A stretch of DNA of 35,882 nt from an uncultured archaeon (lineage in GTDB: Archaea; Halobacteriota; Methanosarcinia; Methanosarcinales; Methanoperedenaceae): contig CABMCA010000095.1 of NCBI GenBank assembly GCA_902384525.1, positions 1 to 35,882 on the forward strand. Direction: 5' to 3'. Positions within the stretch are counted from its first letter, which is position 1. Each line of letters starts with the position of its first letter. The translations under genes were made by a program, and so were the position numbers. Positions 1 through 35,882 of this stretch are shown in pieces. Below the pieces are notes generated by a model. It ran no database searches and had not been told where the DNA came from. It saw nothing but the letters and a program-made list of their open reading frames with translations.

Positions 1-1708
1 TTTCTACAATATCCATTAATTTTGTCGGATTGCTGTCCAGATCTATTATATTCGCTGCTTCCCTCGCCGGCTGTGTTCCTGTATTCATTGCCACAGCCAC
101 ATCCGCCTGGGCAAGCGCGGGTGCATCATTCGTGCCGTCTCCCGTCATGGCTACCATATGCCCCTGTTGCTGATTTTCACGAATTAAGCGGAGCTTATCT
201 TCTGGTTTTGCCTCTGAAAGAAAATCATCCACACCCGCTTCTGCTGCAATGGCTGCCGCTGTAAGATAATTATCGCCTGTAATCATGACAGTCTTAATTC
301 CCATTTTCCGCAGCTGGATAAACCGATCGCGGATGCCGCCTTTTAATATGTCCTTAAGATGTATCACGCCCAGAATTTCAGAGTTATGACATACAACAAG
401 AGGCGTTCCGCCCGATTTTGCTATACTTTGCACCTTCTGATGAAGTTCAGAGGGTGCGTTTCCTCCTTTGCCTTTAACATACTCTGTTATTGCAACGGAA
501 GCGCCTTTCCGATACGACTGCCCGTCTATATCAACTCCGCTCATTCGTGTTTGGGCAGTAAATGGAATTGATTTTGCACCGTGAGGCAGCTCTTTCATGC
601 GCATCTGATATTGCTTTTTTGCAAGTACGACCACGCTTCTCCCTTCAGGCGTCTCATCCGTCAGGGAGGCAAGCAATGCTGCATTTGCAATTTCCTGCTC
701 GGAACGCCCGGTCATAGGAATAAATTCCACTGCCTGTCTGTCGCCCAGGGTAATTGTTCCTGTCTTATCAAGAAGAAGGATATCCACATCGCCGGACGCT
801 TCAATGGCTCTCCCCGAAAGGGCTATCACGTTTTTCGAAAAGAGCCTGTCCATGCCCGCGATCCCGATAGCAGGCAGGAGCGCAGCTATTGTTGTCGGCG
901 CCAGACAAACAAAAAGTGCAATAAGAACTGTAATCGATACCTGAGTGCCTTGTCCAGCAGATTGCATGCTGTATATTGATAACGAGTTGAAATTGATAAC
1001 CACAAGAGCAAACACCGCTGTTAACGATATCAAAAGTACTTCCAGTGCAATCTCGTTAGGGGTTTTACGGCGCTTTGCACCTTCCACCATACTGATCATC
1101 CTGTCCAGGAATGCCTCTCCCGGATTCGCTGTTATGCGCACGATGATCTGGTTGGAAATGACTTTAGTCCCGCCTGTTACAGCGCTTCTGTCTCCGCCTG
1201 ATTCCCTCACGACAGGAGCTGATTCACCTGTGACAGATGATTCGTTTACGAGGGCTGCGCCTTCAACTACTTCACCATCCCCGGGAATTATATCCCCTGA
1301 ATTCACAAGGATATAATCCCCTTTATGGAGATTTCCGGAAGGTATAAGCTCGTATTCTTCCTTTGATTTTGGATCTTTCAGCTTTTTTGCCATCACTTCA
1401 GTGCGCGTTTTACGAAGTGACTCTGCACGTGCCTTTCCCCGGCCTTCTGCTAGCGACTCTGCAAAGTTTGAAAAAATCACTGTGAGCCAGAGCCATAAGG
1501 ATACACTTGCGGTGAACCAGGAAGGTTCACCAGATTTAAAAAATAAACCTGCAAGGAAGCTTACGGTTGTAATAATGCTTCCGATTTCAACGAGTAGCAT
1601 GACAGGTTTTCGCCAGATGCTGAGGGGATTAAGTTTTTTTAGCGATTCCCACAGGGCATGGCGCAGGAGTCCGGATTCAAAGATCGTTATATTTTTTGTC
1701 TCAGTCAT
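1..1708 (-). CDS. kdpB: K+-transporting ATPase subunit B (KdpB), 3' end beyond the window
   Basis: P-type ATPase catalytic subunit of the high-affinity KdpFABC potassium pump, in the cytoplasmic membrane. Translating the minus strand by hand from the ATG at 1708 gives 569 uninterrupted codons up to the window edge; the family is about 680 residues, so the last membrane helices are missing only because the window ends. Visible motifs in order: VTGES of the actuator domain, the phosphorylation motif DKTGT with its aspartate at residue 314, and [20 protein letters not shown] of the P-domain hinge. It starts one base after the kdpA stop, so the two are translationally linked. KdpC would be expected next, off the left edge. 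The frame is intact throughout, so the plus-strand open frames over it are shadows. Identification is very secure. Confidence 0.97.
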
Positions 1709-1709
1709 A

Positions 1710-3446
1710 TTATTGACCTGTATGCATGATCATATGTTCGACAATCGGTCCCAGCGACAGGGCAGGAAAGAACGTCAGGGCTCCCACAATCAAAATAACA
1801 AAAGCAAGCCATAGAACGAATGTGATCTGATGCGTCGGGAGCGTGCCGATGCCCGGCGGGATATATTTTTTCTTCGCAAGTGACCCTGCCATGGCAAGCG
1901 CTGCTACTGCCGGAACAAATCTGCTGACAAGCATTGCAAGGGCTGTCAACAGATTATAAAACAGAGTATTGGCATTAAGTCCGGCAAATGCGCTGCCATT
2001 GTTATTGGATGCAGAGGCAAAAGCATAGAGTATTTCGCTTAAACCATGAGGGCCGGGGTTCAAAATAGAGGAAATTCCAGCATATGTTACCAGTGCAACA
2101 GAAACAAAAATGAGCACCAGAATGCCCGAAGTGAGGACAATCAACACCGACATCCGCATCTCAAAGACCTCTATTTTTTTGCCAAGATATTCCGGCGTTC
2201 TGCCGATCATAAGACCTGCAATGAAAACCGCTATAATCGCAAATGAAAGGATAGTGTAGAGCCCTGACCCCACACCACCCGGAATATCTTCGCCTAACAG
2301 TATAAGCAGCATCGCGACCATTCCGCCAAGAGGAGTTAATGAGTCATGCATTGTGTTCACAGCGCCGGAGGAGGTAGCTGTTGTGCTGACTGCAAAAAGA
2401 ACCGAGCTGCCGATCCCGAACCTGACTTCCTTGCCTTCTATATAAGAGCCGTTTACTCCCAGCTTCTGCACAAGCGGATTCCCGTTATACTCAGACCAGT
2501 ACATCACTCCGAGTAATAATATGAACAGCATCATCATCGCTGCAAATAAAGCCCACCCCTGCCTGGTATTACCTGCGAAGAGTCCGAATGTGTAAGTGAG
2601 AGAAAAAGGGATAAGCAGGATAAGAAGTATTTCCAGGAAATTGGTTAATGGAGTGGGGTTTTCAAAAGGATGCGCGGAGTTGGCATTGAAAAAACCACCC
2701 CCGTTTGTCCCAAACTCTTTTATTGCTTCCTGGGATGCAACCGGTCCCATGGGAAGCATCTGATTGCCAATGCTGCGTCCATCCGGTGTTTGAAAGGATT
2801 GGAGTAACGAACTGTTTGTATACGGATCAAAATTCTGGATAACGCCCTGGGAGACTAACAGCAGGGCTGCTATGATAGAAATTGGCAGGAGAATGTATAA
2901 CACGCTTTTAGTCATATCCTGCCAGAAATTTCCAATGGTCTGGGAAGTATGCCTGGTAAAGCCGCGAATCAAGGCGAGAGCTATACACATACCTGTGGCA
3001 GCAGAAAGAAAGTTCTGTACTGCCAGCCCTGACATCTGGGTGAAGTAGCTTGCTGTCGATTCACCACTGTACGCCTGCCAGTTTGTATTTGTGACAAAGC
3101 TTACAGCTGTATTGAATGCAAGAGCGAGGTCAAATCCTGTGAAGCCCTGAGGATTAAGGGGAAGTATTCCCTGGAGCTTAAGTACCAGGAACAGAACTAT
3201 TAATCCCAGGCCGTTAAATAACAAGAGAGCCTTCGCATAATCTTTCCAATCCATCTCTTCATCGTGTTTTATATCCGCTGCTTTGTAGATCAGATTTTCA
3301 AGAGGCATCAGGATGGGACTTAAGAAAGTACGGTTGCCCTGATATACGTTCGTTATATACGTTCCTAAAGGCTTAACAAGCAGGGTCAAAACTACCAGAA
3401 GAAATAACATTCCGCTGATATCAAATAAGATTTCCATGTCCGGCAT
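1710..3446 (-). CDS. kdpA: K+-transporting ATPase subunit A (KdpA)
   Basis: Potassium-channel-like translocating subunit of KdpFABC, 578 residues, which is full length. The chain is hydrophobic with about ten membrane segments. It carries the KdpA filter-region blocks [14 protein letters not shown], the glycine-rich [20 protein letters not shown] and [22 protein letters not shown]. The start at 3446 is supported by a consensus AGGAGG (3457-3462, complement) ten bases upstream; the second ATG, three codons in, would be too far from it. It is followed one base later by kdpB. No kdpF-like small ORF was seen in the 51 bases upstream, so KdpF is absent, encoded elsewhere, or replaced by an N-terminal extension. 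Expression would be expected when external potassium is low, but no KdpDE genes lie in the window. Confidence 0.97.
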
Positions 3447-3456
3447 TATATCTATT

Positions 3457-3462
3457 CCTCCT
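3457..3462 (-). promoter_or_regulatory. Shine-Dalgarno site of kdpA
   Basis: AGGAGG on the minus strand, ten bases before the ATG at 3446. It is one of few consensus ribosome sites in the window and fixes the kdpA start. Its presence 36 bases after the permease stop fits internal initiation within a shared minus-strand transcript. Confidence 0.75.
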
Positions 3463-3497
3463 AAAGCATCAAAGGAATACGGTAATCTACTGGGTAT

Positions 3498-4652
3498 CTA
3501 ATAATATAAAAAGGATGCTACAAGAATTATCATTGTGGACAGCAACCCCACAGTTGAAATTATCCTGATCTTAAGACTGCCAAACATCTTTAAAGCAGAA
3601 GCACAGATGAATAAATAAGGCAAAAGGGTGGTGATAACAGAAATGGCAGCTAGTTGCTCAAAACGATTGCTAAAAAGCAGAAGTGATGCGCCTGCAACAG
3701 CGCTGATCATTATCGCAATAAAAGGCGTGCCGTTTTTTCCGATATCGGGAACAAAAGGAAGACTATATTCAAATGATATGTTTTGAAGCACTCTTGACGC
3801 AGCAAGAAGATACGCGTTAAGTGCTGACATCATCGCAATTATACCGATAAACGCCATTATGTTGCCTGAAGACTGTACTGCAACAGAAGCCGCCTTTGCC
3901 AGCGGGGCAGAGGATGATGCAATTACAGGGCTTCCCAGGCTGCCCATGAGGGAAATATTGATAAATAAATATACAAATGTGACAATCAGCATTACCATTA
4001 TCAGCGATCTGTGTATATCATTTTTATTTTTTGTCTCATCTGCTGGAATTGCACTGATCTCAAAACCTGTAAAGCACCAGTAAACAATGATCACAGTACG
4101 AAGGAAATCATTCATATTCCCTGTAAAAAATGGAGTAAAGTTCTCAGGCCTTATATGCGGAATTAGTAAAAAAGCCAGGATGACAAGCGGAATGGTTTTC
4201 AGAAGCGTAAGAATCATCTCGATATAACTTGATGGCCTGGCTCCAATGATATTCACTATTGCGAAAAAAATGATCACTCCTATCTCGACCCGGAGTATAT
4301 CTGAATAACCCAGATAAGAAACATATTGTCCGATTCCTCATGCTATAGTTGCAATTCCAAAGACGGCAGAAACCATATATAAAACAACTATTGTGGCTGA
4401 AAGACGTTTTCCGAAAACACTGGAATATATCGAATAGAAAGCGCCAGTAGACGGATATTTTGAGGATGCCCATGCAAGCGAGAACATGACACATGTCGCT
4501 GAAATTGCCACAAGCAGCCATGCAAGGAGAGAACCAGGGCCGGCTATTCCTGCTGCTATTCCCGGAACAACAAATATACCCGAACCAATGGTTCCGCCAA
4601 TCCCGAAGCTGATGAGGTCCAGAAGGCTCAGGCTTTTTCTATACCGTGTCAT
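3498..4652 (-). pseudogene. APC-family amino acid permease interrupted by an in-frame TGA
   Basis: Amino acid/polyamine permease of the APC superfamily. The N-terminal part (104 residues from the ATG at 4652) has the family signature of helix 1, GIGGTIGSGIFVVPG, at about residues 17-31. A TGA at 4338-4340 (codon 105) stops it inside the third membrane segment. The same frame then continues without another stop to 3498 with further membrane helices, so no frameshift is involved. The uninterrupted product would be about 384 residues, slightly short for the 400-450 typical of APC permeases. Explanations are a recent nonsense mutation, a sequencing or assembly error, or translational recoding. 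Neighbouring genes use TGA as a normal stop, so general reassignment is excluded. A GTG at 4277 could start a C-terminal fragment, but half a permease would hardly work. The substrate cannot be told. Confidence 0.7.
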
Positions 4653-4725
4653 CTATGCGAAGAAGCAGACGGATAATAAAGTATAAGAAGTTTCGGGTAT
4701 ATGATTATACTGGGGTGTTTAAAAT

Positions 4726-5316
4726 ATGGCATACGAAGCAAAGAATTTTGAAAGCCTGCTTGGCACAAAAGGTTTCAGCGATCAGTTGTTGAAAAACCAT
4801 TTTACATTGTACCAGGGCTATGTGACAAATACAAACAAAGTTGCTGATGCATTAAGTGCAATGGCTAAAGAAGGAAAGACCACAACACCGGAATACGCTG
4901 AGTTAAAGCGCAGGTTCGGCTGGGAATTTAACGGAATGAGATTGCATGAATATTATTTCGATAACATGACCAAAGGTGGGAAAGCAGTCGACAAAAATAC
5001 AAATTTATATAAGAAAATTGTAGCGGATTTCGGTTCATATGAGAACTGGGAGAAGGATTTCAAGGCAACCGGTGCCATGCGGGGAATAGGATGGGTGATC
5101 TTATATTATGATGGCACAGAAGGGCGGTTATTCAATACATGGATAAACGAACATGATGCTGGACACCTTAGCGGGGCAAAGCCGCTCATAGTCATGGATG
5201 TCTTTGAACATGCCTATATGATTGACTACGGATTGAAGAAAGCAGATTATATCGAGGCATTTTTCAAAGCTATCGACTGGACGATAGATCCGAAAATGGA
5301 TTCATGGATTGAATAG
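4726..5316 (+). CDS. sod: Fe/Mn-type superoxide dismutase
   Basis: Cytoplasmic enzyme that converts superoxide to hydrogen peroxide and oxygen; 196 residues, normal for the Fe/Mn family. All four metal ligands can be placed: His25 (NHFTLYQGYV), His74 (MRLHEYYF), Asp158 and His162 (MDVFEHAYMIDYG). The glycine-rich block RGIGWVIL is also present. The usual HH pair at the first ligand reads NH here, and the common DVWEHAY reads DVFEHAY, so this is a divergent branch; iron versus manganese cannot be decided by eye. Only a weak GGGGTG precedes the ATG. A TATA-like stretch lies around 4698-4706 and an oligo-T tract follows the stop. It is monocistronic and faces away from the permease. In an otherwise anaerobic-looking gene set it implies oxygen exposure. 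Confidence 0.93.
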   Translation: MAYEAKNFESLLGTKGFSDQLLKNHFTLYQGYVTNTNKVADALSAMAKEGKTTTPEYAELKRRFGWEFNGMRLHEYYFDNMTKGGKAVDKNTNLYKKIVADFGSYENWEKDFKATGAMRGIGWVILYYDGTEGRLFNTWINEHDAGHLSGAKPLIVMDVFEHAYMIDYGLKKADYIEAFFKAIDWTIDPKMDSWIE

Positions 5317-5335
5317 AACGAGTAATTCCAATTAA

Positions 5336-5349
5336 TTTTTTTATTTTTT
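5336..5349 (+). terminator. Oligo-T terminator after superoxide dismutase
   Basis: Seven T, an A, then six T, starting 19 bases after the sod stop codon. Archaeal RNA polymerase terminates at such T-rich tracts without needing a hairpin. No stem-loop precedes it. The role is inferred from composition and position. Confidence 0.45.
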
Positions 5350-5457
5350 CATGAATATTCCGGTTATTTTCGAACTTGAATATAGTACATCTATTCAATG
5401 TTTTTTCTTTTTAACTGGTTTGATTCGGGTTAATTCGAATGACGACCAATAAAAACA

Positions 5458-5502
5458 AATATATACTTTGCTTTACAACAGGTGTAAAGTATAGTATATA
5501 TT
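5458..5502. promoter_or_regulatory. 45-bp palindromic operator and TATA region upstream of ccdA
   Basis: Two 20-base arms (5458-5477 and 5483-5502) pair at 18 of 20 positions around the 5-base centre ACAGG. The inner seven bases, CTTTACA and TGTAAAG, are perfect. The outer parts contain AATATATACT / AGTATATATT, which look like TATA elements in both directions. The site ends 44 bases before the ccdA ATG. A dimeric repressor or activator bound here would overlap the core promoter. The regulator is not in the window and cannot be named from the sequence; a metal- or redox-responsive winged-helix protein would fit the neighbours. Confidence 0.6.
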
Positions 5503-5546
5503 CATTTATGTAACATCACCGGTCAATAAACGGCAGGTTAAAAAAA

Positions 5547-6275
5547 ATGCAACCATCAGAAATTTCTATATTTATCGTATTTTTAGCAGGAGTGGTTACG
5601 ATCATGAAACCCTGCTGCCTCCCGCTTGTTCCTGTGATATTTTCAGGTTCAGGAGGACACAGGCTCAGGCCCCTTTCCATCGTTTCGGGATTGACAGTCA
5701 GCTTTACTACCATGGGTGTTCTGGTTTCAGCATTTGGCGCTACATTTGCAGGATATACTGATTATTTACGCAGCATTGCGATCCTGTTCATAATAAGTAT
5801 GGGTTTTGTGCTTTTTGATGAAGATGTAAATATGGAGTTCATGAAGATATCAGGTTTAATAATGCAGGGCTTGAGAGGAATTGGGTTCTTTAATAAATTC
5901 TCTTCCAAAATGCCGGAAGGAAGCCTGATCGGGGGATTTTTCCTTGGAATGTCACTTGGTGTCCTCTGGATCCCGTGCGTTGGTCCGATACTCGGGGCTG
6001 TGCTTGCTCTTGTCGCATCAGTAGGAAATACGACTTACGGCGCATCGATGCTATTCGTTTATTCCATAGGCATGAGCCTCCCTATGCTTTCTATTGCCTA
6101 TTATGGAAAAAAGGTCACGAACAGGTATAAATGGTTTTCAAAAAACGGAGAGCTTCTTAAAAAACTGTCCGGTCTTGTACTGATAGTTATTGGAGTAATG
6201 CTGCTCTTTGGTATTGATAAGCTGATTATTAAGTTGCTATCCCCTTATTTCCCAACTACATTTTATGGAATATAG
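5547..6275 (+). CDS. ccdA: CcdA-type membrane thiol-disulfide transporter
   Basis: Integral membrane protein of the CcdA/DsbD-beta family, which passes reducing equivalents from cytoplasmic thioredoxin to the outside, for example for cytochrome c maturation or repair of extracytoplasmic disulfides. It has 242 residues with about six membrane segments. The two diagnostic half-motifs are visible: KPCCLPLVP near residues 22-30 and WIPCVGPILGAVLA near residues 133-146. Each contributes a redox cysteine next to a proline. The start is preceded by AGGT eight bases upstream. No thioredoxin or cytochrome maturation gene lies beside it; its convergent neighbour is a YHS metal-binding protein. The palindrome upstream suggests tight regulation. 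The family call is firm; the acceptor protein is unknown. Confidence 0.9.
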   Translation: MQPSEISIFIVFLAGVVTIMKPCCLPLVPVIFSGSGGHRLRPLSIVSGLTVSFTTMGVLVSAFGATFAGYTDYLRSIAILFIISMGFVLFDEDVNMEFMKISGLIMQGLRGIGFFNKFSSKMPEGSLIGGFFLGMSLGVLWIPCVGPILGAVLALVASVGNTTYGASMLFVYSIGMSLPMLSIAYYGKKVTNRYKWFSKNGELLKKLSGLVLIVIGVMLLFGIDKLIIKLLSPYFPTTFYGI

Positions 6276-6305
6276 GATTTTCCTATATTGAGACTTGACT
6301 TTGAT

Positions 6306-6497
6306 TTACCAGAATTTCCACCAGGGTTTCTTGTCACCCATGCCGACGGGTCCGCTTTTGATATATTTTTCAGGCTCGGAATCAAATGTTTTCTTACATC
6401 CGGGAGAACAGAAATAATAGGTTTTTCCTTTATATTCTGATTTGAACTTTGCTGTATTTTCATCTACCTGCATACCACAAATAGGGTCTATTTGCAT
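6306..6497 (-). CDS. YHS-domain metal-binding protein
   Basis: A 63-residue stand-alone YHS (TRASH-like) domain. It has the N-terminal block DPICGMQVDE and the second cysteine block YYFCSPGCKKTFDSEPEKY; the cysteines would bind a metal such as copper or another heavy metal. In other proteins this domain is found beside copper ATPases and metal sensors. The ATG at 6506 is only one base from the Shine-Dalgarno AGGAGG (6508-6513, complement), while the ATG at 6497 lies ten bases from it, the same spacing as in kdpA, so I choose 6497. The tail after the domain ends in tryptophan-rich PWWKFW. It is convergent with ccdA, 30 bases apart, and may work with it in metal or redox handling. Confidence 0.85.
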   Translation of the reverse strand: MQIDPICGMQVDENTAKFKSEYKGKTYYFCSPGCKKTFDSEPEKYIKSGPVGMGDKKPWWKFW

Positions 6498-6543
6498 ATT
6501 TTTCATTCCTCCTTAGTTTTCTTATGTATTGATCATATATGTA

Positions 6544-6567
6544 ATTTACGTGTTATATAAAGTAAAT
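6544..6567. promoter_or_regulatory. Inverted repeat around a TATA box between the YHS gene and nadA
   Basis: ATTTAC (6544-6549) and GTAAAT (6562-6567) form 6-base arms around a 12-base spacer that contains the symmetric TATA box TTATATAA (6553-6560). It lies 47 bases upstream of the YHS start and 94 bases upstream of nadA, so it most likely serves the YHS gene. The TTTAC half-site also occurs in the ccdA palindrome, a possible hint of shared control. Confidence 0.4.
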
Positions 6568-6660
6568 GTCCTCTGGCGAAGGGAATATTCGAAGTCCATT
6601 CCTTTAAAGTATTTCGTTAGAAAACAATTTAAGCAATAGGATAATGTTTGACCCTGAAAT

Positions 6661-7569
6661 ATGGATGAAGTCAAACGTATAAAACAGTTAAAAAAAGAGA
6701 GAAATGCAATAATCCTTGCCCATAATTACCAGCGCGGCGAAGTGCAGGATATTGCGGATTTTGTGGGAGATTCATTCGGCCTGAGCCAGAAAGCAGTTGA
6801 TAGCGGCGCAGAAACAATTGTCTTTTGCGGTGTTGATTTCATGGCCGAAAGCGCTGCCATATTGAATCCCGAAAAGACTGTACTTATGCCTGAAACAAGT
6901 GCCCAGTGCCCCATGGCTGCTATGATAACACCAGCATCCTTAAAGCTTGAAAAAAAGAAATATCCTGATGCTGCTGTTGTCTGTTATGTCAATACGCCAG
7001 CTTCTGTTAAAGCAGAAAGTGATATCTGCTGCACATCAGCAAATGCGGTAAAAGTGGTAAATGCGCTCCCTGAGAATGAAATAATCTTTGTTCCGGACAG
7101 GAATCTTGCCCTTTTTGTTTCGGCCCATACTACTAAAAAAATAATTCCGTGGAATGGCTATTGCCCCACCCATCACCTGATACTGCCGGGTGATCTTCTT
7201 CTTGAAAAGGAGGAGCATCCCGATGCGAAAATTCTCGTTCATCCCGAATGCAGGCCTGATGTGGTATCACTTGCAGACCAGGTCCTCAGTACCGCAGGAA
7301 TGCTAAAATATGCAAAACAATCTGATTCCAGGGAATTCATCATAGGCACGGAACTTGGGCTTTTGCACAGGCTGCGAAAGGAAAATCCCGATAAGATCTT
7401 TATACCTGCTACAAATTTAGCCGTCTGTCCCAACATGAAAATGAATACGCTTGGAAGTATTATCAGGGCTCTTGAAAATAATGAACATATAATAAAAATC
7501 CCTGAAGATATCAGGATAAAAGCAAAAAAGTCACTCGACAGGATGCTGGAAGTGGGGCGCGGTGATTAA
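6661..7569 (+). CDS. nadA: Quinolinate synthase (NadA)
   Basis: Cytoplasmic [4Fe-4S] enzyme that condenses iminoaspartate with dihydroxyacetone phosphate to quinolinate in NAD synthesis. It has 302 residues, normal for archaeal NadA. The N-terminal block AIILAHNYQ is typical, and the three cluster cysteines can be placed at Cys83 (AQCPMA), Cys168 (NGYCPTHH) and Cys256 (AVCPNMKMN). There is no Shine-Dalgarno motif at the ATG, and an A/T-rich stretch lies about 30 bases upstream, so the message is probably leaderless. Its stop shares one base with the start of the prenyltransferase gene, so the two are cotranscribed. nadB and nadC are not in the window. Confidence 0.96.
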   Translation: MDEVKRIKQLKKERNAIILAHNYQRGEVQDIADFVGDSFGLSQKAVDSGAETIVFCGVDFMAESAAILNPEKTVLMPETSAQCPMAAMITPASLKLEKKKYPDAAVVCYVNTPASVKAESDICCTSANAVKVVNALPENEIIFVPDRNLALFVSAHTTKKIIPWNGYCPTHHLILPGDLLLEKEEHPDAKILVHPECRPDVVSLADQVLSTAGMLKYAKQSDSREFIIGTELGLLHRLRKENPDKIFIPATNLAVCPNMKMNTLGSIIRALENNEHIIKIPEDIRIKAKKSLDRMLEVGRGD

Positions 7570-8411
7570 TGGTCTATCTTGAGCTAATGCGATACAGGAA
7601 CTGCGCTATGGCAGGACTTGCAGCGGTTATTGGTGCAGCCATCGCTTACAGTGCGGCTCCCGGGGAACTTTTATGGATAGGGCTTATTTTCATTACGGTT
7701 TTTGTTATCACAGGCGCAGGGAATGCCATTAATGATTATTTCGATGCTGGTATCGATGCTATCAACCGCCCGGACCGCCCTATCCCTTCGGGAAGGATTA
7801 CTAAAAATTCAGCTTTCCAGTTTTCAATTGTATTATTTGCCGCAGGTATCATAATTTCATATTTTATCGGTTCCGACCATATTCCTTTTTTCATTGCAGC
7901 ATTCAACTCAGTTCTTCTGTATTTTTACGCTTCTTACCTTAAAAGAAAAGTTTTTGTCGGGAATTTCAGCGTCAGTTATCTGACAGGCTCCACATTCCTG
8001 TTCGGGGGCGCAGCTTATGGCGGAAAAGGAATCCAGGTGACTTTAATACTTTTTTTCCTGTCGATGCTTGCCACATTTGCACGCGAGATAGTAAAGACCA
8101 TCGAGGATATAGACGGGGACAGGAAAGACGGCGCATCAACGCTTCCCATAATGATCGGTGAAAAACCAGCCGCTTATGCAGCGTGTGCATTCGGGCTCCT
8201 TGCTGTCATACTCAGTCCTTTGCCCTTTTTGATGAAGTTATTCAATGGATATTATCTATTTGTCGTGGGAATTGCTGATGTGATCTTTCTTTATGCCATT
8301 TTCATGATACTGAAACAAAATCCCGGAGAGTCTTCAAAATATTTTAAAGTCGCCATGTTCTTTGCTTTACTTGCTTTTATTGCAGGAAGCCTTCTGAATA
8401 ATATTTTATAG
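7569..8411 (+). CDS. ubiA: UbiA-family prenyltransferase, probable DGGGP synthase
   Basis: Membrane enzyme of the UbiA superfamily, 280 residues and about eight or nine membrane helices. It most likely adds the second geranylgeranyl chain to geranylgeranylglyceryl phosphate, giving digeranylgeranylglyceryl phosphate, the core of archaeal ether lipids. Both aspartate-rich prenyl-diphosphate sites are visible: NAINDYFDAGIDAINRPDRP near residue 54, and EDIDGDRKDGASTLP near residue 177. The RPDRPIPSGRI stretch is typical of archaeal DGGGP synthase rather than of quinone-forming UbiA. The start overlaps the nadA stop by one base. The stop is one base from the end of the convergent hisB. A menaquinone-type role is less likely but not excluded by eye. 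Confidence 0.9.
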   Translation: MVYLELMRYRNCAMAGLAAVIGAAIAYSAAPGELLWIGLIFITVFVITGAGNAINDYFDAGIDAINRPDRPIPSGRITKNSAFQFSIVLFAAGIIISYFIGSDHIPFFIAAFNSVLLYFYASYLKRKVFVGNFSVSYLTGSTFLFGGAAYGGKGIQVTLILFFLSMLATFAREIVKTIEDIDGDRKDGASTLPIMIGEKPAAYAACAFGLLAVILSPLPFLMKLFNGYYLFVVGIADVIFLYAIFMILKQNPGESSKYFKVAMFFALLAFIAGSLLNNIL

Positions 8412-8412
8412 C

Positions 8413-8988
8413 CTATAGTATACCTTTTGTGCTTGGGATGCCTGACCCGGTTATTTTTACGGCTTTTTTTAAAGCAATTCCGAATGCTTTGAAGAGCGCT
8501 TCAGTTTTGTGATGGTCATTCTCCCCTGTAACATCAAGGTGTACGTTGATCCCGGCATTATTTGTCAATGATTCGAAAAAATGGCGCGTATTCTGGGAGC
8601 TAAATCCTCCGATTTTCGCATCTGTGAATTTCCCATTGAACACAAGAAAGCTCCGTCCGCTGATATCGACTGCTGCTGTTGCAACAGCCTCATCCATAGG
8701 AACGCGCGCGTCTGCAAATCGCTCAATACCCTTTTTATCTCCAAGGGCTTTTGCAATGGCACTTCCAAGTGTAATGCCCACATCTTCAATAGTGTGATGG
8801 TCATCAACTGTAAGGTCGCCGCGTGCTTTTATTATGAGATCAAAAGAGCCATGTTTTGAAAAAGAATTAAGCATGTGATCAAAGAATGCAATACCTGTAT
8901 TGATGTCGGTATTTCCTGATCCGTCCAGGCTGATCTTTAGTTCTATATCGGTCTCATTTGTTCTTCTCGATACTTTTGATTCCCTCAT
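8413..8988 (-). CDS. hisB: Imidazoleglycerol-phosphate dehydratase (HisB)
   Basis: Cytoplasmic Mn-dependent enzyme of histidine synthesis that dehydrates imidazoleglycerol phosphate to imidazoleacetol phosphate. It has 191 residues, full length for the single-domain form. It shows the FFDHMLNSFSKHG, DDHHTIEDVGI, MDEAVATAAVDISGR and ENDHHKTEALFKAFG blocks; the two duplicated DHH-type motifs supply the metal ligands. There is no Shine-Dalgarno motif before the ATG, suggesting a short or absent leader. It stands alone, convergent with the prenyltransferase gene and separated from it by one base. No other his gene lies in the window, so the pathway is dispersed, as is common in archaea. Confidence 0.97.
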   Translation of the reverse strand: MRESKVSRRTNETDIELKISLDGSGNTDINTGIAFFDHMLNSFSKHGSFDLIIKARGDLTVDDHHTIEDVGITLGSAIAKALGDKKGIERFADARVPMDEAVATAAVDISGRSFLVFNGKFTDAKIGGFSSQNTRHFFESLTNNAGINVHLDVTGENDHHKTEALFKAFGIALKKAVKITGSGIPSTKGIL

Positions 8989-9066
8989 GGTGGGATTAAA
9001 TTATTTGTAATTAATATAAAGCTATTGTAAATCCTTCCTGGAAATCCACTCCTGGCATACCAGAGA

Positions 9067-9360
9067 CTACATCTGCGCCAGGATCTTTACAAGTGGATGT
9101 AATGATTCCTGGTTCCTGAAATCCGTTTCTAATGTTTTTTTGAATGTTATTCTTGATGCTGTTCTTCCTTTCCTTGATTCTTCTACTTTTATAAGCACAT
9201 TTCTTGCACTTTCAGAGTAGTATTCTTCTTCGCATTCACAACATTTTACGTATGGCTGGGAACCCTTATCCACTAAAACATGGAAATAGAAATTTTTCGT
9301 ATCATTATTCCCGCATATTTCACATGGAACGAATTCCTGTATCAATTCGCTAATTTTCAT
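9067..9360 (-). CDS. Small zinc-ribbon-like protein, function unknown
   Basis: 97 residues with two CXXC knuckles, Cys13/Cys16 (PCEICG) and Cys40/Cys43 (VKCCECEE), which would make a zinc ribbon of about 35 residues. A charged, probably helical tail follows. GAGG five bases before the ATG supports this start. It lies between hisB and the HARP gene and is transcribed away from HARP, so the 229 bases between them hold two divergent promoters. I do not recognise the family. A nucleic-acid-binding or regulatory role is possible but only by analogy with other small ribbon proteins. Confidence 0.65.
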   Translation of the reverse strand: MKISELIQEFVPCEICGNNDTKNFYFHVLVDKGSQPYVKCCECEEEYYSESARNVLIKVEESRKGRTASRITFKKTLETDFRNQESLHPLVKILAQM

Positions 9361-9468
9361 AATATCCTCAATAATTGAAGTGTGTCTTGTATTATATATA
9401 ATTTATCACTGTCTTAATATAAATAATAATTATAATTATAATACTAATAAGTATAATCATACAATTGA

Positions 9469-9547
9469 TGAGAATGATCATATTATTCACCCCCATAAAT
9501 AGTGAACAAGCTAAAGCTTTTTATATTTACGTGAGAATGATATTATT
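9469..9547. repeat. Short direct repeat in the divergent promoter region before HARP
   Basis: TGAGAATGA followed by TATTATT occurs twice, at 9469-9487 (with three extra bases, TCA, between the parts) and at 9532-9547, 63 bases apart. The surroundings are very A/T-rich, with AATTATAATTATAAT-like runs and a TATA-like TTTATATTTA near 9520. They may be binding sites for a regulator of the divergent pair; chance repetition in A/T-rich DNA is a real alternative. Confidence 0.3.
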
Positions 9548-9589
9548 AAAATAGCAATAAATCCGGATACTATATTATATTAATTAAAT

Positions 9590-10285
9590 ATGATCAGACA
9601 AAGATTCGTTCTTGATACAAGCGCCCTGACCGATACACAGACACGTGAGCTTGAGGGTGGGAATTTAGATACAGCAATGGGCGGGATACTGGATATCATT
9701 GCGGAAGCGCGCCTCCATCTTGGCATCAGCTGCTATATCCCGTATCCTTCCGTATATACCGAGATGAGGGAATTTGCAAAGAATAACGGCTGCGGCGAGG
9801 ATACCCTTGCCAAGATCGATACCTGGCTTGTTAAGAAAACCCCTGACAGGTATGAAGTGAAAATTCCCTCCAAGATCTTCTATGATTATGTGGATTTTAT
9901 GCGCGGGCGCATCAATAAGGGAATGAACGTAGCTGAGGATGCGATATGGGAATCTGCAACAGAGTGCCTTTTTAGAACAACCAAAGCAAAAACAAAAAAA
10001 GAGATAGAGCCTGATATAGAACGAAATGTGATCGGTGGTATAATAAATTCCTTCAGGGACAAATATCGGAATGCATTGCGTTATGGAATTCTTGACAGCG
10101 CCCCTGATATTGATGTTTTGCTTCTTGCCAAAGAGCTTGATGCGGCTGTAGTGGCAAGCGACATGGGGATACAAAAATGGGCTGAACAGCTCGGACTTCG
10201 TTTCGTTGAAGCAAAATCTTTCCCTTCCATGATAAAAGAATATTTAAAAAGAATAAAACCCGAAAAAGTGGCAAGCATGATATGA
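9590..10285 (+). CDS. RNA-free RNase P homologue (HARP; 'RNA ligase partner' PIN protein)
   Basis: PIN-domain nuclease of the HARP family (homologues of Aquifex RNase P, older name RNA ligase partner protein), 231 residues. Family knowledge: Aquifex members remove tRNA 5' leaders without an RNA subunit, and archaeal members often coexist with the normal RNase P. The N-terminal strand [17 protein letters not shown] carries the first catalytic aspartate (Asp9) and the family-specific ALTD. Further acidic residues lie in the C-terminal PIN part, at [14 protein letters not shown] and [13 protein letters not shown]. An alpha-helical insertion at residues 60-140 fits the family. No Shine-Dalgarno motif; an A/T-rich promoter lies directly upstream, so the message is probably leaderless. 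It overlaps the next gene by four bases. Confidence 0.88.
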
Positions 10286-10593
10286 CATCATTTTCAGTAT
10301 ATATTGCAGCATTCGGATTTATTTCCATAATTTTCCTTACACTGCGTGATATCAGGATATACCGGCGCACAAAGCTTGTATCTTACAGGAAAGGGGCGCT
10401 TCGCGGTATGATAACCGGGGGGCTTGCATGGATCGGGATGATTTTCACAGCAGGAAATCCGGGTTTTGAAACAATCGGACTTACAATTGTGCTTGTAGCT
10501 ATTTATTTTAACAAAAAAGGCAAGCGTGAGGATGTATTCGGGGATGCGTCCCTGATGAAGAGAGTGCTTGGGGAAACGACTGTGAAGAAATAA
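10282..10593 (+). CDS. Small membrane protein in operon with HARP
   Basis: 103 residues. There are three probable membrane segments: residues 4-20, about 45-58 and about 63-78. A basic loop ([21 protein letters not shown]) separates the first two, and a charged tail ends the protein. Its ATG overlaps the HARP stop in an ATGA junction, so the two are translationally coupled. I do not recognise a named family. The coupling suggests a partner or membrane anchor for the nuclease, which is inference only. Confidence 0.75.
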
Positions 10594-10731
10594 AAGGATT
10601 ATGTTCGATAAGTTGGCGTCAACCAGCTCGTCTAGTGATGCCATATGCCTTATTTTAAAAAAATACATTATGGAGATTTGTAACTTTTTTATATCCTGGC
10701 TTTATTGCTTAATACTTGCATATTGATAAAT

Positions 10732-11040
10732 ATGGTTAATATAATCGATAAATTCCTCCAGGATCTCAAAATCAATGGTACGGCAGAGAAAACCCTAATG
10801 GACTATAGTAAATTTTTAAAGAACATCAATAGGCAGAAGTCGCTCGAAAAGTGGGATAAAACCGATGTGAATAAGTACATTCTGGAAAAACATAATGAAT
10901 GTTTTGCCGGAGCGCAAATCTGCAAGGTCAAGCTAAAGCGGTTTTTTACATGGGCAGGCAAATCTGAACTTGTAAGCCATCTTAATACTTAAATGCCTGC
11001 GAATAGCAGGTCAGATATTCTGGCGGTTGATGATGTTTGA
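10732..11040 (+). pseudogene. Decayed tyrosine recombinase (integrase) N-terminus
   Basis: The frame from the ATG at 10732 encodes an N-terminal core-binding (SAM-like) domain of a tyrosine recombinase: IIDKFLQDLKINGTAEKTL, then a helix around LKRFFTWAGKSE. A TAA at 10990 stops it after about 86 codons. The same frame then reads MPANSRSDILAVDDV, which resembles the linker that leads into the catalytic domain of archaeal integrases, before a second stop, TGA at 11038. No catalytic R...HxxR...Y domain follows. It is therefore a fossil with two nonsense changes and a lost 3' half. An upstream TTG (10705) would add nine residues and is less likely as start. It marks former mobile DNA in the gene-poor 10594-11486 stretch. 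Confidence 0.7.
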
Positions 11041-11078
11041 ATGCGATTTTGTCTCAAATTTTTTAGACTCAACCAAAC

Positions 11079-11420
11079 TTATCGAGTTGATATATTGATA
11101 TTGTTTTCTACCATAAAAGTTACAACGTTTTCAATCCAGCGCTTTAAATTATACGCATTTCTCGCATAATCCAACAGGTCTTTTTCCAGAGATTTCCCCC
11201 ATCTTACCCCACAATGTTTTTTCTTGAATTTGGTTACCTGTTCGGATGTCGCATGTAATTCAAGGTCGCGTGTCAATACCATTAAGATATATTGTAAGGA
11301 ATCTTTCTTCATGCCAAAAAGTATATAATAAATCTTACATAAACTTTTCGGTTTTGTTGCTTTGTTGAATAATTTCCATCTATTTGGTCTACCACTATCG
11401 ATTTTATTGGACAGTTTCAA
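11079..11420 (-). CDS. Hypothetical basic protein
   Basis: 113 residues from a TTG start; an in-frame TAA lies three codons upstream, so this is the longest possible form. A start at the internal ATG at 11312 would give 77 residues. The chain is lysine- and arginine-rich and looks helical, and ends in a tidy amphipathic stretch (LKRWIENVVTFMVENNIN). No motif is recognised and no ribosome site is visible. It lies next to the integrase fossil, so it may be cargo of the lost element or itself a remnant. A spurious ORF cannot be excluded. Confidence 0.4.
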   Translation of the reverse strand: MKLSNKIDSGRPNRWKLFNKATKPKSLCKIYYILFGMKKDSLQYILMVLTRDLELHATSEQVTKFKKKHCGVRWGKSLEKDLLDYARNAYNLKRWIENVVTFMVENNINISTR

Positions 11421-11486
11421 TTCGTGTTGTTACATTTTAATACGTAATTATTGATAATTGCAAGTGTTACCCCGATTTAAGGCCGA

Positions 11487-13214
11487 TTAGATTTTCTCCA
11501 ACCGGACATTATCTATGTAGTATTTATCTCCTGCTTTCGCAAACGGTGCAAGGTAGAACATCAATCTTCCATTGTTTATCGAACCAGTGAAGCCAGTTGT
11601 GGTAAATTCAGTCGAGAATTCTTGCCAGCTCGCGCTAAGATTGAACTTTTGGTCAAGACCATAATGGGTAAAGGGTGAAACGTGCTTAATTAAGAGCACC
11701 TTCAGATCATGTCCTGTCCTTGAATACGCTGCAAAACTTAATCGATACCGTGTTTTTGGTTCCAGCGATATCCCTTTCTGGTACAGTTGGATGTTCGTAC
11801 CGCCGGTATACACAACAATATTTGCAGATTTTGACCCCTCATACCCTGGGGAACCTGCGGTAAATTTTCCGGTTCCGTCCGTATAGAATATCCATGGAGA
11901 TGTTCCCGATTCAAACCCTGGGTTTAGGATTAGATTGCGGGTTGCTGCCTTCGCTGCAAGTGGCAGGTAATCGGTATTGTTATCATCAAGCGTATACCGA
12001 ATATCGCATAAACCATCTTTATTATTATCCGTGCATGTCTGGCTGAAGCCTGTGCCGTTAGGATAAGCCCAGAAGTTGCCGCCGAGGTATGGACCACCGA
12101 TTATATTAGTTCCTGGCTGTTTTGTGATATTCCAAATACCAGATATGTTAAAGAATATTTGTGTATTATTTGAATTGTTAAAATAGTTATTGAATATTTT
12201 ATAAGGATTCTCAGCTATAATGATTCCTACACTATTGTTTGAAACGGTGTTTTCTGCGAAGGAATTGTTAGTTCCATACCGTAATATTAAACCGGATCCA
12301 GGATTGTTTGATATCGTATTGCGTGTGAATTTATTATTTATAGAACCCCAATCGGAAAAGATTCCGCTACCGCTATTATACGAAATAGTGTTATTCTTGA
12401 GGGTATTATCTCCTGAATAATATATCCTAAATCCGTCTGAATTATTTGAGACTATATTGCTCGTAAAGTTATTATCATGCCCACGGCAGATACAGATTCC
12501 GAGAATATTGTTTTTAACAATGTTTTCTGTGAGATTATTTTCTTTACCAGGGGGGAAATATAAACCGATTCCATTGGAGTTATTTAAAGCTGTATTGTTT
12601 GTGATGTTATTATAATCGGACCCGGCGAGCCTGATTCCATCTTTGTTGTTCAAAATGATATTCCCTGTGAGGTTATTATAAGAGGATTGAGAAAGGCATA
12701 TTCCGGAAACGAACTTCTCTACTATCAGATTCTTGATAGTGACGTGAATTCTATAATAAAGATATACACCACAATCTGTGCCGTTACCCGTTATTTTATG
12801 CTCATTGCCGTTTAAGGTAATTCCATCATTATCTATCTGAATTGTTCCAGCTATATTTGTTGTCAGGGTGCATGTTTTTGTGCTATTGTCCCATGTGCCT
12901 ATTAAGGTGCAGTTACCACCCGTTGCATCATCCCGGATGAATATTGTACCGGGGAGAGGATTCGCGGCAATAGCGATTTCACTCGTTTTGCTTACCTTAT
13001 CTGTTTCCGGCTGGATGAATACAGAATTTGCCTCATTAGCCTCAAGTCTTCCAGGCATTTGAAGTGCATCCTGAAGTTGTATTTGTTGGAGAGTGTCTGA
13101 GGCTCCTTTCTGTGCCCCAACCGTTCCAATGTTTAGCAGTAATAAAATCGCTAATATCATTATTTCAACTACTGTTCTAAAATAATATCTATTATATGTT
13201 TTATTTCTTAACAT
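11487..13214 (-). CDS. Secreted NosD-like parallel beta-helix protein with C-terminal carbohydrate-binding-like domain
   Basis: 575 residues. A signal peptide or N-terminal anchor (hydrophobic residues 16-33, ending in a VGA-like cleavage site) shows export. Residues about 75-130 hold IFIRDDATGGNCTLIGTWD and LTTNIAGTIQIDNDGITLNG, the entry strands of a NosD/CASH-type repeat protein. Residues about 140-345 are some ten right-handed beta-helix coils with repeated NN-(L/I)T-x-N and N-N-S/K-x-G-I cores. Residues about 425-575 (NLILNPGFESG to YIDNVRLEKI) look like a CBM4/9-type jelly roll. Family knowledge: such coils occur in archaeal surface proteins and in NosD, which helps nitrous oxide reductase maturation; no nos genes are near, so a surface polysaccharide-binding role is more likely. 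Asn-Xaa-Ser/Thr sequons are very frequent. Confidence 0.85.
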   Translation of the reverse strand: MLRNKTYNRYYFRTVVEIMILAILLLLNIGTVGAQKGASDTLQQIQLQDALQMPGRLEANEANSVFIQPETDKVSKTSEIAIAANPLPGTIFIRDDATGGNCTLIGTWDNSTKTCTLTTNIAGTIQIDNDGITLNGNEHKITGNGTDCGVYLYYRIHVTIKNLIVEKFVSGICLSQSSYNNLTGNIILNNKDGIRLAGSDYNNITNNTALNNSNGIGLYFPPGKENNLTENIVKNNILGICICRGHDNNFTSNIVSNNSDGFRIYYSGDNTLKNNTISYNSGSGIFSDWGSINNKFTRNTISNNPGSGLILRYGTNNSFAENTVSNNSVGIIIAENPYKIFNNYFNNSNNTQIFFNISGIWNITKQPGTNIIGGPYLGGNFWAYPNGTGFSQTCTDNNKDGLCDIRYTLDDNNTDYLPLAAKAATRNLILNPGFESGTSPWIFYTDGTGKFTAGSPGYEGSKSANIVVYTGGTNIQLYQKGISLEPKTRYRLSFAAYSRTGHDLKVLLIKHVSPFTHYGLDQKFNLSASWQEFSTEFTTTGFTGSINNGRLMFYLAPFAKAGDKYYIDNVRLEKI

Positions 13215-13339
13215 TTTCCCACTTATCCACTATAGAATATTCGCTCAATCCCTTTAAAGCTATTTATCAATTCTGAGCTTTGGCAGGATTTTTATCATCT
13301 GCACATCGTGCACCCAACAATTGTATAAAGTTCTTTTTT

Positions 13340-13366
13340 GTTATACAACATAGTATAACTTATATA
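13340..13366 (+). promoter_or_regulatory. Operator and TATA box of the first VapBC pair
   Basis: GTTATAC (13340-13346) and GTATAAC (13353-13359) are perfect 7-base arms around a 6-base spacer. The right arm runs into a TATA box, CTTATATAG, about 24 bases upstream of the antitoxin ATG, so the transcript would be almost leaderless. AbrB-type antitoxins bind such palindromes to repress their own operon; that role is inferred. Confidence 0.5.
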
Positions 13367-13389
13367 GCTGGAATTACATTGTTACATTT

Positions 13390-13596
13390 ATGTGCCATGC
13401 TGCTGTAGAAGTAAAAAAATGGGGCAACTCCCTCGGTGTGCTCATCCCAAAAGACAAGGTCGTTGAGTTGGGATTATCCGAAAAGGATATAATTGATATC
13501 GATATTTTGAAAAAAGAAAAAGTAAGCGGGTTTGGGATTGCAAAGGGAAAAAAGCCGTTTGAAAGAGAAGAACCTGAGCATGAAGACCTCTGGTGA
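13390..13596 (+). CDS. vapB: AbrB/SpoVT-type antitoxin (VapB)
   Basis: 68 residues. The swapped-hairpin DNA-binding domain is plain: VEVKKWGNSLGVLIPKDKVVELGLSEKD, followed by IDIDILKK. The acidic tail (FEREEPEHEDLW) would wrap and inhibit the toxin. It is followed by, and overlaps, a PIN-domain gene, the standard VapBC order. It likely represses its own promoter through the palindrome immediately upstream. The sequence before VEVKK (MCHAA) is short, so the start is well constrained. Confidence 0.9.
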   Translation: MCHAAVEVKKWGNSLGVLIPKDKVVELGLSEKDIIDIDILKKEKVSGFGIAKGKKPFEREEPEHEDLW

Positions 13597-13981
13597 TGCT
13601 GTGTACGTAATAGATACTTATGCATGGGTTGAATATTTCACAGGTTCAAAAAGAGGTGAAAAGGTTAAAAAAATTATAGAGGATGAAAATAATGTTATCC
13701 TCACTCCTGAATGCTGCCTGGCTGAAATAAAAGGCTGGGCTATCAGGGAAAATGTGGATTTTGAAGAACTATATTCAATTGTGAGGAAAGTTTCTGATGT
13801 CAGGTGTATTTTAACTCGGGATTGGCTGGATGCTGCAACGATCAGAAGTGAACTCAGGAAAACAAAAAAAGGCTTAGGTATGATGGATGCGCTTATCATT
13901 GCCCAGCAAAAGAGAATGGGCTGCAAAGTTGTCAGCGGGGATCCGCATTTTGAACGATTAAAAGATGTGGTATTTATATGA
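13580..13981 (+). CDS. vapC: PIN-domain ribonuclease toxin (VapC)
   Basis: Mg-dependent RNase toxin, 133 residues from the ATG at 13580. The PIN acidic residues are in place: VYVIDTYAWVEYF (Asp), CCLAEIKGW (Glu), GLGMMDALIIAQQ (Asp) and VVSGDPHFERL (Asp). The start at 13580 overlaps vapB by 17 bases; a frame open further upstream (from 13532) would overlap it by 65 bases and adds only a basic run, so it is rejected. A GTG at 13601 just after the vapB stop is an alternative start. The gene ends six bases from the convergent alanine dehydrogenase gene. The RNA target of this subtype cannot be told. Confidence 0.88.
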   Translation: MKTSGDAVYVIDTYAWVEYFTGSKRGEKVKKIIEDENNVILTPECCLAEIKGWAIRENVDFEELYSIVRKVSDVRCILTRDWLDAATIRSELRKTKKGLGMMDALIIAQQKRMGCKVVSGDPHFERLKDVVFI

Positions 13982-13986
13982 CCAAA

Positions 13987-14973
13987 TCAGAATTGCTGCA
14001 ATTTCATCCCCATATTGACTTTTAACGCCTTCCTGTACACCATATCCGCAGTCGCTATATCCTGTATCGCAAGTCCCGTGGAATCAAATACCGTAATATC
14101 CGAATCTTTCATCCTTGCTTTCTTCTCCCCGATAATCACCTCGCCAAGTTCCCCAAAAATATCTTCTACAGAGAGCGATCCCTTCGATATTGGCACATTA
14201 ACCTCTCCCGAATGTGACGCCTGCTGGATATCATCCACAATAACATTTGCCCGCTTCAGGATCAACGGGTCAAGCTCTTCCTTGCCGGGTGCATCTGCGC
14301 CTATCGCATTAATATGAGTCCCTTCGGAGATCCATTCATTCATTACGATTGGCTCTCTTGAAGGAGTAGTAGTCACGAGAATATCACAATCGCACACCTC
14401 TCTAATGGTTTTTTCAGGCGTGATTTCACACTCTATTTTTGATTCCATATCATCCTTGAATGCAAGCGTCTGTTTTTCAGAGGTGCTTGTGGCTTTTATC
14501 TCATGGATATCTATGATTTCGTTTATCGCCATCAATTGGCTTCTTGCCTGGTTCCCGGTTCCCACAAAACCAACTGTTTTTACATTCTTCCGGGCAAGAT
14601 ATTTCACGGCTACGCCCCCGGCAGCTCCTGTTCTCATATCGGTAAGATAAGTGCCGTCCATAATAGCTAGAGGCGCACCTGTTTCAGTAGAATTCAGGAT
14701 CACAAGCGCCATCACTGTTGGCAGCCCGATTTTGGGGTTATCGGGATGGACATTCACTATCTTTACTCCAGTGATATCCTGCTCTTCAAGATATCCCGGC
14801 ATTGTCCGAAGATCTCCATTGTGGTTCTTAAAATAAAGATAAAGTTTCGGAGGCATCTGCACTTTCTTTAGTCCATGCTGCCTGAATGCTTCTTCCACGA
14901 CTTTTAGTGTCCCTTTCATATCAAGAAGTGACTCCACTTCTTTCCTGTTAAGCCATATTATCTGGTTTTCCAT
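13987..14973 (-). CDS. ala: Alanine dehydrogenase of the ornithine cyclodeaminase / mu-crystallin family
   Basis: NAD-dependent enzyme, 328 residues, full length for the family. The Rossmann motif VGFVGTGNQARSQL is near residue 133-146. The substrate-side block includes DLRTMPGYL, VKIVNVHPDNP and DGTYLTDMRTGAAGG. Archaeal members such as the Archaeoglobus enzyme oxidise alanine to pyruvate and ammonia; related proteins are ornithine cyclodeaminases or imine reductases, and the distinction cannot be made with certainty by eye. The gene stands alone on the minus strand, convergent with vapC. A/T-rich DNA with TATTTTTATTTGTA-like sequence precedes the start. Confidence 0.85.
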   Translation of the reverse strand: MENQIIWLNRKEVESLLDMKGTLKVVEEAFRQHGLKKVQMPPKLYLYFKNHNGDLRTMPGYLEEQDITGVKIVNVHPDNPKIGLPTVMALVILNSTETGAPLAIMDGTYLTDMRTGAAGGVAVKYLARKNVKTVGFVGTGNQARSQLMAINEIIDIHEIKATSTSEKQTLAFKDDMESKIECEITPEKTIREVCDCDILVTTTPSREPIVMNEWISEGTHINAIGADAPGKEELDPLILKRANVIVDDIQQASHSGEVNVPISKGSLSVEDIFGELGEVIIGEKKARMKDSDITVFDSTGLAIQDIATADMVYRKALKVNMGMKLQQF

Positions 14974-15017
14974 GATAGTTCCTTTTTATATCTATTTTTA
15001 TTTGTACTATAAATGAA

Positions 15018-15614
15018 TTATTGGTTACCCGCTTTATCGGAGGACATCAAATATCCCCCAAACCCGATCGCCCAGAGGAGGACAGGATAGGCGATCATCC
15101 TCTCCATTCCTCCGGGGCCAAGCCCCATATAAAATCCCGATCCAAATAAAACAAGAGCTGCTAAGCATACGAACCCCAGGAACACTGAGAAAAAGTTAAA
15201 TGGCGGTTTTATAAAATTCCTGGCTACTATTGCTGACAAAGCTGCAAAGAGAAAAGTAATGAGCGATACGATCAAATGAAGAGTATCTGTTGTTTCAGGG
15301 AACAACCCGACACCGAGCGCTCCCAGCCCTGAAAGGCCGATAAGAATGGATATCAAATAGTTTTTAAATTCAAGCAGGATGCAATATGAACCCAGGAGAA
15401 TAAATATTCCAAGGAAAATGGCGGATGTGTTAAAAATAAAAGCAGAGGGTTGATAGGTCGTGCAAGTCTCGCGGCACGTAGCCCCCAGATCGCTTATATA
15501 ATTCCCGAATACGTTATACCCTGGATAGAAAATTTCTGCAAGAACAATTCCTATTGCAAACTGCACTCCGCCAACGAATATGAATGCGCCAGCCAGGCCC
15601 CTGTTATCCATCAA
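15018..15614 (-). CDS. DUF998 membrane protein
   Basis: 198 residues with six probable membrane helices. The family hallmark is the loop NYISDLGA after helix 1; here it is followed by CRETCTTYQPSAFIFNTSAI, and later GLFPETTDTLH(L)I, both typical of archaeal DUF998 members. No enzymatic function is established for the family. The second ATG directly follows the first, so the exact start is uncertain by one codon. It is transcribed in the same direction as the DUF4382 lipoprotein upstream, with an oligo-T terminator tract between them. Confidence 0.85.
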   Translation of the reverse strand: MMDNRGLAGAFIFVGGVQFAIGIVLAEIFYPGYNVFGNYISDLGATCRETCTTYQPSAFIFNTSAIFLGIFILLGSYCILLEFKNYLISILIGLSGLGALGVGLFPETTDTLHLIVSLITFLFAALSAIVARNFIKPPFNFFSVFLGFVCLAALVLFGSGFYMGLGPGGMERMIAYPVLLWAIGFGGYLMSSDKAGNQ

Positions 15615-15661
15615 ATAGAAATAGTCGTTTGTGAATATAAAGGTTTTTACGAAGAGACGGG

Positions 15662-15678
15662 AAAAAATGGAAAAAAAA
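15662..15678 (-). terminator. Oligo-T terminator after the DUF4382 lipoprotein gene
   Basis: On the minus strand, eight T follow directly after the lipoprotein stop codon, then CCA and six more T. This is the composition at which archaeal polymerases terminate. It would separate the lipoprotein transcript from the DUF998 gene downstream. Confidence 0.45.
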
Positions 15679-16206
15679 TTATTTTTGTATTACTTTAATA
15701 GTCGGTTTCATGACATACTTATCTTTTCCTGTAGATTGGATAGATTCCATTGCATCAAAATCCAGAATTAGTGCTGTTGTCTGGTTTGCAACAATATTAA
15801 ATGGTTTAATCAGTTTAATTGTCTTAGATGGGATTGTAAGGTCATGCTCTGTTCCATCAATTGTTACCAGAGCTTTGTTAACATTCAGCCTTATTTGAGT
15901 ATATTTACCTGCCTTTAATTCTGAACTTCCCAAAAACTCTGTTACATTTTTTATTGCTATCAGATCAAATGTCTTTTCTTCTTTAACTACTGTGACCCAT
16001 CCTGTTTCAGTTGTCGTATTCTCATCTTCGCCAGAGCCGGCTAAATGTACTTCTACATCAGATATTGTCACTAAAGCCTTCTGTATGTTTAAACCGGAAG
16101 GAGCATCTGTGATTTCTATGGCTAATGTTCCAGTATCTTTTTGAACACAACCACTTAATCCGACAATTCCAAGAAATAAAATTGTTGCTAAAAGTTTTTT
16201 ATTCAT
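15679..16206 (-). CDS. DUF4382 surface lipoprotein
   Basis: 175 residues. A short basic start (MNKK), a hydrophobic core and the lipobox LSGC with Cys20 give a lipid-anchored exported protein. The mature part is a DUF4382 beta domain: GTLAIEITDAP, then KALVTISDVEVHLAG and a central VTEFLGSSELKAGKYTQIRL, closing with LILDFDAMESI and VMKPTIKVIQK. The family is common on archaeal and bacterial surfaces; the fold resembles carbohydrate-binding beta sandwiches, but no function is established. It is divergent from mre11, with about 166 bases between them. Confidence 0.88.
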   Translation of the reverse strand: MNKKLLATILFLGIVGLSGCVQKDTGTLAIEITDAPSGLNIQKALVTISDVEVHLAGSGEDENTTTETGWVTVVKEEKTFDLIAIKNVTEFLGSSELKAGKYTQIRLNVNKALVTIDGTEHDLTIPSKTIKLIKPFNIVANQTTALILDFDAMESIQSTGKDKYVMKPTIKVIQK

Positions 16207-16372
16207 AGTACCATCACTGTCATATTATATATAGGATTTTCAAGAACTTAAACTTTTGCTGGCTGTTAAAATGGGATTTATTGAGGATAAATAAATTGAT
16301 CAAGAAAAGATTCCTTACTTTCAACCCGCCCTCCACAACAATTTTTAACCCCCAACGCCATCTTAACACAAC

Positions 16373-17665
16373 ATGAACTTCATCCATGCAAGCGATTTCC
16401 ATCTGGGCTATGCACAATATGGCCTTGAAGAACGCTTCCGTGACTATGCCCGTGCATTCCAATCTGTCATAAAATACGCAATCGATCACAGGGTTGAATT
16501 CATTCTCATTTCAGGCGACCTTTTTCATAAGAGAAACATAAATGCGCCCACCTATTTACAGGCATATAAAGTTCTTCATGAGCTCAAAGAAAGAAGCCCA
16601 TCCACACAGGTTTATGCCATCGAAGGAAACCATGACCTCGCATTTCACCAGGATGGGAAAAGCTGGCTTGAGATATTGAATTCACAGGGTTTGCTAAGAC
16701 TCATGAGGCTAAAAGAAGGAGATGGTGTAAAGCTGATGGGGGATTATATCGAACTTCAAAATGTCCGTATCTTTGGAGTAAGATACCTTGGCTCCAACAC
16801 CAGTTCAATAATTCCCCAGATAGCAGATGAGATAAGAAAAATTGCATCAGCTAGCGGGAAAAAATTTACTGTCTTGATGATGCATTTTGGGATGGAAGGA
16901 CAGGTAAAGCAGGCAGAAGCCGGTGAAATTCCTTACAGTTCGCTGATGCCGTTAAAAGAAGTTGTGGATTACCTTGCACTCGGGCATTACCATATGCAGT
17001 ATGAGGTAGATAGCTGGATATTCAATCCCGGCAGCATTGAAATGATATCCATGAACGAGTACGGGCTGCCCAAGGGTTTCTATCACGTAAAAGACAGCGG
17101 CGCAAAACTTATAACACCGATGACCCGGCCAGTCAGGAGAATGAAACTTGATATTGGGGGTATTGCCAACCCGGATGCGCTTTATTCAAATATCGGAAAT
17201 ATCCTGAAGAAACAACCTGCAAACCTTTCTGATAATAAACCTCTTGTTGAACTTTTATTGTATGGCGAGTTGAACTTTCCGAAATCAGATATCGATATAG
17301 ACCACATAAAGAAAATGCTGGAAGAAGAATTCAAGCCTCTCGCCTGCGAAGTTAAAATAGAGAAAAGCAATTCACAATATACTATCAATGAGGGTGATGT
17401 GCGGGGACTTTCACGTGAGCAGATCGAACAACGTGTCTTTTCTGAAAGAGTAAAACTTGATGCCAGATTCAAGGATAACGTCGATGCAATAGTAAATACC
17501 ATGATCGATGTCAAAAAGAAGGCTGCTGCGGGAATTGAAGAAAGTGAAATAAGGACTGACCTTAGATGGTGCTTTGAAAAAATACGCCCGACTTCTAAAA
17601 CTGTCAGGAATAACGGCAAACATCAGGCACAGCAGCAAACCCTGCTTTCCCGCATGGGGGAATAA
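16373..17665 (+). CDS. mre11: DNA double-strand break repair nuclease Mre11
   Basis: Mn-dependent phosphoesterase that opens hairpins and clips blocked DNA ends together with Rad50. It has 430 residues, typical for archaea. Catalytic motifs: Asp8 and His10 (ASDFHLG), Asp49 (SGDLFHKRN), Asn86-His87 (IEGNHDL), then MMHFGMEG and LGHYHMQY. After the capping domain, the C-terminal third is helical and charged and would bind the base of the Rad50 coiled coil. The stop shares one base with the rad50 start. It is the first gene of the resection operon; a T-rich stretch about 30 bases upstream is the only promoter-like element seen. A minus-strand frame over its 5' end is a shadow. Confidence 0.97.
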   Translation: MNFIHASDFHLGYAQYGLEERFRDYARAFQSVIKYAIDHRVEFILISGDLFHKRNINAPTYLQAYKVLHELKERSPSTQVYAIEGNHDLAFHQDGKSWLEILNSQGLLRLMRLKEGDGVKLMGDYIELQNVRIFGVRYLGSNTSSIIPQIADEIRKIASASGKKFTVLMMHFGMEGQVKQAEAGEIPYSSLMPLKEVVDYLALGHYHMQYEVDSWIFNPGSIEMISMNEYGLPKGFYHVKDSGAKLITPMTRPVRRMKLDIGGIANPDALYSNIGNILKKQPANLSDNKPLVELLLYGELNFPKSDIDIDHIKKMLEEEFKPLACEVKIEKSNSQYTINEGDVRGLSREQIEQRVFSERVKLDARFKDNVDAIVNTMIDVKKKAAAGIEESEIRTDLRWCFEKIRPTSKTVRNNGKHQAQQQTLLSRMGE

Positions 17666-20600
17666 TGCTCATAAAATCCCTGGAACTTAAAAGGATAAAA
17701 TCTTACTCAAATGAAACGATAGATTTTTTTGAAGGCATAAACGGCATCTGTGGGGAGAATGGGCATGGGAAAACAACCATACTTGAGGCAATAGGCTATG
17801 CGCTTTTTGATTTCCTGCCTTTTAATCATGGGGATTTCCTGCGCCATGGTGAAAAATCAGGTTTTGTTGCCGTGACAGTGGAGGGAAAAGACGAGATAGA
17901 ATATACGATAAACAGGAAGATCGGAAGTGGAAGCGATTATTTCATCAGGACGCCCGTTGGAGAGATAAAAGGAAAAAAAGATGTCCAGGCATGGATTGCA
18001 GGCAATATGTTCCGAAGTATCAGGTCAGAAGAAGAACTGCCAGCGCTTTTTCAGAATGCCATAGGGGTACCGCAGGCCACTTTTACCACCGCCTTTCTTG
18101 AGGCTGCAAGAAATCGAAAGAATATATTTGATAATATTTTGAAAGTTGATGAATACAAGACAGCATTTGATAATCTGCTTCCGGTAATGAATGCGATAAA
18201 GAAGACGATTGAGGAAATGGAAAGAGATCTCATTCCGCTTGCAACGCGCACTGAGAAGTATCCTGAATTGAAAAATGAAAAAGTGGCACTACAAACTGAA
18301 ATAGAAGGATTGAAAAAAGAGATCAACGAATTAAATCAGAGGATTTCTGCACTTACCCTGAAAAAAAAAGACCTTACAGAAAAGAAAGCACATCTGGATG
18401 CTCTTAATACTCAGATCGCAAATGAACGGATACATCTTGCAGGTCTTTCAAAGCAGCTTGAAAAGGCGCGCTCTGACCTCGCGCGGGCTAAATCCGCAAG
18501 GGATATCAAAAATGAGCTTGAGCCTGCTGAAAAAGAGTTCCATAAAGAGACGGGGAAGCTAAAAGAACTCAATACATCACGCACAGAACGAGATAAACTA
18601 AAAGAAAAGTGTGCAAAGATAGATCTTGAAATTGGCCGCCTTAATGAAAAATTTGAGCGCAGAAGAACGCTTTTTGTAGAAAATGAGGGACTTGAAGAGA
18701 ACAAGAAACTTCTTATTCCAAAGATAGAAGCTGCGCGTAAACTTGAAGAATCTATACAACTCCTTCAAAAAGAATTAAAAGACCCGATGACTGAACTCAT
18801 TTCGCGCCTTTCAAACCTTAGAGAAAAAGCGCAGCTTGTTGAGAATATGAAGCAGGATATATTGCAGCAAAACCAGAAGATATCTACGCTCTTACCAATG
18901 AAAAACAGGCAGGTCAAGTTTGAGAACAGGATTAAAGAATTGAAAGATATCGAAATGTCATTGAAGAATCTGTCCCTGGAAATATCTTCTTTGAAAGAGA
19001 AGGAAGTTCTTGCCAGAAAATTGCGTGATGAGATAGCACGTCTCGAATCACGAAAAAATGAACTTTCCCCGGTCATTGAAAGGCAAAAAGCCATTTCTGA
19101 CGAAATAAAAAAATTGTCAACCGTGCTTGAATCACTCACTGCTATTAATTTTCAATTAAGGACGGCGCATGAAAAAAAAGAGCGTGCAAAGACCATCAAA
19201 GCAGAGTTAATAAAGCTTGAAAATGAGATCGCATCTCTTATTCCGCTTACTGAAAAACAGACTGCCCTTGAACAGGCGCAGCAGGAGCTTAACAGCAAGA
19301 ATGCAGTTTTAAAATCGTCAATTACGCAGACAAAGAAAAATATGAAGCTTGCAGGAACGCATGGCATCTGTCCAATATTAAATGGCGTCAAATGTCCCTC
19401 AGTAAGTGATTTTAATACCTATTTCAATGATGAGATAAATCAGAAGAACCGGGAATTAGGTGAGTTGGAAACAAGTTTGAAAAAAAATATAAAGGAACTT
19501 TCTCAACTCGATGATCCACAAAAAAAGACACAGGAAAAATTTGTGCTGGTCGGGTCAAGAAAGAAGGACCTTGAATTGTATAAAGGAATAGAAGAAGAGA
19601 TAGATGCAATTCAAGAAAAACTGGATTCTTTATCTTCATCATATACCAGGACATTAACAGGAAGCGACGAAGAACTCAAAGAGATATCACAAAACCTGCA
19701 ATCTAAGAAAAAGGAATTTGACAACTTCACAAAATCCATCACTGAATTTCAAAATATTACAGCATTGGCAGGTTCAAAAACCAGAGACCTTGAAGAATTA
19801 CCCGATATTCCTGCCGCATTTGTTGGAATACAGGAAAAATTATCCGGAATTAACGAAAAATTCAATCTTAATGTGGAGATCAATTCTATCAATAACCACA
19901 TCAAGAATATTGTTTCAGAGATCATATCCAGCGAAAAAGACCTGAAAGATCTCAATAATCCCTCACAGCAAATTGCCATAATTGAAAACCTCATTGCTTC
20001 AAAGAGGTCAGATATTGATTCACGCAAAGATGTGCCGCAATTGATAGATAGTTGTTTGAAACAACTTGATGAACTCAATCAAAGGTTCCATTTGAAAGAT
20101 TCATTAGAAGGCGAAAAGGGGGAAATTGAACTTGTCAACAATTTGATGGAAGAAAAGAAGCAGGATCTGAAATCTTTAGCATCTCCGGATAAGCAATTTG
20201 AGGCATTGAATGAAAATATCAAGAAAAACCTTAAGGAACTGAAAACACTTGAAAAAGTACCAGAGCTTATGGATTCGAGCCATAAAGAACGAGATGCATT
20301 GATACAAGATCTTTCAAAATTCGAAGGGCTTGATGGAACCATCTTATCGCATGAGGAAGAAATAAATAAACTTGAACCCCTGCATAATAAATATTTGCAA
20401 GCCCTCCCGCTTGCGTCCAAATTCGATGAATATACACTGGAAGTGGTGGAATTTGAAAATACCATCGCGGCAGCTGGTGCTTCTTTAAACATATCGGTCA
20501 GTAACCTAGAGGCGCTTTCAAAAGAATTCAAAGAATCTGAACTTAATGAAACTATCCAGCAACTTGATGAACTTGGAAAAACCGCAAGCAGTATAACAGA

Positions 20601-21189
20601 AGCCGTAAAACAGAATAACAAGAACCTTCAAAAAATAGCAAAGGAACTTTCGGAGATGGAATCCATTATCATCAAAATAAAGGAAAATCAAAGAAATCTT
20701 GAAAAGGAAAGGGATTTTCTGTCCTTCTCAAATTTCATCCGCGACACGATTAAATCCTCTTCGGAATTCGTCATAAATCAATTTATCGGGGAGATCAGCA
20801 GCGAAGCAAACAATATCTATTGTGAAATAATGGGTAACCATAGCGCGTCTCTTCGATGGACAAATGATTATGATATTGAGATCGGGTCCGGCGGGGAAAT
20901 AAGCTCCTTCAGGCAGTTAAGCGGCGGGGAGCGCATGAGTGCCGCGCTTTCTGTGCGGCTTGCGCTTTTAAAGACACTTTCCAACTGTGACTTTGTATTC
21001 CTTGATGAGCCCACACAGAATATGGATGAAATAAGGCGTGAAAACCTGTCAGAACAGATAACCAAGATCAAAGGTTTCAAGCAGGTTTTCGTCATATCCC
21101 ACGACGATACTTTCAACGAAAAATACGCGCACGTAGTAAAGGTCCAGAAGATCAATGGCGAAAGCAGGGTTGAATCATGCTCGACTTAA
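17665..21189 (+). CDS. rad50: Rad50 ATPase with a CX7C hook
   Basis: SMC-like ATPase that tethers and processes DNA ends with Mre11; 1174 residues, larger than the usual 850-1000 of archaeal Rad50. The head is split: Walker A GENGHGKTTILEAIGYALFDF near residue 30, then at the C-terminus the signature LSGGERMSAALSVRLALLK, Walker B CDFVFLDEPTQNMDEIRR and the H-loop VFVISHDD. Residues about 175-1040 are coiled coil. At the exact middle, where a zinc hook CXXC is expected, the sequence is GICPILNGVKCPS: Cys569 and Cys577, spacing CX7C. It follows mre11 with a one-base overlap and overlaps nurA by 13 bases. The identification as Rad50 rather than another SbcC-like ATPase rests on the operon. Confidence 0.95.
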   Translation: MLIKSLELKRIKSYSNETIDFFEGINGICGENGHGKTTILEAIGYALFDFLPFNHGDFLRHGEKSGFVAVTVEGKDEIEYTINRKIGSGSDYFIRTPVGEIKGKKDVQAWIAGNMFRSIRSEEELPALFQNAIGVPQATFTTAFLEAARNRKNIFDNILKVDEYKTAFDNLLPVMNAIKKTIEEMERDLIPLATRTEKYPELKNEKVALQTEIEGLKKEINELNQRISALTLKKKDLTEKKAHLDALNTQIANERIHLAGLSKQLEKARSDLARAKSARDIKNELEPAEKEFHKETGKLKELNTSRTERDKLKEKCAKIDLEIGRLNEKFERRRTLFVENEGLEENKKLLIPKIEAARKLEESIQLLQKELKDPMTELISRLSNLREKAQLVENMKQDILQQNQKISTLLPMKNRQVKFENRIKELKDIEMSLKNLSLEISSLKEKEVLARKLRDEIARLESRKNELSPVIERQKAISDEIKKLSTVLESLTAINFQLRTAHEKKERAKTIKAELIKLENEIASLIPLTEKQTALEQAQQELNSKNAVLKSSITQTKKNMKLAGTHGICPILNGVKCPSVSDFNTYFNDEINQKNRELGELETSLKKNIKELSQLDDPQKKTQEKFVLVGSRKKDLELYKGIEEEIDAIQEKLDSLSSSYTRTLTGSDEELKEISQNLQSKKKEFDNFTKSITEFQNITALAGSKTRDLEELPDIPAAFVGIQEKLSGINEKFNLNVEINSINNHIKNIVSEIISSEKDLKDLNNPSQQIAIIENLIASKRSDIDSRKDVPQLIDSCLKQLDELNQRFHLKDSLEGEKGEIELVNNLMEEKKQDLKSLASPDKQFEALNENIKKNLKELKTLEKVPELMDSSHKERDALIQDLSKFEGLDGTILSHEEEINKLEPLHNKYLQALPLASKFDEYTLEVVEFENTIAAAGASLNISVSNLEALSKEFKESELNETIQQLDELGKTASSITEAVKQNNKNLQKIAKELSEMESIIIKIKENQRNLEKERDFLSFSNFIRDTIKSSSEFVINQFIGEISSEANNIYCEIMGNHSASLRWTNDYDIEIGSGGEISSFRQLSGGERMSAALSVRLALLKTLSNCDFVFLDEPTQNMDEIRRENLSEQITKIKGFKQVFVISHDDTFNEKYAHVVKVQKINGESRVESCST

Positions 21190-22319
21190 AAAATATCTCC
21201 CTTCAGTTCGATGAAAAGCTTTCCACAATGAAATCCTATGACTTCGAACTCTCCGAATTGACCAGAGAATACAGAAATGAACTTGACAAATTGAAAATAA
21301 TCAACATGGAGCTTAATAAGAACCTTTCATCCTATAGCGGCGCGAAGCTTCTTGAGCCGGGAAAACTCATCCGTCCGTTCCCATTTAACTGGAAAAACCG
21401 CAAGGATGCGATGGAATGGATGGATTCTGTCCTTTCAGGGGTTCCTGTGGGGGCTGTGGATGGGAGCCAGATATATTCGGATAAGAATTATGAGATACCT
21501 CTTGCGGTCATCCAGATATCACGTATTTTTAACAGGCACACAGAAAATATGGATTATAAGCAAGAGACAGATGCAATTATAATCACGCCAGATGAGTTTG
21601 AAGAGGCAAGCGTTTATTCCTTCGGCAAAGAATACGTCGATGCGCGCCGTTTTTCCATGGAATGCGATGGAATTGTCCGCCTGATGAATGAATATAAAAG
21701 CATCTTTGTCCTGCTTGATGGCGCGCTTATTTTTTCGCATATTAACGTACTGAACAAAAACACGAGGGAAATTTATATAAACGCAATAATGAGACTGTTT
21801 GAAACTTCAGAAAAAACCAGAAGCCCCGTGATCGGTTTTATTGATACTACCATGCCACGGGACATTACGCTTATGATGCATTTCCTTTTCGGTTTGAGGA
21901 AAAGTAAACTTTCAGATACGCATCTTTTTTCAGATATGTTATGGGGCGAGCGGACAGCGGCTTTTCTTTGTGATCGCGATGACAGGCGTGGAGATGAGGC
22001 AAAATCTGTTCTTGATAATTACGGAAGATTCAGTAAGGACCTCGCTTTTTTTTACATGAGGACAGGAAATGGGCTTCCAGCGCGTGTGGAATTTCCTGCA
22101 TGGGTTCAAAAAGAAGGCATGGTTGATAAGATCGCAGACATGATCAGGGCGCAGTGTATCATTCGCGGCAATTATCCCGATATAGTGATGCGGGCGCATG
22201 ATGCGGCTGTGATAAGGACGAACGAACATGAGCTTTTTTATGGGATGCTTGAGAATTTTTGTAATGTTCATGGGATAAAGATTCATAGAAGTGCAAAAGA
22301 TTTTCATAAGAGGTTATGA
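21177..22319 (+). CDS. nurA: 5'-3' nuclease NurA
   Basis: Nuclease that, with the HerA translocase, degrades the 5' strand at DNA breaks to leave 3' overhangs. It has 380 residues. An N-terminal coiled stretch precedes the NurA core, with VGAVDGSQIYSD (Asp95) and FVLLDGALIF (Asp181) supplying metal-binding acids, and VIGFIDTTMPRD forming the conserved middle strand. The C-terminal ARVEFPAWV and RAHDAAVI blocks are typical of the family. The start overlaps rad50 by 13 bases, so coupling is tight. Unusually, herA does not follow directly: a toxin-antitoxin pair and a HAS-barrel-like gene intervene. Confidence 0.94.
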   Translation: MLDLKNISLQFDEKLSTMKSYDFELSELTREYRNELDKLKIINMELNKNLSSYSGAKLLEPGKLIRPFPFNWKNRKDAMEWMDSVLSGVPVGAVDGSQIYSDKNYEIPLAVIQISRIFNRHTENMDYKQETDAIIITPDEFEEASVYSFGKEYVDARRFSMECDGIVRLMNEYKSIFVLLDGALIFSHINVLNKNTREIYINAIMRLFETSEKTRSPVIGFIDTTMPRDITLMMHFLFGLRKSKLSDTHLFSDMLWGERTAAFLCDRDDRRGDEAKSVLDNYGRFSKDLAFFYMRTGNGLPARVEFPAWVQKEGMVDKIADMIRAQCIIRGNYPDIVMRAHDAAVIRTNEHELFYGMLENFCNVHGIKIHRSAKDFHKRL

Positions 22320-22336
22320 ATTCTGAAGAAATGGAA

Positions 22337-22357
22337 CCAGACAAATCATTTATCTGG
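22337..22357. promoter_or_regulatory. Palindrome between nurA and the second VapBC pair
   Basis: CCAGACAAA (22337-22345) and TTTATCTGG (22349-22357) pair at 8 of 9 positions around the 3-base centre TCA. It lies in the only sizeable gap of the operon, 23 bases before the antitoxin ATG. It could be an operator for the antitoxin or a hairpin in the operon mRNA. A nearby AGAAAGTAG occurs twice in tandem just before the start codon. Confidence 0.45.
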
Positions 22358-22380
22358 TAGAAAGTAGAAAGTAGACTTCT

Positions 22381-22644
22381 ATGACTGAGAACATGAGCGT
22401 TAAAATAAGTTCAGATGCAAAAATAATACTTGATACTATGTATCAACAATTACGCAACAGTGGAATTAAAATTACAGAAAAAAAGATCCTCGATACACTC
22501 ATATCAAATGCCGATATTGCTACTATAAAAAAATTACTGAAAAAAGAAGATAATACAGCCCTCTTAATGTTGAAAAAACCAGTGTATTGGGGGGTTGCAG
22601 ATTCTTCGGAAGATATTGACCGCTATCTTTACGGGAATCCATGA
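22381..22644 (+). CDS. VapB-like antitoxin within the resection operon
   Basis: 87 residues. The N-terminus (MSVKISSDAKIILDTMYQQLRNSGIKITEKKILDTLISN) looks like a short ribbon-helix-helix-type DNA-binding domain; the rest is charged and probably binds the toxin. The ATG overlap with the PIN gene at its end (ATGA) is typical of VapBC. An internal ATG at codon 5 (MSVKIS) is an equally good start. The family is inferred mainly from the toxin downstream. Confidence 0.75.
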   Translation: MTENMSVKISSDAKIILDTMYQQLRNSGIKITEKKILDTLISNADIATIKKLLKKEDNTALLMLKKPVYWGVADSSEDIDRYLYGNP

Positions 22645-23045
22645 GCCTTCTTATTGATACTTCTGCGCTTGTTGCAGCCAGGAATGCTGATGATAGAAAC
22701 CATAATAAAGCACTTGATATCATGACCAGGGCTTTAAAAGGCGAATTTGGTAAATTGTATATCAGCGATTATATTTTCGATGAGGCAGTGACCATTGCTT
22801 ATATCAGGACCGGCAATAAGAATTTTTCAGAAGACCTGGGACGATTTGCGCGAACCAGACCAATCATATTCCGGTTCATTGAGCCGATTGACTTTGAGAG
22901 GACATGGGAGCTTTATCTGCAATACAGAGACAAGAATTTCAGTTTTACAGATTGTACGAATATCGCACTTATGGAAAGGCATGAGATTGATACGCTTTTT
23001 ACATATGATTTAGAATTTAATGGAATCATAAGTATTATTGGATAA
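22641..23045 (+). CDS. vapC: PIN-domain toxin (VapC) within the resection operon
   Basis: 134 residues, full-length PIN domain. Catalytic acids: LLIDTSALVAARN (Asp6), YIFDEAVTIAY (Glu), FSFTDCTNIALMERH (Asp), and TLFTYDLEFNGI (Asp) near the end. Overlaps the antitoxin stop by four bases and ends nine bases before the HAS-barrel-like gene, so it is read through in the same transcript as nurA and herA unless it has its own promoter. As a tRNA- or rRNA-cutting toxin it might arrest growth when the operon is disturbed; this is inference. It could also be a recent insertion, tolerated because it keeps downstream spacing. Confidence 0.88.
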   Translation: MSLLIDTSALVAARNADDRNHNKALDIMTRALKGEFGKLYISDYIFDEAVTIAYIRTGNKNFSEDLGRFARTRPIIFRFIEPIDFERTWELYLQYRDKNFSFTDCTNIALMERHEIDTLFTYDLEFNGIISIIG

Positions 23046-23054
23046 GAGGATAAA

Positions 23055-23570
23055 ATGACATTAGGAGACATAATCAGGGTTGAAGACGCGCGCGCATATG
23101 TGGCAAAAATTCCGCCCGATGCTAAAAAAGAACGCATAGGAAGTTTCGTCAAAATAAAAAAAGATGATGGGTTGATTGTAGGAGTAATAAAGAACATCAC
23201 AAATTCAATACGCGAAGACCTTATTCCGTATATTAACCCTGAGTTGGCGCCCAAGTATGCTCCTTTTAATGAGGATTTCAGGAACAGCTATTATTTTATT
23301 CATGGGCTTGGAACGATCCGTAACGGGATCGTAAAATACGATATCGATTCACCACCTGATGTGCGGGACAAAGTGGAAATGTTAAATCCTGAAGAATTAA
23401 AGTTCTTCCATACTATTGACGGAAAGCAAAGCATCGCTTATTTTCACTCAAACTGCGATTCTCTTTCACAAAATGTCCTCATCGCGATGGTCGACCAGAT
23501 CGAGGCTCAGTATCCTGAATGCAAAGCCATGTTTGCGCTTGTTCGAAAATATATCAAGAGAAATTTATGA
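23055..23570 (+). CDS. HAS-barrel-like protein coupled to HerA
   Basis: 171 residues. The N-terminal half (LGDIIRVEDARAYVAKIP, then ERIGSFVKIKKDDGLIVGVIKNI) has the strand pattern of a HAS barrel, the small beta barrel found at the N-terminus of HerA helicases and ATP synthase subunits. The C-terminal half is mixed and ends in helices (NVLIAMVDQIEAQYPECKAMFALVRKYIKRNL). AGAGG lies six bases before the ATG. It overlaps the herA start in an ATGA junction. HerA itself also has an N-terminal domain of this kind, so this may be a regulator or adaptor of the HerA ring. I do not know a named function. Confidence 0.75.
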   Translation: MTLGDIIRVEDARAYVAKIPPDAKKERIGSFVKIKKDDGLIVGVIKNITNSIREDLIPYINPELAPKYAPFNEDFRNSYYFIHGLGTIRNGIVKYDIDSPPDVRDKVEMLNPEELKFFHTIDGKQSIAYFHSNCDSLSQNVLIAMVDQIEAQYPECKAMFALVRKYIKRNL

Positions 23571-25135
23571 TCGGAATTGTCAATCATTCGGATGAAGAGG
23601 GATTTTCATTTATTTCAGCCCAGAGGCTTCCTGCAGGGATGTTCGCATTCTATCTTGAAGGAGAAAGAAAGATACTGTGCAGGGTAAAGCATGGAGAGCC
23701 GCTCAAACAGTATCCGCAGGAATTTCTTATGGATATGGAGCTTTCTCCTGATGAGGTTTCTGCATTTTACGGACTTGATCCGCAGGATTTCAAATACTAT
23801 TCATATTCAACATCAGTCGTTGGGTATTTTGATAATTTGATGGGTGAATTCATAAATCCCAGGACAAATCCTGCCAGCGGCGTGAAAATCGACCGCGCGG
23901 GCGAGGATGTCCTGAAAGATATAAGCAAAGTAAAAGCAGGAGATCCCGGTTCTGCATTAATCGGGAATGTGCTTGGTGAAAATACAGGGATCGTGTTAGC
24001 TGTACGTGACATCGTGAGCCAGCATATATCAGTGATCGCATCAACCGGCGCCGGGAAATCATATACTGTCGGCGTTCTGGTTGAAGAACTGCTGAAGCCT
24101 TATAACATGGCTCCTGTGCTTATTTTCGACCCTCACGGGGAATACTCTTCGCTTGGTGAAATTTCAAATGCGCCTGAATTCGTGACTTCAAATTATCGCC
24201 CAAAAGTGAGGATAGTTAAACCAAAGGATATCAAGATCAGGATAAGCGACCTTCTTGTAAGTGATTTTATCAGCATAATGGATGACGGCACCATGTCTGA
24301 TAAGATGAAAACACTGTTCCGTTCGGCATATCACAACCTGAAGAATAATAGTAAGAAACAGTTCACCCGCAATGAATTGAAACAGGAGATAGAGGCGCTT
24401 CGGGACAAGAATAATGATCCCACAATAGATGGGATCAACTGGAGGTTCGGGAAATTAAATGCGGCTATTTTCGATGATTTCCAGACCATCCCCCTTGCCG
24501 ATTATTTTAAAGTGGGGCAGCTCACGATAATGGATGTTTCAGGTATAGAAGAGACATTCCAGCAATTGATCGCTTCGATAATGCTGCGCCGCCTGTTCGA
24601 CGCCAGGGAGGGCACAGAGAACAACAGGTACAATGAATCCCATGTGGATAAATTCCTTCCCTATCCTGTTTTTTTGGTGATCGAGGAAGCGCACAGGTTC
24701 GCTCCGCAAAGCGGCGAAGCAAAATCAAAGATCATCTTAAAGACCATTCTCTCAGAAGGCAGAAAATTCGGGATAGGCGTATGCCTCGTATCACAGCGCC
24801 CCAGCAAGCTGGATGCAGATTCCCTTTCGCAATGCATGACCCAGATAACGATGCGAATAGTAAATCCCACAGACCAGCAGCAGATAGCCCAGAGCATTGA
24901 ATCTGCAAGCAGGGACCTGATCGCAGAGCTGCCATCTCTTGCGAAAGGCCAGGCGATCATTTCAGGTGTGGCGATAAATACGCCTGCGCTGGTAAAGATC
25001 CGAAAAAGGATCACGAGTGATACGAAAGGTAGGAGCAAGGATGCCCCTGCCATCTGGGCAGCTGAAAGGAAGTATGAAGAAAAGCACAGGGCGCCGGAAG
25101 TGAAGGCGGATGAGGAGATGGATGTGGGGGTGTAA
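23567..25135 (+). CDS. herA: DNA translocase/helicase HerA
   Basis: Hexameric FtsK-HerA superfamily ATPase that moves along DNA and drives NurA. 522 residues from the ATG at 23567, which overlaps the preceding stop by four bases; a frame open 16 codons further upstream lies inside the previous gene and is rejected. An N-terminal HAS-barrel-like domain covers about residues 1-130. Walker A is IASTGAGKSYTVGVLVEELL near residues 157-176. FDPHGEYSSL follows, then Walker B VFLVIEEAHRFAP and the arginine-finger region EGRKFGIGVCLVSQRPSKL. The C-terminal KGQAIISGVAINTPALVKIR is typical. It is the last gene of the resection operon. Confidence 0.96.
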   Translation: MIGIVNHSDEEGFSFISAQRLPAGMFAFYLEGERKILCRVKHGEPLKQYPQEFLMDMELSPDEVSAFYGLDPQDFKYYSYSTSVVGYFDNLMGEFINPRTNPASGVKIDRAGEDVLKDISKVKAGDPGSALIGNVLGENTGIVLAVRDIVSQHISVIASTGAGKSYTVGVLVEELLKPYNMAPVLIFDPHGEYSSLGEISNAPEFVTSNYRPKVRIVKPKDIKIRISDLLVSDFISIMDDGTMSDKMKTLFRSAYHNLKNNSKKQFTRNELKQEIEALRDKNNDPTIDGINWRFGKLNAAIFDDFQTIPLADYFKVGQLTIMDVSGIEETFQQLIASIMLRRLFDAREGTENNRYNESHVDKFLPYPVFLVIEEAHRFAPQSGEAKSKIILKTILSEGRKFGIGVCLVSQRPSKLDADSLSQCMTQITMRIVNPTDQQQIAQSIESASRDLIAELPSLAKGQAIISGVAINTPALVKIRKRITSDTKGRSKDAPAIWAAERKYEEKHRAPEVKADEEMDVGV

Positions 25136-25195
25136 AGGTTATTCATAGATAATTTATATTAATATTTTCAATGAAGTATTTATTATACTGAAACT

Positions 25196-25501
25196 ATGTT
25201 GCAGATTCACAAAATTATATGTATAATTAAGCCCTATTCTAGTAGGATGGCCGCCCAAAAATCAAACATCTTTAAGAAATCTGCAATAACAGGGCACAGA
25301 ATTAAGGCTGCTGATAAGTGTATTCCACCTTTCCATATATTAGGCAAAAGAGATATTGAAAAAGAATTATCGAATATAGAAAAGGAATTCGGAATGACTC
25401 ATGAGGAGTTTCATAAAGCTTATAGAGAGGGCAAGATACATGGTCATGAGGCTATGAAACTGGATTATTATTATGAGTTCTACAAGAATGAGTATGAGTG
25501 A
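25196..25501 (+). CDS. Small charged protein, possible orphan antitoxin
   Basis: 101 residues. The C-terminal half (EKELSNIEKEFGMTHEEFHKAYREGKIHGHEAMKLDYYYEF) is a charged helical stretch of the sort seen in many small antitoxins, where it precedes an overlapping toxin gene. No intact toxin follows. The N-terminal half looks less protein-like, and an ATG at 25247 or later may be the real start. No ribosome site is evident. Just beyond it lies a VapC remnant on the other strand, so the stretch looks like a toxin-antitoxin graveyard. The ORF is plausible but not certain. Confidence 0.45.
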   Translation: MLQIHKIICIIKPYSSRMAAQKSNIFKKSAITGHRIKAADKCIPPFHILGKRDIEKELSNIEKEFGMTHEEFHKAYREGKIHGHEAMKLDYYYEFYKNEYE

Positions 25502-25582
25502 GAGTCCGAGATCGTGCAGGTGAAATAAAAGGAATTGTTTATTCTCATTGTAAAGATATAATTGATGGGTCACCATCATTTT

Positions 25583-25747
25583 CTATACCACCTTCAGATC
25601 AATCGGCTTTATCAAACTCTTCTTACCCTCGAAATGCTCATCGTCAGTCAAAACATGCTTGACATTTTCGACCACGCCTGTTGCAGCTATCAGTGAATCT
25701 GCTGTTGGTATGTCATATTTCAGTCGCATATCTCCGGCGCGTATCGC
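25583..25747 (-). pseudogene. 3' fragment of a VapC (PIN toxin) gene
   Basis: The minus-strand frame ending at the TAG (25583-25585) encodes the last third of a PIN domain: RAGDMRLKYDIPTADSLIAA, then VLTDDEHFEGKKSLIKPIDL. The aspartates of TADSLIAAT and TDDEHF match the third and fourth acidic positions of VapC. There is no start codon and no 5' half; the frame meets a TAA at 25754-25756 and runs directly into the 3' end of the antiporter gene. It is a truncated toxin gene, probably left by a deletion or rearrangement that joined it to the antiporter locus. It was found by reading the strand by eye. Confidence 0.7.
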
Positions 25748-25749
25748 TA

Positions 25750-27759
25750 TTATTTAGCCGATGCCAGAACCACTGAAGATACTTTTGTAATACAGTCCCT
25801 TGTCCCGATCAAAATAACAATATCCTGTGGCAACAATCGAATATCACCGGTAGGATTAGTTATAGTTTCTTTTCCGCGCTTTATTGCCAGTACCGTAACC
25901 CCGTAATTCTTTCTTAAACCAATCTCTGCCAGGCTCTTTCCTGCCAACCGGGAGGCCTCTTCTATCCTGAACGTTTCGATATCAATATCCGGTAAATGTT
26001 GTTTTAATTCCGGAAATACAGTATACTTTTGCTCTACATTGCGAAATATCCCATAACCATCCGTGCGGATTTCACTGATATGCTTGTCTATCTCGTTCAC
26101 GGGAATAAAATACCTATGCAGCACCCTTGAAATGATCTCAATCGAGGTTTCAAACTCTTCAGGTATGACATCATTTGCACCAAGAGAATACAACGGATTC
26201 ACTTCTTTCGTATAACGGGTTCGTGCAATTATATACACCGAGGGATTAAGCCTTCTGGCCATTTCTACTAGCCTTCGCGTGGCAGAAGCATCAGAAATAG
26301 CAATTACAATAGACTGCGCCCCCATTAAATTAACATGCTCAAGCACTGCCTCTTTGGAAGCATCACCATAAATAATAGGAACACCTCGTTTTTTCTCAAT
26401 TCGCACAGTTTCAGGATTCATCTCCAGAACAACAAAAGGAATGCCAGATGCCGATAAAACTCTTGAAACATTCCTGCCATTTAGGCCAAAACCCACAATG
26501 ATCACATGTTTCTTTAGCTCTGGTTTCTTAAGGACATTTTCGTGAAAGCGCCCCAACTTCAGGGTACTGGATATTGGCAGATGTTCAAAATACTCTGAAA
26601 ACCTGCCGCTTCCCTGTATCATAAATGGGGTGAACATCATTGTAATGATCGCAGATGCCAGAAAAACCTGGTAATCATCACCTGATAGTAAACCAAGATT
26701 TATTCCTTCCTTTGAGAGTACAAAAGAGAATTCACCGATCTGGGAAAGGATTACTCCGACAAGTACCCCTATCCGGATAGGGTAACCCAGCACAACAGGT
26801 ACAAGCATTCCAACAATAAATTTGATCACAAGAATTGCAAGCACCCCCAGAAGTACATAAAACGGATTGCGAATTACAGAATTTATATCCAGCAGCATAC
26901 CAATTGAAACAAAGAAAAGAATAACGAAAATATCCTTAAGAGGAAGGATTTCACTGAATGCCTGGTGCCCGTAATGCGATTCAGAGATCACAAGACCTGC
27001 AAGAAAAGCGCCAAGTGCCAGCGATAAACCCACAAGCGATGTTAGCCAGGCAGTTCCTATGCAGATAAGGACAATGCTGATCAAAAACAACTCACGGCTG
27101 TGTGTCTGTACTATATTGTCCAGTATTAATGGAACAACGAACCTGGCTACTACGATAACAAGGCCCATGATAGCGAATGCCCAAAAAAGACTCGATAAAA
27201 CATTAAAAGCAGAAAAACCGGACCTTCCGGCCAGCATTGGCAAAACTAAAACTAATACTACAACACTGAGATCCTGGAAGATCAGGATCCCGGCCGAAAT
27301 CCGGCCCTGCGGAGAGTCCATTTCACCACGGTCTGAGAGCACTTTAAATACAATAGCTGTGCTGCTCATTGCAACCAGAAGACCCATAAAAATACCTTTT
27401 TCAATGGAAATACCGAAGGAAAGAGAAATTAACAGAACCACTACAGTAACTAAAAAGACTTGAATAAATCCGCCAAGAAACACCGAACGATTGATCCTGA
27501 CAAGTTCTTCGATCGAGAATTCAATCCCGATCAAAAACAATAGTAAAATTACACCCACTTCAGCCAGCACCTCGATCAGGCCCGCATCATATATGATGCC
27601 AAGCATCGAAGGACCAAGCAGCACTCCCGCGATCAAATAACCTACAATCGGGGCAATGTGAAGACGATAGAACAAGAAATTAATAGCTATCGCAGCACTA
27701 AAAATAATGACAAAATCTCTCAAGAAACCAAGGTCACTCATAGCAATGATAATGTTCAT
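25750..27759 (-). CDS. CPA2-family cation:proton antiporter with TrkA-N and TrkA-C domains
   Basis: 669 residues. The N-terminal two thirds are about 12-13 membrane helices with the antiporter blocks PIVGYLIAGVLLGP, LLLFLIGIEFS and the ion-binding region GILIFQDLSVVVLVL. A TrkA-N (RCK) domain with the Rossmann motif HVIIVGFGLNGRNV starts near residue 415, and a TrkA-C domain follows at about 570-655. This is the KefB/KefC-like arrangement, exchanging K+ or Na+ for H+ under nucleotide control. The ATG at 27759 has no ribosome site; a TATA box (complement of 27771-27780) lies so close that a leaderless start at 27759, or at the ATG at 27741, is likely. Ion specificity is not decidable. Confidence 0.93.
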   Translation of the reverse strand: MNIIIAMSDLGFLRDFVIIFSAAIAINFLFYRLHIAPIVGYLIAGVLLGPSMLGIIYDAGLIEVLAEVGVILLLFLIGIEFSIEELVRINRSVFLGGFIQVFLVTVVVLLISLSFGISIEKGIFMGLLVAMSSTAIVFKVLSDRGEMDSPQGRISAGILIFQDLSVVVLVLVLPMLAGRSGFSAFNVLSSLFWAFAIMGLVIVVARFVVPLILDNIVQTHSRELFLISIVLICIGTAWLTSLVGLSLALGAFLAGLVISESHYGHQAFSEILPLKDIFVILFFVSIGMLLDINSVIRNPFYVLLGVLAILVIKFIVGMLVPVVLGYPIRIGVLVGVILSQIGEFSFVLSKEGINLGLLSGDDYQVFLASAIITMMFTPFMIQGSGRFSEYFEHLPISSTLKLGRFHENVLKKPELKKHVIIVGFGLNGRNVSRVLSASGIPFVVLEMNPETVRIEKKRGVPIIYGDASKEAVLEHVNLMGAQSIVIAISDASATRRLVEMARRLNPSVYIIARTRYTKEVNPLYSLGANDVIPEEFETSIEIISRVLHRYFIPVNEIDKHISEIRTDGYGIFRNVEQKYTVFPELKQHLPDIDIETFRIEEASRLAGKSLAEIGLRKNYGVTVLAIKRGKETITNPTGDIRLLPQDIVILIGTRDCITKVSSVVLASAK

Positions 27760-27761
27760 AA

Positions 27762-27780
27762 AGTAACGTTACTATAAATA
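27762..27780 (-). promoter_or_regulatory. TATA box and 12-bp palindrome at the antiporter start
   Basis: AGTAACGTTACT (27762-27773) is a perfect 12-base palindrome lying two bases before the start codon. Directly upstream on the minus strand is the TATA box TATTTATAGT (27771-27780). A protein bound to the palindrome would cover the transcription start, a classical repression position in archaea. The regulator is not in the window. Confidence 0.5.
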
Positions 27781-27791
27781 TCCTTGGCACG

Positions 27792-27827
27792 CTTTGCGGT
27801 GTATGATTTGATTTGATCACCGCAAAG
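27792..27827. repeat. Perfect 10-bp inverted repeat between the lipase and antiporter genes
   Basis: CTTTGCGGTG (27792-27801) and CACCGCAAAG (27818-27827) are perfect complements around a 16-base spacer. The arms are more G/C-rich than the surrounding A/T-rich gap. No T-run follows on the minus strand, so it is not a standard terminator for the lipase gene. It may be an mRNA hairpin or a protein site upstream of the antiporter promoter. Confidence 0.55.
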
Positions 27828-27850
27828 GAGTGGAATATATGCATCAAGAA

Positions 27851-29101
27851 TTATTTATATATAACATTACTGAATTGTTCCTTTTTGATGGGTTTTGATG
27901 GCAGTTGCTTCATGAATTCCCCGGCCTGTTCTTCACCATAGCTCATCATATCTTCTATGAATTTCGGATTTCGATCCAGCTTTGTTTCAACATCCAGTTC
28001 CCATAGCATTTTAATGAATCTAACATTAATACGTTTATATTTTCCTTTTTTTAATAATCCCTTTTCTATCCATTCATTTACTTTTTCGATAAAATATAAC
28101 TCCTGGTATAATGAAAGATTTCCTGCAAGTTCATTTCGCCGATCCCGGATAGCTCCTACTGATTCTGGTAATTTTGGAATTTTTTCTGGATTGATCTGGA
28201 TCACCCATATCTCATCAGGTTTTACATTAACTCCATCAACAAAATCCCGTAAAGGAGGATTCTGTGAAAACAAACCGTCCCAATATTGACTTTTCTTAAT
28301 TATATTTAACGTACCATTTTCTGTCTCCGCAATGAATTCATCAATTCTACCATCATCGATTTTTAGGTTTGCCTTATTTTTTTCATTGTTAAGACTTATA
28401 GACAGATAATTTCCTTCAACAGATGCCCTGATGGTCTTATTATCATCGATTTTTTCAATTTTTGCTGTTTTTAACCAATCAATACTATAATTCTTTTTTA
28501 GAAAGTCAATAAGTCTTTTGCTATCGTTTCCTGGAATTTCATCCCAGCTGAACAAAGATGAATCAACAGGCACTGCCCGAAAGAAAGTTGGTATTGCAGC
28601 TGAAGCCATGATCACATCAGAACTGACCATGGAATTTTTAAAAACGCTTAAATTACCTGACAAAACATCAACTGCCCCAATAATCAATTCAGGTTTTGGA
28701 TTCTTGAATTCATTAATTTTTTCAAAATCCACTTGCTTTTCAATAAGGCTCCTCAGATACTTCTGATAAAAAGGTGGAAAATCATATGGGCTTACCTGTG
28801 GGATTAAAATTTTATCCTGAATATAAGATGTTTCAACGATCCATTCATTCAGGAGCATATCTCCAAGAGTATTCGCGGAAATATCTTTCCAAAAAGAGTC
28901 CAGCAGCTTGATCGCTTTATCGCTGCCCCCTGTTAATAGGCCATACCAGGTCAATAAAGCACATATAGCACCACCTGATGTTCCGCTAAGAGCTATAATA
29001 TCGTACTTTTTCTCATTTTCTTTTAGAATTCTTTTCAGCACGCCTGCGGTAAAAGCTGTATGACTACCTCCTCCCTGACATGCTATAGCAATATTTACCA
29101 T
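27851..29101 (-). CDS. Patatin-like phospholipase
   Basis: 416 residues. Ser-Asp dyad hydrolase acting on membrane lipids or acyl chains. The oxyanion loop is CQGGGSHTAFTAGVL near residues 8-22, the nucleophile elbow SGTSGGAICALL carries the serine near residue 42, and WDGLFSQNPPLRDFVDG near residue 270 carries the catalytic aspartate. ASAAIPTFFRAVPVD is also characteristic. An insert of about 80 residues (from about 185) separates this last block from the aspartate. AAGGGGAG eleven bases upstream supports the ATG at 29101. No signal peptide, so it acts in the cytoplasm or on the inner membrane face. Substrate unknown; archaeal ether lipids lack acyl esters, so the substrate question is open. 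Confidence 0.9.
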   Translation of the reverse strand: MVNIAIACQGGGSHTAFTAGVLKRILKENEKKYDIIALSGTSGGAICALLTWYGLLTGGSDKAIKLLDSFWKDISANTLGDMLLNEWIVETSYIQDKILIPQVSPYDFPPFYQKYLRSLIEKQVDFEKINEFKNPKPELIIGAVDVLSGNLSVFKNSMVSSDVIMASAAIPTFFRAVPVDSSLFSWDEIPGNDSKRLIDFLKKNYSIDWLKTAKIEKIDDNKTIRASVEGNYLSISLNNEKNKANLKIDDGRIDEFIAETENGTLNIIKKSQYWDGLFSQNPPLRDFVDGVNVKPDEIWVIQINPEKIPKLPESVGAIRDRRNELAGNLSLYQELYFIEKVNEWIEKGLLKKGKYKRINVRFIKMLWELDVETKLDRNPKFIEDMMSYGEEQAGEFMKQLPSKPIKKEQFSNVIYK

Positions 29102-29208
29102 AATTATTAAACTCCCCTTATCATTTAATAAGATAGTAATTCTGATTTAAATAGGTTATCTCTTCAGGACTACACATCTGGAGGTATGTCCGGATGTTAA
29201 ACTTAAAC

Positions 29209-30267
29209 CTAAATCATTACGTCTGCAAGCCCGGATTTTTTCAAAATATCAATTGCTTTCTGGCATTCTTCACCTGTCAGCGCCCTGTTGATCCGGGGAA
29301 ATTCACTTGCCCTGTAATGCGCAGAATACTGGAACATCAGGTTAAACCTCACCTTCGGGACATTCTCTTTTGTCCATTCAACGACAGGTTTTGTACAGCA
29401 CTCGATATGGTTTGGAATAACAAGCTGGCGCAGCAGTATTTCACCCATGATGTATGCTGTCTTGAAATTTCGCGTCGCAATAGACCAGTAATCCGCAGCA
29501 TTTGAATATTTCAGGGCGCACTCATCATTCCCATATCGAAAATCCCCTAGATACACATCCACCACACCATCAAGGAGCTTTGCGATCTCCATGGAATAAT
29601 ACATGTTGGAATTCCACACAACCGGGACATTTACCTTTAGCGCATTCAGGATTTTCAGGATGGTGTGAGTATGCGGCGTGGGCGTTACGAAATTCACATT
29701 TCTTGAACCATACGCCCGCTGCAACGTTATCTTGCGTGCAAGTTCCTCTGGCAATATCGGAATGCCTCTTTTCGGCGCAGTCGATATCTGCCAGTTCTGG
29801 CAATAGACGCAGGAAAAATTGCAGCCCGTGAAAAATATCGTATGTGAAGGCACAAGTTCCGGTTCTTCACCATGATGCAGGAACTCGGCAGAATATCGGG
29901 AGACAGCATCCATCCGGCAATATCCTGTTTCCTTCTTTTTCCGATTTATTCCGCATCTGCGTTCACAGAAATGGCAATCCTGGAGAATTTTATCGGCAAT
30001 AGCAACTTTCAGGTCAAGAAGAGAAGGCGCTGTGCGTGGAAGAAGTTCTTCAACAGAGTTTACATTATCAAATTTTTCCCTGAATGATTTCATGCCCTCC
30101 TCATGTAATTTCCAGAGGTCATGAATACCCGAATCCCGGCTGAAATCAACATGTATGGATTGGGAAATAAGGAATTGGGATGGGAGTTTATCTCTCATTA
30201 CTTTCAGGTATCTGGGAAGATAAATAGGATCAGAATTGGAATTAGAATTGGAATCAAAGATGGGCAT
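29209..30267 (-). CDS. PflX-like radical SAM protein
   Basis: 352 residues, related to pyruvate formate-lyase activating enzymes (COG1313/PflX type). The radical SAM cluster motif is TGCNFSCVYCQNW (CX3CX2C) near residue 150. It is preceded by a second cysteine set, CHFCERRCG and GYCRM near residues 98-115, which may hold another cluster or zinc. VTPTPHTHTILKIL and VWNSNMYYSMEIAKLLDG follow the fold. Substrate and reaction are not known. The extreme N-terminus is a low-complexity Ser-Asn run encoded by a short tandem repeat, so the true start may be downstream. It follows the Tes-like gene on the same strand after about 19 bases and is likely cotranscribed with it. Confidence 0.85.
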   Translation of the reverse strand: MPIFDSNSNSNSDPIYLPRYLKVMRDKLPSQFLISQSIHVDFSRDSGIHDLWKLHEEGMKSFREKFDNVNSVEELLPRTAPSLLDLKVAIADKILQDCHFCERRCGINRKKKETGYCRMDAVSRYSAEFLHHGEEPELVPSHTIFFTGCNFSCVYCQNWQISTAPKRGIPILPEELARKITLQRAYGSRNVNFVTPTPHTHTILKILNALKVNVPVVWNSNMYYSMEIAKLLDGVVDVYLGDFRYGNDECALKYSNAADYWSIATRNFKTAYIMGEILLRQLVIPNHIECCTKPVVEWTKENVPKVRFNLMFQYSAHYRASEFPRINRALTGEECQKAIDILKKSGLADVMI

Positions 30268-30286
30268 TTTTAAATCTGATGACTCA

Positions 30287-31771
30287 TTATGCTCTTACCT
30301 TTAATAATGGTGTTGAGAATTTTTTCTCCACCTGCGCCCTGTGGATCGTATTATAAGTACAGAAAGGAATGATCCTTCCATCGGGTGTTGCATAATGAAC
30401 CCCGCATCTCTTGATCCTCTCAAGGTCTATATTATACAGATCCATGAAGTGCATGGAGCCGATAAAGAGAGTATGCCTGTGGAATTCCTTGGTAGCTTCC
30501 CCTGTTCCTTCCTTTAGAACATCGATAAATAATTTTTTCACGTCGATCGATTTTGGCGCCTTTGAGGTATCAATGTACCTGGGTAATGCTGATATAAGAC
30601 TTCCTATCCGTTTTATTTTTCCAAGGGACTTGCCAATCCATTTGTCCTCATTCAGGGCCAGGTCATCAATATATTCAAGAAGCCCTTCCACATCGATAAA
30701 GCGGGTTATGGGAATAATTTTTCCGTTTTCAATATAAAGATATGTGCCAGTTCCGCAATGCGGATGTACAGTGAATTCAATATTGGGGATACCTTCCTCG
30801 GCACTAACAAAATGAGAGATGGGTACAACAAAAGGTACAGGGTAGAAATCATCCGCGGTAATCGCCCCTTCTGTCTGTTCATCAATCAATCTAAATAAGT
30901 CTGAAATAGTAATTCTTTTCTCCATCCTCTCTTCTTTATTTATCCTTCCTGCGAATGAAATTGGCTGGAAATTGATCCCTTTTACAGTATCCATATTCTT
31001 TATGGCAAAGCGGATAATATCGCCTACCTGCATATCGTTTACGCCTTTTGCAAGTGTGGGAACAAGAGAAACGCTGGTAAGTCCCCCTTTTCTGCAATTA
31101 TCGATCGCTTTGAGTTTGATCGGGAGCGCATTGAAGCCCCGGTTCTTGATATAGGGTTCTTCGGTCACCCCGTCAAATTGCAGATAAACGGTATGAAGAC
31201 CTGCCTCATTTAATTGCCTGCATAATTCCAGGCTCCTTGAAAGTTTGATCCCGTTGGTTGCCATCTGGACCTGTGTGAAATTAAATTCACGGGCCATCTT
31301 TACGATCTCTACGATATCCTCGCGCATCGTGGGCTCACCCCCTGAAAACTGAATGGCAGGGCAGGGTACTGGCTTTTCATTTCGAAGCATCTGCATCATT
31401 GCCCTGATCTGGGATAATGTTGGTTCATAAAGATAACCTGATGCTGAAGCATTGGCAAAACATACCGGGCATGCCTGGTTGCAGCGGTTCGTGACATCAA
31501 TATTGGCAAGAATTGTAGTTGTTTTATGAGATGTGCATATCCCGCATGACTGGGGGCAATTCCCATCAGGTCCGCTTGAATTCATTACACCGCTGCCATC
31601 ATGCCAGTAACGTTCAAAACGTCTGAACTGCTTCGGGTCAGACCAGTAGATATCCTTGAAATGGCCGTGCTTTGTGCATGTTTTTTCAAGAATCATTTTT
31701 CCATTCTCTTCAATTATCGAAGCATCGATAACTGCAAGACACTCAGGGCACACCGATTTTGTTGATCTCAT
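30287..31771 (-). CDS. tes: Radical SAM protein of the tetraether lipid synthase (Tes) family
   Basis: 494 residues from the ATG at 31771; a longer frame adds 33 residues with no family resemblance, and members begin with M-x-x-TKS-x-CPEC as here. N-terminal cysteines: Cys8/Cys11 (VCPEC), Cys32 (CTKHGHFKD) and Cys72/76/79 (NCPQSCGIC). The radical SAM motif is CNQACPVC at Cys97/101/104. IQFSGGEPTMRED and MATNGIKLSRS are typical SAM-binding blocks. Family knowledge: Tes from Methanosarcina and Methanocaldococcus joins phytanyl chain ends to form membrane-spanning GDGT lipids and carries extra FeS clusters. Archaea have paralogues whose function is unknown, so tetraether synthesis is likely, not proven. 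It heads a two-gene unit with the PflX-like gene. Confidence 0.8.
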   Translation of the reverse strand: MRSTKSVCPECLAVIDASIIEENGKMILEKTCTKHGHFKDIYWSDPKQFRRFERYWHDGSGVMNSSGPDGNCPQSCGICTSHKTTTILANIDVTNRCNQACPVCFANASASGYLYEPTLSQIRAMMQMLRNEKPVPCPAIQFSGGEPTMREDIVEIVKMAREFNFTQVQMATNGIKLSRSLELCRQLNEAGLHTVYLQFDGVTEEPYIKNRGFNALPIKLKAIDNCRKGGLTSVSLVPTLAKGVNDMQVGDIIRFAIKNMDTVKGINFQPISFAGRINKEERMEKRITISDLFRLIDEQTEGAITADDFYPVPFVVPISHFVSAEEGIPNIEFTVHPHCGTGTYLYIENGKIIPITRFIDVEGLLEYIDDLALNEDKWIGKSLGKIKRIGSLISALPRYIDTSKAPKSIDVKKLFIDVLKEGTGEATKEFHRHTLFIGSMHFMDLYNIDLERIKRCGVHYATPDGRIIPFCTYNTIHRAQVEKKFSTPLLKVRA

Positions 31772-31914
31772 AAATACACACACCCTAGATTCTTTAATAA
31801 GGAAATTGTTATTTATTATATATGAGGTTTTCCTTGATTGATGATATATTGACTTAATCTGAAAACCCAACTCCCATTATATACAAACCTTTTTAGTACT
31901 TAAGGTTATCATTG

Positions 31915-31923
31915 TTTATAATT
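31915..31923 (+). promoter_or_regulatory. Probable TATA box for the SLAC-topoisomerase VI operon
   Basis: TTTATAATT lies 33 bases upstream of the TTG start of the Lrp-like gene, the usual distance for a transcript with a very short leader. The 184-base divergent gap to the tes start also contains ATTATATAC near 31876. Assigned from position and composition only. Confidence 0.4.
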
Positions 31924-31955
31924 AGAATCAAAAATCAAAGGACCAGTGATATGAG

Positions 31956-32186
31956 TTGGTAATTGGAGTAACACTTGTGAATGTAGTACCAGGGCAGGAA
32001 AAAGCAGCTTACAATGAGCTTGTAAAAGTAAAAGGAATCAAAGATGTATATCATGTGTTCGGGGAATATGATTTTGTTGTAATAAGCAATGTTGAGGGAT
32101 TGAGCGCATTAAACAAACTTGTTGATACGATAAGAGAGAGTGAAAATATCACGGCTACTCAAACAATAGTGGGTGCTGAACTCTAA
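31956..32186 (+). CDS. Stand-alone Lrp/AsnC ligand-binding (SLAC/RAM) domain protein
   Basis: 76 residues consisting only of the alpha-beta ligand-binding domain of Lrp/AsnC regulators: [21 protein letters not shown], then [20 protein letters not shown] and a final IVGAEL strand. It has no helix-turn-helix, so it cannot bind DNA alone; such proteins form dimers or octamers and may sense amino acids or partner with full-length Lrp proteins. The start must be TTG, because an in-frame TGA lies three codons upstream and later starts would cut the first strand. An ATG at 31951 is out of frame and meets a stop at once. It ends 11 bases before top6B, so it is the first gene of the topoisomerase operon. 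Confidence 0.85.
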
Positions 32187-32197
32187 AGGGATGCTTA

Positions 32198-34048
32198 ATG
32201 GTCATTGCAGAGGAACTGGCAAAAAAGCAAAAGGCCATTAGTATCGCCGAATTTTTTGAAAAGAACAGGCAGATACTGGGTTTTGACTCAGGCACAAGAT
32301 CCCTGTTAACATCCGTAAAAGAAGCTGTAGATAATTCTCTTGACGCATGTGAAGAGTCAGGCATCTTACCTGATATTTTTATTAAACTTGAAAATACATC
32401 AAGGACGAATTTAACCCTGATAGTTGAAGATAACGGGCCCGGGATCGTGAAAGAACAGATCCCCAGGGTTTTTGCAAAATTGCTTTATGGCTCACGCTTT
32501 CATGCGGTCAAACAAAGCCGCGGCCAGCAGGGCATCGGCATCTCTGCGACCGTTCTTTATTCCCAGTTAACTTCAGGCAGGCCCGTAAAAATTATTTCCA
32601 AAATAGACCGCAATGCTCCGGCTCATTATTTTGAATTGCTTATAAACACCCATACCAACGAACCTGAGATACTTGTTGATAAGATCGTAGACTGGGACAG
32701 GATGCGGGGAACTCGTCTTGAACTTGAGATGGAAGCCTCGTATGTCAAGGGACGAAGACAATCTGTTTATGAATACCTAAGGGATACGGCGATCGTAAAT
32801 CCCCATGCCCGCGTTACTCTTATCGAACCTGATAATAACCAGGTAATCTTTGAAAGGGCGACCGACAAACTGCCTTTGCAGGCTAAGGAGATACTGCCGC
32901 ATCCTCATGGTATTGAACTTGGTACGTTAATGAAGATGCTCAGGTATTGTGAAACAGATAGGCTTGATTCATTTTTGCGAAGCTCATTTTCAAGAATGGG
33001 GCCAAAGACCGCTGATGAGATCTGCATGAAAGCAAGCCTGGGTCCTGAAACCAATCCAAAAGCGATCAAGCTGGATGAAGCAAAAAGGCTTCACGGGGCA
33101 TTCAAGATCGTCAAGATCCTGGCGCCATCCACTGACTGCCTGTCTCCCATAACCGAGGAACTTATCCGCAAAGGAGTTGGGAAAGAACATACCGTGGATT
33201 TTATTGAAACCACAACACGCCCTGCATCTGTGCATAACGGTCATCCATTCCAGGTGGAAGCCGGCATTGCTTATGGCGGCAATCTCCCAAAGGAAGAAAA
33301 GGTAGAGATACTGCGGTTTGCAAATCGTGTGCCTCTTCTATACCAGCAGGGAGCATGTGCCATAACGCATGCGATTGAGAATCTTAACTGGAGGAGTTAC
33401 TCGCTAAACCAGCCGGGCGGCTCATTGCCTATCGGTCCTGCAATAATTCTTGTGCATGTGGCATCAACGCATATCCCTTTTACCTCCGAATCAAAAGAAG
33501 CAATAGCTGATGTACCTGAAATTATAAGTGAGGTGGAACTTGCCCTCAAGGATGTGGCGCGAAGGCTCAAGAATTATCTGTCAAGGCAGGATAATCTTGA
33601 AAAAAGGCGCGAAAAAGAAGAAATAATTTATTCGATCCTGCCGCGCATAGCAAAGAAAGTGGGTGAGATACTGGAGCGTCCCACACCTGATATTACCCCT
33701 ATCGTTGCAAAAATAATGAGGAATGTATTTTGCCAGCGCGTGGTTAAGCAAAACGGCAAGGGATGTGAAGTAGAGATACATCTTAAAAATCACGGGGATT
33801 CTGTGCATCATTTTAATCTTCATGAGACGCTTCCATATTCTATCGGTTCGCCAAGTCCTGAGCCCAAGAAGATCCCTATGGGGAACCAGATCGATTATGT
33901 GTGGAAGATATCGCTCAAGCCTGGTGAGCAAAAAGCCGTCATTTACAGGCTGGATATAACTCTTGAAGAAGCGGCAAAACTGCCGCAGCTTGTGGTTGAG
34001 GGCATTGAGAGCGAACTTATAACAGGCGCAAAGGCAGTGAATGTATGA
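32198..34048 (+). CDS. top6B: DNA topoisomerase VI subunit B
   Basis: ATPase subunit of the type IIB topoisomerase that relaxes and decatenates DNA; 616 residues. GHKL fold: N-box [15 protein letters not shown] with Glu42 and Asn46, G1 box VEDNGPGI (Asp78), and the G2-region [10 protein letters not shown] near residues 107-116. The helix-two-turn-helix region and the transducer follow, with [21 protein letters not shown] and [11 protein letters not shown] typical of the ATP-lid/switch-lysine end. A C-terminal Ig-like domain ([19 protein letters not shown] to the end) explains the length above the 530 residues of the shortest forms. It overlaps top6A by four bases. Confidence 0.97.
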
Positions 34049-35154
34049 ATGAAACTGAAAAAAGCAATAAGGAAATACGGGATTCCCTCTCAAAGACTAC
34101 TTTAAAGAAACTCATCCAGGATTTCTATGAGCAATTCGAGAGCGAGACCATCCCTCATATCACGTTGCCCTCACGCACCAAGAAGAACATCGAATTGAAC
34201 ACGGACAGCGATGTGTGGGTCTATGGGGATAGCGAGAGCATGCGCAGCGCAAAAACCGTAAAGGGCGCAACTCAGCTTCTTAAGACATCGCATGTTGTGG
34301 AACTCTTGATGAAAGGGCATCTTGACCAGAATAAGAGCTCAACCCTGAGAGAATTGTATTACATCAGCGAGAACTGGGATATCGCAAAATTCAACGAACA
34401 GGCCGAAAGCGACCGCCTGATAGAAGACCTTGAGATCATAACAGGCTTGCAGCGCGAGGATTTCCATGTGCGCCCTGAGGAGAATGGCGCGACACTGTAT
34501 GGCCCCATAAAGATCAAGGAATTAACAAAACGCGGCGACCGCACCATGCATTGCCAGGACGAGGTTGGCGAGGCAGGATACCAGATACCTTACAATGTTG
34601 AGACCATAAAGTTCGTGGAGCATGATGCCAAGTTCATTATCGCAATCGAGACAGGCGGTATGCAGGACAGGCTTATCGAAAACGGTTTTGATGAAAAATT
34701 CGATGCCATCCTGGTGCATCTGAAGGGCCAGCCAGCACGAAGCACGCGGCGCATCATAAAACGCATGAACGAGGAACTCAAGCTGCCTGTTGTGGTATTT
34801 ACGGATGGTGATCCCTGGAGTTTCCGCATATACGCAAGCGTAGCCTATGGCGCCATCAAAAGCGCGCATCTATCTGAGTTCATGGCAACACCGGCGGCGA
34901 AATTTATCGGTGTTCAGACATCTGATATTGTGGAATACCAGCTTTCCACGGACAAGCTCAATGACCAGGACATCAAGGCGCTTGAGAGCGAGCTTACTGA
35001 TCCGAGATTTGATACGCCATACTGGAAAGACCAGATAAACCTGATGCTGAAGATAGGAAAGAAGGCTGAACAGCAGGCTTTTGCAGGGAAGGGGCTGGAT
35101 TATGTTACGGATAAGTATCTGCCGGAGAGGTTGACGGAGATGGGAGTGATTTGA
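34045..35154 (+). CDS. top6A: DNA topoisomerase VI subunit A
   Basis: DNA-cleaving subunit, homologous to Spo11; 369 residues. The 5Y-CAP domain carries the catalytic tyrosine in [13 protein letters not shown] (Tyr105 or Tyr106). The Toprim domain has its glutamate in [15 protein letters not shown] near residue 200 and the aspartates in [22 protein letters not shown] near residues 251-260. The C-terminal part ends with [12 protein letters not shown], typical of archaeal subunit A. The ATGA overlap with top6B couples their translation, as needed for an A2B2 enzyme. No obvious terminator; the next gene is 107 bases away behind its own promoter. Confidence 0.97.
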
Positions 35155-35172
35155 TTAAGGACATTATTTTTA

Positions 35173-35207
35173 GTACCTATTAGGGGTATTTTGTACCTAT
35201 TAGGTAC
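35173..35207. promoter_or_regulatory. Tandem 12-bp repeat, probable double operator
   Basis: GTACCTATTAGG occurs at 35173-35184 and again at 35193-35204, exactly 20 bases apart, that is two helical turns on the same face. The second copy extends to the perfect palindrome GTACCT-ATT-AGGTAC (35193-35207). Both lie 20-60 bases upstream of the TATA box of the next gene, a position for an activator or for a repressor that blocks access. Confidence 0.6.
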
Positions 35208-35228
35208 TAAAAGTGCGTAATAGGGAAA

Positions 35229-35239
35229 ATTATATATAA
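35229..35239 (+). promoter_or_regulatory. TATA box of the 139-residue protein gene
   Basis: AATTATATATAA-like sequence centred on 35234, about 25 bases before the ATG at 35262. No ribosome site lies between, so the message is probably leaderless. The tandem operator lies immediately upstream. Confidence 0.55.
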
Positions 35240-35261
35240 GAATAATACCATTTTAGAGTAT

Positions 35262-35681
35262 ATGGAAATTAAAATTGAGAATATTGACTTATTATTACCC
35301 AAAAAAGTTCCAAAACATGGAAAAATTTCTGGGATTAAAAGCGAGAGGGAAGCTATAAGAGTAATTATCCCAACAGATAATACAAAATTATCACTTACAG
35401 TTTCTGAACCTTCTGAGGTTCTTGTTAGAAATGTAACGCCTGATGGAAAAATACTTGGATTAACTAATTTTGTTGGAAAGACTGTGTTTATCATAGATCA
35501 AAAAGAGGAGAATTTTTTAGATGAGACAAAATTTGAAAAACTAGAACTTAGTGAGAAGACAGCAAAAAAACTTTATGAAATGTGTAAATATCATAATTTG
35601 GACCCTGAGGATTTATTTCGCCAGATGAAAGAAGCGTCTGAATCTAAACAAACCGCTAAAGAGGGAGAGGAAAATGAATGA
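35262..35681 (+). CDS. Hypothetical protein, first gene of a two-gene module
   Basis: 139 residues, no family recognised. Residues 1-80 are beta-rich and proline/glycine-punctuated (ENIDLLLPKKVPKHGKISGI, then EAIRVIIPTDN and TKLSLTVSEPSEVLVRNVTP). Residues 90-139 are strongly charged and helical (KFEKLELSEKTAKKLYEMCK, then DPEDLFRQMKEASES), ending in an acidic tail. One cysteine only, no signal peptide, no membrane segment. It sits behind a tandem operator and a TATA box and overlaps a 31-codon membrane-peptide frame. The arrangement is that of a regulated small module; a DNA-binding or antitoxin-like role is a guess. Confidence 0.7.
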   Translation: MEIKIENIDLLLPKKVPKHGKISGIKSEREAIRVIIPTDNTKLSLTVSEPSEVLVRNVTPDGKILGLTNFVGKTVFIIDQKEENFLDETKFEKLELSEKTAKKLYEMCKYHNLDPEDLFRQMKEASESKQTAKEGEENE

Positions 35682-35769
35682 ATTTATTTTCATCCAATAT
35701 GCTTTTTATCTTTTTGGTATCTTTGCTATTATTAAAATATTGATATCGGAGTTAGAGGCACAATCCTAA
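35674..35769 (+). CDS. 31-residue single-span membrane peptide
   Basis: The frame from the ATG at 35674 encodes a peptide with MNE, then a hydrophobic segment FIFIQYAFYLFGIFAIIKIL (about residues 4-23), then SELEAQS and TAA. The purine-rich GAGGGAGAGG just upstream provides a good ribosome site (AGAGG three bases before the ATG). It overlaps the stop of the preceding gene by eight bases. It is too short for routine gene finding but has a coherent membrane-peptide composition. It may be a toxin-like, regulatory or subunit peptide; a chance ORF is possible. The remaining 113 bases to the window end (35770-35882) show nothing further. Confidence 0.5.
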   Translation: MNEFIFIQYAFYLFGIFAIIKILISELEAQS

Positions 35770-35882
35770 AATCCAGTGATTTGCCGATTCTATCGACGGA
35801 AAAGAGAACAACCTGATAACAAATCTATCTCCATAAACGACAATTATCGAAAAGTTAACTATTTTTTAAGGCAAAGACCAAA

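Follow-up and report, generated by a model that had tools for sequence, protein, structure and literature searches.

The DNA analysed here, hereafter the window, is a stretch of 35,882 nucleotides that makes up contig 95 of a 2.92-Mb Methanoperedenaceae genome in 130 contigs. It carries a ccdA gene and, facing it, a gene for a small YHS-domain protein, together with a long palindrome that overlies the ccdA promoter and a degenerate version of its central part upstream of the YHS gene (Table 1). No Rfam element reached the gathering score in the window.

Table 1. Features around the ccdA promoter (window coordinates)
Feature	Position	Strand	Basis or remark
45-bp palindrome	5458..5502	.	arms 5458-5477 and 5483-5502, 18/20 pairs, 5-base centre
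Putative TATA box of ccdA, ATATATAC, the left outer arm	5459..5466	+	sequence; TATA-like columns kept on the left side only
Putative operator core CTTTAC-N7-GTAAAG, here CTTTACAACAGGTGTAAAG	5471..5489	.	conservation at ccdA and blaI promoters
Right outer arm, TATAGTATATATT	5490..5502	.	symmetric in the window; dyad without conservation
ccdA, 242-aa DsbD_TM protein (PF02683)	5547..6275	+	thiol electron transfer for cytochrome c maturation
Small YHS-domain protein (PF04945), convergent with ccdA	6306..6506	-	Pfam; relatives beside the operator
Degenerate operator TTTATATAACACGTAAA, one mismatch, upstream of the YHS gene	6545..6561	-	site search

The first-pass annotation had drawn attention to a near-perfect palindrome over the ccdA promoter with TATA-like sequence in both outer arms, and both observations stand. 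Palindromes with 18 of 20 matching pairs and a gap of 0-8 bases were absent from 100 dinucleotide shuffles of the window and from 500 shuffles of the local 260 bp, and the symmetry persists to arms of 25 nt at 84%. Genes matching ccdA are present in 59 of 60 genomes; the 30 best-matching loci were read and, with the exclusion of two paralogues (L045 and L046, 54-55% identity), gave 28 orthologues from the genus and family. In 26 of these 28 best-matching orthologues an exact TTTAC-N7-GTAAA lies within 200 bp upstream, where the background rate in the genome would give about 0.0009 sites. A doubled dyad occurs in four of the 28 promoters. The element at the ccdA core promoter thus retains the operator-like character claimed for it, in the form of a short conserved core.

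The annotation had further proposed that the full length serves a dimer of dimers. When the 26 ccdA-promoter sites are aligned on their centres, the partners at dyad positions 4-8 match in every site, so that the expected conservation in relatives is seen for the core; at positions 9-22, in the outer arms, matches occur about as often as column composition predicts. Left of the centre, positions 11-18 are mostly TATA-like, and the right side has no shared sequence. One alternative holds that the whole palindrome is either a single operator occupied by two cooperating dimers, or else a functionless chance extension of AT-rich promoter DNA; its ground is the symmetry of the 20-nt arms in the window, which is largely retained in two relatives (L018 and L019). 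However, the lack of an outer dyad beyond composition across the 26 promoters and the five invariant core positions make this account highly improbable. The long two-dimer operator in particular is rejected because conservation of the dyad does not reach into the outer arms, and sites typically consist of a single dyad of 17-19 bp. What the aligned promoters share is the 17-19-bp core together with a TATA box; the full 45-bp symmetry extends this unit locally. One other candidate element upstream of ccdA, TTCG-N8-CGAA at 5424-5439, resembles the MsvR redox operator box (TTCG-N7-9-CGAA); it is not retained in L018 or L019 and was set aside.

The two ccdA orthologues in which the site is absent are those of G019 (L025) and G017 (L036). 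The gene in G017 lies directly behind genes for a 76-aa membrane protein and a P-type-ATPase-like protein that resembles one in L056; this ccdA may be transcribed from a more distant upstream promoter, and the ATPase-like gene ahead of it is a hint of a metal link. In a separate orthologue (L039, from G012) an in-frame TGA at codon 23 stands where the PCCLP motif should have its first Cys codon. Selenocysteine was considered and discarded at this position, and a broken gene or an assembly error is likelier, because no tRNA-Sec scored over the cut-off in the 31 genomes of the genus.

A scan of the 2.92-Mb genome found exactly one match to CTTTACA-N5-TGTAAAG. Counts of the short core in this genome alone (13, against 14 for a reversed-pattern control) are uninformative since they show no excess, and the longer core with two mismatches likewise gives 24 matches against 30 in the control. 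Summed over the 31 genomes of the genus, on the other hand, CTTTAC-N7-GTAAAG occurs at 90 sites versus 12 for the reversed pattern; 27 of the 31 have at least one 19-bp site and four have none. From L017 and L140-L205 we collected 72 distinct 19-bp sites, 67 of which lie no more than 700 bp upstream of selected gene families, some of them seen once or twice; this figure is descriptive rather than an independent test because the families were chosen from the same sites. They include YHS proteins, two kinds of CcmG-like thioredoxin-like proteins, CcmE, CcdA, CcmH, a Fer4_5 membrane protein that we label NapH-like, an ABC ATPase and others. The names are those of Pfam models, and one of the scans behind them covered the first 110 residues of most of its proteins. 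The commonest single family is a 63-aa YHS-domain protein, beside 18 of the 72 sites.

Two further comparisons are independent of this choice of families. First, among 28 of the 30 best-matching YHS loci obtained by protein search, 20 have an exact site and two more a site with one mismatch, the YHS gene of the window being one of these two. Second, the 30 best-matching CcmE loci found with the Pfam model (L255-L284) fall into two classes, both of which retain the CxxxY haem motif: the site stands upstream of all 16 members of class A, which has SFSNALS-type N-termini and a His-rich tail, and of none of the 14 members of class B. Only class B was found in the window's own genome. This genome also has, at L202:1692-2005 (G000:C75), a pair of sites followed only by a 76-aa ORF, and relatives have CcmH behind such pairs; the pair may be a remnant. 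Elsewhere in the collection, a 104-aa wHTH gene lies beside a site on contig C18, and HxlR-type and PF03965-like genes lie near one on C94.

The site also adjoins a BlaI/MecI-family gene. In the window's genome blaI lies on the minus strand at G000:C10:10145-10501 and codes for a 119-aa protein that matches PF03965 at 40.1 bits (cut-off 22.6) and is 97-99% identical to proteins of the Methanoperedenaceae records FeB_1, BLZ2 and RBG 1, which relates the genome to Methanoperedens. One of the 13 short cores of the genome (C10:10505) ends just before its start codon. Exact TTTAC-N7-GTAAA precedes blaI in all 30 best-matching loci of relatives, and a scan of named genomes gave 49 blaI loci from Methanoperedenaceae, other ANME-2, Methanosarcina and Methanolobus, in which the site at the start codon is exact in 44 and has one mismatch in four and two mismatches in one; counting in a 90-bp interval gives 45 exact sites. 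The geometry is regular: with a relaxed site and 48 of the 49 named loci examined, the distance from the start of the TATA box to the operator is 10 nt in 43 of 45, and that from the operator start to the blaI ATG is 20 nt in 39 of 45. Such a position, behind the TATA box and ahead of the start, is consistent with a repressor site, and the blaI transcript would be nearly leaderless.

BlaI is present in all 34 genomes of the family, with strong matches also in three genomes of family f2. The link to ccdA reaches less far. Sixteen more distant ccdA genes were read, all of them without an exact site in the nearest 400 bp. Twelve of these come from genomes without a BlaI match, one of which (G035) has a site with one mismatch at its ccdA. 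The remaining four (G032, G034, G038 and G046) are from genomes that do have BlaI, and the ccdA link is therefore narrower than the repressor.

TRASH-domain copper regulators occur in archaea, and a second candidate for the binder is an Lrp/AsnC-type regulator with a C-terminal metal-binding TRASH domain (C94:30132-30728), which would act as a copper-type sensor and bind the site, with BlaI merely one of its targets. TRASH models match the protein, the gene adjoins ccdA in some relatives (G020 and G013), and the exact site stands before its own gene in 21 of the 23 loci, out of 28, in which the start was located (L118 and L119 left out); moreover, G019, in which no Lrp-TRASH protein was found, is also without the ccdA site. 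However, the ccdA site persists in six genomes in which no full-length orthologue was found (G002, which has only a fragment, G011, G014, G016, G026 and G028), which disfavours it as the sole binder, whereas BlaI is found throughout the family. Further, the f2 relative in G034 (L116) has no site, though the blaI of that genome has one. A further genome without Lrp-TRASH, G029, yielded no ccdA orthologue. We hence consider binding by the Lrp-TRASH protein improbable; its gene looks like a target of the site's regulator, which both likens it to the archaeal TRASH copper regulators, in that a gene of this kind carries the site, and sets it apart from them, in that several genomes lack it and yet retain the site at ccdA. 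BlaI is favored as the binder by its distribution, being in every family genome and having the site in 30 of 30 blaI loci.

That the binder is a winged-helix repressor of a metal-responsive kind had been suggested from the core sequence. The family part of this suggestion is upheld, the likely binder being of the BlaI/MecI/CopY family by its match to PF03965, which was recovered in all 27 members of an alignment of archaeal BlaI sequences at E<=0.001; a response to metal is a possibility. The family assignment is itself not a sharp one: the MarR and TrmB models score nearly as well as PF03965, a search of the PDB with a first BlaI profile gave four matches, none of them named BlaI or MecI, and a wider profile placed MecI and BlaI at E of about 0.02, behind many MarR entries. 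The CopY model (TIGR02698) gives 23.1 bits against a cut-off of 121.95, and Cys-X-Cys, the C-terminal metal motif of CopY, occurs in none of the 27 sequences; metal or thiol sensing, if real, is more likely to reside in a partner protease.

A candidate partner is encoded next to blaI. In Methanoperedens a protease gene follows blaI with a 4-nt overlap (all of the 30 blaI loci but L083 were covered), and it adjoins blaI within 80 nt in 44 of the 49 named loci, with two more further downstream (L246 and L252). The protein has about 225 residues (224 in one count), three N-terminal hydrophobic helices and an HExxH motif. An alignment of 40 members, from 39 of the 44 protease loci and the window's genome, contains five invariant residues, Cys9, Cys13, Met66, Cys68 and Met71, at identities down to 40%. 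Helices 1 and 2 are joined by a Lys/Arg-rich loop and another follows helix 3; positively charged loops, by the positive-inside rule, face the cytoplasm. The N-terminus and the 67-71 loop are accordingly predicted outside and the HExxH inside. This topology rests on sequence since the AlphaFold models are of low confidence (pLDDT 60 and 64, the latter for the model considered here), with helices visible and a poor catalytic part. The three cysteines and two methionines on the predicted outer side suggest sensing of Cu(I) or of thiols.

As for the point of cleavage, passages of PMC9834060 place the cut that BlaR1 of S. aureus makes in BlaI between Asn101 and Phe102. The archaeal BlaI profile (19-114) aligns to residues 9-104 of the penicillinase repressor 1sd4 with an E of 0.021, and Asn111-Phe112 falls on the Asn101-Phe102 bond by the end points of this alignment only. 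Asn-Phe is present in 25 of the 27 BlaI members, those without it being L242 and the paralogue in L121.

It is conceivable that the site is indeed a BlaI operator, and that the repressor senses a cytoplasmic ligand directly, the M48 protein being a general membrane quality-control protease. The domain models give this account some ground: M48 matches all 40 proteases and M56 only eight (E<=0.001), the protease of the window's genome scores above the M48 cut-off (37.4 bits, cut-off 20.3) and below that of the BlaR1-type M56 (19.8 bits, cut-off 31), and there are weak matches to HtpX models. A second HExxH-containing gene follows the protease in many loci, and direct sensing of metal is described for CopY, a member of this repressor family, in passages of PMC7253601. 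The overlap of the protease gene with blaI in Methanoperedens, the co-conservation of the pair as far as Methanosarcina, the invariant Cys and Met residues on the predicted outer side and the conserved Asn-Phe at the cut position suggested by the alignment end points tell against it, and we regard direct ligand sensing as unlikely, though somewhat less so than binding by Lrp-TRASH.

Our preferred reading is thus that the site is an operator, and that a repressor blocks its promoters until a membrane M48 protease cleaves it. The conserved element and its position, the recurring set of genes, the pairing of repressor and protease and the invariant residues are observed; we infer binding, cleavage, topology and signal, and place the probability of this reading at roughly 0.7. 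In this circuit the core at 5471-5489 would be the operator at which an archaeal BlaI/MecI-family repressor, the product of a gene on another contig, would bind as a dimer to the TTTAC and GTAAA half-sites, downstream of the TATA box and ahead of the expected transcription start. Bound repressor would block transcription of ccdA and of its own gene, and also of a regulon that serves cytochrome c maturation outside the cytoplasm, the reduction of thiols and the handling of metals. The predicted outer face of the protease, with Cys9, Cys13, Met66, Cys68 and Met71, would sense a signal, for which Cu(I) and the thiol/disulfide state are the likeliest candidates, upon which the cytoplasmic HExxH site would cut the repressor, probably at Asn111-Phe112, and the regulon would be derepressed. 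The genes relevant to the signal comprise those for CcdA, thioredoxin-like proteins, proteins with YHS or TRASH domains and the His-tailed CcmE; haem or an oxidant might be the signal instead. More tentatively, and with less than even odds in our estimate, Methanoperedens and its methanogen relatives might share a one-step proteolytic signalling circuit, in which a minimal M48 protease detects Cu(I) or the oxidation of thiols through its extracytoplasmic Cys3-Met2 face, the BlaI-type repressor is cut, and a second, stress-dedicated cytochrome c maturation set (CcdA, His-tail CcmE, CcmH, CcmG-like thioredoxins and YHS) is switched on beside the constitutive one.

The closest known parallels are the BlaI-BlaR1 and MecI-MecR1 systems of Staphylococcus aureus and Bacillus. 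As in these, a small PF03965 winged-helix repressor lies beside a membrane HExxH protease, the site is found at the repressor's own promoter with TACA/TGTA half-sites, and Asn-Phe may, by the alignment end points, occupy the same cut position. The divergent arrangement is shared by six Methanosarcina and Methanolobus loci (L243, L245, L246, L247, L251 and L252), whose layout resembles a bla divergon: the blaI-protease pair and a set of ABC transporter genes point away from each other, and at least two additional operators separate them. The divergent genes, covered only in part in L251, include in L243 a MacB-type permease, an ATPase and an FtrD-like lipoprotein. There are differences as well. 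Unlike BlaR1, the archaeal protease is of the M48 type, is short, presents a Cys/Met face and has no Pfam penicillin-binding sensor domain; further, the neighbors of the sites are cytochrome c maturation and metal genes, and the promoters are archaeal core promoters. The operators of the BlaI/MecI/CopY family are described in passages of PMC7253601 as TACA/TGTA half-sites with a 2-base spacing, TACANNTGTA; the window site, TTTACA-N5-TGTAAA, has these half-sites, 5 bases apart instead of 2, and at other sites the inner base is often G or C. Since neither the 2-base spacing, nor an M56 score above the cut-off, nor a penicillin sensor is found, we class the archaeal pair as a variant of BlaR1-BlaI, which it would resemble in its working if the inference holds.

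The BlaI/MecI/CopY family also includes a copper-responsive branch. With the CopY/CopR regulators of Gram-positive bacteria the archaeal protein shares the Pfam family, the TACA/TGTA half-sites and a possible copper link; it differs from them in having no Cys-X-Cys (27 of 27), in having a partner protease and in the spacing of the half-sites. A BlaI/MecI/CopY-family gene is named in a genome survey of Haloferax mediterranei, the passages of which that name it mention no operator, protease partner or target set, in distinction from the situation here (PMC9240420). On the side of the targets, CcdA, CcmE, CcmF and CcmG-like relatives beside the sites recall the Ccm machinery of Methanosarcina acetivorans, in parts of the account of which CcdA and thioredoxin-like proteins supply thiols for haem attachment (PMC9084895). 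The M. acetivorans control genome gave no PF03965 match. Passages of PMC9012536 credit freshwater ANME-2d with CcmH and ANME with a duplicated CcmF.

The open-licence PMC literature returned no account of a regulator of cytochrome maturation in anaerobic methanotrophic archaea, nor of BlaI or a penicillinase repressor with Methanosarcina. One paper that touches on Methanoperedens, a transcriptional regulator and cytochrome c biogenesis deals with other subjects. The word 'repressor' is absent from the text of the M. acetivorans Ccm study (PMC9084895), and neither 'BlaI' nor 'repressor' is found in the ANME comparison (PMC9012536) or the review PMC4429474.

Finally, the analysis yields the sequence of a putative operator together with candidates for its repressor, for a sensor protease, whose key residues can be named, and for the target genes. 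Anaerobic methanotrophic archaea carry many c-type cytochromes. Given that named Methanosarcina and Methanolobus records have the same pair, the circuit may be testable in cultivable methanogens. Should the circuit prove real, the logic of BlaR1 and BlaI, known for antibiotic resistance in bacteria, would have been moved to a metabolic function in archaea.

Follow-up and report, generated by a model that had tools for sequence, protein, structure and literature searches.

The Rad50 protein encoded in the window, i.e., the whole stretch of 35,882 nucleotides analysed here from an uncultured Methanoperedenaceae archaeon, carries at its apex a CX7C motif in the position where the classical zinc hook has CXXC. 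This motif was not peculiar to the window protein, but a representative of a widespread set of CX6C and CX7C hooks found in archaea, Bacillota and Fusobacterium. The reading that best accommodates the data is that of a long-loop Rad50 hook in which four cysteines from two protomers would probably share one zinc ion.

The open reading frame at positions 17665–21189 (plus strand) encodes a protein of 1174 aa whose best NCBIfam model was that of Rad50 (NF003034/PRK03918; 201 bits, E 2e-59), and which matched in sequence the Rad50 heads of PDB entries 5f3w (E 4e-27) and 3aux (E 3e-26). Pfam recognized AAA_23 and SbcC_Walker_B, and the ABC-ATPase head is split between the N- and C-terminal ends, the Walker A, Walker B and signature motifs lying around a long coiled coil. 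The genetic context was in line with these matches: mre11 (16373–17665, plus strand; 430 aa; Metallophos and Mre11/SbcD models) overlaps the start of rad50, nurA (21177–22319, plus strand; 380 aa; NurA PF09376, E 1e-25) overlaps its end, and herA (23519–25135, plus strand; 538 aa; HerA central domain PF01935, E 1e-37; NF040819, 196 bits) lies close by. Furthermore, all Rad50 rows in a tree of ATPase heads were separated from the condensin-type SMC outgroup with a support of 100. By head, gene context and head tree alike, the window protein is a Rad50 with Mre11 as its partner. Its closest named relatives belong to Candidatus Methanoperedens, the nearest being that of BLZ2 (95% identical). No second Rad50, either classical or other, was found in the window genome, so the CX7C hook must do the job there. 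A phage origin or spread of this rad50 was rejected, as neither phage matches nor a related viral contig were found for the protein.

The mre11-rad50-nurA order was also present in the archaeal loci L232 and L233, the latter keeping the whole order of the window, and mre11 accompanies rad50 in L229 and L234. In one of the Bacillota, rad50 follows mre11. Two additional genes are located in this break-repair group of the window. A PIN-domain (VapC-like) gene (22641–23045, plus strand) lies between nurA and an unnamed gene for a 171-aa protein (23055–23570, plus strand), which is directly upstream of herA and had no Pfam or NCBIfam match. In L233, the space from nurA to herA holds an ORF of 185 aa that looks similar (2333–2890, minus strand), and a weakly similar 194-aa ORF (E 3e-4) was found on a halophile plasmid (L164, 7165–7749). 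The 171-aa ORF is apparently a conserved, unnamed member of a Mre11-Rad50-NurA-X-HerA gene group.

The initial annotation had described a CX7C motif at the midpoint of Rad50, and this was borne out with exact coordinates. The apex of the protein, AGTHGICPILNGVKCPSVSDFNTYF, reads AGTHG-ICPILNGVKCPS-VSDFNTYF, and GICPILNGVKCPS holds the only central cysteine pair, C569-PILNGVK-C577 (19369–19395, plus strand). Of the eight cysteines in the protein (positions 29, 316, 569, 577, 797, 1053, 1108 and 1172), only Cys569 (codon 19369–19371) and Cys577 (codon 19393–19395) lie at the midpoint. Four elements can be distinguished here, all on the plus strand: Cys569-Pro570 (19369–19374), the putative first ligand with a turn residue; Asn573-Gly574 (19381–19386), the predicted β-turn of the hook hairpin; Cys577 (19393–19395), the putative second ligand; and, where the return helix begins, the aromatic patch F583-x2-Y586-F587 (19411–19425).

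The conservation of these elements was examined in two alignments. In the near CX7C set (alignment A1; 28 apexes, 26–88% identical to the window), 10 columns were invariant, including G564, C569, P570, G574 (alignment column G81), C577, F583, Y586 and F587. In the diverse set (A3; 23 rows from archaea and Fusobacterium, with both CX6C and CX7C), the only invariant columns were Cys, Pro and Cys, and the residue after the proline was hydrophobic throughout, like Val446 in the classical hook. Neither alignment contained another conserved apex Cys or His able to replace the ligands. A YF/FF echo of the aromatic patch was present in the Bacillota and Fusobacterium hooks.

The possibility that close homologues would carry CXXC did not hold, since CX7C was found in 29 of the 30 Rad50 loci nearest by whole-protein similarity (L001–L030), which were not selected on the motif. 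The exception, L022 (G048 contig 12), has lost about 34 apex residues through an in-frame deletion that took the first hook cysteine but left the second and kept the frame intact. This deletion is perhaps an assembly fault, given that the metagenome-assembled genome is only 61% complete; as it stands, it counts against the zinc-hook reading. The same CX7C was also recovered from independent assemblies at 95, 91, 82, 78, 77 and 60–52% identity. In a set of 40 CX7C proteins, which was selected on the motif and for which the unselected figure is that of the 30 nearest loci, C569 and C577 were never replaced, while other cysteines often varied (e.g., C1053 is Ser in 12 of the 40). Among 37 distinct DNA apexes, the codons TGT and TGC were used in proportions of 20/17 at one of these two cysteines and 18/19 at the other. 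Such synonymous turnover without replacement points to purifying selection on both cysteines, and, together with the conservation among the nearest loci, indicates that the CX7C motif is real and under selection.

The proposal that an unusually long coiled coil forms part of the variant was not supported. At 1174 aa, the window protein is long, but not special: Rad50s sharing the CX7C hook ranged in length from 770 to 1181 aa, relatives of 770–911 aa exist, some of them in the genus of the window, and CXXC Rad50s in the sample reached 1183 aa. A link between arm length and hook type was therefore rejected. Within the single genus-level group formed by L001–L030, Rad50 fell into size classes of about 770, 855–911 and 1174–1196 aa, all with the same hook.

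Our survey of Rad50 apexes shows that, as far as their sequences tell, the hooks fall into two classes, CXXC and a long-loop class, CP-x5/6-C. We take the family code f5 to stand for Methanosarcinaceae, f9 for Archaeoglobaceae, f14 for Methanocellaceae and f3/f4 for ANME-2 families. The long-loop form was CX7C in Methanoperedens, in two sister families and in one further family, and occurred with both spacings in another family. In particular, a search of the phylum with an apex profile retrieved the CX7C motif in families f14 and f15, one f15 member with a six-residue loop (CPIFDIEC), and a divergent CX6C (CPIIDENC) in family f9; CX6C and CX7C even occurred in sister sequences of one family (L072 and L074). 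With a widened profile, most matches in the class of f9, the second class of the phylum, were CX6C (CPILNESCDRI and similar). Outside the archaea, CX6C was found in Fusobacterium, with a Fusobacterium vincentii record reading CPYLKENCENL...YF, and in Bacillota, where seven of 348 sampled genomes from the phylum of a Bacillota genome had hooks like CPFLxxPCxN or CPIIxExC. CXXC hooks (CPTCGQ, CPVCGRE, CPECGQ, CPLCxQ) were present in the Methanosarcinaceae-like families f5 and f6 and in almost every other family sampled within the phylum. As a separate observation, family f2 of the same order (G034, G038, G042, G046, G050, G054, G058 and others) yielded no Rad50-level match in any genome, with best E-values of about 1e-12 to 1e-17, i.e., at SMC level; some of these genomes are 99–100% complete, and the family seems to lack Rad50.

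The phylogeny of the ATPase heads bears on the origin of the long-loop class. In a careful tree of 55 rows, built on the heads alone with the hook left out and very long branches removed, all long-loop Rad50s grouped together and the hook class changed once (support 84/76; 86% of bootstrap trees). Their sister group was a halophile clade of CXXC Rad50s. A wider, quick head tree, with the very long branches in, needed two changes of hook class. The tree without long branches thus gives the long-loop hooks one origin, at a support of 84/76, and a single origin beside a CXXC sister clade is as expected for the remodelling of a zinc hook. The Rad50 of f5 was placed elsewhere on the head tree, which implies two Rad50 lineages with two hook types within one order. 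Within f9, genera g33, g41 and g71 had a CXXC Rad50, in contrast to the CX6C Rad50 of g48, g55, g59, g66, g68 and g70, and the CXXC proteins of some f9 genera were close to the curated equivalog (721–1091 bits), which suggests that the gene was replaced as a whole. Both Rad50 types occur together in one f15 genome (G167). Moreover, plasmids or secondary replicons of halophilic archaea (L164, NZ_CP119991.1; L166, CP002989.1) carry a mre11-rad50-nurA cassette, which in L164 also includes an unnamed gene and one for an ATP-binding protein; the Rad50 heads of both are sister to the long-loop class, and their hooks are CXXC.

The apex was modelled with AlphaFold2 on 193 and on 111 residues separately, with alignments of seven close sequences each. 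The 193-residue model (residues 479–671; 19099–19677, plus strand) is a helical hairpin with helix 2–87, a hairpin loop at 88–101 and helix 102–136 (mean pLDDT 87.6), with pLDDT values exceeding 90 where the helices approach the apex and the lowest ones, 58–80, at the apex itself. Both models placed short strands (I571-L572 and V575-K576) around the Asn-Gly turn between the cysteines, within this low-scoring segment. When the 111-residue model was compared by Foldseek, the Pyrococcus furiosus zinc hook 1l8d ranked second and fourth (TM 0.72/0.78 and 0.69/0.74), with E-values of about 0.2, which fall short of significance, as is usual for a fold as generic as a helical hairpin; the 193-residue apex retrieved only generic coiled coils. 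A sequence search of the PDB found no precedent for a CX6C or CX7C hook.

In the classical dimer, two CXXC motifs hold one Zn(II), the proline of the P. furiosus hook stabilizes the zinc complex, and a hydrophobic residue between the cysteines and a turn glycine after them add stability (PMC5093744). By analogy, the antiparallel arm of the window Rad50 would end in a β-hairpin larger than the classical one, predicted with modest confidence; C569 would precede this hairpin, C577 would close it, and the Asn-Gly turn would bring the two cysteines together, pointing outward. Two protomers would then meet apex to apex and their four thiolates would bind one Zn(II), tethering the arms with no CPxCG knuckle and with a chelate loop of greater size. 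Compared with the classical hook, the sequence keeps both thiols of each chain, the proline and the hydrophobic residue, but its second thiol lies four or five residues further along, beyond an additional turn; I571, L572, V575, F583, Y586 and F587 may provide extra apolar contacts. That both thiols of each protomer and the Cys-Pro are invariant argues, on sequence grounds, for retained metal coordination, and location within a Mre11-Rad50-NurA group, the apex position and the tolerance of one residue in spacing are in line with this. Most likely, then, the hook works like the classical zinc hook. The Rad50 hook of fission yeast can be functionally replaced by the SMC-type hinge of MukB (PMC6969161), so the cell seems to need a firm tip dimer and not a particular chemistry, which makes remodelling of the hook plausible. 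The initial annotation had also anticipated that a larger loop would change zinc coordination or replace it with another dimer contact. The local geometry must indeed be altered, since the CPxCG knuckle cannot form with the longer loop, and a replacement of zinc is the less likely of the two; the proposed effect of a longer coil on the tether was not supported, arm length being unlinked to hook type. With the classical knuckle lost, zinc affinity could be much lower.

A different overall view is that CP-x5/6-C represents a long-separate second hook class whose tips are joined by a non-knuckle chemistry or geometry, for instance a clasp sensitive to redox state or iron, or a metal-free dimer stapled by disulfides. 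We consider this unlikely; if true, Rad50 tip dimerisation would have been re-invented in nature. The main rival to the zinc hook is a C569-C577 disulfide, intramolecular or between protomers, that would lock the chain reversal at the tip, with dimerisation through a hydrophobic hairpin or switched by the redox state. Some viral fusion proteins have chain-reversal loops closed by a disulfide, and a CX6-7C loop where two antiparallel helices turn back is reminiscent of these. Indeed, the best PDB match of the apex profile was the viral GP2 ectodomain 4n21 (E 0.0035, aligned over GLC-x7-C), ahead of the Rad50 hooks 1l8d (E 0.18) and 6zff (E 0.38), both of which aligned on the coil. However, this likeness is probably convergence helped by coiled-coil composition, the protein is cytoplasmic in anaerobes, and the invariance of Cys-Pro, like the single origin beside CXXC hooks, favours a metal, all of which makes the disulfide quite unlikely.

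The long hairpin and F-x2-YF could instead form a small, hinge-like hydrophobic interface in which the cysteines are only structural. The invariance of G564, G574, F583, Y586 and F587 in the near set would fit such a metal-free dimer, as would the MukB exchange, which implies that a tether does not depend on zinc itself. Nevertheless, the aromatics are variable across the wide set and absent from the second class of the phylum, whereas both cysteines never vary, and we rate this reading as very unlikely. Equally, the four cysteines of the dimer might bind something other than zinc, for instance Fe(II) or an Fe-S cluster shared between the subunits, giving a redox- or iron-sensitive tether; four thiols at a wider spacing could hold a cluster and many hosts are presumably anaerobes, but no cluster-like sequence feature was present and the same plan recurs in diverse Bacillota and Fusobacterium, so that this is highly improbable. 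Finally, a sequencing error or the decayed hook of a degraded gene, to which only the unusual spacing and the deletion in L022 could point, can practically be dismissed: the error was rejected by the independent assemblies and the synonymous codon turnover, and the motif persists in intact frames across the nearest loci.

The long-loop zinc hook, as the preferred reading, can be set against known systems. It resembles the classical Rad50/SbcC zinc hook (PF04423; P. furiosus 1L8D, human 5GOX) in its position at the apex of an antiparallel arm with Mre11 adjacent, its two invariant apex cysteines per chain, its Cys-Pro-hydrophobic start and, going by the low-scoring apex of the models, perhaps a β-hairpin. 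It differs in the spacing of its cysteines (six or seven residues, against two) and in the absence of a CPxCG knuckle. The defining CXXC being absent, we filed the window protein as a Rad50 with a new hook variant and not as a member of the CXXC zinc-hook family. PF04423 gave no match, even at E 10, on the window Rad50 and three other full-length long-loop proteins; a halophile CXXC relative scored 17.8 bits, itself below the cut-off of 24.3, which was exceeded in one of 150 genomes of the order, only through a 195-aa frame that is not Rad50. Weaker matches in the order were discarded as an unrelated ATPase with CPLC (L050) and unrelated frames. The existence of a CX6C/CX7C class accounts for the failure of the curated hook model to recognize such proteins. 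No description of CX7C or CX6C Rad50 hooks, including those of Methanoperedens and Archaeoglobus, was found in the open-access literature, so the variant does not appear there as an already described hook type.

Archaea-specific SMC-related proteins (ASRP, Sph, coalescin) are archaeal members of the SMC superfamily that have a zinc hook (PMC9389158). They are another family, the window gene sitting in a Mre11-Rad50-NurA group, and an ASRP identity was rejected (NF045487, 99.8 bits against a cut-off of 300). The SMC/MukB hinge is likewise a dimerisation module at the tip of an SMC-type coil, exchangeable in function with the Rad50 hook (PMC6969161), but it is a folded domain of 150–200 residues, compared with about 14 between the helices of the window Rad50, in which no SMC hinge was detected (no hinge family in Pfam; a model of helix, 14-residue loop and helix). 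The CX6C hooks of the second class of the phylum (CPxL..xC), of Bacillota (CPFLxxPCxN) and of Fusobacterium share the head clade, the CP...C plan and, where checked, an adjacent mre11; their loop is one residue shorter, and those of the second class are without the F-x2-YF patch. Together, CX6C and CX7C hooks form a large natural class that breaks the rule of thumb of a textbook spacing of two residues, and offer a natural comparison of how much Rad50 tethering needs the exact zinc knuckle and how much it needs simply to hold two arms together.
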